From the NCBI GenBank assembly GCA_019670725.1, contig AP024629.1:2604001-2668000 (forward strand): a DNA stretch of 64,000 bases, given 5' to 3'. Under the pieces are notes generated by a model. The model saw only the letters and a list, made by a program, of their open reading frames with translations, was not told the DNA's origin and ran no database searches. Shown piece after piece: positions 1 to 64,000 of the stretch; position 1 is the stretch's first letter, and each line of letters starts with the position of its first letter. This stretch comes from Alphaproteobacteria bacterium SO-S41 (lineage in GTDB: Bacteria > Pseudomonadota > Alphaproteobacteria > Micropepsales > Micropepsaceae). The position numbers and the translations under genes were made by a program.

Positions 1-323
1 CCGGCGGCGCCGACAATGGCGGCCATGGTCCAGGCGGCCGGCCGCGTCGCGGCTTCGACGATGGCGGTGCGGCCGCCGGCGACTTCAATGCCGGTGCCCG
101 CGAGGCGGGTGCGCAGTTCGGGGAGCGCTGCCTCGTCCTCGACGACGGCGATCCGTGCGCCGACGGCTATCGCCTGATCGGCTAGCAGCGCGGCGCTGGA
201 CTTGGCGGTCAGCGCCTCAACGGCGAAATCGAACTGGTTGGTGGCGCGGACTTGGGCGAGAACGTCGAGGGTCGATTTCCCGACCGAGCCGGTGGAGCCG
301 AGGATCGAGACGGTGAGCGTCAT
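1..323 (-). CDS. dxr: 1-deoxy-D-xylulose 5-phosphate reductoisomerase, N-terminal part
   Basis: The reverse complement opens with ATG at 323 and reads through to the window edge, so only about the first 107 residues are present. The start of the protein carries the NADPH-binding glycine motif (GSTGSVGKSTLDVL) typical of Dxr, which converts DXP to MEP in the cytoplasmic non-mevalonate isoprenoid pathway. The ATG overlaps the TGA of cdsA by 4 bases, so the two are translationally coupled. With uppS two genes upstream this puts isoprenoid precursor supply and undecaprenyl carrier synthesis in one transcript. The catalytic domain lies outside the window. Confidence 0.88.
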   Translation of the reverse strand, partial: MTLTVSILGSTGSVGKSTLDVLAQVRATNQFDFAVEALTAKSSAALLADQAIAVGARIAVVEDEAALPELRTRLAGTGIEVAGGRTAIVEAATRPAAWTMAAIVGAA

Positions 324-1183
324 GGCCAGATACCGGCGAAGGGGAAATCCGGCCAGATCAGGCGGATGACGGCGATCGCCAGCGTCGCGGCGAGCAGGCT
401 GTCGAGGCGGTCGAGGAAGCCGCCATGACCGGGGATCACGGCGCCGGCGTCCTTGGCCTGGAAGCGGCGCTTGATGGCGGATTCGAGGACATCGCCGGCC
501 TGGCCGACGAACGACACGACGAGCATCGCGACGAGCAGCGCGGGATCGGGCGCCCGGCCGGCGACCGCAGCGAAGATCGCGCCGATGCCCATCGCGCCGA
601 CGAGACCGCCGAAGAAGCCGGACCAGGTTTTCTTGGGCGAGATTTTCGGGGCGAGCAACGGGCCTTTGAAGACCCGGCCGGCGATCATCGCCCAGCTATC
701 CGTCGCCCAGACGACGAAGAGGAACCAGAGCGTGGTGATCCACCCGTCCGGCGCACCACGAAGCCAGATGAGCGCGATGGCGGGGACACCGAGATAGAGC
801 GGCACCGCAAAGGCCCAACGGCGATGGCGGCCGGTGATCTGGGCATAGGCGAAGGAGGCGAGCGCGCCTACTCCGATGGCGGCGAAGGCATAGGGGTAAT
901 GGCCGAGGACGGCAAGCGAGGCGGCGACAGCATTGGCGGCCACGGGGATCGCGACGCCGGCCCAGGCGAACGGCGCCTGCGTCATCCGCTCCCACTCGAT
1001 CGCCATGACCGCGCAGGCGGTGACAATCCAGGCCGCGAAGTACCAGCCGCCGAGCCAGACGATGAGAAGCGCGAAACCGAACAGCACCAGCGCAGAAGCG
1101 AGGCGGATGCCGAAATCGCCGCCGAGCGGACCCCAGATCGAACCGCCGGAGGCTTTCGGGATCGGGCCGCTCGCTTCGGTCAT
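320..1183 (-). CDS. cdsA: Phosphatidate cytidylyltransferase
   Basis: 287 residues, strongly hydrophobic over most of the length, as expected for the multi-spanning inner-membrane enzyme that makes CDP-diacylglycerol from phosphatidate and CTP. The family signature is near the C-terminus: SAIKRRFQAKDAG followed by PGHGGFLDRLDSL, containing the conserved KD, HGG and DRLD elements. An N-terminal cytoplasmic stretch of about 25 residues precedes the first membrane segment. Its ATG overlaps the stop of uppS and its stop overlaps the start of dxr (both ATGA), the usual uppS-cdsA-dxr arrangement. Confidence 0.95.
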   Translation of the reverse strand: MTEASGPIPKASGGSIWGPLGGDFGIRLASALVLFGFALLIVWLGGWYFAAWIVTACAVMAIEWERMTQAPFAWAGVAIPVAANAVAASLAVLGHYPYAFAAIGVGALASFAYAQITGRHRRWAFAVPLYLGVPAIALIWLRGAPDGWITTLWFLFVVWATDSWAMIAGRVFKGPLLAPKISPKKTWSGFFGGLVGAMGIGAIFAAVAGRAPDPALLVAMLVVSFVGQAGDVLESAIKRRFQAKDAGAVIPGHGGFLDRLDSLLAATLAIAVIRLIWPDFPFAGIWP

Positions 1184-1914
1184 GCCGCGTCGCCTGCGCC
1201 ATAGCGGCGTTCGCGCTGGGTGAACTCGTCGATGGCGTCCTGCAGCGCGCGCTTGTCGAATTCCGGCCAGAGCGTCTCGGTGAAGACGAACTCGGCATAG
1301 GCCGATTGCCAGATCAGGAAGTTCGACAGCCGCTGCTCGCCGCTGGTGCGGATGACGAGATCGGGGTCGGGCACGCCGGCGGTGTGTAGGAACTGCGAGA
1401 TCGTATCGCGCGTGATGGAGGCGGGATCGAGCGCGCCGGACTTGGCCTCGGCGGCAATGGCGCGGACGGCATCGACGATCTCGTCCTGGCCACCATAGTT
1501 GAAGGCGATGGTGAGGTTGAGGCCGGTATTGGCCTCGGTCATCGAGCGGGCGTCGTCGAGCATCTTCAGGATGTCGGGCGAGACCCGGTCGCGGCCGCCG
1601 ATGAAGCGGAGGCGAACGTTCTTCGCGTGCATCTGCGCCAGATCCTCGCGGATGAAGCGGCGCAGCAGGCCCATGATGTCGGAGACCTCGTGGGGGTCGC
1701 GGCGCCAGTTCTCAGACGAGAAACTGTAGAGCGTGAGGTACGGAATGCCGATGTCGTTGGCCGCCGTGACCACGGCGCGGACGGCACGCATGCCGGCGTG
1801 GTGGCCGAGGACCCGGGGAAGCAGGCGGGCACGCGCCCAGCGGCGGTTGCCGTCCATGATGATGGCGATATGCCGGGGAAGCCGCTGCGCTTCGGGGGCG
1901 GAGGCGGCCTTCAT
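1180..1914 (-). CDS. uppS: Isoprenyl transferase (undecaprenyl diphosphate synthase)
   Basis: 244 residues from the ATG at 1914; the frame stays open to a TTG at 1923, but the ATG is preferred. The N-terminal motif HIAIIMDGNRRWA holds the catalytic Asp that binds diphosphate-Mg, and the C-terminal signature VIRTSGEQRLSNFLIWQSAY contains the Arg and Ser residues that bind IPP. The cytoplasmic cis-prenyltransferase condenses farnesyl diphosphate with isopentenyl diphosphates to make the C55 carrier for peptidoglycan and surface glycans. It lies 33 bases after frr and overlaps cdsA by 4 bases. Confidence 0.95.
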   Translation of the reverse strand: MKAASAPEAQRLPRHIAIIMDGNRRWARARLLPRVLGHHAGMRAVRAVVTAANDIGIPYLTLYSFSSENWRRDPHEVSDIMGLLRRFIREDLAQMHAKNVRLRFIGGRDRVSPDILKMLDDARSMTEANTGLNLTIAFNYGGQDEIVDAVRAIAAEAKSGALDPASITRDTISQFLHTAGVPDPDLVIRTSGEQRLSNFLIWQSAYAEFVFTETLWPEFDKRALQDAIDEFTQRERRYGAGDAA

Positions 1915-1947
1915 ACTGAACAATCCCGATACGCCACCCGCTTCACC

Positions 1948-2514
1948 TCAGACCTGCATGATCTCCTGTTCCTTGCCGGCGAGCGCGGTATCGATCTCCT
2001 TGATCTCCGCATCTGTCGCCTTCTGGACTTCTTCGGACTGCTTCTTGTGCACGTCCTCGCCGATCACATGGTCTTTTTCGAGGCGCTTCAAGTAGTCCAT
2101 GCCGTCGCGGCGAACATTGCGCACCGCGACGCGGGCGGCCTCGGCATATTTGCTGGCGAGCTTGGCGAGCTCCTTGCGGCGCTCCTCGTTCAGCGGCGGG
2201 ATCGGAATGCGGAGCAGCGTGCCGTCGACCTGCGGATTGAGACCGAGCCCGCCGTTGCGGATCGCCTTGTCGACCGCGGCGACGGTGCCCTTGTCCCACA
2301 CGGTCAGCGTGATCATGCGCGGCTCGGGCACGTTCACGGTCGCGACCTCGTTCAGCTTCATCGTCTGGCCATAGGCCTCGACGGTGACGGGATCGAGCAG
2401 CGAGGCCGAGGCGCGGCCGGTGCGCAGGCCGGCGAATTCCTGCTTCAGCGTCGCCACCGCGCCGTGCATGCGGCGTTTGATGTCGTTCAGATCGAGCGGT
2501 TGCAGTTGGGCCAT
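1948..2514 (-). CDS. frr: Ribosome recycling factor
   Basis: 188 residues, the usual family length. The protein shows the three-helix-bundle pattern of RRF: a first helix ([19 protein letters not shown]), the [14 protein letters not shown] segment, then the small beta domain, and a long Lys/Glu-rich C-terminal helix. With EF-G it splits post-termination ribosomes. A strong Shine-Dalgarno (aggggagg, reverse strand) sits just upstream of the ATG. It lies 25 bases downstream of pyrH in the rpsB-tsf-pyrH-frr translation operon common to bacteria. Confidence 0.96.
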
Positions 2515-2539
2515 CGCATCCTCCCCTAAGGATTGGTCG

Positions 2540-3274
2540 TTACATGCCCGGACGGGCGTCCTCGATAACCGTAGAGCGCGCGTTGCCGGTCAAGGCGCGC
2601 GCGAAGTTGCCGCTTTCGTGGATGTCGAAGACGACGATCGGAATATTGTTCTCGCGCGCCAGGCTGATCGCGGCGGCGTCCATGACCTTGAGATCCTTGG
2701 CGAGGACCTCGTGATGGGTCAGGCGCTCGTAACGGACGGCGTTCGGGTCTTTCTTGGGATCGGCGGAATAGACGCCGTCGACCTGCGTGCCCTTGAAGAG
2801 CGCGTCGCAGTCCATTTCGTTGGCGCGGAGCGCGGCGGCCGTGTCGGTCGTGAAGTACGGGTTGCCGGTGCCGGCGGCGAAGATAACTACCCTGCCCTTT
2901 TCCATGTGCCGGACGGCGCGGCGGCGGACATAGGGTTCGGACACCGCGCTCATCGGAATGGCCGACTGGACGCGGGTGGGCACGCCGATCTTTTCCAGCG
3001 CGTTCTGCATGGCGAGCGCGTTCATGACGGTCGCCAGCATGCCCATATAGTCGGCGCTCGCGCGGTCCATGCCCGAGGCCGCGGCGCTGAGGCCGCGGAA
3101 GATGTTGCCGCCGCCGATGACGAGGCAGACCTGGGCGCCGGTGCCGACGCCCTCTTTGACGTCGGCAGCGATCTGATCGACCGTATGCAGATCGATGCCG
3201 TAATTGCGGTTCCCCATCAACGCCTCACCCGACACCTTCAGGAGCACTCTTTTGTAGAGTAGGCCGTCAGTCAT
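2540..3274 (-). CDS. pyrH: Uridylate kinase (UMP kinase)
   Basis: 244 residues, the normal length for the bacterial hexameric UMP kinase of the amino acid kinase fold. The N-terminal [14 protein letters not shown] phosphate-binding motif, the GGGNIFRG loop, the [17 protein letters not shown] region that contacts UMP, and the [12 protein letters not shown] motif are all present. It phosphorylates UMP to UDP for nucleotide and cell-wall sugar-nucleotide synthesis. It follows tsf by 47 bases and precedes frr. Confidence 0.96.
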
Positions 3275-3321
3275 GTGTCGGGTCTCCGGGTTGGCGGGGT
3301 TCCTTGAGTCGGGCGATCCTA

Positions 3322-4245
3322 TCAGCCTTTGGCGGCCGCCATCACTTCGGCCGCGAAGTCGCTTTCTTCCTTCTCAATGCCCTCGCCGAGCGCAATGCGA
3401 TGGAAGCCGGTGATCTTGATCTCGCCGCCGACCTTGCCGGCCGCTTCCTTGGCCGCCTGGGCAACGGTCTGCGTGCCGTTGTGGACGAAGGGCTGGTCGA
3501 GCAGGCAGACCTCCTTGAGGAAGGTCTTGATGCCGGACTCGACGATCTTCTCGACGATGTTGGCAGGCTTGCCGGAGGCGGCGGCCTTGTCGGCGATGAT
3601 GGCCTTCTCGCGCTCGATCAGCGCCGGGTCGATGCCCGAGGCATCGACGGCCAGCGGAGTCGCGGCGGCGATGTGCATCGCGACCTGACGGCCGAACGCG
3701 GTCAGCGCTTCCGCCGAGCCGGTCGATTCCAGCGCGACGATGACGCCGATCTTGCCGAGGCCGGGCGCGATCTGGGTGTGGATGTAGGACGCGACGACGC
3801 CCTGCTCGACCGACAGCATGGCCGCACGGCGCAGCGCCATGTGCTCGCCGATCTTGGCGACGGTCGCCTGGATCTTGTCGGCGACCGTGCCGCCGCCCGG
3901 ATAGGCCGCGGCCTTCACGGTTTCGACGTCGGCGCCCTGGTCGAGCGCGATCGCGGCGATGGCGGACACCATCTCCTGGAATTCGGTGTTGCGCGCAACG
4001 AAGTCGGTCTCGGAGTTCACCTCGACGACAACGCCCTTGGTGCCGGCGAGCGCAACGCCCACGAGGCCTTCAGCGGCGGTGCGGCCGGCCTTCTTGGCGG
4101 CCTTGGTGATGCCCTTCTTGCGCAGCCAGTCGATGGCGGCCTCGATGTCGCCGTTCGTCTCGGTCAGCGCGGTCTTGCAGTCCATCATGCCGGCGCCGGT
4201 CTTCTCGCGCAGGTCTTTCACCATCGAGGCGGTAATGGCGGTCAT
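3322..4245 (-). CDS. tsf: Elongation factor Ts
   Basis: 307 residues from the ATG at 4245. The open frame runs further upstream, but homology begins at [20 protein letters not shown], the conserved N-terminal module that inserts between EF-Tu domains, and an aaggac ribosome site precedes it. The motif [14 protein letters not shown] and the core region with [12 protein letters not shown] are diagnostic. The protein is the guanine nucleotide exchange factor that regenerates EF-Tu-GTP. It is separated from rpsB by 100 bases containing a terminator-like hairpin, which may adjust the S2 to EF-Ts ratio. Confidence 0.96.
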
Positions 4246-4290
4246 GGCAGTGTCCTTGTCTTCGTTTCGATGCGCCATCGGGCGCGCAGA

Positions 4291-4328
4291 TAAGAAACGG
4301 GCGGCCGCATCATCGATACGGCCGCCCG
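4291..4328 (-). terminator. Hairpin with T-rich tail between rpsB and tsf
   Basis: Read leftward, the spacer has a perfect 10-base inverted repeat (cgggcggccg at 4298-4307 against 4319-4328, 11-base loop) directly followed by tttctta. This is the form of an intrinsic terminator placed after rpsB and before tsf. Since tsf is normally co-transcribed with rpsB, it probably acts as a partial terminator or attenuator rather than a full stop. Confidence 0.6.
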
Positions 4329-4345
4329 AACGAATTGGTTTTCGA

Positions 4346-5107
4346 TCAGGCGGCGGTGGCGGGCAGCTCCTCGACCGGGGCTTCTTCCGAAGCACCGAGG
4401 TCGACGCCCGAGGCGCCCTGGCTTTCCGACAGGCCGTCGACGATCGCGCGGGCGACGAGGTCGCAATAGAGCGAGATCGCGCGGGCCGCGTCGTCGTTGC
4501 CGGGAACCGGGAACGAGATGCCGTCCGGGTCGCAGTTCGAGTCGAGGATCGCGACGACCGGGATGTTCAGCTTGCGGGCTTCGGCGATGGCGATCGCTTC
4601 CTTGTTCGTGTCGATCACGAACAGGAGGTCCGGCAGGCCGCCCATTTCCTTGATGCCGCCGAGCGAACGCTCAAGCTTCTCGCGGTCGCGGGTGCGCTCC
4701 AGCGCTTCGCGCTTGGTGAGGCCCACGGCGCCCGAGTCCAGGGTCTCTTCAAGCTGGCGAAGGCGCTTGATGGAGTTGGAGATCGTCTGCCAGTTGGTCA
4801 GCGTGCCGCCGAGCCAACGGTGATTGACATAATACTGGGCCGAGCGGCGCGCCGCGTCCGCGATCGGCTCCGACGCCTGGCGCTTGGTGCCGACGAAGAG
4901 GATGCGGCCACCGGCGGCGGCCGTCTTCTTCACCTGGAGCAGCGCCTGGTGAAGCAGCGGGACCGACTGCGCGAGGTCGATGATGTGGATGTTGTTACGC
5001 GCGCCGAAAATGTAGGGCTCCATCTTCGGGTTCCAGCGATGGGTCTGGTGACCGAAGTGAGCGCCCGCTTCGAGCAAATCGCGCATAGAAAAATTCGGCA
5101 AAGCCAT
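4346..5107 (-). CDS. rpsB: 30S ribosomal protein S2
   Basis: 253 residues, close to the family norm. The N-terminus ([20 protein letters not shown]) and the middle block ([23 protein letters not shown]) are classic S2 signatures, as is [20 protein letters not shown]. The protein sits on the 30S back and is needed for S1 binding. The C-terminus carries an acidic Ala/Glu-rich tail of about 25 residues. It is the first gene of the leftward operon, and a candidate promoter lies about 130 bases upstream, giving a leader of roughly 120 nt that could take part in S2 autoregulation. Confidence 0.97.
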
Positions 5108-5234
5108 GTGCCGTAACTCCTTGACCGGTTGTTCCGCCGCGGCCCAAATGACGGCTTAAGGCCGCCACCGGTGGTAGAGACGAGTTCGGGCCTGGGCCGT
5201 TCCCCGCGTCTTGACCGCGTGTGAGATGGCGCGG

Positions 5235-5263
5235 CTTATACGGCCCTCGCCCGCCCGGCGCAA
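5235..5263 (-). promoter_or_regulatory. Candidate sigma-70 promoter for rpsB
   Basis: On the minus strand TTGCGC (5258-5263) and TATAAG (5235-5240) are separated by exactly 17 bases, a good match to a housekeeping promoter. It points to rpsB, and the predicted start near 5228 would leave a leader of about 120 nt. It lies just upstream of the divergent aminotransferase gene. This is pattern matching only; no transcript evidence is available. Confidence 0.5.
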
Positions 5264-5313
5264 CCCTTGCGTCCCGCCGAATTTCCCCGTTTTCCGCCTC
5301 CGGAGTCCTTGCC

Positions 5314-6498
5314 GTGACTGTTCGCGACCCCATCCGCGCCGAAATGCTGTCCTTCCGGCCGAACGCCATCGCCCAGGTCGCCGTCGGGAACATCGGCGAT
5401 CCCGGGATCATCCCCTTGTGGTTCGGGGAAACCGACCTCGTGACCCCCGCCTTCATCCGCGACGCCGCCAAGCAGGCGCTGGATGATGGGCTCACCTTCT
5501 ATGTCACCCCCGGCGGGCATCAGCGCCTGCGCACCGCGATCCAGGACTGGACGGCCCGCTGGTACGGCGTGACGCCGGCGATGGAGCGGATCTGGGTGCC
5601 GGGCGCCGCGATGTTGTGCATCGTGACCGCCTTGCAGACCTGCGTGAATACCGGCGACGAGGTCGTCGTGCTGACCCCGATGTGGCCGAATATCAGCCAG
5701 GCCGTCGAAGCGACCGGCGGGACGCCGCGCTATGTCCGGCTGGACCACGATGCCGCCAAGGGCGAGTGGGCGCTGGACCTGAACAAGATCGAAGCCGCCA
5801 TCGGGCCGCGGACCAAGGCGCTGTTTATCGGCTCACCGGGCAACCCGACGGGCTGGGTGATTTCGGACGACGAGATCAAGGCGCTGATCGAGATCAGCCG
5901 CCGCAAGGGCGTCGCGATCATCGCGGACGAGGTCTATTCGGTGCTGTTCTATGAGGGGAAGCGCGCGCCCTCGTTCATCGATCACGCCAGCGAGGACGAC
6001 AACGTCTTCATCGTCAACAGCTTCTCCAAGGCGTGGGCGATGACGGGCTGGCGGGTGGGCTGGCTGGTCGCGCCGCGGCGCCTGGCTCCGGCGATGGCGC
6101 AGCTCTCGGTCAGCAACAATACGGGCGCGACGGTCTTCGCGCAGTTCGGCGCGGTGGCGGCGCTGGAGCAAGGCGATCCCTTCATCGCCGAGATGGTCGA
6201 GCGCTGCCGCCGCGGGCGCGACATGGTGGCGGACTTCGTCGCCGGGCAGAACCGGCTGAGCTGGGTGAAGCCGAAAGGCGCTTTCTATGCCTATGTCGCG
6301 GTAGACGGGCTGAAGGACTCGATCGGCTTCGCGAAGAACCTGCTGGCAACAACCAAGGTCGGCGTCGCGCCGGGCGCGGCGTTCGCGAGCGGCGAAGGCG
6401 ATACGCGGGATGAGAGCTATCTCAGGCTCTGCTTCGCGCAGGACCCCAAGCGGCTCGGCGAAGCGCTGGAACGGATCGGCAAGGCGCTGCTGGCCTAA
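5314..6498 (+). CDS. Class I/II pyridoxal-phosphate aminotransferase
   Basis: 394 residues if translation starts at the GTG at 5314, which has a cggag ribosome site 8 bases upstream; the frame is open back to 5221, but those residues look non-coding and would overlap the rpsB promoter. The fold type I motifs are clear: substrate-side loop WFGETDLVTP, LFIGSPGNPTGWV, the Asp of IADEVYSVLFYEG, and the Schiff-base lysine in NSFSKAWAMTGWRVGW. It resembles aspartate/aromatic aminotransferases of the AspC-like group; the substrate cannot be told from sequence. It is the only plus-strand gene before 36 kb and ends facing dnaE. Confidence 0.85.
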   Translation: MTVRDPIRAEMLSFRPNAIAQVAVGNIGDPGIIPLWFGETDLVTPAFIRDAAKQALDDGLTFYVTPGGHQRLRTAIQDWTARWYGVTPAMERIWVPGAAMLCIVTALQTCVNTGDEVVVLTPMWPNISQAVEATGGTPRYVRLDHDAAKGEWALDLNKIEAAIGPRTKALFIGSPGNPTGWVISDDEIKALIEISRRKGVAIIADEVYSVLFYEGKRAPSFIDHASEDDNVFIVNSFSKAWAMTGWRVGWLVAPRRLAPAMAQLSVSNNTGATVFAQFGAVAALEQGDPFIAEMVERCRRGRDMVADFVAGQNRLSWVKPKGAFYAYVAVDGLKDSIGFAKNLLATTKVGVAPGAAFASGEGDTRDESYLRLCFAQDPKRLGEALERIGKALLA

Positions 6499-6517
6499 CT
6501 TTAGCCCTTTCCTAAAT

Positions 6518-6596
6518 CGTCATGGCCGGGCCTGACCCGGCCATCCATCTTCAATGCATTGGCCTCTGGATGGCCGCCTCAAGGGCGGCCATGACG
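6518..6596. repeat. Composite palindromic (REP-like) element
   Basis: Two hairpins of 9-base arms (6522-6544 and 6570-6592) are arranged so that the outer ends are also perfect complements (cgtcatggcc at 6518-6527, ggccatgacg at 6587-6596) and the inner halves pair too (ggccatcca 6539-6547, tggatggcc 6567-6575). It fills the gap between two convergent genes. Related single hairpins occur at 49104 and 59359. The whole could serve as a bidirectional transcription stop, but there is no T tract. Confidence 0.7.
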
Positions 6597-6619
6597 AATG
6601 GGGATAGAGCGCGAGCGCT

Positions 6620-9600
6620 CTAAACCTCCTCCACCTCCACCACTCCCGTCAGCGCGCGGATGGCGCGGCGGAGGTCGGGGGTGACGGCGTAGCGGCCGAT
6701 GTCGATTTCGGCGGAGCGGCCGCCATCCAGCATCAGCGCGAGACTGACGCGGCCCTTGCCCTTGCGGGGTTCCAGGATGCCGCGCAGGGGTGCCATGGCC
6801 TTCGGCGCGTCCAGCGTGATCTTGAGGCCGGCGCTGGTCGATTTCGCGGCATCGTTCAGCGACTTCACGGCATGCGTGCGCAAGCGCGGCTGATCGTCTT
6901 CCCAATCGATCGTGACCGTGAAGACAACCGCCGCGCCGGGGCGCAACAACTCGTCATTCGCGGCGAGCAGTTCGCTGAACACCGTCGTCTCGAAGACCGC
7001 CGTCTGGTCGGAGATGCGGATGAAGGCATAGGGCCGCCCGGGGTCCCTGCCCTGCTTGTCCTTGCGGTCGAGGATGATGCCGGCGAGGCTGACCGCCCCG
7101 CCCTCCTGCTTGCCGCTCATCCCCGCCTGCGCCCACGTCTTCACGCCGAGGCGCTTCAACGCCAGGGCATAGTCATCAAGCGGATGACCGGAGAGGTAGA
7201 AGCCGATCGCCTCGAATTCGCGCTGCAGGCGTTCACTGGAATCCCACACACCCTTGATCGGCAGCTTGGGGTCCTTCACCTGATCCGCGCCGCCGAAGAG
7301 CGAGACCTGGCCGCTCTCGCGCTCACGGTGCTCGCTGTCGGAATGGGCGAGCATCAGTTCGGCGGCGGCGAAGACCTGCGCGCGGTTCGGCGTGATGGAA
7401 TCGAACGCGCCCGCGGAGGAGAGATTTTCCAGCGCGCGCTTGTTCACGAGGCGCGAGTCCACCCGGCGGGCGAAATCGAACAGCGTCTTGAACGGTCCGC
7501 TCGCGCGCGCCGCGACGACGCGCTCCATCGCCTGCCGGCCGACATTGCGGATGGCGCCGAGGGCATAGCGGATCGCGGCCTTGCCGTCCTCGCCATACTC
7601 GACCGAGAACACCGCCGTTGAGGCGTTCACGTCGGGCGGCAGGACCTTGATGCCGAGGCGTTCGGCTTCCTGGCGGTAGATGTTCAGCTTGGTCGTGTCG
7701 CCCATGTCGAGCGTCATCGAGGCGCAGAGGAATTCGGCCGGGTAGTTCGCCTTGAGAAAGGCGGTCTGATAGGCGACCTGCGCATAGGCGGCCGCATGGC
7801 CCTTGTTGAAACCGTAGCCCGCGAACTTGTCGGCCTGCTGGAAGATTTCTTCCGCCGTGTCCTTGATGATGCCGCGCTCCTTGGCGCCGGCGACGAAGCG
7901 CGCTTTCTGGCGCGCCATCTCGTCCTTGTCCTTCTTGCCCATGGCACGGCGCAGAAGGTCGGCATCGCCCAGCGAATACCCAGCGAGTTCGCGGGCGATC
8001 ATCATGACGTCCTCCTGGTACGTCATCACGCCATAGGTGTCGTTCAGGATCGGCTCCAGCAGCGGATGGAGATAGGTCACCTCCTCGCGGCCGTTCTTGC
8101 AGGCGATGTATTTCGGGATCGAGTCCATCGGACCAGGGCGATAGAGCGCCACGAGCGCGATGATGTCCTCGATCCGGTCCGGCTTCAGCCGGCGGATGAG
8201 ATCGCGCATACCCTGGCTTTCCAGCTGGAACACGCCGATCGTGTCGCCGCGCGAAAGCATCTCGTAGGTGCGCCGGTCGTCGAACTTCATCTCGTCGCCG
8301 GTGCGGATGGCAAGGCCGCGCGCGGCGAGCAGTTTTTCGGTTTCCGCAATGACGGTGAGCGTCTTCAGGCCGAGGAAGTCGAACTTCACGAGGCCGACGG
8401 TTTCAGCATCCTTGTAGTCGAACTGGCTGGCCGGCAGGTCCGCCTTCTGGTCGTGATAGAGCGGCACCAGCTCGGGCAACGGACGATCGCCGATGACGAG
8501 GCCTGCCGCGTGGGTCGAGGCGTTGCGGTAAAGGCCTTCCAGCTTCTCGGCGACTTCGAAGAGGCGCGCGACGCCGTCGTCGTTGCGGATGAGATCGCGC
8601 AGCTTGGGATCGGCGTTCACCGCCTCGCGCAGCGTGACCTGCTTGCCCGGCTGGTTCGGCACCATCTTGCAGATGCGATCGACGAAATTATAGCCCATCT
8701 GCAGCACGCGCCCGACATCGCGCAGGCAGGCACGAGCCGCCAAGGTACCGAAGGTGATGATCTGGGCGACGCGGTCGACGCCGTATTTGCCCTGGACATA
8801 GCGGATGACCTCGCCGCGCCGCTCCTGACAGAAGTCGATGTCGAAGTCCGGCATCGAGACGCGTTCCGGGTTCAAGAAGCGCTCGAAGACGAGGTTGAAG
8901 CGAAGCGGATCGAGCGAGGTGATGTCGAGCGCCCAGGCGGCGATCGAGGTCGCGCCCGAACCGCGGACGCCGACGGGGATGCCCTGCGAGCGCGTCCACT
9001 TCATGAAGTCGGAGACGATGAGGAAGTAGCCCTCGAAACCCATGCGGGTGATGACGTCGAGTTCGTAGTCGAGCCGCTTGAAGTAGTCCTCGCGCGGTTT
9101 GAAGAGCGGGAAGGTTTCGAGCCGCGTCGTCAGGCCGGCATGGGCCAGCAAGCGCAGTTCTTCAGGCGCCGTATGGCCCGCGGGCACGGGGAAGTCCGGC
9201 AGGATGGGTTTGCGCTTGATCGGGCGGTAGGCGCAGCGTTTGGCGATCTCCACGGTGTTGGCGATCGCCTCGGGGAGATCGGCGAACAGCGCCGTCATTT
9301 CCTCGGCCGATTTGAAGCGGTGTTCGGAGGTAACGCGCGGGCGATCGTCCTCGTTTACATAACGGCCGGCGGCGATGCAGAGCAGCGCGTCATGCGCCTC
9401 GTACATGCCTTCATTGCCGAAGAAGCATTCGTTGGTCGCGACCAGCGGCAGGCGGCGGGCATAGGCGATATCGATGAGAACGGGTTCGGCGGTCTTCTCG
9501 GACGGCGCGCCGTGGCGCTGCAGCTCGATATAGAAGCGGTTCGGGAAGGCGGCGGCGAAGCGGGCGGCGAGTTCGCTGGCATCGGCCGGGCGGCCTTCGA

Positions 9601-10078
9601 CGATGAGACGGTTCAGCGGACCGCGCGGGCCGCCGGACAGCAGAATCAGCCCCTCGGCATGGGCCTCGAGCACATCGAGCGTCACATGGGTCGTGTCGGG
9701 CGCATGGACATCCAGGAACGACTTGCTGGAGAGGCGCGAGAGGTTGAGCCAGCCGGCCTCGTTCTGCGCCAGCAGCGCGATCTGCGGGCGCTCCATGGCG
9801 GCGCCGGGGCGCGAGCGGTCCTTCTCGCGGCCGAGCTCGACGCTGAGGGTGAGGCCCATGATGGGTTGCACGCCCCTGCCCGCCAGCGTGTCGGCGATCT
9901 CGACCGCGCCAAACAGGTTGTTGGTGTCGGTCACGGCGACCGCGGGCATCCCACCCTTGGCGCAGAGCTCGGCCAGCTCCTTCACCCGGATCGCGCCTTC
10001 CAGCAGCGAATAGGCGGAGTGGACGCGGAGGTGGACGAAGGGCGGCATGCTGGGACTCAAACGGGGACGGCTCATCAT
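6620..10078 (-). CDS. dnaE: DNA polymerase III alpha subunit (replicative)
   Basis: 1152 residues, typical for DnaE1. Order of domains: PHP domain at the N-terminus (starting FVHLRVHSAYSLLEGAI), polymerase palm with the catalytic acidic motif MPDFDIDFCQERRGEV near residue 410, fingers with KFAGYGFNKGHAAAYA and the tandem helix-hairpin-helix region, then an OB fold and a C-terminal region as in holoenzyme alpha subunits. It performs chromosomal DNA synthesis with the clamp and tau. The start is uncertain: two adjacent ATGs at 10078 and 10075 and a third at 10048 just before the conserved MPPFVHLRVH; none has a strong ribosome site. A second alpha subunit, dnaE2, is encoded at 39425. Confidence 0.96.
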   Translation of the reverse strand: MMSRPRLSPSMPPFVHLRVHSAYSLLEGAIRVKELAELCAKGGMPAVAVTDTNNLFGAVEIADTLAGRGVQPIMGLTLSVELGREKDRSRPGAAMERPQIALLAQNEAGWLNLSRLSSKSFLDVHAPDTTHVTLDVLEAHAEGLILLSGGPRGPLNRLIVEGRPADASELAARFAAAFPNRFYIELQRHGAPSEKTAEPVLIDIAYARRLPLVATNECFFGNEGMYEAHDALLCIAAGRYVNEDDRPRVTSEHRFKSAEEMTALFADLPEAIANTVEIAKRCAYRPIKRKPILPDFPVPAGHTAPEELRLLAHAGLTTRLETFPLFKPREDYFKRLDYELDVITRMGFEGYFLIVSDFMKWTRSQGIPVGVRGSGATSIAAWALDITSLDPLRFNLVFERFLNPERVSMPDFDIDFCQERRGEVIRYVQGKYGVDRVAQIITFGTLAARACLRDVGRVLQMGYNFVDRICKMVPNQPGKQVTLREAVNADPKLRDLIRNDDGVARLFEVAEKLEGLYRNASTHAAGLVIGDRPLPELVPLYHDQKADLPASQFDYKDAETVGLVKFDFLGLKTLTVIAETEKLLAARGLAIRTGDEMKFDDRRTYEMLSRGDTIGVFQLESQGMRDLIRRLKPDRIEDIIALVALYRPGPMDSIPKYIACKNGREEVTYLHPLLEPILNDTYGVMTYQEDVMMIARELAGYSLGDADLLRRAMGKKDKDEMARQKARFVAGAKERGIIKDTAEEIFQQADKFAGYGFNKGHAAAYAQVAYQTAFLKANYPAEFLCASMTLDMGDTTKLNIYRQEAERLGIKVLPPDVNASTAVFSVEYGEDGKAAIRYALGAIRNVGRQAMERVVAARASGPFKTLFDFARRVDSRLVNKRALENLSSAGAFDSITPNRAQVFAAAELMLAHSDSEHRERESGQVSLFGGADQVKDPKLPIKGVWDSSERLQREFEAIGFYLSGHPLDDYALALKRLGVKTWAQAGMSGKQEGGAVSLAGIILDRKDKQGRDPGRPYAFIRISDQTAVFETTVFSELLAANDELLRPGAAVVFTVTIDWEDDQPRLRTHAVKSLNDAAKSTSAGLKITLDAPKAMAPLRGILEPRKGKGRVSLALMLDGGRSAEIDIGRYAVTPDLRRAIRALTGVVEVEEV

Positions 10079-10308
10079 GCCGGTTCAGGACGCGGGTTGA
10101 AACCGCGCCGGTCGCATGTCCACAGGTTTGCTGACGGCGTCGTAGGGCCGTCGGCCCCTGGTGCCGCGGTTCGCAGCGGAATTACGCAACGATGATTTCC
10201 GTATAACCTATTGATAATAAAAGATATTATTCTTTCATTTTATCGCAATTCCACCCTTCGGCAAGAATCGCTTAGCGCAGCCGCCCCGCCAGGTGCGAGA
10301 CGCCTGGC
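10079..10308. other. Intergenic region between lolD and dnaE with AT-rich patch
   Basis: No gene is visible. The stretch 10200-10250 is strongly AT-rich compared with its surroundings and contains an inverted repeat ataata/tattat (10214-10230) and a minus-strand ttatac that could be a -10 element for dnaE, with no convincing -35. Near 10288-10312 a gccagg/cctggc hairpin follows the lolD stop but lacks a T tract. The region is therefore best read as the dnaE promoter area. Confidence 0.4.
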
Positions 10309-11010
10309 TCAGACCGTCAGCTTGCCGCCGTCAACCAGTTTGCCCTCGTGAAGCAGCAGCGTGCGGTCGGTGTGGTTGATGAGCTTGTGGTTGTGGGTGG
10401 CGATGAGAGCCGCGAGGCCCTCGGCGCGGACGAGACCGAGCAGGACTTCGAAGACCTTGTCGGCGGTCTTGGGGTCGAGATTGCCGGTAGGCTCGTCGGC
10501 CAGCAGCAGCTTCGGCTTGTTGGCCAGCGCGCGGGCCATGGCGACGCGTTGTTGCTCGCCGCCGGAAAGCTGGGCCGGGCGATGTTCCGCGCGGGCGGTG
10601 AGGCCGACGAGATCGAGCAGGCGCAGCGCCTCGGCACGGGCAGCGGAGGCGGACACGCCGGCGATGCGCTGGGGCATCATGACGTTCTCGACCGCCGAGA
10701 ACTCGGGCAGCAGATGGTGAAACTGGTAGACGAAGCCGAGTGCGGTGCGGCGGATGGTCGTGCGCTCGCGGTCGTTGAGCGAGGCGGCCGAACGGCCTTC
10801 GATCAGGACCTCGCCAGAGGTCGGCGCTTCCAGCAGGCCGGCGATGTGCAGCAGCGAGGATTTGCCGGCGCCCGACGGGCCGACCAGAGTGACGATCTCG
10901 CCGCGGCGGATGATCGCGTTGGCGCTCTTGAAGACGTCCAGCTTCGCCGGGCCCGCGCCGAAGGTGCGGACGAGATTGCGGATTTCGAGGACGGGGGCCG
11001 CTTCACTCAT
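10309..11010 (-). CDS. lolD: Lipoprotein-releasing ABC transporter ATP-binding protein
   Basis: 233 residues with a complete ABC cassette: Walker [14 protein letters not shown]-loop region [17 protein letters not shown], signature [15 protein letters not shown], Walker [13 protein letters not shown] and the H-loop ATHNH. As LolD it powers release of outer-membrane lipoproteins from the inner membrane to LolA. It overlaps lolC by 8 bases, which supports the assignment over other MacB-type ATPases. Confidence 0.93.
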
Positions 11011-12286
11011 AGCGCAGCGCCTCCACCGGATCGATCCGCGCGGCGCGCCAGGCGGGGTAGATCGTCGCGAGGAGTGAGAGGCCGAGCGCCATGCCGCCGA
11101 TGATGATGACGTCGTTGGTCTGGACCTCGGCGGGCAGCTTGCTGAGGAAGTAGATCAGCGGGTCGAAGAGCTGCACACCGAGCAGGCCGGAGACGAACTG
11201 GCGGATGCTTTCGATGTTGAGCGCGAACAGCAGGCCGAGGCCTACGCCCGCAATCGTGCCGACCGCGCCAATCGATGCGCCGGCGATCAGGAAGACCCGC
11301 ATCACCGTGCCGCGCGTCGCGCCCATGGTGCGCAGGATGGCGATGTCCCTGCCCTTGTCCTTCACCAGCATGATCATGCTGGAGATGATGTTGAGCGCCG
11401 CGACCAGGATGATGAGCGTGAGGATGAGGAACATCACGGTCCGCTCGACCTGGATCGCGTTGAAGAACGAGGCGTTCGTCTGCTGCCAGGTTGAAAGGCG
11501 CGTGCCCGGCGGGCTGGCCTCGCGGATGGCGGGGACCCAGTCCTGCACGCGCTCCGGCGACTTCACCATCACCTCGATCTGGGTCGCGCCGTCTTCCTTG
11601 CGGAAATAGAGCTGGGCCTGCTCGAAGGGCATGAAGATGATGAGCTGGTCGTATTCCGACATGCCGATGGTGAAGGTGCCGACGACGTCATAAGTCTTGC
11701 GCCGTGTGGTCGGGCCGACCGCCGTGACGGGACCTTCGGCACCGATCAGCGTGAGGCTGGCGCCCGGAATCAGCGATCCGTCCGACAGGCGGAGGCCCAT
11801 CTGATCGGCGAGGCGCGTGCCGATGATGATGGCGTGGCCGCCCTCGAAGGCGTCGAGCGCGCCTGACGTGAGCGAGTTGGAGACCACCGTGAGCGTCGCG
11901 AGGTCGGCCTTGCGGATGCCGCGGACAAGCGCGCCGGTGGCCGTCGTGCCCTCCGAGCCGCGGACCATGACCTGGCCGTCAACCAGCGGTGCGGCGCGAA
12001 CCACGCCGGGCACCTGGCGGATCGCGGCGGTGGCGGCGTCGAAATCGGGCATGGTCTCGCCGAGCGGCATCGCGGTGACATGACCGTTGAGACCGAGGAT
12101 CTTCGACAACAACTCGGTGCGGAAGCCGTTCATCACCGACATCACGATGATGAGAGTCGCCACGCCCAGCATGATGCCGAGGAAGGAGATGACGGCGATG
12201 ACGGAGACCGTCCGCTCCTTCTTGCGGGCGCGCAGATAGCGTCCCGCCAGAAGCCATTCGAAGGCCGCGAAGGGGCGTGTCGACAT
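11003..12286 (-). CDS. lolC: Lipoprotein-releasing system permease
   Basis: 427 residues. One membrane segment near the N-terminus (about 25-50, with [19 protein letters not shown]), a large periplasmic domain of roughly 220 residues, then three membrane segments in the FtsX-like C-terminal half, where [20 protein letters not shown] is the coupling-helix region. This is the LolC/LolE arrangement; a single permease gene, as in many alphaproteobacteria, would form a homodimer (LolF-like). It overlaps lolD by 8 bases and proS by one base (TGATG). Confidence 0.92.
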
Positions 12287-13614
12287 CAGAACGCGGGGCG
12301 TGTGGCGAAGCGCTTGATCGCCGCCTCGACCGTGAGGCTTTCGCGCTCGCCGGTGCGGCGGTTCTTGACCTCGATCTCGCCCTTGGCGAGCCCCTTGGGG
12401 CCGACGATCACCTGCCAGGGCAGGCCGATCAGGTCCATGGCCGCGAACTTGGCGCCGACCCGCTCGTCGGTGTCGTCGTAGAGAACATCGCGGCCGGCGG
12501 CGCCGAGCTCGCGATAGATCTTGGAGCAGGCTTCGTCGGTGGCGGCGTCGCCGGGCTTGAGGTTCACCAAAGCGAGGTCGAACGGCGCGACGCTTTCGGG
12601 CCAGATGATGCCGTTCTCGTCGTGGCTCGCCTCGATGATCGCGGCGGCGAGGCGCGAAACACCGATGCCGTAGGAGCCCATCTCGACCAGCACATCCGTG
12701 CCCTCGGGGCCGGCGACCTTGGCGTTCATCGGCTTCGAGTACTTCGTGCCGAAATAGAAGATGTGGCCGACCTCGATGCCGCGCGCGGTGATGCGCTTGT
12801 CTTCGGGCAGTGCCTCGAAGGCGGCGGCGTCATGCATTTCCTCGGTCGCGGCGTAAAGCGAAGTGCGCTCGTTCACGACGCTTTCGCTATCGCCGTCATA
12901 ATCGAAATCGGCAGGCGGCACTGGCATTTCGATGAGGTCGCGATGGCAGAAGACCTGGCTCTCGCCGGTGTCGGCGAGGACGATGAATTCGTGGCTGAGA
13001 TCGCCGCCGATCGGGCCGGTGTCGGCGCGCATCGGCACGGCCTTGAGGCCCATGCGGGCATAGGTGCGCAGATAGGCGATGAACATCCTGCGATAGGACT
13101 TGCGCGCGCTGTCGGCATCGAGGTCGAACGAGTACGCGTCCTTCATCAGGAACTCGCGGCCGCGCATGACGCCGAAGCGGGGGCGCACCTCGTCGCGGAA
13201 CTTCCACTGGATGTGGTAAAGGTTCACCGGCAGCTGGCGGTAGCTCTTCACCGTCGAGCGGAAGATGTCGGTGATCATCTCCTCGTTGGTGGGGCCGTAC
13301 AGCATCTCGCGCTTGTGGCGGTCGGTGATGCGCAGCATTTCGTCGCCATAGGCCTCGTAGCGGCCGCTCTCGCGCCACAGATCGGCGGACTGCAGCGTCG
13401 GCATCAGGACTTCGACCGCCCCTGCCCGGTTCTGCTCCTCGCGAACGATCTGCTCGATCTTGGCGAGCACACGCTTGCCGAGCGGCAGCCAGGAATAGAT
13501 GCCCGCCGCCTGCTGGCGGATGAGGCCGGCGCGCAGCATGAGCCGGTGCGAGACGATCTGCGCCTCGGCGGGCGTCTCCTTCATCACGGGCATGTAGAAG
13601 CGCGACAGGCGCAT
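12286..13614 (-). CDS. proS: Prolyl-tRNA synthetase, short form
   Basis: 442 residues. The class II core is complete: N-terminus [25 protein letters not shown], motif 2 [18 protein letters not shown], and motif 3 [17 protein letters not shown], followed by the anticodon-binding domain. The protein is about 130 residues shorter than the E. coli type because the editing insertion between motifs 2 and 3 is missing, as known for alphaproteobacterial and mitochondrial-like ProRS. Editing of Ala-tRNA(Pro) would then have to come from a free-standing factor not seen in this window. It charges tRNA-Pro in the cytoplasm. Confidence 0.95.
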
Positions 13615-13691
13615 GGAACTCTTCTCCGACGACTCAGGCGGGCATCCCGGCGGATGCGGGCGGGTCTTTTAAGTCAGGATGGGCCGATAAA

Positions 13692-15290
13692 CTAGCGTTT
13701 CCGGGGTTTGGCGGGCGGCTTGGACGGGATCTCGGGGGCGGTCTCGATGATCGCCTCGAAATCCGGGACGGGCGCGGGTTCGCCCCGCGCAGCGCCTAGT
13801 TCCTCCAGCGTGGGATTGCCGGCGATGCCGGTGGCGGGCTTGAGGCCGCGCAACGGCGCTTCGGCGTCGTACCACCGCGCCTTCACGCCATCGTCATCGC
13901 AGCGGGCGAGTTCGCGGCCCGTCGCGCCCCAGCGGCGCTCGGGGCAGTGATACGGGTCGAACGAGACGTCCGGCATGCGATAGAGCATGTCGCGCATGGT
14001 GAGCGTGACGCGGTTGGCGTCGCTGTCGGTATAGATGGCGCTGCACCCCTTGGCAGCGGCGCCAAAGGTTTGGCGGAGGCTCGCCCGCAGGTTCTTGCCT
14101 TTGAAGCGCACGGCCGCGTCGCCCTTGGCGTACATGCCGATGAAGCGCGTCAGTTCGTGAGACACGCGCTCGGCATGGGTCCGCAGGCGGCGGTCGCGGC
14201 CGGGGGTCGAGTAGACGAAATAAAGGCTCCTCTCTTCGTCCGTCACGCCGTCGAGCCGGCCGGGGCGCGGCTGGCGGTAGATGCCGCGGATGGTTGTCTC
14301 CTCTACGGCGCGAGCGCGGTCCTGCAGTTCGTCGCAGAGGCCGGAAAAGCCGAGCGCGGCCTCGTCGAGAATGTCGTAGACGAGCGGCCCCTTGGCGAGG
14401 CGGCGGCGGGTGAATTCGACGAAATCGATATTGCGTCCGCCTTCGCTGAAATCGGCGGCGCGCCAGTCGGCGGCGGCGTCCGGGCCGCCATATTGTTCCA
14501 TCGAGAAATTGGCGATCTGGTCGTTCGACGGGTGGATAAGCCGGCCGCCGGCCAGGACCACGGGACGCCAGGCATGGAAGCCGGCGCCGATCGCAGGATC
14601 GCCGCGCTGGAACTGGCCGGCGAAGACGCCGCGCGTGACGGAGCGGTCCGGGTGCGCGTCGAGGAAGTGGATACGGCCGGCATTATCGATGCCGCTGACG
14701 ATCACGACATGGCCGTCGCCGTTGTAGATAGCGGAGCCTGGCCGCAGCGCGTCGCGGGTGACGGCGGGAGAATAGAAATCCTGCGCCACGGGATGCTCGA
14801 TCCGCGGGTCGATGCGGAAGGTCGCGGTCGAAACCGTGTCGCCGATGACGCGGAAGACCTCACGGATATCGGCGGGCTGGGCGTCGGTTGTGACGTCCCA
14901 GCGGATGACCGCGCGGTTGCCGGCTTCGGTGCGTTTCAGATCGCCTTCCCCATGGGGGGCGCGGGCCTCGAGCCCGACGACGAAACCGAACGGCAGGCCG
15001 TGCTTCCACGCGTAGTAGGCGCGCAGCATGTAGACGAGATCGGCGCAGTCGGCGCTGAAGGTGAGGCCCGGCGGGTCGCCCTTGGCGAGCGGGTTCACCG
15101 GCGCGCTGAGGCACTCGCTGACCGTGTGGCAATCAGAGGCGGCGATGGCGGTGACGAAGGTTTCGTAGCCGCGCTCGTCGGCGGCGCTCCAGCGTTCCTT
15201 GGCAGGCGGCCACAGAAACGAGGGTTCGGCGCGCGCGACGCCGCACCAGGCGAGCACGGCGAGAAGCGCGCCCGGGAACCTTACTCGCAT
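13692..15290 (-). CDS. Exported protein with possible Cys-His hydrolase core, function unknown
   Basis: 532 residues from the ATG at 15290; the frame runs 35 codons further upstream but a signal peptide begins here (MRVRFPGALLAVLAWCGVARA). No family is recognised with confidence. A Cys in a helix start (TFSADCADLVYMLRAYYAW, Cys82) and a later GDGHVVIVSG (His194) followed by FLDAHPD (Asp211/His213) are spaced as in papain-like or NlpC/P60-type cysteine hydrolases, so a periplasmic amidase or peptidase is possible. The C-terminal 60 residues are rich in Pro and basic residues. It overlaps the small upstream gene by 10 bases, suggesting a two-gene unit. Confidence 0.7.
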   Translation of the reverse strand: MRVRFPGALLAVLAWCGVARAEPSFLWPPAKERWSAADERGYETFVTAIAASDCHTVSECLSAPVNPLAKGDPPGLTFSADCADLVYMLRAYYAWKHGLPFGFVVGLEARAPHGEGDLKRTEAGNRAVIRWDVTTDAQPADIREVFRVIGDTVSTATFRIDPRIEHPVAQDFYSPAVTRDALRPGSAIYNGDGHVVIVSGIDNAGRIHFLDAHPDRSVTRGVFAGQFQRGDPAIGAGFHAWRPVVLAGGRLIHPSNDQIANFSMEQYGGPDAAADWRAADFSEGGRNIDFVEFTRRRLAKGPLVYDILDEAALGFSGLCDELQDRARAVEETTIRGIYRQPRPGRLDGVTDEERSLYFVYSTPGRDRRLRTHAERVSHELTRFIGMYAKGDAAVRFKGKNLRASLRQTFGAAAKGCSAIYTDSDANRVTLTMRDMLYRMPDVSFDPYHCPERRWGATGRELARCDDDGVKARWYDAEAPLRGLKPATGIAGNPTLEELGAARGEPAPVPDFEAIIETAPEIPSKPPAKPRKR

Positions 15291-15598
15291 CGGGTCTGAG
15301 TCGAGGAGGCTGAGAGCGAGCGGCCGTTGGTGCCCGTCACCGCTCCGGTCTGGAGGTCCACCCGGATCGCGCCGAGGGTGGCATCGAGAAACCACCTGCC
15401 TTCAACCGGGATGTACTGCCTTAGCTCGAGTTCGAGGGGCGGCAGGTCGAGCGGTCCGTTGAGATCGCCGGCCGCGACGTCTGAGTCGGGCCTGTGCTCG
15501 ACCGGGTAGGCGCAGGACGGCTCGGTTTGGATGACTTCGGCCATTGCGGAAGGTCCGCACAGGACGATAAGAGCGGCGGCAAAGGCGATACGGCGCAT
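15281..15598 (-). CDS. Small exported protein, function unknown
   Basis: 105 residues with a clear signal peptide (MRRIAFAAALIVLCGPSAMA, cleavage after AMA). The mature part of about 85 residues has two Cys (after SCAYP and at the penultimate position, RCE) that could form a disulfide, and ends in a Ser/Thr-rich stretch. Its stop overlaps the start of the 532-residue exported protein, so the two are probably made together. No family recognised. Confidence 0.65.
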   Translation of the reverse strand: MRRIAFAAALIVLCGPSAMAEVIQTEPSCAYPVEHRPDSDVAAGDLNGPLDLPPLELELRQYIPVEGRWFLDATLGAIRVDLQTGAVTGTNGRSLSASSTQTRCE

Positions 15599-15658
15599 GA
15601 TTTGAGCCTAGCGACCGAATATTGACGCTTCTATGTCACGCATCGAACGAAAAAACCA

Positions 15659-15675
15659 ATGGTGCAGCGCACCAT
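15659..15675. promoter_or_regulatory. Perfect palindrome upstream of the small exported protein gene
   Basis: atggtgc at 15659-15665 and gcaccat at 15669-15675 form a 7-base perfect inverted repeat around a 3-base centre. It lies 61 bases upstream of the minus-strand gene starting at 15598 and about 35 bases before the candidate promoter of the plus-strand small RNA, where a repressor site could act on either. Operator function is inferred only from symmetry and position. Confidence 0.35.
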
Positions 15676-15721
15676 GAACAATAATTACGTTTACACCGCG
15701 TAACGCAACGTATAGCTGTCT

Positions 15722-15853
15722 TATCACCAAAAGGGGCCGTCGCTCACGCGCGGCTTTGTTTAGGGAGGAGCGAGCCTGCGACGTTCAACGAACGCAGGAC
15801 GATATAACGTCCGGAACGGAGCAAGCGAGGCCCTTGGCCTCGCTTTTTCTTTT
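15722..15853 (+). ncRNA. Candidate small RNA with intrinsic terminator
   Basis: No ORF is found on the plus strand for 9 kb before this point, yet a textbook plus-strand terminator ends the interval. In front of it several hairpins can form: gccg/cggc (about 15736-15754), cctgcg/cgcagg (15775-15798) and ggacg/cgtcc (15797-15812); the last two share bases and exclude each other. A weak promoter, tttaca (15690) and tatagc (15711) with a 15-base spacer, would start the RNA near 15722. The motif tccggaacggagcaagc recalls SRP RNA but does not match its conserved tetraloop region. Boundaries and identity are uncertain. Confidence 0.45.
15824..15853 (+). terminator. Strong intrinsic terminator, plus strand
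   Basis: agcgaggcc (15824-15832) and ggcctcgct (15836-15844) are a perfect 9-base stem with a 3-base loop, followed by tttttctttt. On the minus strand the stem is followed by tgctcc, so it terminates only plus-strand transcripts. There is no plus-strand protein gene to serve, which is the main argument for the small RNA. Confidence 0.85.
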
Positions 15854-15864
15854 GTGGAAACCGC

Positions 15865-16119
15865 TCAGTAGAGCGACGGGATGTCCGCGAAGGTCAGGCC
15901 CGACCAGTGAACGATCGCAAACAGGATCGCCCAGCCGACGATCGCGATCACGCCGGCCCACAACCCCTTTTTCAGGAAGTCGCCACGGATCGGCGCGCCG
16001 GGATCGCCCGGCATCTCAACGCCTTCTTCGGCGGGCGAGCGGACACCGACCGGCAGAAGCGCCTGGAAGGCGATCCACCAGATGATGAGGAGGACAACGA
16101 TGGAGCCGCCGACATTCAT
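15865..16119 (-). CDS. DUF1467 family membrane protein
   Basis: 84 residues with two membrane segments, one at the N-terminus (IVVLLIIWWIAFQALLPVGV) and one in the C-terminal half (GVIAIVGWAILFAIVHWSGL). Between them is a short polar loop with EMPGDPGAPIRGDFLKK, the conserved pattern of DUF1467 proteins, a small alphaproteobacterial family of unknown role. Its start overlaps the rnj stop by 4 bases, the neighbourhood in which the family is usually found. Confidence 0.8.
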   Translation of the reverse strand: MNVGGSIVVLLIIWWIAFQALLPVGVRSPAEEGVEMPGDPGAPIRGDFLKKGLWAGVIAIVGWAILFAIVHWSGLTFADIPSLY

Positions 16120-17774
16120 TTGCGATCCGCCTGAAGCCTGACGATCTCGACCTTTACCATGGGCTTCTTGCCCCAGGCACTCTGCGCGGCACGGCGCACC
16201 GCGCGGCGGATGCGCTCGGCGCCTTCCTCGTCGTCGGCAATGCGCGCGCCGCGGGCCGCTTCGTCGGCGGCGTTACGCATCGCGGCGGCAACGGTTTCCG
16301 GGATGCCTTCCGAGACCAGCGTGGGCGAGGTCAGCGCCCTGCCCTTCGCATCGACGATCGCGGTAACGCCCGCGAAGCCGGCGAAGGAGAGGCCGCGGCG
16401 GTTGCGGGCGAGGCTGTCGCCTTCCAGCACCGGCACGCGGCCGTCGAGATGGATGCGGCCGTGCGGGACCTCATCGATGATGGTCGGCGCGCCGGGGGCG
16501 AGCTTCAGCATCGAGCCGTTGGGGGCGACGACCGCGTTGGGCACCTGAAGGCTTTCTGCGAAGCGCTTGTGTTCCATCATGTGGCGGATCTCGCCATGGA
16601 CGGGGATCGCGACCTTGGGCCGGACCCAGCGATACATGTCGGCGAGCTCGTCGCGGCAGGGGTGGCCGGAGACGTGCACGTGGTGGTCGGAGTCGGTGAT
16701 GATCTCGATGCCGCGCGCGGCGAGCGCGTTCTGCAGGGCCCCTACCCGCTTCTCGTTGCCGGGGATGACGCGCGAGGAGAAGATCACGACGTCGCCGGGA
16801 TCGAGCGGCGCGCTGCGATGTTCGCCCGTCGCGATGCGCGCGAGGGCCGAGCCCATCTCGCCCTGGCTGCCGGTGCAGAGATAGACGATGTCCTCGCCGG
16901 AAATCATGCCGGCTTCTTCTTCCTGCACGAAACTGGGCAGGTGCGTGATGTAGCCGGTGCTCTGGGCCGCGGCGACCATGCGGCGCATCGAGCGGCCGAC
17001 CAGGGCCGTACTGCGCCCGGCGTCGCGGGCGGCGAGCGCGACGGTTTCGAGCCGGGCGACGTTGGAAGCAAAAGCCGTGACGGCGATGCGGCGGCCCGGA
17101 TGTTCGGCGATGAGGCGGGTGATGTTGTCGCGCACGTCGTTTTCCGAGCCCGCGCGACCCGGCACGAAGACGTTGGTGCTGTCGCAGGTCATCGCCAGCA
17201 CGCCCTCGTCGCCGAGACGGCGGAGCGCTTCTTCGTCGGTGACTTCGCCGACCAGCGGATCGGCGTCGATCTTCCAGTCGCCGGTGTTGAGGACGGTGCC
17301 GAGCGGCGTGCGGATGGCGACGGCGTTTGGTTCGGGGATCGAGTGGGTGAGCGTGATGAGCTCGACCTCGAACGGGTCGAGGCTGATCTTGCCGCCGAGC
17401 TCGACGACCGTGACCTTGGCGTCGATGTCGGCTTCCTGAAGCTTCGCGCGCACCAGCACGGCGGTAAACGGCGTCGCGTAGATGGGGCACTTCAGTTGCG
17501 GCCACAGATGCGCGACGGCGCCAATGTGGTCCTCGTGCCCGTGGGTGACGATGAGGCCGACGAGGTCGCGGCGGCGTTCGGCGATGAAGCGGATGTCGGG
17601 CATGATGACATCGACGCCGGGCGTAGATTCATCGCCGAAGGTGATGCCGAGATCGACCATCAGCCACTTGCGCCGTTCGGGCGGGCCGTAGCCGTAGAGA
17701 TTGAGGTTCATGCCGATCTCGCCCGACCCGCCCAAGGGCAGGAAGACGAGTTCGTCCGTCGCTTTGACTGTCAT
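16116..17774 (-). CDS. rnj: Ribonuclease J
   Basis: 552 residues, the family norm. The beta-lactamase/beta-CASP core is complete: GGSGEIGMNLNLYGYG at the N-terminus, zinc motif THGHEDHIGAV, LNTGDWKID, then the beta-CASP segment with the SGHPCRDEL and PVHGEIRHMMEH metal and RNA motifs. The C-terminal domain follows. RNase J is a combined endo- and 5'-to-3' exoribonuclease in mRNA decay and rRNA 5'-end maturation. It overlaps coaX and the DUF1467 gene by 4 bases each. Confidence 0.95.
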   Translation of the reverse strand: MTVKATDELVFLPLGGSGEIGMNLNLYGYGPPERRKWLMVDLGITFGDESTPGVDVIMPDIRFIAERRRDLVGLIVTHGHEDHIGAVAHLWPQLKCPIYATPFTAVLVRAKLQEADIDAKVTVVELGGKISLDPFEVELITLTHSIPEPNAVAIRTPLGTVLNTGDWKIDADPLVGEVTDEEALRRLGDEGVLAMTCDSTNVFVPGRAGSENDVRDNITRLIAEHPGRRIAVTAFASNVARLETVALAARDAGRSTALVGRSMRRMVAAAQSTGYITHLPSFVQEEEAGMISGEDIVYLCTGSQGEMGSALARIATGEHRSAPLDPGDVVIFSSRVIPGNEKRVGALQNALAARGIEIITDSDHHVHVSGHPCRDELADMYRWVRPKVAIPVHGEIRHMMEHKRFAESLQVPNAVVAPNGSMLKLAPGAPTIIDEVPHGRIHLDGRVPVLEGDSLARNRRGLSFAGFAGVTAIVDAKGRALTSPTLVSEGIPETVAAAMRNAADEAARGARIADDEEGAERIRRAVRRAAQSAWGKKPMVKVEIVRLQADRK

Positions 17775-18580
17775 GCCTCGTCGGATGTTTCTGCGGGCGG
17801 GCGCTCGCGGTAATCGGCGTTGCGTTCCCAGATATAGCGCAGTCCGCGAATGGTCATGTCGCCGTCGAGCATGTCGATGGCGGTGGTGGATTGGCGGAAG
17901 AGATTGGAGAGTCCGCCGGTGCCGATGACCTTCATAGGGCGGCCGATCTCCGCCTTGATGCGGGCGACGAGGCCCTCGATCATCGCGATATAGCCCCAGA
18001 AGACGCCGGACTGCATCGCGGGAACCGTGTCGCGGCCGACAACGGATTGCGGCCGTTCGATCGCGATGCGCGGCAGTTGCGCGGCCGCCTGGTGCAGCGC
18101 CTCCATGGAGAGGTTCACGCCGGGGGCGATGATGCCGCCGTCATAGGAGCCGCCGGGGCCGACGATGTCGAAGGTCGTCGCGGTGCCGAAGTCGATGATG
18201 ATGAGGTCGCCGCCGTGATCGTGATAGGCGGCGACGGCGTTGACGACACGGTCGGCGCCGACGGCGCGCGGGCGGTCGGTCTTGATCTCGATACCGAGAT
18301 CAACGTCCGCCGCGCCGACGACCAGAGGCTCGCGCTTCAGATATTTGCGGCAGAGACGCTGAAGGTTGAACAGCGCCTGCGGCACCACGGTCGCGATGAT
18401 CGCGCCGTTGATCTCGGACGCCTTGAGGCCCTGGATATCCATGAGCTGGGCGAGCCAGGCATAGTATTCGTCCGCCGTGCGGCCCTCCTTGGTGGAGGCC
18501 CGGAACTGCGCGACGACGCGGTCGCCGTCATAGACCGCAAAGACGATATTGGTGTTACCGGCATCGATGGCGAGAAGCAT
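17771..18580 (-). CDS. coaX: Type III pantothenate kinase
   Basis: 269 residues. The ASKHA-fold phosphate motif DAGNTNIVFAVYDG at the N-terminus, GADRVVNAVAAYH with the catalytic Asp, and FGTATTFDIV are diagnostic of CoaX. It phosphorylates pantothenate, the first step of coenzyme A synthesis, and is not feedback-inhibited by CoA as a family trait. It lies 14 bases after birA and overlaps rnj. Confidence 0.95.
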   Translation of the reverse strand: MLLAIDAGNTNIVFAVYDGDRVVAQFRASTKEGRTADEYYAWLAQLMDIQGLKASEINGAIIATVVPQALFNLQRLCRKYLKREPLVVGAADVDLGIEIKTDRPRAVGADRVVNAVAAYHDHGGDLIIIDFGTATTFDIVGPGGSYDGGIIAPGVNLSMEALHQAAAQLPRIAIERPQSVVGRDTVPAMQSGVFWGYIAMIEGLVARIKAEIGRPMKVIGTGGLSNLFRQSTTAIDMLDGDMTIRGLRYIWERNADYRERPPAETSDEA

Positions 18581-18594
18581 GCGGCGACCTTAGC

Positions 18595-19347
18595 CTAAGC
18601 GGCGACGGGAAACACGTCGCCTGCGGAGACGAGCCGGGTTTCCCCTGACGGCAGCCTAGCGATCAGCGCGCCAGTCTCGTCGAGCCCTTCGAAGCGGGCG
18701 GTGAAGGTTTCGTTCGGGAGCTGGACGCGCACATCCTTTTGCAGGCCATGGGCGCGGGCGAGCCAGGCGGTGCGGATGGCGGCGAAGCCGTTCGTCTGCC
18801 AGGCGTCAAAACGGCGCTGCCAGGCATTGGCGAGGATGGTGAGGGCGATGTCGGGATCGGGCGCCGCGCCGGTGATCTGAGCCACCGAGGCCGTGGGATA
18901 CGGCGCGTCGTCGGGGCTGGTCGCGAGGTTGACGCCGAAACCGACCAGCAGCCAGTCGAGCCGCCCGTCGGAGCGCCCCGCGGAATCCGGCAGGACGCCG
19001 GCCGCCTTACGGCCGTCGAGCAGCGGATCGTTAGGCCATTTCAGCGTGCAATGGCCCGGCGCCAGCCGCTCGAACAGATCGGCGACAGCTAGCGCGGCGA
19101 CAAAGGAAATCTGCGGGGCGTTGGCGATCTCGACCTCGGGCCGCAGCAGGACAGTCGTCATGAGGTTGCCGACCGGCGAATGCCAGGAGCGGCCGCGGCG
19201 GCCGTGGCCGGCAGTCTGGCGGCGGGCGACGATCCAGGTCGGGCCGATCTCGCCGACGAGCGCGCGGCGGCGCGCTTCGCTTTGCGTGGAGTCGATCTCG
19301 TCGAAGACCTCGAGGCCGGTGCCGGCCGGCCAGGGCTCCGGCGTCAC
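18595..19347 (-). CDS. birA: Biotin--[acetyl-CoA-carboxylase] ligase
   Basis: 250 residues from a GTG at 19347 that overlaps the nuoN stop (GTGA); the longer open frame upstream is only the nuoN shadow. The catalytic core has the biotin/ATP loop GHGRRGRSWHSPVGNL and KWPNDPLLDGRKAAGVL, followed by a small C-terminal domain. There is no N-terminal winged-helix domain, so this is a pure ligase, not the bifunctional repressor of E. coli. It attaches biotin to the acetyl-CoA carboxylase carrier protein. Confidence 0.92.
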   Translation of the reverse strand: MTPEPWPAGTGLEVFDEIDSTQSEARRRALVGEIGPTWIVARRQTAGHGRRGRSWHSPVGNLMTTVLLRPEVEIANAPQISFVAALAVADLFERLAPGHCTLKWPNDPLLDGRKAAGVLPDSAGRSDGRLDWLLVGFGVNLATSPDDAPYPTASVAQITGAAPDPDIALTILANAWQRRFDAWQTNGFAAIRTAWLARAHGLQKDVRVQLPNETFTARFEGLDETGALIARLPSGETRLVSAGDVFPVAA

Positions 19348-20789
19348 TTTATCAAGGCGGCGGCGGCGATCCCTGCCCAGCCGACCAGGATGCCGGGGAC
19401 GATGATCATGGCGGCCGAGAACAGCATGGTGCCGCCCAGCACGACGCGCAGCTCGCCGCCCATCGTGGGTTCGAAGGGCTTTTCGGGCGGCGCGCCGTTG
19501 ATGATCAGCATGACGATGCGGACATAGTAGTAGGCCGCGACGACGCTGGTCAGGATGCCGATGACCGCGAGCGGCCACATGCCCTGCTCCACCGCGGCGC
19601 CGAAGACATAGTACTTGCCGAAGAAGCCCGGCAGCGGCGGCAGGCCGACATAGCTGAACAGCAGGATGATCCAGCAAAGGGCGAGCAGCGGGCGCGAGCC
19701 CATGAGGCCGGAGAGGTCCTCGATCTTCTCGGTCGGGCCGTCGACGCGGCGCATGGCGAGGATGCAGACGAAGACGCCGGCGGTCATCACGACGTAGATC
19801 GCCATGAAGATGAGGACCGAGCTGATCCCCTGCTCCGTGCCCGCGGCGACGCCGACCAGCGCATAGCCGATATTGCCGATGGAGCTGTAGGCCATCAGGC
19901 GCTTGATGTTGGTCTGGCCGATCGCCGCGAAGGCGCCGAGCGCCATGGAGGCGATCGAGATGAAGGTGACGATCTGGCGCCAGTCCGCCGCGGCATGCGG
20001 CAGGGCGTCGAAGAGGACGCGGAGCAGCAGCGCGATAGCGGCGACCTTGGGGGCGCCGGCGAAGAACGCCGTCACCGGGGTCGGGGCGCCTTCATAGACG
20101 TCGGGCGTCCACATATGGAACGGCACGGCGGAGACCTTGAAGGCGAGGCCCGCGAGGATGAAGACGATGCCGATGAGAACGCCGAGATTGCGCCCGCCGT
20201 CGACCACGACCTGGATGCCGTCGAACTGCACCGTGCCGGCAAAGCCGTAGATCAGGCTGGAGCCGTAGAGCAGCAGGCAGGACGACAGCGCGCCGAGCAC
20301 GAAGTATTTGAGGCCGGCTTCCGTCGCCTTCACAGAGTCGCGGTTGAAGGCCGCGAGGACGTAGAGCGCGAGCGACTGCAGTTCGAGGCCGACATAGAGC
20401 GAGATGAGGCCGCCGGCCGAAATCATCATCAGCATGCCGAGCGTCGCGAAGATCATCAGCGGCGCGAACTCGAAGCGGGCGATCTTCTCGCGCTCGAAGA
20501 AGCGCGTGGAGATGAGGATCGACAGCGCCGCGCCGAGCAGAACCAGCAGTTTAGCAAAGCGGGTAAAGTCGTTGACGACGAAGGCTTCCGCAAAGGCGGT
20601 CGCCAGGACGCCCGCCGGCTGACGCCAGATCAGGAAGGCGGTCGCGGCGAAGAGGACGATGGCGAGCGCGTTGACGATGCCGGGGCGCTTCTGTGCGGCG
20701 AAGACGCCGAACATCAGGACGACCATGCCGCCGACTGCCATCAGCAGTTCAGGCGCGGTCAGCAGAAGATCTGCGTGCAGCGTATCCAT
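19344..20789 (-). CDS. nuoN: NADH-quinone oxidoreductase subunit N
   Basis: 481 residues, almost wholly hydrophobic, with the Mrp-antiporter core of proton-pumping complex I subunits. The middle region has the lysine-bearing segment KVSAVPFHMWTPDVYEGAPT and the later NIKRLMAYSSIGNIGY. It is the last nuo gene and overlaps nuoM by one base and birA by three. It acts in the membrane arm as one of three antiporter-like proton channels. Confidence 0.96.
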   Translation of the reverse strand: MDTLHADLLLTAPELLMAVGGMVVLMFGVFAAQKRPGIVNALAIVLFAATAFLIWRQPAGVLATAFAEAFVVNDFTRFAKLLVLLGAALSILISTRFFEREKIARFEFAPLMIFATLGMLMMISAGGLISLYVGLELQSLALYVLAAFNRDSVKATEAGLKYFVLGALSSCLLLYGSSLIYGFAGTVQFDGIQVVVDGGRNLGVLIGIVFILAGLAFKVSAVPFHMWTPDVYEGAPTPVTAFFAGAPKVAAIALLLRVLFDALPHAAADWRQIVTFISIASMALGAFAAIGQTNIKRLMAYSSIGNIGYALVGVAAGTEQGISSVLIFMAIYVVMTAGVFVCILAMRRVDGPTEKIEDLSGLMGSRPLLALCWIILLFSYVGLPPLPGFFGKYYVFGAAVEQGMWPLAVIGILTSVVAAYYYVRIVMLIINGAPPEKPFEPTMGGELRVVLGGTMLFSAAMIIVPGILVGWAGIAAAALIK

Positions 20790-22360
20790 CAGTGGTGCCC
20801 TTCCGCCGCCGGTGCTTCATGGGCGGCATCCGGCGCGGCCGGAGCGGCGACGGGTTCGGACACGGCGACCGGCGCCTTGGGCGCGGCAATGGCCATGTCT
20901 TCGATCAGATGCTGGACGGCCGGGCCGGTAACCGAAAGGATCGGTCCAGGCTGGAGGCCGAAATAGATCGCGGCGACGATCAGCGGCGCGATGGTGATGA
21001 TCTCGCGCGGGTTGAGGTCCTGGATATCGGCGAGCGACGGCTTGGTCAGCGCCCCGAAGACCACGCGGCGATAGAGATAGAGCGCATAGGCCGCCGAGAG
21101 GATGACGCCCGTCGCCGCGCCGATCGCGACCCAAGTATTGGCCTGGAACGCGCCGGCGAGGGTCAGGAACTCGCCGACGAAGCCGGACGTGCCGGGCAGA
21201 CCGACATTCGCCATCGTGAAGACGAGGAAGGCGAAGGCGTACATCGGCATGCGGTTCACGAGGCCGCCATAGGCCGCGATCTCGCGGGTGTGCATCCGGT
21301 CGTAGATGACGCCGACGCCAAGGAACAGCGCGCCGGAGACGAAGCCGTGGCTGACCATCTGGAAGATCGCGCCGTCGATGCCCTGCTGGTTGAAGGTGAA
21401 GATACCCATGGTCACGAAGCCCATATGGGCAACGGACGAATAGGCGATCAGCTTCTTGATGTCCTCCTGCGCCAGGGCGACGAGCGAGGTGTAGATGATC
21501 GCGACGACCGAGAGCGTGAAGACCATCGGCGCGAACTCGGCCGAGGCAAGCGGGAACATCGGCAGTGAGAAACGCAGGAATCCGTAACCGCCCATTTTCA
21601 ACAGGATGCCGGCGAGGATGACGGAGCCGGCGGTCGGGGCCTCGACGTGGGCGTCGGGCAACCAAGTGTGGACCGGCCACATCGGCATTTTCACCGCGAA
21701 GGAGGCGAAGAAGGCGAGCCATAGCCACGTCTGCGCTTCCGGCGCGAAGTCGTAGGCCATCAGCTTCACGATGTCGGTCGTGCCCGCCGTCGTCCACATA
21801 TAGAGGATGGCGATCAGCATCAGCACCGAGCCGAGCAGCGTGTAGAGGAAGAACTTGTAGGTCGCGTAGACCCGCCGCTTGCCACCCCAGATGCCGATGA
21901 TGATGAACATCGGGATGAGGCCGCCTTCGAAGAAGACGTAGAAGACGACGAGGTCGAGGGCGCAGAAGACGCCGATCATGAGCGCTTCCAGCACCAGGAA
22001 GCAGATCATGTAGGACTTGATGCGGGTCTCGATGGAGGTCCACGAGCAGAGGATCGCGGCCGGCATCAGGAATGCGGTCAGCACGACGAACAGCACCGAA
22101 ATGCCGTCGACGCCCATGCGATAGGAGATGCCGCCGCCGAGCCACGGCAGGTCTTCCACCATCTGGAAGCCGGGATTGGCGGGGTCGAACTGGACCCAGA
22201 TCACGACGGCGAAGGCGAAGGTCGCCAGAGTCGTCCACAGCGCCACCCACTTGGCGTTGCGGTCGCTGGCCTCGCTGTTCGATCCGCCCAGCAGGAAGAT
22301 GAACAGCGCGCCGGCCAGCGGCAGGAAGGTGACGATCGAGAGAAGCGGCCAGGAACTCAT
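20789..22360 (-). CDS. nuoM: NADH-quinone oxidoreductase subunit M
   Basis: 523 residues. The antiporter-like core shows [15 protein letters not shown], the lysine segment [20 protein letters not shown] and [20 protein letters not shown]. The last 35 residues are an Ala/Pro-rich, probably disordered tail ending in His-His, beyond the final membrane helix. It forms one proton channel in the membrane arm and overlaps nuoL by 4 bases and nuoN by one. Confidence 0.96.
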
Positions 22361-24369
22361 TTCGGCGCGCCCCCGAACATCAGCCAGGTGAGCAAGGCGG
22401 CGACACCGATCAGCATGGCGAAAGCATAGTGGTAGATGAAGCCGGTCTGCAGGCGTCCGGCGCGGCCGGCGAGGTCCTTGACCCGCGCCGCGACCCCGTC
22501 AGGGCCGAACCCGTCGATCAGCCAGCCATCGCCGAGCTTCCACAGCTTGCGGCCGATCCACAGTGCGGGGCGGACGAAGATGAGGTTGTAGAGCTCGTCG
22601 ATGTACCATTTGTTCTTGAGGAAATTGTAGAGCAGCCCCTCGCGCGCCGCGAGCGCGGCCGCCTTCTTCGGGTACCAGAGGAAGTAGTAGGCCGCGATCA
22701 AGAAGCCGAGGACCGTCACGGTCAGCGGCGCCCAGATCACCCATTCCGGCACCTCGTGGCGGGCATGCAGGACATGCTCGCCGTGCAGAACGAAGATCGA
22801 GCCGCGCCAGAACGTCTCCAGGTTCCCGTCGCCGATGAAGTACGGGTAGAAAACGAAGCCTGCGGCAACCGCGCCGAGCGCCAGGATCGCCAGCGGGATC
22901 GTCATCGTCAGCGGCGATTCATGCGGGTGCAGTTCGTGGTGGTGGTGCTCGTCGTGCGCCGCGTCGACATGGGCGTGATCGTCGTGAGCATGCGCCGCGT
23001 CGTGCTTCCACTTGGGCGCGCCGTGGAAGGTCATGAACGCGAGGCGCCACGAATAGAACGAGGTCATCAGCGCCGCGACGATGCCGGCGACGAAGCCGAA
23101 CGAGCCGACGCCGCCCGCCGCATACGCGGTCTCGAGGATCGCGTCCTTGGAATAGAAGCCGGCGAAGCCGCCAATCTCGGGGATGCCGAAGCCGATCAGG
23201 GCGATCGTGCCGATGGTCATCATCGCGTAGGTGAAGGGGATCAGCTTGTAGAGCCCGCCCATCTTCCGCATGTCCTGCTCGTGGTGCATCGCGTGGATGA
23301 CCGAGCCGGCGCCCAGGAACAGCAGCGCTTTGAAGAAGGCGTGGGTGAAGAGGTGGAACATCGCGGCCTGGTAGGCCGAGACGCCCGCCGCGAAGAACAT
23401 GTAGCCGAGCTGCGAGCAGGTCGAATAGGCGATCACCCGCTTGATGTCGTTCTGGAACATGCCGACCGTCGCGGCGAAGAACGCTGTGATCGCCCCGATG
23501 ATGGTGACGAAGGCCAGCGTGTCCGGCGCGTATTCGAACATCGGCGAGCAGCGGCAGACGAGGAAGACGCCGGCCGTGACCATGGTCGCGGCGTGGATGA
23601 GCGCCGACACCGGGGTAGGGCCTTCCATGGCGTCCGGCAGCCAGGTGTGGAGGCCGAACTGCGCCGACTTGCCCATCGCGCCGATGAAGAGAAGGAAGGT
23701 CAGCGTGGTCACGACGTCGAACTGCGTGCCCGCGAACTCGAAGGTGCGGCCGACCATGGCGGGGGTCGCGGCGAAGACCTCGTCGAACGAGATCGTGCCA
23801 TAGACCGCGAAGATGCCGACAATGCCAAGCGCGAAGCCGAAATCGCCGACGCGGTTGACGACGAACGCCTTGATCGCCGCCGCGTTGGCGGACGGCTTCT
23901 GGTACCAGAAGCCGATCAGCAGATAGGAGGCGAGGCCCACGCCTTCCCAGCCGAAGAAGAGCTGGAGGAAGTTGTCGGACGTCACCAGCATCAGCATCGC
24001 GAAGGTGAAGAGCGAGAGGTAGGCGAAGAAGCGCGGGCGGTGCGGGTCCTCGGCCATGTAGCCGATCGAGTAGAGGTGGACGAGCGAGGACACCGTGTTG
24101 ACGACGACCAGCATGACGACGGTCAGCGTGTCGATGCGGAGCGTCCAGCCGGCTTCGAAGAGGCCGGAGGAAATCCAGGTCGCGACCTGGATGGTTTCGG
24201 GCTCGCCACCGTTGAGGCCGATGCGGATGAAGGCCATCCACGACAGGACGGCCGCGACGCCGAGCAGCGAGGTGGTGACGATCTCGGCCATGCGGGCGCC
24301 AATGAGGCGGCCGAAAAAGCCGGCGACCAAGGCGCCCAACAGCGGCAGGAAGACGATGGCTGAAAGCAT
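22357..24369 (-). CDS. nuoL: NADH-quinone oxidoreductase subunit L
   Basis: 670 residues, the largest antiporter-like subunit at the tip of the membrane arm. The core motifs [40 protein letters not shown] and [18 protein letters not shown] are present, and a C-terminal lateral helix region follows. Between the two parts there is a very His-rich segment (about 15 His in 31 residues, encoded near 22918-23008) in a loop between membrane helices; similar His-rich loops are common in alphaproteobacterial NuoL. It lies 7 bases after nuoK. Confidence 0.96.
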
Positions 24370-24376
24370 GGCCGCG

Positions 24377-24685
24377 TCAGCCCTTCATCACATTGACGTC
24401 TTCGACCGCGATCGAGCCGCGGTTCCGGAAGAAGACGACGAGAATAGCGAGGCCGATGGCGGCCTCGGCCGCCGCGACCGTGAGGACGATCAGCGCGAAA
24501 ACTTGGCCGGTGAGGTCGCCCAACTGCGCCGAGAAGGCGACGAGGTTGATGTTCACCGCCAGCAGCATCAGCTCGATCGACATCAGGATAATGATGACGT
24601 TCTTGCGGTTCACGAAGATGCCGAAGATGCCGATCGTGAAGAGGATCGCGGCGACGATCAGATATTGGGTGATGCCGATGGTCAT
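24377..24685 (-). CDS. nuoK: NADH-quinone oxidoreductase subunit K
   Basis: 102 residues from the ATG at 24685; the open frame extends upstream over nuoJ, but the family N-terminus is [20 protein letters not shown]. Three membrane helices with the two conserved buried glutamates: one in [16 protein letters not shown] and one in [13 protein letters not shown]. These Glu residues belong to the proton path of complex I. It starts 2 bases after the nuoJ stop. Confidence 0.95.
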
Positions 24686-24687
24686 GG

Positions 24688-25302
24688 TCAGAGCCCCTGC
24701 CCCGGCTTGACGTCTTTCAGCTCGACGCCGTCCTCGCGGCGGCGGCCGACCTGGGCGGCGACCGACTGGCGGCGGACGCCTGGACGGTCGCGCAGGGTCA
24801 GCACGATCGCGCCGATCATCGCGACGAGCAGGACGAGGCCCGAGGCCTGGAAGACGTAGATGAACTGCGAATAGAGGACGTGGCCGATCGCCTCGGTATT
24901 GGTGATCTTGCTGACCGCATCCGGCCATGGCGAGGCGACGGCGCCGCCGGCTTCGGGCGCGAAAGCCCAGACGCCGAGCGCCATGCTGATCTCGATCAGC
25001 ATGATGATCCCGATCAGCGCGCCCAGCGGCACATAATCGAGCACGCCCTGGCGCAGCTCGGCGATGTCGATGTCGAGCATCATGACGACGAAGAGGAAGA
25101 GCACCGCGACCGCGCCGACATAGACGACGATCAGGATGAGGGCGAGAAACTCGGCCCCCGCCAGCATGAACAGACCCGCCGCCGAGAAGAAGGCGAGGAT
25201 CAGGAACAGCACGGAGTGCACGGGGTTGCGCGACGCCACCACCATGACGGCGGCGGCAATCGTGATGGCCGCGAACAGGTAAAAGGCGATCGCTATCAGC
25301 AT
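24688..25302 (-). CDS. nuoJ: NADH-quinone oxidoreductase subunit J
   Basis: 204 residues, five predicted membrane helices followed by a polar C-terminus of about 40 residues. The conserved third-helix region with [21 protein letters not shown] and VVMMLDID is clear. The protein lies next to NuoK, A and H in the membrane arm and its helix 3 rearranges during coupling in studied complexes. An 81-base gap with GC-rich hairpins separates it from nuoI. Confidence 0.95.
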
Positions 25303-25383
25303 CGGCCCGTCTTTTCGTCCCCTCGGCGCTTTTCGCGCCCCCTCTAGCTCAACTTGTGACTCAGGCGCCGAAGCGCCGCCCTT

Positions 25384-25872
25384 CTAGCGATAGGGCGCAT
25401 CCAGTTCCAGATTCTTGGCGATCGCCCGTTCCCAGCGGTCGCCGTTCGCGAGCAGCTTGTCCTTGTCGTACATCAGCTCCTCACGCGTCTCGGCCGCGAA
25501 CTCGAAATTCGGGCCTTCGACGATCGCATCGACCGGGCATGCCTCCTGGCAGAAACCGCAATAGATGCATTTCAGCATGTCGATGTCGTAGCGCGTGGTG
25601 CGGCGGCTGCCGTCGTCGCGGGGCTCGGCCTCAATCGTGATGGCCTGGGCCGGGCAGATCGCCTCGCACAGCTTACAGGCGATGCAGCGTTCCTCGCCGT
25701 TCGCGTAGCGGCGCAGCGCATGCTCGCCGCGGAAGCGAGGCGACAGCGGGCCCTTCTCGAAGGGATAGTTGATGGTGCGCTTGGGCTTGAAGAAGTAACG
25801 CATGCCAAGGACGAAGGCCGACGCGAAGTCGGTCAGGAATACGGCGCGCGCGGTGCGGTCGAGCCAGGCCAT
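25384..25872 (-). CDS. nuoI: NADH-quinone oxidoreductase subunit I
   Basis: 162 residues from the ATG at 25872, which overlaps the nuoH stop by one base; upstream frame is a shadow of nuoH. Two ferredoxin-type [4Fe-4S] motifs, [16 protein letters not shown] and [16 protein letters not shown], hold clusters N6a and N6b. A short N-terminal amphipathic part precedes the [19 protein letters not shown] segment conserved in the family. It passes electrons from NuoG to NuoB in the peripheral arm. Confidence 0.97.
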
Positions 25873-26921
25873 CAGTGAACTCCCACCGGCACGGGGAAAC
25901 TGCCGGTCGTAACGAGATAGCCGGCGACCAGAATGACCCAGAGCAGCGAGACGGGCAGGAACACCTTCCACCCCAGCCGCATCAGCTGGTCATAGCGGTA
26001 ACGCGGCACGATGGTCTTCACCATCGCGAACATGAAGAAGACCATCCAGACCTTGATGACGAACCAGATCACCCCGGGTACGGCGTTCAGGAAGCCGATG
26101 TTCAGCGGCGGCAGCCAGCCGCCCAGAAACAGGATCGTCGTCATCGCGCACATCAGGACGATGCTGACATACTCGCCCAGCATGAAGAGCAGGTAGGGCG
26201 TGGACGAATATTCGACCTGGTAACCGGCGACGAGCTCCGACTCCGCTTCGGGCAAGTCGAAGGGCGGGCGGTTCGTTTCGGCGAGGGCCGAGATGAAGAA
26301 GATGATGAACATCGGGAAGAGCAGCGTGAAGACGTTCCAGCCGTGAACGCGCTGCTGCTCGACGATCTCGGTCAGGTTCAGCGAGCCGGCCCAGAGCAGG
26401 ACCGTGATGATCACGAGGCCGATCGAGACCTCGTAGCTGACCATCTGCGCGGCGGAGCGGAGCGAGCCGAGAAACGGATATTTCGAGTTCGACGCCCAGC
26501 CCCCCATGATGATGCCGTACACGCCGAGCGAGGAGATCGCGAAGATGTAGAGGATCCCGACATTGATGTCGGCGAAGACCCAGCCCTTGTCGATCGGCAC
26601 CACCGCCCAGGCGCCGAGCGCCAGGGTCACCGTGATGAGCGGTGCGAGCAGGAAGACGCCCTTGTTGGCGCCGGCCGGGATGACCGACTCCTTGAAGACG
26701 AATTTCAGGAGGTCGGCGAAACTTTGCAGCAGGCCGAAGGCGCCCACCACGTTGGGGCCGCGGCGCAACATCACCGCCGCCCAAATCTTGCGATCGGCGA
26801 GCAGGATGTAGGCGATCATCACCAGGAGGACGACGATGAACAGCAGGATGGAGACCACATTGCTGATCAGCCATGCCCACTCATTGCCGAGCCAGCCGCT
26901 GAGTGCGTCGTAGAGGATCAT
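25872..26921 (-). CDS. nuoH: NADH-quinone oxidoreductase subunit H
   Basis: 349 residues from the ATG at 26921 ([15 protein letters not shown]). Eight predicted membrane helices; the conserved cytosolic loop has [20 protein letters not shown] and the N-terminal motif [15 protein letters not shown]. This subunit joins the peripheral and membrane arms and forms much of the quinone cavity. It begins 4 bases after the nuoG stop. Confidence 0.96.
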
Positions 26922-26925
26922 GGCC

Positions 26926-29034
26926 CTACTCCGCCGCCTGGAGCGCCGGGACGGCAATGAACTCACGGCTGCATTCAGCCATGGTCTTGCTCGCGCGGGC
27001 GATCGGGTTGGTGAGGTAGAAGTCCTTGATCTTGTAGGCGACGGGGCCAGCGGCGATCTCGCCTGCCGCGCCGACGCCCGACCAGAGCGCGGTATCGGCG
27101 CCCGGTGAACCCGCGGGCGTGTCGAGCGTGCCGAAATGCGGCACGGCGGCGGTGAGCGCCGCGCGCAGGGCCGTCAGATCGTCATAGGGCAGCGGCTTGC
27201 CGGCGGCGCCAGAGACGGCGCGGATGATCTTCCAGTTCTCGCGGGCCTCGCCCGGCGGGAAGACGGCGCGTTCGGCCTTCTGCACACGGCCTTCGGTGTT
27301 CACGAAGAGGCCGGGTTCCTCGGTATAGGCCGCGCCCGGCAGGATGACGTTGGCGCGATGCGCACCGGCATCGCCGTGGCTGCCCTGATAGATCACGAAG
27401 GCGTTGCCGAGCTTCGCGGTATCGATCTCGTCGGCGCCGAGCAGCCAGACCACCTCGACGTCGCCCTTCGCGGCGCCGTCGAGAATGCCGGCGACATCGC
27501 GGCCGCCTTCGGCGGGCAGGAAGCCGGCGTCGAGCGCGCCGACGCGGCCGGCCGCATCGTGCAGAACGTTGAAGCCGCACCAGCCTTCGGCGCCCTCGGG
27601 GCCGATCATGCCGGTGGCGGCAGCGAGCTTCGCCGCAGCGGCGAGGATCGCGGCGCCGTCGGCGCGCGCGAGCGCGCTCTGACCGACGATCACCATCGGA
27701 TGCTTGGCGTTCTTCAGCGCCTCGGCGAAGTCGCCCTCGCCCGCCGCCAATTTGCCAAGCACGCCAAAGTCTTCGCCGAGCTCGCTGACGGGATAGGTCA
27801 GGTCGGTCGGCGCGCCGATGCGGGCGACGGCGACGGGGTGGCGCAGCCATGCCTTGCGGATGCGCGAGTTCACCAGCGGCGCTTCCCAACGCGGGTTGGT
27901 GCCGACCAGCAGGATCGCGTCGGCATCTTCGATGCCGGCGATGGTGGAGTTGAAGAGGTAGGACGTGCGCGGGCCGCCCAGCTTCGCGCCGTCCTGGCGG
28001 CAGTCGAGGCTGGCGACGCCGAACGAGGCGAGCAGGTCCTTCAGCGCCTTGACCGGCTCGACGCTGACGAGGTCGCCGGTGATGGCGGCGATCTTGGCGG
28101 GCGCAGTCGACTTTAGCTTGTCGGCGACGACGGCCAGCGCCTCGTCCCAGGTCGCGGGCTGCAGTTTGCCGTCGCGGCGGATATAGGGCTTGTCGAGCCG
28201 CTGGCGGCCGAGGCCATCGACAACGAAGCGGGTCTTGTCACTGATCCACTCCTCGTTCACGTCGTCGTTGACGCGCGGGAGGACGCGGAGGACTTCGGGA
28301 CCGCGGGCATCGATACGGATGTTGGAGCCGATGGCGTCCATCGCGTCGATGGACTCGGTCTTGCGCAGTTCCCACGGGCGCGCGTTGAAGGCGTAGGGCT
28401 TCGAGGTCAGCGCGCCGACCGGGCAGAGGTCGATGATGTTGGCCGAGAGCTCTGAGGTCAGCGACTTCTCGAGATAAGTCGTGATCTCCATGTCCTCGCC
28501 GCGACCACTGGCACCGATTTCCTCGACGCCCGCGACTTCCGCGACGAAGCGGACGCAGCGCGTGCACTGGATGCAGCGGGTCATCACGGTCTTGACCAGC
28601 GGACCCATATATTTGTCGGTGACGGCGCGGCGGAACTCCTTGGTCCGCGCGTCGTCACGGCCATAGCCCATCGCCTGATCCTGCAGGTCGCACTCGCCGC
28701 CCTGATCGCAGATCGGGCAGTCCAGCGGATGGTTGAGGAGCAGGAACTCCATCACGCCTTCGCGCGCCTTCTTGATGACGGCGGAGTTGGTGATGAGGAC
28801 GGGCGGCTCGCCGTTGGGGCCGGGACGCTGGTCGCGCACCTGCTGGGCGCAGGAAGCGACAGGTTTGGGCGCACCCTTCACTTCGATGAGGCACATGCGG
28901 CAATTGCCGGCGATCGAGAGGCGCTCGTGGAAACAGAAGCGCGGGATCTCGGCGCCGGCGGCTTCGCAGGCCTGCAGCAGCGAGAAGTCGCCGGGGACGT
29001 CTACTTCAGTGCCGTCGACGATGACTTTGGTCAT
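26926..29034 (-). CDS. nuoG: NADH-quinone oxidoreductase subunit G
   Basis: 702 residues from the ATG at 29034; the frame is open upstream into nuoF but homology begins [18 protein letters not shown]. The N-terminal [2Fe-2S] domain has [15 protein letters not shown] and a later Cys (VASC), followed by the His-ligated 4Fe-4S segment ([18 protein letters not shown]) and [10 protein letters not shown]. The rest is the molybdopterin-oxidoreductase-like domain without cofactor-binding function, as in other NuoG proteins. It is part of the electron wire in the peripheral arm. Confidence 0.95.
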
Positions 29035-29039
29035 GGCCC

Positions 29040-30326
<1,287 letters not shown>

Positions 30327-30327
30327 G

Positions 30328-30930
30328 TCAGCTCTCCACCTCGGTCAGCGTCAGCGGGCCGCCTTCGGGCGCCGAAAAGGTCCGCGCGATCTGCGGGCCG
30401 GGCTTGGGGCTTTCGCCGCGCGCAAAGGCGTCGAGCAGCGCGTTGAAGCTGTTCGTGTCGAGGTCTTCGTAGGTGTCGGAAAAGATCTGGACGAGCGGCG
30501 CGTTCACGCAGGCGCCGAGGCATTCGACCTCTTCCCACGAGAACTGGCCGTCTTCGGTCACCTGCTTGGCGACATTGCCCATGCGCGACTTGCAGACGGC
30601 GATGAGATCCCCCGCCCCGCGCAGCATGCACGGCGTCGTGCCGCAGACCTGGACGTGGGTGCGCCCGACCGGCGCCATGTGGAACATCGTGTAGAAGGTC
30701 ACGATCTCGTAGACGCGGATATACGGCATGCCCAAATGTTCGCTGATCCAGCGCACACAGGCTTCGCTGATCCAGCCGTCCTGCTCCTGCGCCTTCCACA
30801 GCATCGGGATGACGGCGGAAGCCTGACGGCCTTCGGGATAGCGGGCGATCAGCTTGTCGCACCACGCCAGGTTCTCCGCCGTGAAGGCGAAGGTCTTGGG
30901 TTGGACGGGACCATAGCGGCGGACGGACAT
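30328..30930 (-). CDS. nuoE: NADH-quinone oxidoreductase subunit E
   Basis: 200 residues. Thioredoxin-like [2Fe-2S] protein with the four ligands in [14 protein letters not shown] and [13 protein letters not shown], and a helical N-terminal part ([20 protein letters not shown]). It holds the off-path cluster N1a beside the NuoF flavin. It is separated from the SnoaL-like gene by 3 bases only, so that gene belongs to the same transcript. Confidence 0.96.
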
Positions 30931-30933
30931 GCT

Positions 30934-31266
30934 CTATCTCGCGAAATCGACGCGGGCGATCTTGCCGCCGCGAATAGTGTAGATGGCGCAGGCCTCGAAG
31001 CGCTCGCCGCCGGGCGCGCGCAGGACGTCCTCGTGGTCGACGACCGTGTTGCCGACCACGATGCGGTTGACGAGCCCGGCCTTATTCTCGGGAAACTTGG
31101 CGAACATCGCGGCGTAGCGTTCGCGGATCGCCGCGGCGCCGTTATTCGTCACCTGGCCGTTGAGATCGGCGACGATGCAGTCGTCTGCGTAGAACGTCAT
31201 GAACGCGTCGAGATCCTGCGCGTTGTAGGCGTCGAGCTGGCCCTGGGCGAGCTGTTCGGGAGTCAT
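30934..31266 (-). CDS. SnoaL/NTF2-like protein within the nuo operon
   Basis: 110 residues of the NTF2-like cone fold: an N-terminal helix (QLAQGQLDAYNAQDLDAFMT), FYADDCIVADLNG, and C-terminal strands ending in YTIRGGKIARVDFAR. This resembles the steroid delta-isomerase-like group that often carries small unknown substrates. Its start overlaps the nuoD stop by one base and its end is 3 bases from nuoE, so it is embedded between nuoD and nuoE, where normally nothing intervenes. Residues for a specific reaction cannot be assigned; a role in complex I assembly or activity is only a guess from position. Confidence 0.85.
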   Translation of the reverse strand: MTPEQLAQGQLDAYNAQDLDAFMTFYADDCIVADLNGQVTNNGAAAIRERYAAMFAKFPENKAGLVNRIVVGNTVVDHEDVLRAPGGERFEACAIYTIRGGKIARVDFAR

Positions 31267-32456
31267 CAGCGGTCAACCTCACCGAACACGATATCGAGCG
31301 AGCCGAGAATGGCGGAGACGTCGGCCAGCATGTGCCCGCGGCACATGTAGTCCATCGCCTGGAGATGGGCGAAGCCCGGCGCGCGGATCTTGCAGCGATA
31401 CGGCTTGTTGGTGCCGTCGGAGACGAGATAGACGCCGAACTCGCCCTTGGGCGCCTCGACGGCTGCGTAAACTTCGCCGGCCGGGACCTTGTAGCCCTCG
31501 GTATAGAGCTTGAAGTGATGGATCAGCGCTTCCATCGTCTGCTTCATTTCGGCGCGCTTGGGCGGCACGATCTTGCCGTCATCGACCGCGACCGGCCCCG
31601 GCTGCAGCTTCTCGATGCACTGGCGCATGATCTTGACCGACTCGTGCATCTCCTCGATGCGGCAGAGATAGCGGTCGTAGCAGTCGCCGTTCTTGCCGAC
31701 GGGAATCTTGAAGTCGAGTTCGTCGTAGCACTCATAGGGCTGCGAGCGGCGCAGGTCCCACGCCATGCCCGACCCGCGCACCATCACGCCGGAGAAGCCC
31801 CAGTCGAGCGCTTCCTGCTGCGTGACGACGCCGATATCGACGTTGCGCTGCTTGAAGATGCGGTTGTGGGTGACGAGCCCTTCGATGTCGTGGACCATCT
31901 GCGGGAACCGACCGGTCCACTCATAGATGTCGTCGATCAGCGCCTGCGGCAGGTCCTGATGAACGCCGCCGGGACGCACATAAGCCGCGTGCATGCGGCT
32001 GCCCGAGGCGCGCTCGTAGAAGATCATCAGATCTTCGCGCGGCTCGAAGCCCCAGAGCGGCGGGGTGAGCGCGCCGACGTCCATGGCCTGCGTCGTCACG
32101 TTCAGCAGGTGCGAGAGAATGCGGCCGATCTCGCTGTAGAGCACGCGGATAAGCTGCGCGCGGCGCGGCACCTGGATGCCGAGCAACTTCTCCACCGCGA
32201 GCGAATAAGCGTGCTCCTGGTTCATCGGCGCGACGTAGTCGAGCCGGTCGAAATACGGCAGCGCCTGGAGATAGGTTTTATACTCGATCAGCTTTTCGGT
32301 GCCGCGATGCAGCAGGCCGATATGCGGATCGACACGGTCGACGATCTCGCCATCCAGTTCCAGCACGAGGCGAAGCACGCCGTGCGCGGCCGGATGCTGC
32401 GGGCCGAAATTGATCGTGAACTTGCGTTCGTCTTCGACGGGGGTGGGCGCGTTCAT
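31266..32456 (-). CDS. nuoD: NADH-quinone oxidoreductase subunit D
   Basis: 396 residues from the ATG at 32456, overlapping the nuoC stop by 4 bases. Related to the hydrogenase large subunit: [20 protein letters not shown] at the N-terminus with the quinone-site His, [12 protein letters not shown], and the C-terminal DIVFGEVDR in place of the NiFe ligands. It forms the quinone-binding site with NuoB and NuoH. NuoC and NuoD are separate here, unlike the fused form of E. coli. Confidence 0.97.
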
Positions 32457-33064
32457 GGCTTCGCCGCCTTCTCGTCGCCCGGCAGCGGCACAGCCTTGGC
32501 GCCTTCCCATGGGCTCAGATAGTCGAAGCTGCGGAATTCCTGCTGCAGCTTCACGGGATTGTAGACGACGCGCTTCTGCTCGTCGTCGTAGCGCACCTCG
32601 ACGAAGCCGGAGAGCGGGAAATCCTTGCGCAGCGGATGGCCGCTGAAACCGTAATCGGTGAGCAGGCGGCGGAGGTCCGGGTGGCCGGAGAACAGGATGC
32701 CGTACATGTCGAACGCTTCGCGCTCGAACCAGTTGGCGGTCGGGAAGAGACCCGCGACGCTCGGCACCGCGGCCTGCTCGTCGGTCTGCAGCTTCACGCG
32801 GATGCGGATGTTCTTCTTCATCGACAGCAGGTGGTAGACGACGTCGAAGCGCTTGGCGCGTTCAGGGTAATCGACCCCGCAGACATCGATCAGCGTCTCG
32901 AACAGCCAGCGCGGATCGTCGCGCAGCGTGCGCAGCGTCGGCTCGATCGCGTCGATGGCAACGGCGACGTTCACTTCGCCCCAGGCGATCGAAACCGTGG
33001 CCTGCGGCAGGGTCGCCGCAACTTGTTCGCTGAGGGTGGAAAGCGCTTCGGTGTTCATCTGCAT
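32453..33064 (-). CDS. nuoC: NADH-quinone oxidoreductase subunit C
   Basis: 203 residues from the ATG at 33064, which shares a base with the nuoB stop (TGATG); a GTG three bases further up is an alternative. The family segment [20 protein letters not shown] and the [20 protein letters not shown] motif near the C-terminus are diagnostic. It is a cluster-free subunit of the peripheral arm that supports NuoD. Confidence 0.95.
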
Positions 33065-33627
33065 CACCGCTCGAACGTACCGACGCGGCGGATCTTTTTC
33101 TGCAATTGCAGAATGCCGTAGATCAGCGCTTCGGCGGTCGGCGGGCAGCCGGGCACATAGATGTCGACCGGCACGACCCGGTCACAGCCGCGCACCACCG
33201 CATAGGAATAGTGATAGTAGCCGCCGCCATTGGCGCAGCTGCCCATCGAGATGACGTAACGCGGGTCCGGCATCTGGTCGTAGACCTTGCGCAGCGCGGG
33301 CGCCATTTTGTTGGTCAGCGTGCCGGCGACGATCATCACGTCGGACTGGCGCGGTGACGCACGCGGCGCGGCGCCGAAGCGCTCCATGTCGTAGCGCGGC
33401 ATGGACGCCTGCATCATCTCGACCGCGCAGCAGGCGAGACCGAAGGTCATCCACATCAGCGAGCCGGTACGGGCCCAGGCGATGAGCTCTTCAAGGCTGG
33501 CGGTGACGAAGCCCTTGTCCTTCATTTCGCCCTGGAGGGCGTCGAACATCAAGTCTTCGGGGCCAGGCGTGTGACCGCCTTCAACGCCCGAGCGGGCGGC
33601 CGAACCGGCGGGAAGGATCACTCCCAT
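33064..33627 (-). CDS. nuoB: NADH-quinone oxidoreductase subunit B
   Basis: 187 residues from the ATG at 33627 ([12 protein letters not shown]), overlapping nuoA by 10 bases. Cluster N2 ligands appear in [27 protein letters not shown] and [15 protein letters not shown], with the unusual adjacent Cys-Cys pair of the family. N2 is the last cluster before quinone. The first 30 residues are variable and Gly/Pro-rich. Confidence 0.97.
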
Positions 33628-33983
33628 TCCAGGGCCCCCTTCTTCCATTCGTAGATGAAGCCGATGGTCAGGATTCCCAGGAAAACCATCATCGACCAGA
33701 AGCCGAAGAGGCCGATATCGCCGAGCGTGATCGCCCAGGGAAACAGGAACGCGACCTCGAGGTCGAAGATGATAAAGAGGATCGAGACGAGATAGAAGCG
33801 CACGTCGAATTTCATGCGCGCGTCGTCGAAGGCGTTGAAGCCGCACTCATAGGCCGAGAGCTTCTCGGCATCGGGGTTCACCGGTGCGACCACGAAGGGC
33901 AGCACGAGCAGGACAAGCCCCAAAGCCGCGGAGATCCCGAGGAATAGAATGATTGCCAGATATTCGGTCAAGAAGTCGGCCAT
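33618..33983 (-). CDS. nuoA: NADH-quinone oxidoreductase subunit A
   Basis: 121 residues with three predicted membrane helices and the conserved loop [20 protein letters not shown] between helices 1 and 2, which includes the Cys that reports active/deactive state in studied enzymes. First gene of the 14-subunit operon; the promoter must lie in 33984-34186, where a tatagc hexamer occurs on the minus strand near 34037-34042 without a clear -35. Confidence 0.96.
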
Positions 33984-34050
33984 CGCGCCCCCACGGAGCG
34001 CCCGGACTCGCGTCCGAGCCGCCCGATTTGCGGCTCGCTATAGCCCAAGA

Positions 34051-34077
34051 CTGTGATGCCGCATAGCGGCATCACAG
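34051..34077. repeat. Perfect 12-base inverted repeat upstream of nuoA
   Basis: ctgtgatgccgc (34051-34062) and gcggcatcacag (34066-34077) are exact complements around ata. It lies 68 bases upstream of nuoA and 110 bases downstream of the 381-residue exported protein gene. On the plus strand it is followed by aggttttt, on the minus strand only by tcttggg, so as a terminator for the minus-strand gene it is weak; as an operator it would overlap the expected -35 region of the nuo operon. The rest of 33984-34186 shows no gene. Confidence 0.6.
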
Positions 34078-34186
34078 AGGTTTTTCAGATGCGCGACAAA
34101 GACAATTTCCACTTTAGGTGGAACGACTTACCGCAGCGCGCAACAAATCGGCTTAGATGCGATTCACTCGCAATTTTGGCGCCGAT

Positions 34187-35332
34187 TTACTGGACGTGGA
34201 TACGCTCCACGATCACAGGGACGGGGCGCGCGGGAATCGATTCGTCGATCGGCGAATAGGCGAAGTAGACGCCGCCGTTCTGGTCGACGGTGACGCCGCC
34301 CGCGCGGGTTTCGCCGGAGGTCTCGGGCAGGATCTCGCCGATCCCCGTGCCGCTTTCGTCATAGGCCTTCAGCCACGCGGTGGTGGTCAGCGCATCGGAA
34401 TCGTCGCTGCTGCCGGCGACGACGATCGTGCCGTTCGATAGACGCGTAATGTCGGCCACGACCGAGTTGCCGGGGATTTTCACGTCCCACACCACTTCGC
34501 CGCCGCCGCTGACGCGCACGAGGCGCGCCTCGTTGTTGCCGCCGCTCAGGTTAATGGCGAGGATCAAGCCGCCGTCCGGCAGCGTCGTCGCCTGCGCGAC
34601 GGCGCAGCGGCGCGGCTGGGTGAAGCTGGCGAAGCTGGCGACGGAGCCGGCGACGATGCGCGAGATGAAGACCTTGCGGTTCTCGTAAGTGCCGATGACG
34701 AAGCTGCCGGCCGAACCCGACACGATCATCGGATAGGATTCCTTGGCGGCGTTCTTGGCTTCATCGGTCCACAGGACTGTGCCGTCGGGCTTCAGCTGCA
34801 TGACCTGCATGTCGGCCGTGCCTTCGGGCGTGCGCTTGATTCGGCCCGAGGCATAGAGATCGCCGTCCGGCGCGAGCGCGATGCCCGAGAGGAAATCCTC
34901 GACCGGAGCCGGCTCGCCGAAGATGTGATCCTCGACGACGTTGCCGCTCGGGCCGATGCCGACCAGCATGGACTGATAGCCGTTCTGCGTCAGCTCGGAC
35001 CCGTCGAGGCCGGCGACATAGAGGATCTCGCCGGGGCCGTAGGTGATCGCCTTGGCGATCTGCGGGCCGCGACGGTCGATGACCCGCTCCCAGCGCAGCT
35101 TGCCGTTGTCCTCGTAGCGGAAGACGTGGACACGCGGGTCGGTGCCGCCGTCATAGGGAACCAGCTCCTGCGCCACCAGCGCGTAGCCGCCGCCGGGGGC
35201 TGCGGTGATCGCTAGGGTCGCCAACCCGTTCGGCGCCTCCAGCGTCATGAGGGGGGCAGCCAGCGCGGAGGGCGCTGCAGCGGCGGACAAGGCAAGGTGC
35301 AGGGCCGCCAGAGGCGCACGGAACGAAGACAT
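34187..35332 (-). CDS. Exported protein, probable beta-propeller-like repeats
   Basis: 381 residues from the ATG at 35332, which has a ggag site 10 bases upstream; the adjacent TTG at 35335 is less likely. A signal peptide of about 27 residues (ending APSALAA) is followed by repeated units of the form LxxDGxLYxxGR and LSNGTIVVAGSSDD, VTVDQNGGVYFAYS, suggesting four or more blades of a beta-propeller. No enzyme motif is seen. It is followed by the nuo operon but separated from it by over 200 bases. Confidence 0.65.
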   Translation of the reverse strand: MSSFRAPLAALHLALSAAAAPSALAAPLMTLEAPNGLATLAITAAPGGGYALVAQELVPYDGGTDPRVHVFRYEDNGKLRWERVIDRRGPQIAKAITYGPGEILYVAGLDGSELTQNGYQSMLVGIGPSGNVVEDHIFGEPAPVEDFLSGIALAPDGDLYASGRIKRTPEGTADMQVMQLKPDGTVLWTDEAKNAAKESYPMIVSGSAGSFVIGTYENRKVFISRIVAGSVASFASFTQPRRCAVAQATTLPDGGLILAINLSGGNNEARLVRVSGGGEVVWDVKIPGNSVVADITRLSNGTIVVAGSSDDSDALTTTAWLKAYDESGTGIGEILPETSGETRAGGVTVDQNGGVYFAYSPIDESIPARPVPVIVERIHVQ

Positions 35333-35438
35333 CAAATGGGGGCTCCTTATGGATCACTCAGAATAGGCCGCACGCCTTCGCGCCCGCAATATGCGCGGCG
35401 CATCATACCTAATAATAGGAGAATTTGTCTGAAGTGAG

Positions 35439-35515
35439 TGGCGGGAGCGACGGGGCTCGAACCCGCGACCTCCGGCGTGACAGGCCGGCACTCTAACCAA
35501 CTGAGCTACGCCCCC
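35439..35515 (-). tRNA. tRNA-Asp (GTC)
   Basis: Read leftward, 77 nt with a 7-base acceptor stem (GGGGGCG/CGCTCCC, one G-T pair), D arm with TAGCTCAGTTGGTTAGAG, anticodon GTC (35479-35481) in the loop CTGTCAC, T arm GCGGGTTCGAGCCCCGT, discriminator G and an encoded CCA end. It marks the left flank of the plus-strand SOS mutagenesis cassette. Confidence 0.97.
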
Positions 35516-35606
35516 GCGGGCAGCAAGACCGGCGAACCGGCCCGCTCAAGAGAGCGCGGGTTTATTGGCCGCGCTCTCCCCTGTCAAGGAAAACGGAAGG
35601 CTGTTT

Positions 35607-36305
35607 TCATTCCATCGGCGGGGCCGTCGCGACGCAGTCGTCAGCCACCGGGGTCGCCTTGGCCATGCCGTCGGGATCGTTCGCCCATTCGCCCTGTTTG
35701 GCGCGGATATCGTCGATCCGCTGGTCCATCGTCTTGTCGGCGCCGACATCGCTCAGCTTCATCGTCCAGGCGCTGTTGGCCTTGTCATAGGCGTCGATCT
35801 TGGCGGCATCGGCGCCCGGCGTGGAGCGCAGCATGCCCGTGACATAGGACGTCACGGCGGCGCAGGTGATGGCGCGCTCATAGGTGATCGCCCCCGCTTC
35901 GGCCGGAGCCGCAGGCGCCGCGTCGGTGCCCGCGACCGGTGTCCACTCTTCGGTTCCCGTGCCGGGCGCGCCCTGGACGTACCAGACGCCGCTCGCCTTG
36001 TTGTCCTGCTCGGTCATGATGGCGAGGCCCGGAACGCCTTCCATGATGTAGGAAACGATCAGGTTTTTCTTGTTGTTGGGATCGACCAAGCCGACCCCCT
36101 GGGTCTTGGAGCCGTTGAAGTCCCACACGACGTCGATCACGTCGGAGGCGACGGTGCCGCCGGGCTTCACCTCGGTCAGCGTGACCTTGCCGGTATAGGC
36201 GTCGCCGTTAGGCCCCTTCCCTTTCACGTCGAAGGTTTGCGAGTCGGCCGCGAAGGCGGCGGCCGCGAGCAGGACGGCGCAGGCGACGGTGGACATGAGA
36301 CGCAT
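35607..36305 (-). CDS. Exported protein, function unknown
   Basis: 232 residues with a signal peptide (MRLMSTVACAVLLAAAAFAA). The first half looks like a small beta-sandwich (FDVKGKGPNGDAYTGKVTLT, VWDFNGSKTQGVGLV, GVWYVQGAPGTG); an Ala/Pro-rich linker (DAAPAAPAEAGA) leads to a helical C-terminal part with two Cys, one in ITCAAVTSYV and one near the end (DDCVA). No family recognised. It lies between tRNA-Asp and the divergent imu cassette and shares the 155-base upstream region with it. Confidence 0.65.
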   Translation of the reverse strand: MRLMSTVACAVLLAAAAFAADSQTFDVKGKGPNGDAYTGKVTLTEVKPGGTVASDVIDVVWDFNGSKTQGVGLVDPNNKKNLIVSYIMEGVPGLAIMTEQDNKASGVWYVQGAPGTGTEEWTPVAGTDAAPAAPAEAGAITYERAITCAAVTSYVTGMLRSTPGADAAKIDAYDKANSAWTMKLSDVGADKTMDQRIDDIRAKQGEWANDPDGMAKATPVADDCVATAPPME

Positions 36306-36414
36306 GACTTCTCTTCTCCCTGGCGCGGACCGCGCTGCGGGACCTTCCCATTTAGAAGCCGCGGCTCGGAAGGCGACCGGTCGTCGCGGAGTGCCTGATT
36401 CGATGCTTGAGTAT

Positions 36415-36429
36415 GTTCTTCTTTTGTTC
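36415..36429 (+). promoter_or_regulatory. LexA (SOS) box, GTTC-N7-GTTC
   Basis: GTTC at 36415-36418 and GTTC at 36426-36429 are separated by exactly 7 bases (ttctttt), a perfect match to the alphaproteobacterial LexA consensus. It is 31 bases before the ATG of the glycosylase-ImuA fusion gene. A ttgagt at 36407-36412 could be the -35 element with the box filling the spacer. The position means that codons upstream of 36430 are promoter, not coding sequence, and so favours the start at 36461. Confidence 0.85.
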
Positions 36430-36460
36430 TAGTTATGCGATCGTGAAACCGAAGATCGCC

Positions 36461-37942
36461 ATGCAGCCCTTGTTCGATCTCTTCGGCGTGCCGCCCCTCG
36501 CTGCGGTGCGCCCCATCCTGCGGGACCGGTTCGGGTCCCAGCGAGATGCCGAGCGCGGCGATCCCGTTGCGGTTCTGATCGACGCCATCATCAGTTCAAA
36601 GACCCGCGATGCGGTTTCCGGCGCCGCGTTCGAGCGCCTGATCGAACGCTTCCCTACCTGGGAAGACCTGATGAGCGCAGAGGTCCGCGAGATCCAAGCG
36701 CAGATCGAAACGGTGCAATATCCCGAAACGAAAGCGCCCGTCGTGATTGCGGCGTTGAAGGCGATCCACGCTTACGCCGAACGCTTCACGCTCGACTTCC
36801 TCGCGCCGCGTCCGGTCGAAGCCGCCCATCTGTGGCTGGAGCGGATCAAGGGCGTGGGGCGCAAGATCTCCGCGGCGGCCCTGAACTTCAGCACGCTGCG
36901 CAAGCGCACCCTAGTCATCGATACGCATGTGCTGCGCGTCGCCCACCGCATCGGCTGGGTTTCGCCGAGCGCTCGTGATGCCGCCACGGCCTATGGCCCG
37001 CTGATGGCGCTGGTGCCACCTAGTTGGGATGCGGACGACCTCTACGAGTTCCATTGCCTCGTCAAAAAACTCAGCCAGACCGTGTGCGCCTATCAGGACC
37101 CGGACTGCGACCAATGCCCCCTCGCCGCGCAGTGCCAGCGGTTCGGTGTTGAGCCTAACGGACCTTCGACAAACGCTTCTGCCGTGATTGAGCTTCGTCC
37201 GAGCCCGGACGAACTGCGATCGCGCGTGGCCAAGCTGGACCGGTCGGATCAGTTGACGGCCTGGGGCGTCAGTCCGTTCGGCGATCCGCGCGTGGATTCC
37301 TATCTGCCCGGCAATGGACTGCCGCGTGGCCATTGGCACGAAATCACTGGTGCGGGGACTGAAAACGAATTGCCCGCCGCCGTGACGGGTTTCACGGCCT
37401 CACTGGCAGCGCGCACGGCCGGCGGGGGCATGATCCTGTGGGCGCTTCAGCGGGACGACATTCATCCGCCGGGCTTGCAGGTGTTCGGCCTCAACCCGGA
37501 TCGGCTGATCTTTGTAAGGGCAGCCAAGGATGCCGACATTCTGTCTGTGGTGGAAAGCGCGTTGCGCACGCGCGGTGTTGCAGCGGTGGTCGGTGAGGTT
37601 GCGACGCTCAGTCTGACGGCCGGCAAACGGCTGCAGCTCGCCTGCGAGCGCGGCGGCGCGACCGGGCTCCTGCTGCGCCGCCAGCTTTATGCCTCGAGTG
37701 CCGAGGATGAAGGGACGACGGCGACAACGCGGTGGAGCATCGCGCCTTCCCCCAGCGAAACAGATGAACCCGGCCTTGGTCTGCCGCGCTGGGAGGTGCG
37801 ACTGGAACGCTGTCGCGGTGGACGCACAGGCGCATGGATCATGGAGGCCGAAAATGCGACGGGCGATGTCCGTGTGGTTGCCGAACTGGCAGATCACAAG
37901 ATGGAAGCGGAACCCGCGCGCGGCCGCCTTACCGGAACCTGA
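36461..37942 (+). CDS. Fusion of endonuclease III-type DNA glycosylase with ImuA
   Basis: 493 residues in one uninterrupted frame from the ATG at 36461. Residues about 1-230 form a complete HhH-GPD glycosylase: helix-hairpin-helix IKGVGRKISAAALNF with catalytic Lys135, IDTHVLRVAHR with catalytic Asp154, and the iron-sulfur loop Cys209-X6-Cys216-X2-Cys219-X5-Cys225. These match the Lys120, Asp138 and FCL cluster of E. coli Nth, so base removal and AP-lyase activity are expected. Residues about 250-493 are ImuA, the RecA/SulA-like mutasome protein (LPGNGLPRGHWHEITGAGTE, GGGMILWALQRDDIHPPGLQ). ImuA is normally a separate protein of about 250 residues. The 3' end overlaps imuB by 89 bases. A LexA box precedes it. 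The link between glycosylase and mutasome is inferred from the fusion. Confidence 0.9.
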   Translation: MQPLFDLFGVPPLAAVRPILRDRFGSQRDAERGDPVAVLIDAIISSKTRDAVSGAAFERLIERFPTWEDLMSAEVREIQAQIETVQYPETKAPVVIAALKAIHAYAERFTLDFLAPRPVEAAHLWLERIKGVGRKISAAALNFSTLRKRTLVIDTHVLRVAHRIGWVSPSARDAATAYGPLMALVPPSWDADDLYEFHCLVKKLSQTVCAYQDPDCDQCPLAAQCQRFGVEPNGPSTNASAVIELRPSPDELRSRVAKLDRSDQLTAWGVSPFGDPRVDSYLPGNGLPRGHWHEITGAGTENELPAAVTGFTASLAARTAGGGMILWALQRDDIHPPGLQVFGLNPDRLIFVRAAKDADILSVVESALRTRGVAAVVGEVATLSLTAGKRLQLACERGGATGLLLRRQLYASSAEDEGTTATTRWSIAPSPSETDEPGLGLPRWEVRLERCRGGRTGAWIMEAENATGDVRVVAELADHKMEAEPARGRLTGT

Positions 37943-39428
37943 GCCTGATCCAGAAGCATCGAAGGAAGAGCCGCCCAAGCCCATGGGCATGGCGATTGTG
38001 GCCTTGGAGAACGGTGCACGGCGACTGACCGCCGTGGACGACCTCGCGGCCAGCGAAGGTGCGTTTCCCGGACAGTCCATGGCAGATGCGCTGGCGCTGC
38101 TGCCCCGTCTCAAGATCGTCGATGCGGAAGTTGATGAAGACGCTGCGGCGCTGGGCCGGCTGGCCGACTGGTGCGTCCGCTTCTCGCCAAACGTGGCGAT
38201 CGATCCGCCGGACGGCCTGTTTTTCGATATCGCCGGCTGCGCGCATCTCTGGGGCGGTGAGGCGGCGATGGCTGCCACGCTGCTCCAGCGTCTAACCGCC
38301 CAGGAAATTCCTGCGCGCATCGCCATAGCGGACACATTCGGCGCCGCATGGGCGTTGGCGCGGCATGCGCCCGAAACTATCACGATTGCCCAGCCGGACG
38401 ACGAAGCCAGCCTGCTGTCATCGCTGCCGGTGGAGGCGCTCAGGCTTGAAGACAGCCAGGCGCATCAACTTCGCCGTCTTGGCCTGACGACGATCGGTCA
38501 GGTCGCCGCCCTGCCCAGCATCGCGCTCCGCAAACGGTTCAGCGACGATTTGATGATGCGGCTCGCCCGCGCACGCGGCGAGGCGGAAGAAGTGCTGCAC
38601 TTCCGCTATCCCCCTGCCCCCTGGAGCGAACGCAAGGTTTTCGCCGAACCGATCGGCAAGCCGGAAGACTCGATGCTCCTGCTGCGCGATCTGGCAAAAG
38701 CCCTATTCGCACGCCTGGAGCGTGCGGGACTGGGGTCGCGCTTGTTCCTGGCGACCTTCTATCGGGTCGACGGCGATGTCGCGGTGCGCAATGTCAGGAC
38801 GGCATTACCCGCCCGCGAGCCAAGGCGGCTCGTCGATCTGTTTGCGCCGAAACTGGAAACGCTCGACCCCGGCTTCGGGATCGAAACGATCGTATTGTCG
38901 GCGGGCGATGTCGAACCGCTCAAGCACGCGCAGTTCGATCTGGTTGAGGCGACCGTCGATGCCCGCGACGCCGATCTCGCACCATTGATCGACCGGCTGC
39001 GCAACCGCTTCGGCGCCGGCGAGGTATGGCGGGCTGCCCCCTACCCCAGCCATGTGCCGGAACGCGCCTCGATCCGCATCGCGCCATTGGAACAGCCACA
39101 CAACGAAACGTGGAGGCTTGATCAATCACGTCCTGTGCGGCTGCTCCGGTGGCCGGAGACACTCGATCCAGTACTCGCGCCACTTCCAGACGATCCGCCG
39201 CGCCGCTTCCACTGGCGCGGCCATGCGCATCTGATCCGCCGCGCAGAGGGACCTGAACGCATCGGCGCGGAATGGTGGCGGCGGCCTTGGGCGGAGAACG
39301 CAGACGATCGTATCCGCGACTACTATCAGGTTGAGGACGATAGCGGCGCACGCTTCTGGGTCTTCCGAACCGGGCTGCATGGTGGCCCACGCGACGTTCA
39401 GTGGTGGCTGCACGGCTTCTTTGCATGA
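37854..39428 (+). CDS. imuB: ImuB, catalytically inactive Y-family polymerase homologue
   Basis: 524 residues from the ATG at 37854, which has a ggagg site 6 bases upstream inside the 3' end of the preceding gene. Y-family layout, but the first catalytic Asp is replaced ([15 protein letters not shown]) and the Asp-Glu pair of the palm reads [14 protein letters not shown], so polymerase activity is not expected; this is the known state of ImuB. It is the clamp-binding hub that brings DnaE2 and ImuA together during damage-induced mutagenesis. The C-terminal region has the family ending [17 protein letters not shown]. Its stop overlaps the dnaE2 start (ATGA). Confidence 0.93.
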
Positions 39429-42400
39429 CGACGCCTGCCTATGCCGAGCTTCAGGTGACGAGCAATTTTTCGTTCCTGCGCGGCGCGTCGCATGCGCGCG
39501 AACTTGTAGAGCGCGCCGCGGAGCTAAAGCTTTCGGCCATCGCCATTACCGACACCAATACGTTGGCCGGTATCGTCCGGGGACACGTGGCGGCGCTGGG
39601 CGCTGGCTTGCGCTTCATCGTCGGCGCTCGACTGGATTTCACCTGCGGTGCGCCGAGCGTTTTGTGCTTCCCCAAGGATCGTTCGGCCTATGGCCGCTTG
39701 GCGCGCATGATCAGCCGCGGACAGTTGCGCCGGAAGAAGGGAGAATGCCAGCTCACCTATGACGACCTACAAGCCGATGGCGAAGGGCAGATCCTCGTCG
39801 TACTGCCGCCGGCAACCCTGACCGATGCATTCGAGGATTGGCTGAAACGTCTGCGCGGTGACTTTCGCAAGAATGTCTATCTCGCAGCATCGCGACTTTA
39901 CGGCGCCAATGATGCCAAGCGCCTCCATCGCCTGGCGGCTTTGGCGCGCAGAATGCGCACACCGCTCGTGGCGACGGGAGACGTGCTTTATCATGAGGCG
40001 CGGCGGCGGCCGCTGCAGGATGTGCTCACCTGTATCCGCGAGAAGTGCACGATCGCCGAAGCCGGCCTGAGATTGGAAGCGAATGCCGAACGGCATTTGA
40101 AAGCGCCGGATGAAATGGCTCGGCTGTTCGCAGCCCATCCCGAGGCAATCGCCAACACGATGGAGATCGTACGGCAATGCCGCTTCTCGCTCTTAGAACT
40201 GCAGTACGAATATCCCGACGAGCCGGTGCCGCCTGGCAAGACACCGGACCAACATCTGGCGGATTTAACGTGGTCAGGCGCCGCAACGCGCTATCACCCT
40301 TATCGTATCCCTCAGATTGTTCAGTCCGCTCTGTATAAAGAGCTCGCATTCATCGCGGATCAGAAGATCGCCAAATATTTCCTCACCGTGCACGACATCG
40401 TGCGCTTCGCACGGGGGCGGAACATTCTTTGCCAAGGCCGCGGATCAGCTGCCAACAGCGCCGTGTGCTTCTGTTTAGGCGTTACCGCTGTCGATCCCAC
40501 CGAGACCAAGCTGTTGTTCGAACGGTTCATGTCTAAGGAGCGCAATGAGCCGCCGGACATTGACGTGGACTTCGAACATGAGCGCCGCGAAGAGGTCATC
40601 CAGTACATCTACGAGCGCTACGGACGCGACCGCGCCGCCATTTGCGCAACCGTTATCCACTACCGCTCACGTAGCGCTATCCGCGATGTCGGCAAGGCGC
40701 TTGGCCTGACTGAGGACGTCACGGCGGCTTTGGCCGATACGGTATGGGGATCGTGGAACGACGCTTTGCCCGAAGCCCACGTCAAACAGGCAGGCTTTGA
40801 CCCCGAGAACATTGAAATCGCACGTGCCGTAGACCTTGCACGCGAGCTGCTCAATTTCCCACGTCACCTATCTCAACATGTAGGCGGCTTTGTGCTGACG
40901 AAGTATCGCCTCGACGAAACGGTGCCCATCGGCCATGCCGCGATGGACAACCGGACGTTCATAGAATGGGACAAGGACGATATCGACGAACTCGGTCTGA
41001 TGAAGGTCGATGTATTGGCGCTCGGCATGCTGAGCTGTCTGCGGCGTGGCTTTCATTTGGCTAACCAGCATCACGGCCTCAACCTGAAGGACGTTGCCGA
41101 TATCAAGGGTGCCGACAAGGCGGTCTATGACATGCTCTCGAAGGGAGACTCCCTTGGTGTCTTCCAGGTCGAGAGTCGTGCGCAGATGTCTATGCTCCCG
41201 CGATTACGCCCGCAAAAGTTCTACGATCTCGTCATAGAGGTCGCGATCGTTCGCCCCGGGCCTATTCAGGGCAACATGGTGCATCCCTATCTGAAACGGC
41301 GAGAGAATCCCGAGCTGATCTCTTATCCCAAACCTGCCCCCGAACACGGCCCGGCAAACGAACTTGAGGAGATTCTAGGCCGCACTAAGGGAGTGCCATT
41401 GTTCCAAGAGCAAGCGATGGCCATCGCGCTCACCGCAGCTAAGTTTACACCTGAAGAAGCCAATGGCCTCAGGCGTGCGATGGCAACGTTCCGCCATGTT
41501 GGCACCATCCACACATACGAAAACCTTTTCGTGTCGAGCTTGATAAGGCGCGGATACGACCCCGATTTCGCCAGAAAGTGCTTCGAACAGATAAGGGGCT
41601 TCGGCTCCTACGGCTTTCCAGAAAGCCACGCAGCCAGCTTCGCCAAGCTCGTCTACGCGTCGGCCTGGATCAAATGCCATTATCCCGACGTGTTCTGCGC
41701 AGCGATCCTGAACAGCCAGCCGATGGGGTTTTATCAGCCGGCGCAGCTTGTTCGCGATGCCCGCGAGCACGGCGTCGAGGTACGGGCACCGGATGTCTTC
41801 GCGAGCGACTGGGACTGCACGTTGGAAGAGCCTTCGAAAGAGGGAAAATGGAAAGCCGTTCGTCTGGGGCTGCGACTGATCCGTGGGCTGCACGAGGAGG
41901 ATGCAAAGCGTTTGCTCGAAGCCCGCGAAGCCGGCGCGCGTACGCTCGAAGATCTCGCGCATTGGCCGAAGATCGATCGCGGCGTACTCGAACGTATCGC
42001 CGATGCCGATGCCTATCGCAGCGTGGCACTCGACCGTCGGGCCGCCCTGTGGCGAGCCAGCGGGCTAAAGGACCGGCGCAATCTCGCGACGGAAGCTCCG
42101 CTGCTCGCGCCGCTCGGCGCAACGGCGGAAGACGATGTGTCCCTGCCCGCCATCCGCACGGCAGAGCATGTCGCAGAAGACTATCGCACGACGCAGCTCT
42201 CGCTGAAGAAGCACCCCTGCGCGTTTTTCCGGGGCGGGTTGACGAAACGCCGGGCGGTTCTTGCGCAGGATCTGTCCCGGCAGCGTTCAGGGCGCCGGGT
42301 CGTGACCGCGGGTCTGGTGCTCAACCGGCAGCGGCCGCAGACTGCGAAAAACGTCATGTTCGCGACGCTGGAGGACGAGAGCGGGGTTGCCAATCTCGTG

Positions 42401-42616
42401 ATCTGGGACGCGATCTTTCAGGCGAACCGCAAGGTTCTGATGACCGGCTCGTTCCTGCTGGTGCGCGGCGAAGTGCAGACGGCAAGCAATGTCACCCATG
42501 TGATCGTCCGCGAGGTCGAGGATCTGACGCATCTGCTGTCGCGGCTGCGCGAGGGCACCGCTGCGGCGAACGTGCACAAGCCGGAGCGGCTGCAGGCGAG
42601 CCGGGATTTTCACTGA
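39425..42616 (+). CDS. dnaE2: Error-prone DNA polymerase DnaE2 (ImuC)
   Basis: 1063 residues from the ATG at 39425, overlapping imuB by 4 bases. PHP domain at the N-terminus ([17 protein letters not shown]), polymerase acidic motif [32 protein letters not shown] in the fingers, OB fold near the end and the family C-terminus SRDFH. It lacks the long C-terminal tau-binding region of DnaE1. It carries out translesion synthesis in the SOS mutasome. The central part of the gene (roughly 40.2-41.6 kb) is visibly less GC-rich than the window average, in line with horizontal spread of this cassette. Confidence 0.96.
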
Positions 42617-42627
42617 TGCGGTTGGAA

Positions 42628-42703
<76 letters not shown>

Positions 42704-42749
42704 CCGGCGAGGACCTATCAGATGGCCCGCCGCCGGGAAAGCATGGCGG

Positions 42750-43262
42750 CTATTTCACCGCAAACGCCCGGTAGCTTTTAAAGCCGGCGCCGATGACGCC
42801 GTCGACCGCGCCCGAAAGCTGCGCGAAATTTCCGGGGTCGTAGCCGCCGACCGAATAGCGCAGCGACACATGGGTGCCACCGTCCTTGGCTTCGAACGTC
42901 ACAACCATGGACCCGGCGACGCCCATGAACTGAAGCGGGCCGAGGCCGCCGCTGAGCACCAGCATGCTGCCGGGTTGGACATTCACGACCTTCAGATGCT
43001 CAACGAAACCGCCCGGGATGGCCTCGCACCAGCATCCGCCCTGAACAGGCGTGATTGTCATGTTCTTGGCATCGCCTGAATAGGAATGCTCCGAACTCCA
43101 CCACTGACCGACCTCAAGAAACTTGGCGAACGCACCCGCGGGCGGCACCTTGAGATCTGCCTCGTAGGCGACGGCGAAGCCGGACGGCCCGACGCCCTCG
43201 ACCTTCGCCTCTGCCATTGCCGGTAGCGCCGCCGCCATCGCGCATGCGAAACGCAGTTTCAT
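42750..43262 (-). CDS. Exported SRPBCC/START-like domain protein
   Basis: 170 residues from the ATG at 43262, where a signal peptide begins (MKLRFACAMAAALPAMAEA); the frame is open 16 codons further up. The mature part has the helix-grip pattern of the SRPBCC/AHSA1 group: FAVAYEADLKVPPAGAFAKF, QWWSSEHSYSGDAKNM, a Cys pair in GGCWCEAIPGG, and MVVTFEAKDGGTHVSLRYSV. Such proteins bind hydrophobic ligands; the ligand is unknown. Export to the periplasm is unusual for the fold but recurrent in alphaproteobacteria. Confidence 0.75.
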   Translation of the reverse strand: MKLRFACAMAAALPAMAEAKVEGVGPSGFAVAYEADLKVPPAGAFAKFLEVGQWWSSEHSYSGDAKNMTITPVQGGCWCEAIPGGFVEHLKVVNVQPGSMLVLSGGLGPLQFMGVAGSMVVTFEAKDGGTHVSLRYSVGGYDPGNFAQLSGAVDGVIGAGFKSYRAFAVK

Positions 43263-43340
43263 GACCACCCCCGATCGACATCTGATGAAACCATGGCTTG
43301 CTGGCGGCAACTACTCAACCTGACGTGAGCTCCACCCACG

Positions 43341-43370
43341 AAAAACGCCGCTCATCCGGGGATGGCGGCG
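43341..43370 (-). terminator. Intrinsic terminator after hup
   Basis: Read leftward a hairpin (cgccgc/gcggcg arms at 43365-43370 and 43346-43351, extended by an inner catc/gatg pairing) is directly followed by ttttt (43345-43341). It lies 46 bases downstream of the hup stop. Confidence 0.75.
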
Positions 43371-43415
43371 CATTCAGGTCAAAGCGACAGGCGGAAGATC
43401 GCCCGTAGCGCTCTC

Positions 43416-43688
43416 TTAGTTCACAGCTTCCTTGAGCTGCTTGCCGGCCCGGAACTTCGGGGCCTTCGAGGCGGGGATGTCGATTTCCGCGCCGGTCTGG
43501 GGATTGCGGCCCTTGCCGGCCTTACGCTGGGTCACGACGAAGGTGCCGAACCCGACAACGCGGACTTCGTCGCCTTCTTTCAGGGCGGCGGTGACAACGT
43601 CGAAAACCGCTTCCACCGCCGAGGTCGCGTCACCCTTCGCCAGGTTGGTCTTCTCGGCAACGGCGGCGATCAGTTCATTCTTGTTCAT
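43416..43688 (-). CDS. hup: HU family DNA-binding protein
   Basis: 90 residues, the standard HU length. [20 protein letters not shown] helix pair, [20 protein letters not shown] beta arm with the DNA-intercalating Pro region, and the C-terminal helix. It bends and compacts chromosomal DNA. It lies downstream of lon on the same strand, the usual lon-hup order, with a terminator between them, so it has its own promoter in the 110-base gap. Confidence 0.95.
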
Positions 43689-43756
43689 GGGTCAGTGCCC
43701 CTCTCCTTGGGAATCCAAGGACAACAATAGACAGCCCAGCGCCCCACCGCAAAGAG

Positions 43757-43782
43757 AAAGGGCCGCTAAAAGCGGCCCTTTT
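43757..43782 (-). terminator. Intrinsic terminator after lon
   Basis: aaagggccgct (43757-43767) and agcggcccttt (43771-43781) form an 11-base perfect stem with a 3-base loop, bordered by A/T runs on both sides, so it can work in both directions. It is 17 bases beyond the lon stop. Confidence 0.85.
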
Positions 43783-43798
43783 CCGGGTTGCAAATCGC

Positions 43799-46219
43799 CT
43801 AGTGGGCGAGGCTGGCGCCCTCTCCGGCGCCCGATTCGGCGCCCGGAAGGCGGGCCGGCTCGGCCGGTTCCTCCCACGTCACCGCCTCGGGCTGACGGAC
43901 CAGCGCGACCTTGACCACCTCGTCCATCGTGGAAACCGGGATGATCTTCAGCCCGTTCTTCACGTTGTCCGGGATCTCGGCCAGATCCTTCTCGTTCTCC
44001 TGCGGGATCAGAACCGTCTTGATCCCGGCCCGAAGCGCGGCCAGCAGCTTCTCCTTCAGCCCGCCGATCGGCAGGACCCGCCCGCGCAGCGTGACCTCGC
44101 CTGTCATCGCCACATCGCGCCGGACCGGAATGCTGGTCAGCACCGAGATGATCGACGTCGCCATGCCGACACCGGCGGAGGGACCGTCCTTGGGCGTCGC
44201 GCCTTCCGGCACGTGCACGTGGATGTCCTTGCGGTCGAAGGTCGGAGGCGTGATGCCGAAGCTCAGCGACTTGGAGCGGACATAAGACCGCGCCGCATCG
44301 ATGGATTCCTTCATCACGTCGCCCAGCTTGCCCGTGGTCTGCATGCGGCCCTTGCCGGGCAGCATGACGGCCTCGATCTGCAGCGTCTCGCCGCCGACTT
44401 CGGTCCAGGCAAGGCCGGTGACGACACCGACCTGGTCTTCGCTGTCGATCTCGCCGTAGCGGTACTTCTTGACGCCCGCGTACTTGTCGAGATTGGCCGG
44501 CGTGACCTCAACCTTCTTGGCTTTGCGCGAGACGATCTCGCGGGTGGCCTTGCGGATCAGGTTGGCGATCTCGCGCTCTAGGTTACGCACGCCCGCCTCA
44601 CGCGAGTGATAGCGGATGAGCTCGAGCAAGCCGGCATCGGTGATGCTCCACTCGCCGTCCTTCAGGCCGTGGGCCTCGACCTGCTTCGGCACCAGATGGC
44701 GTTTGGCGATCTCCACCTTCTCATCCTCGGTGTAGCCGGGGATGCGAATGATCTCCATGCGGTCCAGCAAGGGCTGGGGCATGCGCAGGCTGTTGGCGGT
44801 GGTGATGAACATCACGTCCGACAGGTCGAAATCGACCTCGAGATAGTGGTCGTTGAACGTGTTGTTCTGCTCGGGGTCCAGCACCTCCAGCAAGGCCGAT
44901 GACGGATCGCCGCGCCAGTCAGCGCCCAGCTTGTCGATCTCGTCGAGCAGCATCAGCGGATTGGACGACTTCACCTTCTTCAGCGACTGGATGATCTTGC
45001 CGGGCATCGAGCCGATATAGGTGCGCCGGTGGCCGCGGATTTCGGATTCGTCCCGAACGCCGCCGAGGCTCATGCGCACATATTCACGGCCCGTCGCCTT
45101 CGCGACTGACTTCGCCAGCGAGGTCTTGCCGACGCCCGGAGGTCCGACGAGGCAGATGATCGGGCTCTTCAGCTTCTTCGCCCGGCTCTGCACCGCAAGA
45201 TATTCAAGGATGCGCTCCTTGACCTTCTCCAGCGCGAAGTGGTCCTCGTTCAGCACCTCTTCGGCGTGATCGATGTCCTGCTTGATCTTGTTCTTCTTGC
45301 CCCAGGGGAGCGAGAGCAGCCAGTCGAGATAGTTGCGCACGACGGTGGCTTCCGCCGACATCGGGCTCATGTTGCGGAGCTTCTTCATCTCCGCCGTCGC
45401 CTTTTCGCGGGCTTCCTTCGAGAACTTGGTCGCCTTGATGCGGTCTTCGAGTTCGGCAAGTTCGTCCTTGCCCTCCTCGCCGTCGCCCAGCTCCTTCTGG
45501 ATCGCCTTCAGCTGCTCGTTCAGATAGTACTCGCGCTGGGTCTTCTCCATCTGGCGCTTCACGCGGCTGCGGATCTTCTTCTCGACCTGCAGCACGCCGA
45601 TCTCGGCTTCCATCAAGCCATAGACCTTCTCAAGCCGCGCCGCGATCGAGGGCTGCTCTAGGATTTCCTGCTTCTCGGGAATCTTGACCTGCAGATGCGC
45701 GGCAACCGCGTCGCTCAGCTTCGAGGGATCCTCGATCTGCGCAACGGAAGCGAGCACATCCGGCTGAACCTTCTTGTTCAGCTTCACGTAGTTTTCGAAC
45801 TGGCTGGAGACCGTGCGCGAGAGCGCGGTCAATTCCTTGTCGGTATCAACCGTGTCGGGGATCGTCTCGGCCTCCGCCTGGAAGAAGGCGTCGTTGGCGC
45901 GGAAGCCGGTCACCCGGGCGCGGTACTTGCCTTCAACGAGAACCTTCACGGTCTGGTCGGGCAGCTTCAGAAGCTGCAGCACGGTCGCGACGGTGCCGAC
46001 CTGATAGAGGCCGTCCTCGGCGGGATCGTCGTCCTGCGCGTTCTTCTGGGTGACGAGCAGGATCTGCTTGTCGTTGGTCATCACGTCCTCGAGCGCGCGC
46101 ACGGACTTCTCGCGGCCGACGAAGAGCGGAACGATCATGTGCGGGAACACCACGATGTCGCGCAGCGGCAACACGGGGTAGACGGCTTTGGTCTTTGCTT
46201 TAGAGGCGTCGCTGGTCAT
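43799..46219 (-). CDS. lon: ATP-dependent protease Lon
   Basis: 806 residues, LonA type. N-terminal substrate domain ([19 protein letters not shown]), coiled-coil region, AAA+ module with Walker [16 protein letters not shown] and [11 protein letters not shown], and the protease domain with catalytic Ser in [14 protein letters not shown] and Lys in [18 protein letters not shown]. It degrades misfolded and regulatory proteins in the cytoplasm. A ribosome site aaagga precedes the ATG at 46219. An inverted repeat cgccggac/gtccggcg (46297-46318) lies in the 226-base clpX-lon gap, which must hold the lon promoter. Confidence 0.97.
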
Positions 46220-46390
46220 AGCCTCGTCCTTTCTGGGTGGTGGCGAAGCTCTGCAAGTCCCTCAAGAGGCGGCTCGCTTCGGCTCCCCGATAAGTCCGCC
46301 GGACTGACCGGTCCGGCGAACGATTCAATGAGTAGCTAAGTGAAAGTGGGCGAATGCAGGGCCGGGTTCAAGGGGCGGCACCTCAGACGA

Positions 46391-46418
46391 AAACGGCCCG
46401 CCTTTTGGCGGGCCGTTT
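46391..46418 (-). terminator. Intrinsic terminator after clpX
   Basis: aaacggcccgcc (46391-46402) and ggcgggccgttt (46407-46418) are a 12-base perfect stem around tttt. Read leftward the stem ends in gttttcgtc. It lies 27 bases beyond the clpX stop and separates clpX from lon transcription. Confidence 0.8.
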
Positions 46419-46444
46419 CGGTTCCGGTGATTCGCGTTTCCGGT

Positions 46445-47707
46445 TCAGGACGCGGCGGATTCCTTGGCCTTGTCCGAATAGATGTAGAGCGGGCGAGCCC
46501 TGCCCTCCACCACTTCGGCATTGATGACAACCTGCTGCACGCCGCCGAGGCCCGGCAGGTCGTACATGGTGTCGAGCAGGATGCCTTCCATGATCGACCG
46601 CAGGCCGCGCGCGCCGGTCTTGCGGGCGAGCGCCTTCGTCGAAATCTGACGCACCGCGTCGTCGGAGAAGGTGAGCGAAACGTCTTCCATCTCGAACAGC
46701 CGCTGGTACTGCTTCACCAGCGCGTTCTTCGGCTTGGTCAGGATGTCGACCAGCGCATCGACCGAGAGGTCTTCCAGCGTCGCGATGACCGGCAGACGGC
46801 CGACGAATTCCGGGATAAGGCCGAACTTCAGAAGATCCTCGGGTTCGACCTCGCGGAAGATTTCGCCGGTCGAGCGATCGTCGGGACCGACGACCGAAGC
46901 GCCAAAACCGATCGACGAACCCTTGCGGCGGCCCGAGATGATCTTCTCCAGGCCGGCAAAAGCGCCGCCGCAGATGAAGAGGATGTTCGCGGTATCGACC
47001 TGCAGGAACTCCTGCTGGGGATGCTTGCGCCCGCCCTGCGGCGGCACGGAGGCGACGGTGCCTTCCATGATCTTCAGCAGGGCCTGCTGCACGCCCTCGC
47101 CCGACACGTCGCGGGTGATCGAAGGGTTGTCCGACTTGCGGCTGATCTTGTCGATTTCGTCGATATAGACGATGCCGCGCTGGCAGCGCTCGACATTGTA
47201 GTCGGACGCCTGCAGCAGCTTCAGGATGATGTTCTCGACGTCTTCGCCGACATAGCCGGCTTCGGTCAGCGTCGTCGCATCCGACATCGTGAAGGGCACA
47301 TCGAGGATGCGGGCCAGCGTCTGCGCGAGCAGCGTCTTGCCGCAACCCGTCGGGCCGACGAGCAGGATGTTCGACTTCGCCAGTTCCACGTCTTGGTTCT
47401 TCGAAGCGTGGTTCAGACGCTTGTAATGGTTGTGGACCGCGACAGAGAGGACCTTCTTCGCGTGGTCCTGGCCGATGACATAGTCATCGAGGACCTTGCG
47501 AATTTCCATCGGCGTCGGAACGCCGTCGCGCGATTTCACGAGCGAGGTTTTGTTCTCCTCGCGAATGATGTCCATGCACAGCTCGACGCACTCGTCACAG
47601 ATAAAGACGGTGGGTCCGGCGATGAGCTTGCGGACTTCGTGTTGGCTCTTCCCGCAGAACGAGCAGTAGAGCGTGTTCTTGGAGTCGCCGCCGGCGGACT
47701 TGCTCAT
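46445..47707 (-). CDS. clpX: ATP-dependent Clp protease ATP-binding subunit ClpX
   Basis: 420 residues from the ATG at 47707 ([14 protein letters not shown]). N-terminal zinc-binding domain (CSFCGK, then [10 protein letters not shown]), AAA+ domain with Walker [16 protein letters not shown] and Walker [11 protein letters not shown], the GFGAS-type ClpP-interacting and pore loops, and a C-terminal sensor-2 domain. It unfolds substrates for ClpP, including cell-cycle regulators in alphaproteobacteria. It is separated from clpP by the exported-protein gene at 47902. Confidence 0.97.
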
Positions 47708-47750
47708 GGGGTCTCCATACAGACGAGCGATTCCACCCGTCAAAGATGGC

Positions 47751-47780
47751 ATCTTAGGGGCTGGCGGGACGCCCCATCAA
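47751..47780 (-). promoter_or_regulatory. Candidate promoter for clpX
   Basis: On the minus strand ttgatg (47775-47780) and taagat (47751-47756) are 18 bases apart and about 45 bases upstream of the clpX ATG. The fit is moderate. The remainder of the gap to 47901 holds no gene. Confidence 0.3.
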
Positions 47781-47901
47781 TGCCGAATCGCTACCGGACG
47801 TCCCCGCTTACCTAACGTCGCCCGTAATGTGCTCGATGCATACAGATTGAGATTAGTGCCCCGAATTTCAACAGAGCCTTAACGGCGGTGGAAACGGCCC
47901 G

Positions 47902-49083
47902 TCAGTCAGCCCGCTCGAAGATGAGTCCGCGGATGGCGATGACGTCGCCGTCATGGCCGGGAAGTTGAGCAATACCAACGACTTCGGACGATCCGCGATC
48001 ATAGACGATGGTCAAATTGCGGCCTTTTAGGCGGAAACGAGCGGTGCTTGTCGCGCCTGCCTTGAACGAGCCAAGGCGCTCTATGCCTTCGAGGACCAGC
48101 TTGCCATCATCGAGGAAGCGCAGGACCGGGACGGCGCCGCCGCGCGGAATATACGGCGCGCTGAGATCGAGCCGCAGGCGGTAGGCGCCTTTGGGCGGGA
48201 TCGTGCCGCTGAGATCGGCGGCCGCGTAGAAGCGGCGGCCGATCTGCAGCCCGGCCCCGGTCTGCGCGAAGGTCAGGCGCTCGATCGTATTGTCGCACCA
48301 GCGCATGACGATCTCGCCGCCCTCGATGCGATAGCGCCCCATCGTCCAGGCATTGAACGACCCGCAGGTGGCGTCGCCGTCGATATCGAAGCGTTCCATC
48401 GGACCACGGACGACTTCGCCGAGCGGGCTGAAATAGAGCTGCAGGGTCCGCTCGCCGTGCTGCCAGCGGTTTTCGATGGCATCGCCCTGTTCGGGCGAGA
48501 CGTAGAAGCCATCGAGACCGCCATCGGCGGGAAGCGCGTCCGGCACGTCGTGAACGTAGATGATGCCCGAGCCGTTCTTCACGACCCGAAGGCTTTCGAG
48601 CATTTCGCGCGCGGCCGAACCGTTCGCCGTCCAGGCCGCGTCGTCGCCGGACGCGACCGCCAAAGCCGTGCCGTCCTGATGCCCGTCGTAGAACGCCGCA
48701 TAGAGGCGGCGTAGCGTCCGGCCGTCAGGCGCGGTCACGATGGTCTGGCGGGTCCAGAGCTCCGTCTTGGGCGGTTCGTCGTCACGAACCTGCTCGGAGT
48801 CCTCCCGCGAGACGACCGTCTCGCCCTCCTCCAGTTTCTCGACGACATCGTCGAGCACATCGTCGGCGTCGTCATCGTGAAGCTGCGGCTGGACGATCAC
48901 CGTCAGGCGGCCATCGGGCGACGTGAAGACGCCAAGCGCATCCTGCGACCAGCCCGCGGCGATTTCGATTCCCGCTTCGCCCGCATAGGCATGGTTGCGC
49001 TCAGCCGCCGGCGCGGCGAGCGCGGGGACGGCCAAAGCGAAGACAGCGGCAAACCGGATGAGCAAACCCATTCCCCGAGACAA
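47902..49083 (-). CDS. Exported protein, function unknown, between clpP and clpX
   Basis: 393 residues from a TTG at 49083 that has a ggag site 7 bases upstream; an ATG four codons later is the alternative. Signal peptide ending ALAAPAAE. The first part (GIEIAAGWSQDALGVFTSPD, a highly acidic LHDDDADDVLDDVVEKLEEG stretch) resembles a PsbP/DUF-type stress-exported fold but is not assignable; the middle has YVSPEQGDAIENRWQHGERT and two Cys (TCGSFNAWTMG, RWCDN). Its stop is 195 bases before clpX. It interrupts the usual clpP-clpX pair. Confidence 0.65.
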   Translation of the reverse strand: MSRGMGLLIRFAAVFALAVPALAAPAAERNHAYAGEAGIEIAAGWSQDALGVFTSPDGRLTVIVQPQLHDDDADDVLDDVVEKLEEGETVVSREDSEQVRDDEPPKTELWTRQTIVTAPDGRTLRRLYAAFYDGHQDGTALAVASGDDAAWTANGSAAREMLESLRVVKNGSGIIYVHDVPDALPADGGLDGFYVSPEQGDAIENRWQHGERTLQLYFSPLGEVVRGPMERFDIDGDATCGSFNAWTMGRYRIEGGEIVMRWCDNTIERLTFAQTGAGLQIGRRFYAAADLSGTIPPKGAYRLRLDLSAPYIPRGGAVPVLRFLDDGKLVLEGIERLGSFKAGATSTARFRLKGRNLTIVYDRGSSEVVGIAQLPGHDGDVIAIRGLIFERAD

Positions 49084-49103
49084 GACGTGGCTCCGAAAAT
49101 GAC

Positions 49104-49126
49104 ATGGCCGGGCACCGCCCGGCCAT
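49104..49126. repeat. Palindromic (REP-like) hairpin
   Basis: atggccgggc (49104-49113) and gcccggccat (49117-49126) form a perfect 10-base stem, followed by ccattg. Same family as the composite element at 6518. It stands between clpP and the exported-protein gene, 35 bases after the clpP stop. Confidence 0.7.
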
Positions 49127-49160
49127 CCATTGCGCGCAAAAGCGGCGGCAGCGTGACGGC

Positions 49161-49799
49161 TTAGTCCGTCGCGCCGGGGCGCTTCTCGAAAACCTCGTCG
49201 ATCAGGCCGAATTCCTTGGCCTCGAGCGGGGTCAGGAACTTGTCGCGGTCGAGCATCTTCTCGATCACTTCGACCGGCTGGCCGGTGTGGCGGGCGTAGA
49301 TCTCATTCAGGCGGCGTTTGATCTTGACGATCTCCTGCGCGTAGCTGGCCATGTCGGTCGCCTGGCCCTGATACCCGCCCGAGGGCTGGTGGAGCATGAC
49401 GCGCGAATTGGGCAGCGCGAAACGCTGGCCCTTCTGGCCCGCGCAGAGCAGCCATGAGGCGGCGCTGGCGGCCTGGCCGATGCACACGGTGGTGATCGGG
49501 CAGCGGATGTATTGCATCGTGTCGTAGATCGCGAGGCCCGACGTCACCACGCCGCCCGGCGAGTTGATGTACATCGAGATCTCTTTCTTGGGATTCTCCG
49601 CCTCAAGAAACAGGAGCTGCGCGGCGATCAGCGTCGCCATGCCGTCCTCGACGCCGCCGGTGACGAAGATCACGCGCTCCTTCAGCAGGCGCGAGAAGAT
49701 ATCGTAAGCGCGCTCGCCGCGGGCGGTGGACTCGACCACCATGGGCACGAGCATATTGTTGAAGACTTCTCCGGGGTCGCGATCGTTCATGCGGGCCAT
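49161..49799 (-). CDS. clpP: ATP-dependent Clp protease proteolytic subunit
   Basis: 212 residues if started at the ATG at 49799; a GTG at 49826 and an ATG at 49790 are possible and no ribosome site clearly decides. Catalytic triad present: Ser112 in [13 protein letters not shown], His137 in VMLHQPSGG and Asp186 in [10 protein letters not shown]. The usual Met-Gly after the active Ser is Ala-Ala here. The core [20 protein letters not shown] is typical. It forms the tetradecameric chamber that works with ClpX and ClpA. Confidence 0.94.
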
Positions 49800-50120
49800 G
49801 CGGCGCTTTGATCCTTGGTGATTCACGTCCCTATATAGGGCAGGCGTTGCAAATTCACATACCCGCCCGTCCGACTATGCGGCACGAGGCGCGGCCACAG
49901 CATACGGCAAGCCGAGATGCATTGCTCCAAAATGCCGAGCGGATTCCCGTAATCCATTGAATAATAACGGAAACAGGTCCCGGCCGGTCGATCCTTTCGC
50001 ATTTTGCGCTATCGATCCGTCGCGTTCTGCAAAGCCTGCGGCCAAGCGTTCGCAGATGTAGGCCCCCGCGCCCCACGGGCGCCGCCGCGCGCAGCGGTGT
50101 TGGTTCAACGGGGCATAATC
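49800..50120. other. Divergent intergenic region between clpP and the autotransporter gene
   Basis: About 320 bases without a gene. Near clpP there is a perfect 12-base palindrome ccctatataggg (49829-49840) whose centre could be a -10 element. Further right, aatccattgaataataacgg (49951-49970) is an AT-rich patch in a GC-rich setting and the best place for the autotransporter promoter, though no -35/-10 pair with standard spacing is convincing. Confidence 0.35.
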
Positions 50121-52196
50121 ATGACTATCAAGGACTTGGCGCTGTCGACGACAGCGTTCGCTTGCGTATTGCTGGCCGCCACGGCGGTTCACGCCACGAC
50201 CTCGAGCGGGTCGCAGACCATCTCGGGTAACGACGACGATATGTCGTGCCTGGGCGGCCAGGTCGCGGCCTTTACCGCCGACGGCAATATGAGCAAGACC
50301 GTGACCGCCGGCGACCTGTCGCAGATGATGGCGGCGTGCGATCCGGCGTTTGCGGTCGCGACGCGCGACCTTCTGGAAAGGTCGGGACCGAAGGCAAGTT
50401 ACGCGGCTGGGCCGCTGAGCGACGATAACGGCATCAACACGAATACTGCGGTCGGCCGCTTTGCCATCGCCTCGGGCACGAACTCCACTGCACTAGGGAA
50501 TGAGGCACAAGCGGCGACGGACGGCGTTGCCGTCGGCAATTCGGCGTCCGCGAATGTCAACGCGGTCGCCGCTGGATGGAATGCGGCCGCCACGGTCGAT
50601 GGTGTCGCGATCGGCATCCTCGCCAATGCAGCGAACCAGGTCGCGGTGGCGATCGGACGCGAAGCCTATGGCCTCGGCTCTCGCTCAGTCGCGCTTGGCT
50701 ATCTCGCCAAGAGTTTGACCGACGGGTCGGTCGCGCTCGGGACCGGGGCAACGACGGATGGGAGCAGCAACACGGACGATATTTCCGCCGGCGTCGCGGT
50801 CGGGCGAACCGCCCGGACGACAGAAGGTGGCGTTGTGATCGGCAACCGCGCTGTCGCGGTTGCGTCCGGTACCGTGAACCCCTGGGGCGGCCCCAATGCC
50901 GGTGCCGCGACAGCAGTCGGCGCGGATGCGGTCGCCGTCGGTACTAGCGTCGTCGCGCTTGGAACGTCGGCGCGCTCCGGAGATATCAGCGGCTTCGGTC
51001 CAACAGCGCCGGTCAGCGCGGTAAGCTTCGCAACGGCAATCGGCGCCAAGGCAATCGCCGGCGGCAATAATGCGACGTCTCTAGGCTACGCGGCCAATTC
51101 GGGTATCGGCAGCGTCTCGATCGGCGCATCGGCTGGAAGCGCAGAGTACGGCACCGCCATTGGCTACCGCGCGGTCGCCGTATATGAGAACGCAGTTGCA
51201 CTTGGGTCGAATGCCAGCTCCCCTTGGGAGAACGGCGTCGCGCTGGGCGGCGGCGCGGTCGTGAACGCTTTTGGCGCCGTGGCGTTGGGCGCAGAGTCAG
51301 TTGCCAACGACACGAATACAGTCTCCGTCGGCAACGCCTCTCTGAGACGCCGCATCACGCGCGTGGCAGATGCGGTGACGGACACCGATGCCGTCACCTT
51401 CGGCCAGGTGAAGGGCCTGCTGCTCGGCCTGCCCGGCACGGATCTGGGGCCGCTGTTGCTGGAGTTCGCCGATCTCAAAACTGTGGTCGCCGGTCACACC
51501 ACGCAGATCACGACGCTGCAGAACACGACGGCGGATCATGAAACCCGGATCGGGAACACCGAGACGCGGGTGACGACAGCCGAGACGCGGATCGAGAACC
51601 ATGAAGGGCGCATCACGACGCTGGAGACGACCGGCGCCGCGAACGGTGCGGCGATCGGCACGCTTCAGAACGACCTCAACGGCGTGAAGACGGATGTCGC
51701 GGGCGTGAAGACCGACGTGGCCGGGGTGAAGACCACGGTCGCCAATCACGAGGCGCGGATCACCGGCATCGAGGGAACGCTCGGTTCGCTTGGCGGCAAC
51801 CTCACAAACTTCGCCTCGTCGATCACCACGCTGAACACCAATGTCGCCTCGCTGCAGAGCTATACCAGCCAGCTCAATACGCGGGTGACGACGCTGGAGA
51901 ACTCTTTCGCCACGCTCTCCACGGATGTCCAGGGTCTCACCAGTTCGCTGGAGCGCATGGAAAACAAGATGGATGCAGGCTTCGCGATGGCCGCGTCGCT
52001 GACCACCATCACGCCTTCTGGCGCAGGCAAGACGACGATGCGGGTCGGCTATGGCTATTTCAACGGCGAGAGCGCGGTCGGCGTTTCGATGGCCCATCGC
52101 TTCGACGGCGCGACGCCGGTGATCGGCGATGTCGGCATCTCCACTGCATCCGGCGGCGATCAGATGATCCGCGCGGGTCTTGGCGTCGAGTTCTGA
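50121..52196 (+). CDS. Trimeric autotransporter adhesin (YadA-like)
   Basis: 691 residues from the ATG at 50121; the open frame upstream lacks a signal sequence. Signal peptide to about residue 25 (AVHA). Head of about 330 residues built of YadA-like 14-residue repeats with recurring AVALG, GVAIG and SVALG cores. A neck near residues 395-430 (NTVSVGNASLRRRITRVAD, TDTDAVTFGQVKGL). A coiled-coil stalk of about 180 residues rich in Thr, with heptads such as HETRIGNTETRVTTAETRIE. The last 70 residues are the YadA anchor (ERMENKMDAGFAMAA, MRVGYGYFNGESAVGVSM, final GLGVEF) that forms the trimeric outer-membrane barrel. Likely a surface adhesin; its target is unknown. Confidence 0.92.
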   Translation: MTIKDLALSTTAFACVLLAATAVHATTSSGSQTISGNDDDMSCLGGQVAAFTADGNMSKTVTAGDLSQMMAACDPAFAVATRDLLERSGPKASYAAGPLSDDNGINTNTAVGRFAIASGTNSTALGNEAQAATDGVAVGNSASANVNAVAAGWNAAATVDGVAIGILANAANQVAVAIGREAYGLGSRSVALGYLAKSLTDGSVALGTGATTDGSSNTDDISAGVAVGRTARTTEGGVVIGNRAVAVASGTVNPWGGPNAGAATAVGADAVAVGTSVVALGTSARSGDISGFGPTAPVSAVSFATAIGAKAIAGGNNATSLGYAANSGIGSVSIGASAGSAEYGTAIGYRAVAVYENAVALGSNASSPWENGVALGGGAVVNAFGAVALGAESVANDTNTVSVGNASLRRRITRVADAVTDTDAVTFGQVKGLLLGLPGTDLGPLLLEFADLKTVVAGHTTQITTLQNTTADHETRIGNTETRVTTAETRIENHEGRITTLETTGAANGAAIGTLQNDLNGVKTDVAGVKTDVAGVKTTVANHEARITGIEGTLGSLGGNLTNFASSITTLNTNVASLQSYTSQLNTRVTTLENSFATLSTDVQGLTSSLERMENKMDAGFAMAASLTTITPSGAGKTTMRVGYGYFNGESAVGVSMAHRFDGATPVIGDVGISTASGGDQMIRAGLGVEF
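51681..51743 (+). repeat. Three tandem 21-base repeats in the autotransporter stalk
   Basis: Three copies in a row encode GVKTDVA, GVKTDVA and GVKTTVA, one heptad each, with only silent or conservative differences (ggcgtgaag, ggcgtgaag, ggggtgaag starts). Such heptad units can vary in number by slippage and alter stalk length. Confidence 0.75.
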
Positions 52197-52354
52197 CGCC
52201 CTTCCCTCCCGCCGGCCTTCAGCGGCCGGCGGCGAGACCGGCCGCTGCCTCAGGTTCGTTTCGCTGTGGAGCGCCTTCGGCGATACGTCGCGACCACTCC
52301 GCGGCGACTGCGCACGAACCGAAGGGCAGCGGCCGTCCTTTGTGTCCTAGCGTT

Positions 52355-53281
52355 CTAGCGGAACGAGCTTGGGTTGCCGCCGAAGTGCGCGCGGAACGCC
52401 TTGTTGAAATTGGAAAGATCGTTGAAGCCGCAGGCATAGGCGATGTCCGAGACGCGGCCGCCCGCGGCGAGCAGGCTGCGTGCGCGCTGGAGGCGGAGGC
52501 GAACGAGTTCTTCCTTGAAGGTCGTGCCGCCCTCGGTGAGCGCGGCCTGGACGATGCGGGGCGAGACCTTCAGCAGCACTGCGAGCCGGTCGAGCGTGAA
52601 ATCAGGCCGCATATAATTTTTGGCGATCAGCTTCAGCGCCGCCGCCCGGCGCGCGGCCCTGACGCCGCTCGTCTCCCCGGAGTGGGCCAGCGCGGGATCG
52701 TCGAGGACACCGCGGAGGAGATCGGCCAGATGGGCTTCGACGATCGCTTCCAGCCCGCCGCTCAGCTTCGCGTCCAGCAGGATGCTTGAATAGTCGCGGA
52801 GCAGGCTGAGCGCGGGTGACGCCGCGGGGATCTTGCGGGCTGCGACGCTCCCGAGATGCGGCATGAGCCGGCGCGCTTCGGGCATGTCGATCCAGACGCC
52901 GAGGCTGTTCAGCGCGGCATGCGATTGTTCGGCTTCCGTGGTGAACGGCTGCGCGGTCAGCGTGAAGGCGCCGTCGCCGTCGGCGAGCACCGCCTCGCGG
53001 CCCGCCTGGGCGTAGCTGCGGCGGCCGGGGCCTTCGGCGATGGTGAGCGCGAGGCGGTCGGCGGCCATGATGCCGATGTGACGGCGCGTGCGGTCGATCC
53101 GCGCGAGGCGATGCGACAGGCGCGAGACGTGGACGGCGCCGAACGCGCGGGCGACCATCGCACCGGCGACCGGGCCGCCCTGCATCGGCGTGATCGCGGC
53201 GACGAAGAGCTGGGACTGCAGATAGTCGAGCGTCGCCTCGTCGCCTGCGGCGCCGCCGAAAACGTAGTGCTGAGATTCCAT
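52355..53281 (-). CDS. AraC-family transcriptional regulator
   Basis: 308 residues from the ATG at 53281; a GTG two codons earlier is possible. The C-terminal 95 residues have the double helix-turn-helix of AraC/XylS proteins: a first HTH around FTLDRLAVLLKVSPRIVQAA and the second with GRVSDIAYACGFNDLSNFNK followed by AFRAHFGGNPSSFR. The N-terminal 200 residues resemble the AraC-binding-like domain of the group with AraC_binding_2-type sensors. It is convergent with the autotransporter gene, which it might control; that is only inferred from adjacency. Confidence 0.88.
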   Translation of the reverse strand: MESQHYVFGGAAGDEATLDYLQSQLFVAAITPMQGGPVAGAMVARAFGAVHVSRLSHRLARIDRTRRHIGIMAADRLALTIAEGPGRRSYAQAGREAVLADGDGAFTLTAQPFTTEAEQSHAALNSLGVWIDMPEARRLMPHLGSVAARKIPAASPALSLLRDYSSILLDAKLSGGLEAIVEAHLADLLRGVLDDPALAHSGETSGVRAARRAAALKLIAKNYMRPDFTLDRLAVLLKVSPRIVQAALTEGGTTFKEELVRLRLQRARSLLAAGGRVSDIAYACGFNDLSNFNKAFRAHFGGNPSSFR

Positions 53282-53289
53282 CGGCACAT

Positions 53290-53336
53290 AAAAAACGGGC
53301 GGCGCGTACGGTCAATGTGACCCTCGCGTCCGCCCG
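53290..53336 (-). terminator. Intrinsic terminator after tig
   Basis: Read leftward, cgggcgg (from 53336) pairs with ccgcccg (to 53296), an inner ggtca/tgacc stem closes the loop, and tttttt (53295-53290) follows. It lies 21 bases beyond the tig stop. Confidence 0.75.
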
Positions 53337-53357
53337 CATTTTCAACCGAAGCGCGTG

Positions 53358-54707
53358 TTAGGCGGCTTCTTCGCCCTCGGGTTCGGCGAACAGCTCTTCC
53401 TTGGAGACGGTCTTGTCCTCGACCTGGGCCATGGCGACGACGAAGTCGACGACCTTGTCCTCGTAGAGCGGGGCGCGGAGCTGCGCGAGGGCCTGCGGGT
53501 TCTTCTGGTAGAACTCGAACACCTGCTGCTCCTGGCCGGGATAGCGGCGGGCCTCGGCGGTGACGGCGCGGCCGAGTTCTTCCTGGGTGAGGTCGAGGCT
53601 GTTCAGGCGGCCGATCTCGGCGAGAACGAGGCCGAGGCGCACACGGCGCTCGGCGATTTTGCGGTACTCGGCCTTCAGTTCGTCTTCCGTCTTGCCTTCA
53701 TCCTCGAAGGTCTTCTTTTCCTTCTCGAGTTCGGCAAGCACGGCCTTCCAGATCGCGTCGAACTCGGCCTCGACCATGCCTTCCGGCAGCGGGAAGTCGT
53801 GGGCCTTGTCGAGCGCGTCGAGCAAATGACGCTTGATGTGGGTCCGGCTGGCGCGGCCGAAGTCGGCGCCCATCTGGTCGCGGATCAGACCCTTCAGCTT
53901 GTCGAGGCTTTCGATGCCCATCTTGGCGGCGAAGGCGTCGTCGATCTCGACCGCATCCGCGCCGAGCACTTCCTTGACCTTCACGTCGAAGACCGCGGCC
54001 TTGCCGGCGAGATCGGGCGAGTTGTAGGCCTCGGGGAACGAGACGTTGACGGCCCTTTCGTCACCGGCCTTCACGCCGATCAGCTGGTCCTCGAAGCCCG
54101 GGATGAACATGCCCGAGCCGAGGACGAGCATGAAGTCCTCGGCCTTGCCGCCGTCGAACGGCACGCCGTCGATCTTGCCTTCGAAATCGATCTTGAGCTG
54201 ATCGCCGCTGACGGCCTCGGCGCCCTCTTCCTTCGCGGTGAAGGTGCGCTGCTGGTCGCCCATGCGCTTCAGCGCCTGCTCGACATCCTCGTCCGGCACT
54301 TCGGCGGTGAGACGGGTCAGCGACAGGGTCGCGGGGTCGACCGGCTGGAATTCCGGCATCACGTCGACGGTGACGTTGAAGGTGAGGTCGGTCTTGCCGG
54401 CGACCACGTCATCGGCGACGGCGGTCAGCTCGATGCGGGGCGGCTGGGCCGGGCGCAGGTTGCGCTCGGTCACGGCGTTCTGGGTGGCCTCGTTCACCGT
54501 CTCGTCGACGACCTCGGCCATCACGCCTTTGCCGTACATGCTCTTGAGGTGCGCCATCGGCACCTTGCCGGGGCGGAAGCCCTTGAGCTGGACCTTGTCC
54601 TTGATGTCGAGAAGTTTGACGTCGACCTTGGCGCTCAGGTCCGCTTTCGGAACGAGAATCGCGAACTCGCGCTTCAGACCTTCAGAAGTGATCTCGGTGA
54701 CCTGCAT
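53358..54707 (-). CDS. tig: Trigger factor
   Basis: 449 residues from the ATG at 54707, preceded by an agga site; the open frame extends 10 codons more. Ribosome-binding domain with the GFRPGKVPMAHL loop that docks at the exit tunnel, FKBP-type PPIase domain (around ERAVNVSFPEAYNSPDLAGK), and the long helical C-terminal arms. It is the first chaperone met by nascent chains. It is normally followed by clpP and clpX; here it is about 3.5 kb away from clpP because the autotransporter and AraC genes intervene. Confidence 0.96.
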   Translation of the reverse strand: MQVTEITSEGLKREFAILVPKADLSAKVDVKLLDIKDKVQLKGFRPGKVPMAHLKSMYGKGVMAEVVDETVNEATQNAVTERNLRPAQPPRIELTAVADDVVAGKTDLTFNVTVDVMPEFQPVDPATLSLTRLTAEVPDEDVEQALKRMGDQQRTFTAKEEGAEAVSGDQLKIDFEGKIDGVPFDGGKAEDFMLVLGSGMFIPGFEDQLIGVKAGDERAVNVSFPEAYNSPDLAGKAAVFDVKVKEVLGADAVEIDDAFAAKMGIESLDKLKGLIRDQMGADFGRASRTHIKRHLLDALDKAHDFPLPEGMVEAEFDAIWKAVLAELEKEKKTFEDEGKTEDELKAEYRKIAERRVRLGLVLAEIGRLNSLDLTQEELGRAVTAEARRYPGQEQQVFEFYQKNPQALAQLRAPLYEDKVVDFVVAMAQVEDKTVSKEELFAEPEGEEAA

Positions 54708-54770
54708 CGCACTGATCCTGCTCTTTGCGGAACTCATGTCCGCTCAAAAAATCGTTGCCCTACGGTGGGT

Positions 54771-54855
54771 TGGTGCGGGCGGAGGGACTTGAACCCCCAC
54801 GGCTTGCGCCGTCGGTACCTAAAACCGGTGCGTCTACCAATTCCGCCACGCCCGC
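54771..54855 (-). tRNA. tRNA-Leu (TAG)
   Basis: Read leftward, 85 nt with long variable arm: acceptor GCGGGCG/CGCCCGC, D arm GTGGCGGAATTGGTAGACGC, anticodon loop TTTAGGT giving anticodon TAG, variable arm ACGGCGCAAGCCGTG, T arm GGGGGTTCAAGTCCCTC, discriminator A and encoded CCA. The outermost anticodon-stem pair is C opposite A, a small irregularity. It lies just upstream of tig on the same strand. Confidence 0.94.
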
Positions 54856-55202
54856 GCGCGACCCAGCCGCCTGCGGGCGGAAGCCGGGCGGTATAGCAAG
54901 GTGGGTCTCCCGGGGGAAGCGGGGATTGGCGGGATTTGGGGACGTCGCGGGGGTGGAATTGATCCGGGAATTTTCAGGGGTATCCCCTCCCCCTCTCCTG
55001 ACTCCGAGGTTGAACCGCGGTTTTCACGATAATGGGCAGCGGGCAGCGGCAGTGTGCGGATGACGTAACGGAAGGGATTTGTTTTCCGAAAATCACGATT
55101 TCCTCGCCACACAAGTCAACCAACGACTGCTCAATATAGGAATATTATCAGTTCCCGCAAGATGTGCTAGCATCTTCACGGCAGATCGTTGGAGGCCGCG
55201 GC
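54856..55202. other. Intergenic region between tRNA-Leu and the VOC gene
   Basis: About 350 bases with no gene supported on either strand. The left part is GC-rich, the right part (55080-55165) becomes AT-rich with caatataggaatattatc, the likely promoter area for the plus-strand VOC gene, whose ggagg ribosome site is at 55191. No clear -35/-10 pair or terminator was found. Confidence 0.4.
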
Positions 55203-55617
55203 ATGACGGCAACAGGGCCAGGCCCGCTTTTTCGGGCCGTCGATTGCGTGATGGTGAGGGTTCAGGATTTGGACGCGGCGCTCGGCTTCTACGGCGAGGC
55301 CCTGGGGCACGCGTTGGTGTGGCGGACGGATGAGGCGGCCGGGCTGAGCCTGCCCGGGACGGAGGCCGAGCTTGTCCTGCACACACGGCAAGGGCCGGAA
55401 GTGGATATGCTCGTCGATGACGTCGGGCCGGCCTTCGCGCGCTTCATCGCCGCCGGTGGCGAGGCTATTGCCCCGCCCTTCGACATTCCAATCGGCCGCT
55501 GTGCGGTGGTGCGCGATCCGTTTCGCAATGTGCTGGTCATGCTGGGACCAGACGAAAGGCGCCTTCACGCCCGACGCGGAGAAGCGCGTCGTCCAGGTGG
55601 AGAAGCGCGAGGTGTGA
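55203..55617 (+). pseudogene. VOC (glyoxalase-like) protein gene with a one-base frameshift
   Basis: Starts at the ATG at 55203 with a ggagg site 7 bases upstream. The frame gives a VOC-fold protein (DCVMVRVQDLDAALGFYGEA, EVDMLVDDVGPAFARFIAAG, RDPFRNVLVML). At the ggg at 55544-55546 the reading goes out of phase: dropping one G restores the family ending LDQTKGAFTPDAEKR and a stop at 55615-55617, giving 137 residues. As written, the frame instead runs on to 55730 with an Arg/Gly-rich nonsense tail, antisense to the next gene. It is either a recent pseudogene or a sequencing error in a G run. Confidence 0.75.
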
Positions 55618-55635
55618 CGCGCGGCTGCCTTAAGT

Positions 55636-56151
55636 TCAGCGCCCGAACATCATCGCGAGCCGGGCGATTACTTGCTTCCGGATCAGGCGGAAGGGGTAGC
55701 CGGGATGGGTCATCACGTCGGTGGGGATGACGGCGCCGGCGGGTTTGAACTTGGTGCAGAAGCGCATTTCCAGCGGCGGCACGTCATCGCGATAGCGGGC
55801 GCGGTAAACATCGACCCACCATTTCGCGTCGTCGAAATCGAGGATCATCGGCACATTGCAGCAGGTCGCGACGCGGCGATTGGTGGAAGAGCCTTCTTTG
55901 AACTTGTAGGTCTTCAGCCGGTCGGCCCCGCGCGCGACCGCGACGCGATCCTTGCGATAGACGACGAATTCTGTGCCGCCGGACTGGTCCAGCATCGGCG
56001 GCGCGTTCGGCAGCGCTTCGAGTTCGCGCGCCGCTGCCTGACAGTCGTCGCAATAGCAGACGACGGCGGTGGTCGGTGCGCCGGTGACGGTGAGTTCAAC
56101 CGCGCCGCAGGTGCAGCTGACAGTGCGCGTCTTCAGGGAGGTGCGGGCCAT
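55636..56151 (-). CDS. GFA family (glutathione-dependent formaldehyde-activating-like) protein
   Basis: 171 residues. The zinc-binding cysteine set of the GFA/CENP-V fold is visible: SCTCGAVELTV, VVCYCDDCQAAAREL and, later, ATCCNVPMILDF. The family is named for the Gfa enzyme that speeds S-hydroxymethylglutathione formation, but most members have unproven roles. It ends 18 bases past the frameshifted VOC gene, on the opposite strand, and follows the GST gene by 14 bases, so a GSH-linked detoxification group is possible. Confidence 0.85.
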   Translation of the reverse strand: MARTSLKTRTVSCTCGAVELTVTGAPTTAVVCYCDDCQAAARELEALPNAPPMLDQSGGTEFVVYRKDRVAVARGADRLKTYKFKEGSSTNRRVATCCNVPMILDFDDAKWWVDVYRARYRDDVPPLEMRFCTKFKPAGAVIPTDVMTHPGYPFRLIRKQVIARLAMMFGR

Positions 56152-56165
56152 GGGTGTTCCGTTAC

Positions 56166-56801
56166 TCAGGCCGGGGCGTTTTCGCGGAAGGGTTTGAGCT
56201 GCGCTTCCATGGCGCGGCCGAACGCCGGACGCGCCTCGCAGCGTTCGCGATAGGCGGCGAGGTTGGGGAAGCGCGCAAGGACGCCGCTGTCGACCAGTTC
56301 GCGCAACACGGTGGTCATGATGAGATCAGCGGCGGTGAAGCGGTCCTCCAGATAGAGCTTATCTCCGAACCAGTCGGAGAGCCCAGTGAGGCGCTCGGTC
56401 AGCATCGCTTCGAGCTGGCCCTGCATCTCGGGCGTCGCATCGGCGCCGAGCTGGAGGAAGTTCTGCGCGTGCGGCTCGATGGAATTGAGCGCGGCGATCA
56501 CCCAAGTCGTGACGCGCGCTTTGCCCGCTTCGTCGGCAGGCGCGAGGGCCTCAGACTTGCCGGCGAGGTAGAGGACGATGGCGCCGGATTCGAACAGCGT
56601 GACCTCGCCGTCGCGATAGGCGGGGACCTGCGCGAAAGGCTGCCACGCGCGATACGGTTCGGAGCGGAGCGTCGCGCCGTCGACAAGATGCGCCTCGTAG
56701 GGGATGCCGGCCTCCTCCAGCGCCCAGCGGACGCGGAGGTCGCGGACATAGCCCTGGGCGAATGGTGGCACCCAGCGGAAGGCGGTGACTTCGGGCTTCA
56801 T
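56166..56801 (-). CDS. Glutathione S-transferase family protein
   Basis: 211 residues. Thioredoxin-like N-terminal half with WALEEAGIPYEAHLVDG, the cis-Pro segment FAQVPAYRDGEVTLFESGAI that binds the glutathione gamma-Glu, and an all-helical C-terminal half (EDRFTAADLIMTTVLRELVD, the N-capping box). The N-terminal catalytic residue is not certain. It overlaps the TfoX-like gene by 4 bases, so the two are co-translated. Confidence 0.9.
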   Translation of the reverse strand: MKPEVTAFRWVPPFAQGYVRDLRVRWALEEAGIPYEAHLVDGATLRSEPYRAWQPFAQVPAYRDGEVTLFESGAIVLYLAGKSEALAPADEAGKARVTTWVIAALNSIEPHAQNFLQLGADATPEMQGQLEAMLTERLTGLSDWFGDKLYLEDRFTAADLIMTTVLRELVDSGVLARFPNLAAYRERCEARPAFGRAMEAQLKPFRENAPA

Positions 56802-57196
56802 AGGGTTTTCTTCCGTGCAGCTTTCCGGGGATCCGGCGTCGCTTTCGGCTTACGCGCGGGCCGTCCCGCCTTGGCCTTCAGTGCCGTTTCATAGGCCCGG
56901 CGGGACCAGCGTTTCAACTCGTCTTCGTCGTCGTAGAGAATGGCGGGCATGGTGAAATAGGCGGAGTTCCAGACGGCCTTGGATTTCGGGTTGGTCCAGA
57001 TGAATTCCTCGCAGCCCTCTGCCTCGAACGCCGCGCGCGTGTCGGCGTCGGCCTTGAGATAGATGCTGTCGTTGAAGATTGCCGCGAACATGGTGTCGCC
57101 GAGATAGACCCCGCCGCCACCGAAGAAGCGCTTCACTGCGACGGGACCGAAGGGGGCGAAGACCTCCTGCACCCAAAGTTTGAAGTCGGGTGTCAT
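56798..57196 (-). CDS. TfoX N-terminal domain protein
   Basis: 132 residues. The TfoX_N fold is recognised from FGPVAVKRFFGGGGVYLGD, MFAAIFNDSIYLKAD and the aromatic-rich YFTMPAILYDDEDELKRWSR. The last 25 residues are a Lys/Arg/Pro/Ala-rich tail that may bind nucleic acid. The C-terminal domain of competence regulator TfoX/Sxy is absent, so a regulatory role in competence is not implied. It overlaps the GST gene. Confidence 0.85.
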   Translation of the reverse strand: MTPDFKLWVQEVFAPFGPVAVKRFFGGGGVYLGDTMFAAIFNDSIYLKADADTRAAFEAEGCEEFIWTNPKSKAVWNSAYFTMPAILYDDEDELKRWSRRAYETALKAKAGRPARKPKATPDPRKAARKKTL

Positions 57197-57216
57197 GGGT
57201 CTGTCAGTCGACGGGA

Positions 57217-57873
57217 TCAGTCACCGGGACCAAAGATGCGTTCACGAAACTCGCGATCTTCGTCCGATAGGTCATCATCTTCGGGGGCATACTCGTCGTC
57301 CTCGTCAACAAGAGGCCCAAGAATTTGGCTAGATCGAAGGCCGTCCTTCCATAGGAGGTAGAGCCGCTCATGCCATAACACCCACACTTCCGAGAAGTAG
57401 CCCTTCGCAATCTCTACATCGTCAGCCATGCGCGCCTCCACTTTTGAGCGCGCGCTATCAGCGCTTTCGTTGGCGTCACCCACGAAACCCGGATTGAAAT
57501 AGATCAGAAGGCCCCAAGTTTTTTGGTATGCGCTGCCCGGCTTAGTCGCCTTAGCGACCTTCTTTTCAGCTATTTCTCTCAGCGAACTGCACGCAACTTC
57601 GATGCTGATAAATTCAGCTTTTTCGACACGGGAGCCACCGGCCGCAAGCCTTACCTTATTATCTGCATACTCTCTTGTGCGCGCCCTTCCAGGCTCCATT
57701 GCCTCGCTAATTTCGTATGCCAAGACCTCGCCGTCATACGTCAAGACTTCGCAGTCAGGGGCATCACCCAGTCGAACCTTTAGAGCGTTAGTCAGGATTG
57801 CAAAGGCGGAGGCAACATACCCCTCTCGTCCAACACGCCCATCGCCGTTCTGAGTTACAAAGTCGTCGGCCAT
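57217..57873 (-). CDS. Protein of unknown function with acidic C-terminus
   Basis: 218 residues from the ATG at 57873 (MADDFVTQNGDG); the frame is open 35 codons further up, and no strong ribosome site decides. No family recognised and no signal peptide. Contains FISIEVACSSLREIAEKKVA and WGLLIYFNPGFVGDAN, then WVLWHERLYLLWKDG, and ends in a strongly acidic stretch (DEDDEYAPEDDDLSDEDR). The gene is clearly less GC-rich than its neighbours and carries rarer codons, which suggests recent acquisition. Confidence 0.7.
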   Translation of the reverse strand: MADDFVTQNGDGRVGREGYVASAFAILTNALKVRLGDAPDCEVLTYDGEVLAYEISEAMEPGRARTREYADNKVRLAAGGSRVEKAEFISIEVACSSLREIAEKKVAKATKPGSAYQKTWGLLIYFNPGFVGDANESADSARSKVEARMADDVEIAKGYFSEVWVLWHERLYLLWKDGLRSSQILGPLVDEDDEYAPEDDDLSDEDREFRERIFGPGD

Positions 57874-57979
57874 CAAGGTATGCAAACAATTTACACATGC
57901 CTTGAGATGCGTGGGCAACATGAACTCTGCAAGTATTGCTCTCCAAGCGCTGCTCGCAGACTTGGAGAGCAATGCCATG

Positions 57980-59269
57980 CTAAACTGCCGCCAGAGCCTG
58001 GTCGATGTCGGCGATCAAATCGCGCGAGTCCTCGATGCCGATGGAAATGCGCACCAGGTCGCCCGTGATGCCGTAGCGTTCTTTATCCGCGGCGGAGTAG
58101 TCGAGATGCGTCGTCGTCGCGGGGTGCGAGGCGAGGCTTTCGGTGCCGCCGAGGCTGACCGCGAGTTTCACCACTTTCAGATTGTCGAGGAAGCGGAAGG
58201 CCTCTTCCTCGCCGCCCTTCACGCGGATCGAGAAGGTCGAGCCGACGCCGGTGCATTGCTGCGAGAAGATGCGCGCCTGGTCGGAGCCCGCCGGCAGGTT
58301 GCCGAGCCAGAGGACCTGTTTCACCTTGTTGTGGCGTTCCAGATAGGCGCAGACCATGCGGGCGTTCTCGGTCGCCCGGCTGATGCGCAGCTCGAGCGTT
58401 TCGAGGCTGCGGCAAAGCATCCACGCGGTGTGTGGATCGAGTGTCGAGCCCAGCGACGAGCGCATCGGGGCGATCGGCTTCATCGCATCGAACGAGCCGA
58501 GCACCGCTCCGCCGACGAGGTCGGAATGGCCGCCGACATATTTGGTCAGCGAATACATCGCGTAGTCGGCGCCGAGGGTGAGCGGCTTCTGCCAGATCGG
58601 GCCGAGGAACGTGTTGTCAACGCAGACCGCAGGGCGATAGCCGTTGCGCTCCAGTCTCTTCGCGATGGCGACGATGCCGGAAATATCGGTGAGCTCGTTG
58701 GTCGGGTTGGCCGGGGTTTCCAGCATGATGGCCGACAGGCGGCCGCCGCGCGCCTCGGCCGTGGCGTCGGCCTCGCGGAGCAGTTTCTCCAGGCCCGCGA
58801 GATCGGTGCCGACCGGAAGCTGGGCGTTGGTGATGCCGAATTGCGGCATGATGTTGAGAAGGAGGCCCTCGGTGCCGCCGTAGAGCGGTTCGGAATTCGC
58901 GACGACGTCGCCGGGGCGCGAGAGGCCGAGCAGCGTCGCGGAAATCGCGGCCATGCCGGAGGCGAAGACCAGCGCCTTTTCCGCCTGTTCCCAGATCGCT
59001 AGGCGGTCTTCGAGGATTTCGAGATTGGGGTTGTTGAAGCGGGAGTAGACGAGGCCGAATTCCTCGCCGGGGGCGCGCTGGGCGAGGCCCTTGCGCAGCG
59101 CGAACTGGCGTTTGCCGTCTTCCGCGGACTTGAAGGCGAAGGTCGAGGTCTGGAAGAGCGGCGGCTTGATCGAGCCTTCGGAGAGCGAAGGGTCGTAGCC
59201 GAAGCTCATCATCTGGGTTTGCGGGCGGAGCGCGGTGCCCGCGACATCTGTCTTGCGATAGCGGCTCAT
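57980..59269 (-). CDS. Cystathionine gamma-synthase family PLP enzyme
   Basis: 429 residues with an aggag ribosome site. Cys/Met-metabolism PLP fold: YSRFNNPNLEILEDRLAIWE, phosphate-loop ASGMAAISATLLGL, the VDNTFLGPIWQKPLTLGADY region, and the Schiff-base lysine in YSLTKYVGGHSDLVGG. C-terminal part with LAVSLGGTESLASHPATTTH, the substrate-binding segment. Members split among cystathionine gamma-synthase, gamma-lyase and O-acylhomoserine sulfhydrylase, and this one cannot be placed by eye. It makes or breaks C-S bonds in methionine/cysteine metabolism. Confidence 0.88.
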   Translation of the reverse strand: MSRYRKTDVAGTALRPQTQMMSFGYDPSLSEGSIKPPLFQTSTFAFKSAEDGKRQFALRKGLAQRAPGEEFGLVYSRFNNPNLEILEDRLAIWEQAEKALVFASGMAAISATLLGLSRPGDVVANSEPLYGGTEGLLLNIMPQFGITNAQLPVGTDLAGLEKLLREADATAEARGGRLSAIMLETPANPTNELTDISGIVAIAKRLERNGYRPAVCVDNTFLGPIWQKPLTLGADYAMYSLTKYVGGHSDLVGGAVLGSFDAMKPIAPMRSSLGSTLDPHTAWMLCRSLETLELRISRATENARMVCAYLERHNKVKQVLWLGNLPAGSDQARIFSQQCTGVGSTFSIRVKGGEEEAFRFLDNLKVVKLAVSLGGTESLASHPATTTHLDYSAADKERYGITGDLVRISIGIEDSRDLIADIDQALAAV

Positions 59270-59358
59270 AAATCTCCTGGACTCGCGTCAGGCGCGAGCG
59301 GGCGGAGCATAGCCTATTTGATGACGCAGCGTCAGGGGTGGGCGACGCAAAGTCGTGG

Positions 59359-59380
59359 ATGGTCCGCCTGCGCGGACCAT
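59359..59380. repeat. Palindromic (REP-like) hairpin
   Basis: atggtccgc (59359-59367) and gcggaccat (59372-59380) form a 9-base perfect stem around ctgc, flanked by tgg and gac as in the other copies. It follows the stop of the 800-residue membrane protein gene. Confidence 0.65.
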
Positions 59381-59392
59381 GACACTGAGCGT

Positions 59393-61795
59393 TTACGGCG
59401 CCGTGTATTCGTGCGGGATCGACTGGGTGCCGTCGGTATAGGTGATCTGGGCCCAGAGGCTGGTGAAGCCGGGCGGGGATTCCATGTACGGCATGAAATC
59501 GCCCGGGATCGCGGCGGGGTCCTTCTCGTCGCAGGGCGGCATCTTCAGTTCGACGTCCAGCGCCTTGCTGTTGATCGAGTACATGACTTTCGAGATGCCG
59601 CAGCGCCAGCTCACCATGCCCGTATAGTAGATCAGCTGCTGTTCGGGGTTGCCGGGATTGGGCTGGATCACGAACCACGAGGTCCAGGTCATCTCCAGGA
59701 TGCGCTTGTGTTCGGCGGCGATGGCGGATTCGCCGGCGACGAATTGCAACTCATACGGGCCCATCTCCTGCCCGTTCATGTTGGTGTATTTCAGATAGAT
59801 CGTCGCCGACTTCTGGTTGATCGGCAGCGCGATGTAGGAGACCGGCATGTCCTTGCCCGTCTGCTGGCTGATCATGCCCGACGAGCCGGTGTCGATGTAG
59901 TCGCCCTCCTCGCCCACGCGGTAAAAAATTTTCAGCGCGGGCTCGGGCAGGATGAAGGTGACGCTCCAGCCCTGGTTGTTACGGCTCTGCACGAGGCTCG
60001 GCTGCGCACGGCCCGCCTGGAGCTGGGGCTCGAGCACCTTCACGCGCTGGCGCGACTTGTCGAGCCAGGCGCCCAGCACCTGCTGGTCGACGAAGTGGGC
60101 GATCAGCGTGCCGGCCTTCTCGGCCTCAAGGAACTTGTTCAACAGGTCGAACTCCTGCTGCTTGTCGGCGACGGACTGGCCGCCGGTGCGCTCCTCGGAA
60201 TATTCCTGCGCCAGCAGGAAATAGCCCGGGCCGTAATCGGGGTTGGCGGTCATAAAGTCCGTCATGCGCTTGGTGCGCTCGGCGTCCTCGAACTGCATGG
60301 CGTAGACCAGCTTGATCGCGGGGGCCTTCAGGCGGCCGGCAAGATCGCCGAAGATTTCGCGGGCGCCGGCGCGGCCATCCTGGACGCGCAGCAGGCGGGC
60401 GAAGCGCTCATAGACGTCGATCGCGTCCACGTCGGCTTCAGCGAACGCCATGTATTCCTTGCGGGCGCTCGCGCTGTCGCCGCGTTCCTCGTAGACGATG
60501 GCGTTGTGATAGTGCTCGGCGGGCGATGAGGCGTTCTCGATGACGCCGCCATTCTTGTCGATGCGCTTGAAGCTGTCGGCGATCTCGCCGATCGCCTGCT
60601 CCTGGCGCTTCTGGGATTCCTCGATGCGGGTCGTGGAGCCTTCGATACGGTCCGTGGTTTCGCCGGTGCGCTTGGTATTGTCGGCGATCTCGTCGGTCTT
60701 CTTGCCGGTGCCGAGCACGACATAGAGGATGATGCCGACGACGGCGGCGATGCCGACCAGCGCGCCCAGCGTCACCCACAGCTTGCGGTTGGCGGAGGTG
60801 GTGCCCGCCTCGATCCGCGTGGTGGATTCGCGGATCGCGGTCGTGTCCTTCTTGACCTCGTCGATCTTGCCGCCGAGTTCGGCGCGCAGTTCGTTGATGT
60901 CGTCCTTCACGCCCTTGATGTCGTCGGTCAGGTTACTGAAATAGCCATTCAGCTCTTCCTGGCTGACATCCAGATACTTGTCGGGATTGACCTTGGTGCG
61001 GCCCTGGTCGTGCGCTTCCTGCAGCGGCTCGACCAGCTCGTCGTAATACATGTTCAGCAGCGCCATCTGCGCCGGGGTCACCCGCTTGTTGTGGGCGAGC
61101 ACGTTGCGGATGCGGCGGATGTCGTCGAGATAGTTGCGGATGGTGACGCGCTTTTCCTTCAGCAGCGTCAGCAGTGGCGTGTCCTTATAGAGCGGATCGT
61201 ATTTGGGATATTCCTGGGTCGAGACGAAGAGGCTCGACAGTTCCGAGAAGGTCGTGCCGGAGAGGACGTCGCCCTTGTCGGACGAGGTCAGCCATTGCTG
61301 GACCACCTTCTCGCTGAGCAGGTCTTTCAGGCGCTGGATGAGCGCGGGCTGGTCCTCGTAGCGCTCGGTGACGAGGCTGCGGATGATGAGTTCCAGGGCG
61401 CGGATCTGCTTGCGGCCGACCTCGTCGTCCTGCCCGGCGAGCGTGACCGTGAAGGGAAAATCGGGCGCGCGGTCGGCGATGGTCTCAAGCCATGACAGCA
61501 GGCGGAGCGAGGCGATGACGGTGTTGCGCTGCTCGTAGGCCGGGGCGTCTGCGGCGAGACGGCTGGCGCGGCGGACGCCTTCGCGGAGCGCGGCGTCGAA
61601 CATGGTCAGCTCGGCATCGTTCATGCCCAGCTTGTTCGCGACGACATCGCGGCCGAGCTTGCCCTTGGCGTCGGCATAGCGCTTCGCGAGGTTGTCGAGC
61701 GTTTCGGCGGGATCGACCGGCTGGCCGGTGAGGAAGGTAGCGAATTTGACGAGCGCGGGCTGAACGAGCGGCAGCACGTCGGACAAGCGAACCAT
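59393..61795 (-). CDS. Membrane protein with HEPN-like N-terminal domain and coiled coils
   Basis: 800 residues. Residues 1-290 are helical and soluble; near 220-240 the sequence NYLDDIRRIRNVLAHNKRVT holds an R-X4-H motif (Arg230, His235) at the helix position expected for HEPN/Swt1-type RNase-like domains. Coiled-coil segments at about 285-335, then one membrane helix (about 340-362, LWVTLGALVGIAAVVGIILY) with basic residues before it, placing the N-terminus in the cytoplasm. After the helix come more coiled coil (ETTDRIEGSTTRIEESQKRQ), TPR-like helices (500-600) and a C-terminal beta-rich domain of about 200 residues with two Cys. No whole-length family is recognised. Confidence 0.75.
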   Translation of the reverse strand: MVRLSDVLPLVQPALVKFATFLTGQPVDPAETLDNLAKRYADAKGKLGRDVVANKLGMNDAELTMFDAALREGVRRASRLAADAPAYEQRNTVIASLRLLSWLETIADRAPDFPFTVTLAGQDDEVGRKQIRALELIIRSLVTERYEDQPALIQRLKDLLSEKVVQQWLTSSDKGDVLSGTTFSELSSLFVSTQEYPKYDPLYKDTPLLTLLKEKRVTIRNYLDDIRRIRNVLAHNKRVTPAQMALLNMYYDELVEPLQEAHDQGRTKVNPDKYLDVSQEELNGYFSNLTDDIKGVKDDINELRAELGGKIDEVKKDTTAIRESTTRIEAGTTSANRKLWVTLGALVGIAAVVGIILYVVLGTGKKTDEIADNTKRTGETTDRIEGSTTRIEESQKRQEQAIGEIADSFKRIDKNGGVIENASSPAEHYHNAIVYEERGDSASARKEYMAFAEADVDAIDVYERFARLLRVQDGRAGAREIFGDLAGRLKAPAIKLVYAMQFEDAERTKRMTDFMTANPDYGPGYFLLAQEYSEERTGGQSVADKQQEFDLLNKFLEAEKAGTLIAHFVDQQVLGAWLDKSRQRVKVLEPQLQAGRAQPSLVQSRNNQGWSVTFILPEPALKIFYRVGEEGDYIDTGSSGMISQQTGKDMPVSYIALPINQKSATIYLKYTNMNGQEMGPYELQFVAGESAIAAEHKRILEMTWTSWFVIQPNPGNPEQQLIYYTGMVSWRCGISKVMYSINSKALDVELKMPPCDEKDPAAIPGDFMPYMESPPGFTSLWAQITYTDGTQSIPHEYTAP

Positions 61796-62013
61796 TGAGA
61801 CATCCCCTGTAACGGCGGGACTTTAGCGGGAATCGGCCACCGGGGTGCAACGGAGACGGGCGCGGGGCGTCGCGGCGAATGGCCGCGCTTGGTCCGGCGC
61901 CCTCCCCGCTTTCGGGGATGACGAATGCGTGTGCGGCCGCGGCGGTGCGGCAGTCGTTACAGCCGGGCCGGACAGGCAGTGCCTAGCTTGGCGCTTTGCG
62001 CGCAGGAGGTAAC

Positions 62014-62472
62014 ATGCGGCTGGAAATCGGGCTGATCGCGGCCCTGGGACTGGGAGGATCAGCCATGGCAGGCGCTCGTCAGGATGCCACCGTCATCATG
62101 CCGGAGAACGAGAAGGTCCGGAAAATCCACGAGGATTGGGGCTTCTCGGAAGCGGTGATCGCCGGCGATACCGCCTATCTGTCCGGCGTCGTGGTGGGGC
62201 TGCGGCCGGGCGAGACGGATCTCGAGACCGCCTATACCCGCGCCTTCGACCAGATCGGCGGCATCCTGAAACGAGCGGGCCTAAGCTGGGACGACGTGGT
62301 CGAGATCACCTCGTACCACACCGACGTGAAAGCGCAGATGGAGGCGATGATCGCGGTGAAGCACCGCTATATCGCCGCGCCCTTCCCGGCCTGGACGGCG
62401 ATCCAGATCGTGCGGCTGATCCCGGACAGCGGCATCACGGAGATTCGCATCACGGCCAAGAAGCGGGGTTAG
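62014..62472 (+). CDS. RidA family protein, exported
   Basis: 152 residues from the ATG at 62014, which has aggagg 4 bases upstream. Signal peptide (MRLEIGLIAALGLGGSAMA) followed by a YjgF/YER057c/UK114 fold: GFSEAVIAGDTAYLSGVVVG, AFDQIGGILKRAGLSWDDVV, FPAWTAIQIVRLIPD. The Arg that binds the carboxylate in true RidA enamine deaminases (normally in the R-x-A/C-V motif) is not clear, as the segment reads WTAIQIVRL. Export is unusual for this family, so a periplasmic role other than imine hydrolysis is possible. Confidence 0.85.
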   Translation: MRLEIGLIAALGLGGSAMAGARQDATVIMPENEKVRKIHEDWGFSEAVIAGDTAYLSGVVVGLRPGETDLETAYTRAFDQIGGILKRAGLSWDDVVEITSYHTDVKAQMEAMIAVKHRYIAAPFPAWTAIQIVRLIPDSGITEIRITAKKRG

Positions 62473-62500
62473 AACTCCGCGTGTCTTGCCGACCCAGTTG

Positions 62501-62615
62501 CGTCATCCCGGGCGAGGCCGCCGGAGGCGTCCGAGACCCGGGACCCAGGAGCGACAAGCACGGGAGCCCAGTCACCTGGGTCCCGGCTCTCCGCTTCGCT
62601 GCGGCCGGGATGACG
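62501..62615. repeat. Nested long palindromic repeat between convergent genes
   Basis: Outer arms cgtcatcccgg (62501-62511) and ccgggatgacg (62605-62615) and inner arms cgggacccagg (62539-62549) and cctgggtcccg (62575-62585) are perfect complements. The end sequence gatgacgaat recurs at 61917 (ggggatgacgaat) and after the 6518 element. It fills the gap between the RidA gene and the convergent acetyltransferase gene. Such elements are common in alphaproteobacterial genomes and may be mobile or act on transcription ends. Confidence 0.75.
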
Positions 62616-62638
62616 AATACCTTGATCGAAGCGGCAAA

Positions 62639-63166
62639 CTAAAGCGTCTTCACGAAATAGAGGCCGACTTCCTCGGCGGCTTCGGTGCCGTTGTAGAGGG
62701 TGGTGTCGAGGCCGCCGAGGCGGAAGCCTTGGCGCTCGTACCAGGCGATGCCGGGGGCGTTGAGGTTGGAGGTCTCCAGCCAGAGGCAGAGCGCCTTCTG
62801 CCGCTTCGCCCGTGCGAGGACCGGTTCGAGCAGGCGGTGGCCGAGCCCCTGCCCGCGATAGGGCCGGTTCACATAGATGTGCCAGAGGACGAGGCGGCGG
62901 TTCCAGAACTGCCATGAGGTGCAGGCGAAGCCGACGATCTGATCGCCGTCGACGGCGACGTGCGCCTCGTCCCAGTCGCGGTCGGGGCGGTTGAGGTCAT
63001 AGACCCAGAACCGTTTGGTGCGGGTCGGGATCGGCGTCGGGACGAGCTGGAAGCCGCGGGTGCCTTCCTCGACATGGAAGACGGTGTCGGTCTCGAAACT
63101 GCCGTCGACCGCCTCGATGCCGGCATTGTCGGCGGGGAGGCTGACCGGGCGGATGACGATCGCCAC
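62639..63166 (-). CDS. GNAT family N-acetyltransferase
   Basis: 175 residues from a GTG at 63166, 7 bases after the stop of the IscA-like gene; the open frame further up is only a shadow of that gene. The acetyl-CoA motif A is RGQGLGHRLLEPVLARA, with the preceding strand LVLWHIYVNRPY, and the motif B end GIAWYERQGFRLGG. N-terminal segment (IRPVSLPADNAGIEAVDGSF) is variable. Substrate not known. The gene is coupled to the IscA-like gene. Confidence 0.87.
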   Translation of the reverse strand: MAIVIRPVSLPADNAGIEAVDGSFETDTVFHVEEGTRGFQLVPTPIPTRTKRFWVYDLNRPDRDWDEAHVAVDGDQIVGFACTSWQFWNRRLVLWHIYVNRPYRGQGLGHRLLEPVLARAKRQKALCLWLETSNLNAPGIAWYERQGFRLGGLDTTLYNGTEAAEEVGLYFVKTL

Positions 63167-63173
63167 GGAGGCG

Positions 63174-63575
63174 TCAGGCGTCTTCGCGGGCTGGGACGAT
63201 GGTGACGCTTTCGCCGCAGCCGCAGGCTTCGGTCTGGTTCGGGTTGTTGAACATGAACTTCGCCGACAGCTTGTCGGTGACGTAGTCCATTTCCGTGCCC
63301 AGCAGGAACAGCACCGCCTTGGGATCGACCAGGATGGTGACGCCCTTGTCTTCGACGACCTCGTCGATGGCGCCGCGGCTTTCGGCGTATTCCATGGTGT
63401 ATTCCATGCCGGCGCAGCCGCCATTCTTCACGCCGACGCGAACGCCGACATAGCGGCCGTCGGCCTTCGCCATGATCGCCTTCACGCGGTCGGCGGCGGC
63501 CTCGGTAAGGCGCACGACCTTGGGCCGCTCGCGGCGCGGGCGCTTGGGGGCGGCAATGGGCGTGACATCGGTCAT
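63174..63575 (-). CDS. HesB/IscA-type iron-sulfur assembly protein
   Basis: 133 residues from the ATG at 63575 (MTDVTPIAAPKRP). After a Lys/Arg/Pro-rich N-terminal stretch of about 20 residues the A-type carrier fold follows, with the three conserved Cys: one in VKNGGCAGMEYTME and two in TEACGCGESVTI. It transiently carries clusters to apoproteins (ErpA, SufA or IscA role not separable). It is upstream of the acetyltransferase gene. The longer open frame upstream is not supported. Confidence 0.92.
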   Translation of the reverse strand: MTDVTPIAAPKRPRRERPKVVRLTEAAADRVKAIMAKADGRYVGVRVGVKNGGCAGMEYTMEYAESRGAIDEVVEDKGVTILVDPKAVLFLLGTEMDYVTDKLSAKFMFNNPNQTEACGCGESVTIVPAREDA

Positions 63576-63740
63576 GGGCAGAATATCGGGCTTCGCAGGG
63601 GCAACATCAACCCGCCGCGCCCAAAGGGTGAGGCATTTTGCCAAATCCCGGCGCGCAGCTTGTCCGCTTACTCTGTCGCGATCAGGCCGGCGCAGTGCGG
63701 GGCCGGTGGGCATTCGCAGGGCTGGACAGAAGGGCACGCA

Positions 63741-63941
63741 ATGTCGCGGTATGACAATCCCTTCGGCGTCATCGGCCTCATCTTGAGCTTGTTCGAACTG
63801 CTAACCCGGGGCCACCGGCGGGCCGTCGAACAGGCTGACAGGGACAGCCATGACGCGCTGGCTGCGCTGAAGATGCCGACGCCCAAGCTGGTGATGCCGT
63901 CCGCGAAGTCCAAGCCGCCTGAAGCGCCCCCGAAAGCCTGA
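63741..63941 (+). CDS. Small protein of unknown function
   Basis: 66 residues from the ATG at 63741, with agaaggg 7 bases upstream. A hydrophobic stretch (FGVIGLILSLFELL) near the N-terminus could be membrane-associated; the C-terminal half is Pro/Lys-rich (PTPKLVMPSAKSKPPEAPPK). The open frame upstream to 63015 crosses the IscA-like gene and is rejected. No family recognised. Confidence 0.5.
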   Translation: MSRYDNPFGVIGLILSLFELLTRGHRRAVEQADRDSHDALAALKMPTPKLVMPSAKSKPPEAPPKA

Positions 63942-63972
63942 ACCTGGCGCGTTTAATCCACCGGAGTCTCTC

Positions 63973-64000
63973 ATGAAGCGTTTCGCCCTGCTGCTCGCCG
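63973..64000 (+). CDS. Start of an exported protein, truncated by the window edge
   Basis: ATG at 63973 with cggag 8 bases upstream; the nine codons present (MKRFALLLA) look like a signal peptide onset. Everything else lies beyond the window, so no product can be named. Confidence 0.45.

Follow-up and report, generated by a model that had tools for sequence, protein, structure and literature searches.

In the Micropepsaceae bacterium SO-S41, a HhH-GPD DNA glycosylase is joined in frame to the mutasome protein ImuA, and the fusion gene stands behind a LexA box at the head of an imuB-dnaE2 cassette. The fusion is one arrangement of a wider family of SOS-boxed alphaproteobacterial glycosylases, and comparisons of domain trees show at least two independent origins of such fusions. 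In lineages with a linked or fused glycosylase, base excision and error-prone copying are probably coupled. The reading preferred here, with slightly more than even confidence, is that a base-excision enzyme is held at the DnaE2 mutasome by ImuA, via ImuB, and that lesions in SOS gaps would be excised and then filled or bypassed by DnaE2. The window referred to below is the whole 64,000-nucleotide stretch of contig AP024629.1 that was analysed.

Positions 36461-37942 translate to 493 residues without a stop. The mechanical open reading frame begins upstream at TTG 36407, and the start is placed at ATG 36461 because this codon matches the conserved family start 'MQ'. The cassette has the following features.

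36415-36429, plus strand: LexA (SOS) box GTTCTTCTTTTGTTC, a GTTC-N7-GTTC direct repeat and the single perfect match in the window
36461-37942, plus strand: glycosylase-ImuA fusion gene, 493 aa (translation, domain calls)
36461-37150, plus strand: HhH-GPD [4Fe-4S] DNA glycosylase domain, residues 1-230 (Pfam, NCBIfam, AlphaFold2, PDB matches)
36599-36601, plus strand: codon of Lys47, a DNA-intercalating position, equivalent to Gln41 of E. coli Nth and Arg61 of DrEndoIII1 (alignment; PMC9268735)
36719-36721, plus strand: codon of Tyr87, a DNA-intercalating position, equivalent to Leu81 of E. coli Nth and Tyr100 of DrEndoIII1 (alignment; PMC9268735)
36863-36865, plus strand: codon of Lys135, equivalent to the catalytic Lys120 of E. 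coli Nth (alignment)
36920-36922, plus strand: codon of Asp154, equivalent to the catalytic Asp138 of E. coli Nth (alignment)
37085-37135, plus strand: four-cysteine iron-sulfur loop Cys209-Cys225, C-X6-C-X2-C-X5-C (alignment)
37151-37207, plus strand: linker, residues 231-249, in frame and open
37208-37939, plus strand: ImuA domain, residues 250-493, start approximate (NF033429, AlphaFold2, PDB matches to RecA)
37854-39428, plus strand: imuB, 524 aa, which starts within the 3' end of the fusion gene (Pfam IMS)
38931-38945, plus strand: candidate beta-clamp motif QFDLV of ImuB, found by eye, ahead of RecA-NT, an order shared with M. smegmatis ImuB (PMC11791113)
38967-39035, plus strand: candidate RecA-NT motif of ImuB, a putative ImuA-binding site of 23 residues, found by eye
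39425-42616, plus strand: dnaE2, error-prone DNA polymerase, 1063 aa (NF004225, 1413 bits, cut-off 939)

The Pfam HhH-GPD model matches residues 41-170 of the fusion (E 2.8e-12, above cut-off), the NCBIfam glycosylase model NF053634 matches residues 20-230 (E 2.3e-33), and the NCBIfam ImuA model matches residues 270-412 (E 4.8e-12). AlphaFold2 models were made for the two domains separately. The glycosylase domain has a mean pLDDT of 94, and its best PDB matches are structures of Deinococcus radiodurans EndoIII-1 (TM 0.80, 32% identity); the ImuA domain has a mean pLDDT of 82, with RecA as the top fold in the PDB. Both fused domains are complete. The original prediction of an in-frame fusion at the head of an imuB-dnaE2 cassette is borne out by the frame, by the profile-HMM matches to its domains and by the two genes that follow. 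A separate ImuA might be made from an internal GTG (37184 or 37226); inspection of the sequence revealed no clear Shine-Dalgarno at either codon.

The ImuA half scores 46.2 bits against NF033429, for which the cut-off is 150, and the unfused ImuA proteins of imu operons score 36-64 bits. It has a RecA-like fold, its sequence contains no Walker A motif GxxxxGK[ST], and it is encoded directly ahead of imuB-dnaE2. ImuB is matched by Pfam IMS above cut-off and weakly by IMS_C, and is homologous over its full length to ImuB of the class. Mycobacterial ImuB binds ImuA via a RecA-NT motif that adjoins the clamp motif (PMC11791113). The fusion gene, imuB and dnaE2 follow one another in overlapping frames, with an overlap of 4 nt between imuB and dnaE2. 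The cassette resembles the ImuA-ImuB-DnaE2 (ImuABC) mutasome of Proteobacteria in gene order, LexA box, RecA-like ImuA without Walker A, and error-prone DnaE2. In contrast to that mutasome, its ImuA carries an N-terminal glycosylase.

LexA boxes of the same genome are also found at recA and at a second imu cassette. The second imuA-imuB-dnaE2 cassette (L157, G000:C1:1436500-1446500, ~1089-6386, minus strand) is complete and unfused, with its own LexA box, and its DnaE2 is 53% identical. In the ImuA tree, the closest relative of the window protein is the second ImuA of the same genome, whereas the ImuAs of its genus are distant, and the cassette was therefore probably acquired horizontally. The cassette is flanked by tRNA-Asp and tRNA-Val genes, both on the minus strand (35439-35515 and 42628-42703). 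Its third-position G+C is lower than that of lon, a neighbouring gene, as would be expected of a horizontally acquired cassette.

Fused glycosylase-ImuA genes occur in four genomes, and the database search thus established that the window fusion is not unique. L097 is a Hyphomicrobiales MAG with a fusion of 465 aa, in which the linker is shorter than that of the window, and L160 belongs to the same family as L097. The fourth fusion, L204 (1482-3128, 520 aa), came from the Caulobacteraceae search and is followed by imuB and dnaE2; its linker is longer and its ImuA divergent. A chance fusion is dismissed because three other genomes carry the same fusion. An assembly or sequencing error that deleted a stop between two genes is likewise rejected as very improbable. 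Seven same-family relatives of the window do have the two as separate adjacent genes, which speaks for such an error. However, the fusions come from four independent assemblies, two of which (L097 and L160) are 76% identical and equal in length, the source genome of the window is one contig, third-position G+C stays at ~0.7 throughout the linker, and the fused pair L097 and L160 is under selection. A plasmid origin was also considered and rejected: 567 plasmid records match, none over more than 80% of the query, and in the best of them the match is essentially confined to ImuA.

Between L097 and L160, dN/dS is 0.14 for the glycosylase and 0.16 for ImuA. Selection therefore keeps both halves while they are fused, in agreement with the original view that the glycosylase is not a decaying passenger. 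L097 groups with the unfused L107 and L140 in both domain trees, and the window lies elsewhere. The AU test rejects one common origin for the fusions of the window and L097 (p 0.0002 for the glycosylase, 0.0005 for ImuA). When L160 and L204 are added to the ImuA tree, a clade of window, L097 and L160 is rejected at p 1e-6 and one of L204, L097 and L160 at p 0.002; in the glycosylase tree with these two additions, the badly read row L198_gly was kept as a flagged long branch. The rejection of a single clade of window and L204 is only marginal (AU p 0.033 for the glycosylase, 0.056 for ImuA). On these trees, three independent fusion origins are likely.

In the glycosylase half, Lys135, Asp154 and Cys209/216/219/225 are exactly where the original prediction had placed them, and the cysteines correspond to C187/194/197/203 of E. 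coli Nth and are invariant across the family alignment. The further claim that no residue needed for activity has been lost holds for the catalytic Lys and Asp and for the iron-sulfur cysteines; it fails at the intercalating positions, where Gln is replaced by Lys47 and Leu by Tyr87. Across the family, the Gln41 site is mostly Arg or Lys, and the Leu81 site mostly Phe, His, Trp or Tyr. The Nth equivalog model TIGR01083 gives the fusion 57.5 bits, below its cut-off of 211.7, and gives E. coli Nth 300.2 bits. The DR2438-type model NF053634 scores 115.6 bits, also below its cut-off of 400, and is the best match by E-value in 17 of the 17 family members scanned. The tree places the family in a clade apart from Nth with support of 100/100, and by this score and topology the family is not orthologous to Nth. 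E. coli Nth shares with the window glycosylase the HhH-GPD fold, the Lys/Asp pair and the four-cysteine cluster, but the two are about 20% identical and Nth has Gln41 and Leu81 at the intercalating sites. The identification as a classical bifunctional endonuclease III is thus unsupported, given the score, the separate clade and the DrEndoIII1-like change of both contact residues, and this part of the original prediction is abandoned.

The best structural and profile match is D. radiodurans endonuclease III-1 (DR2438; PDB 4unf; NF053634), whose DNA-contact substitutions are of the same kind (Arg/Lys and aromatic); in contrast to the window protein, no imu cassette appears in any published description of it that was found. 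DrEndoIII1 is weak and mostly monofunctional, and can process single-stranded DNA (PMC9268735). Since the intercalating residues are changed as in this enzyme, classical EndoIII/AP-lyase activity is not to be assumed. An enzyme that acts on single-stranded DNA and does not cut it would suit a mutasome at gaps. The DR2438-near clade (L038, L039, L041, L149, L152, L154), with a GVGPKTSAA motif, has neither a LexA box nor adjoining imu genes.

The catalytic Lys is kept in 52 and the Asp in 51 of the 53 family members examined. In the imu-linked L066, Glu replaces the catalytic Asp, and an intercalating position is Glu in the Labrys members and Cys in one Bradyrhizobiaceae member, all of them imu-linked; given these substitutions, enzymatic activity may vary among family members. 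The glycosylase domain could serve chiefly as a sensor that has little or no catalytic activity, recognises damaged or abasic DNA by binding and recruits the mutasome to such sites. Such a role would be economical on ImuA, as ImuA is an adaptor, and it has a precedent in DrEndoIII3, which retains the Lys and Asp and binds damaged DNA tightly with undetectable activity (PMC9268735). The few imu-linked members that are substituted at or near the catalytic Asp also point in this direction. A pure sensor, however, would not need the two catalytic residues together, and both are kept almost throughout the family; together with the low dN/dS in the fused L097 and L160, this makes a sensor role unlikely. 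In the LexA-boxed L043 (1486-2178, minus strand), the catalytic Lys position is Glu (GVGPEVAATVM), and this glycosylase is possibly an inactive binding form.

The LexA box lies 32 nt 5' of ATG 36461 and had not been mentioned in the original prediction. It has the form of the Caulobacter SOS box, GTTCN7GTTC (PMC9578287), and its place in the promoter region of the fusion gene is that of a box in the alphaproteobacterial SOS regulon. The motif GTTC-N7-GTTC stands just 5' of the glycosylase at 40 of the 46 loci of the GTDB scan and at all 30 Caulobacteraceae loci (L174-L203), and before none of 40 ordinary Nth or MutY genes; the ordinary Nth genes examined differ from the family in this respect. 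The chance expectation of a box is ~0.0005 per gene and 1.86 per single window. A box alone in one window would thus be unremarkable, and it is not attributed to chance because its position is conserved among relatives. At four of the six unboxed loci of the GTDB scan, the glycosylase lies directly behind dnaE2 inside the imu operon. In Caulobacter, CCNA_02355 belongs to the early SOS genes, shows LexA-dependent damage induction and has the box GTTCttgttatGTTC (PMC12700426), and CC2272 is listed as endonuclease III, a second nth (PMC1839093). The box of CCNA_02355 is identical to the boxes of the family members L197 and L204. CCNA_02355 is probably CC_2272 and, given the matching box, presumably a member of the family. 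SOS control of the stand-alone enzyme is thus probably already known. The C. crescentus gene shares an SOS box with the fusion, and it differs in that no imu genes adjoin the glycosylase at the 30 Caulobacteraceae family loci checked. A DUF72 gene lies 3' of the glycosylase in about 40% of these 30 loci.

The 46 loci from the GTDB scan all seem to come from Alphaproteobacteria, although a few titles only say Proteobacteria. The glycosylase is found alone, before ung, first or last in imuAB-dnaE2 operons, or fused to ImuA. In the order of the window, 8 of 96 genomes have the glycosylase, and in all eight it is joined to imu genes: as a separate first gene in seven, which belong to the family of the window and have it directly 5' of imuA, and fused in the window itself. 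Outside this order, the glycosylase heads the operon in L107, L140, L146, L147, L150, L151, L153, L159, L163 and L164, so that it is first in an imuAB-dnaE2 operon in at least 17 genomes (7 and at least 10). It stands at the tail of the operon in Labrys, a Bradyrhizobiaceae MAG and others. Linkage to imu changes at least five times on the glycosylase tree. In the class sample, ImuB is present in 11 of 11 genomes with the glycosylase and in 171 of 385 overall (p 1e-4, genome size ignored).

These arrangements bear on whether the two activities merely share their expression, in which case they would belong to separate pathways and the fusion would just hold two SOS proteins to one transcript or stoichiometry. 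Many family members are stand-alone SOS-boxed genes. In addition, in several same-family relatives of the window the glycosylase and imuA are in the same frame less than about 60 nt apart, and the loss of a stop easily fuses such neighbours. On the other hand, the glycosylase has come to lie at either end of imu operons, with at least five changes of state, at least two fusion events took place, and two diverged species (L097 and L160) retain the fusion. Co-expression as the whole explanation is therefore rather improbable. The repeated operon linkage and the independent fusions are most economically read as physical delivery of the glycosylase to the mutasome. Tethering is not required for the function of the glycosylase, because most genomes (Caulobacteraceae, Sphingomonas, Rhodobacterales) have it away from imu.

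In Sphingomonas, ung reads as the next gene after 30-34 nt in 13 of 14 loci, two of them profile-checked; at the fourteenth, L131, the script picked another frame. The glycosylase-ung loci are L115, L116, L120-L124, L126-L129, L132 and L133, with the genes at about 6,600-7,400. The pairing suggests an SOS-induced excision operon, and the SOS box ahead of it fits real base excision under SOS. By analogy, the glycosylase could instead act at the N-glycosyl bond to unhook bulky adducts or interstrand crosslinks, with the tethered DnaE2 complex then copying past the remnant. SOS regulation fits this proposal in general. Mycobacterial Nei2, which is damage-inducible and active on single-stranded DNA, gives protection from psoralen crosslinks, for which its AP-lyase activity is not essential and does not suffice (PMC11323726), and mycobacteria without imuA or imuB are more sensitive to mitomycin C (PMC11791113). 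However, Nei2 has a different fold, no sequence feature of the fusion points to crosslinks, and the Sphingomonas partner ung points to base lesions. Crosslink repair is thus an unlikely main role.

In the preferred tethering model, DNA damage would release LexA and switch on the entire cassette. Docking of the C-terminal RecA-like ImuA on ImuB, at its RecA-NT motif, would bring the protein into the ImuB-DnaE2-clamp complex and hold the N-terminal glycosylase, a [4Fe-4S] HhH enzyme of the type of Deinococcus EndoIII-1, on the mutasome. The tethered glycosylase would take damaged bases out of gapped or single-stranded DNA at the worksite of the mutasome. DnaE2 would then copy across the abasic site or fill the excision gap, and a weak or absent AP-lyase would leave the template unbroken. 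We infer the binding to ImuB, the activity, the substrate and the order of these events. A more far-reaching and more tentative proposal is that the SOS mutasome of part of the Alphaproteobacteria is an excise-then-copy machine, in which a mostly monofunctional glycosylase held by ImuA makes abasic sites in single-stranded gaps and DnaE2 copies them.

A glycosylase-mutasome link appears to be undescribed. The fusion had been presented as new, and no published link or fusion was found in the literature searched, which excluded several key subscription papers. A 2026 survey of DnaE2/Y-family complexes distinguishes 11 mutasome types, and the word glycosylase is absent from the text searched (PMC12926913). 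No such link occurs in the searched passages of a 2013 study of SOS neighbourhoods and a 2019 Y-family study, which with the 2026 survey were the likeliest places for a mention. Two known systems are comparable in part. The mycobacterial lhr-nei2 operon likewise combines a damage-inducible glycosylase with another repair machine (PMC11323726), whereas its enzyme has the Nei fold, its partner is a helicase, and the two are unfused. In some strains of Yersinia pestis and Salmonella enterica, DnaE-UDG fusions (DnaEX) join a glycosylase domain to a C-family polymerase homologue (PMC3919608). In contrast to the present fusion, they have the UDG fold, lie on the polymerase itself and not on ImuA, and belong to another lineage.

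The common view is that base excision repair and translesion synthesis are separate, even competing, responses to lesions. The repeated linkage at both ends of imuAB-dnaE2 operons, together with at least two independent events that fused the enzyme to ImuA, provides strong genomic evidence for a coupling of both in some bacteria. An SOS-regulated EndoIII-like family that had no known role thereby gains a likely partner process, and for ImuA, itself poorly understood, a task that can be tested is proposed, as the carrier of an enzyme to ImuB-DnaE2. The stand-alone form is present in the tractable hosts Caulobacter and Sphingomonas, and what DnaE2 actually copies is testable by mutation spectra. 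If the excise-then-copy proposal is true, base excision would be a regular step of SOS mutagenesis and not its competitor.
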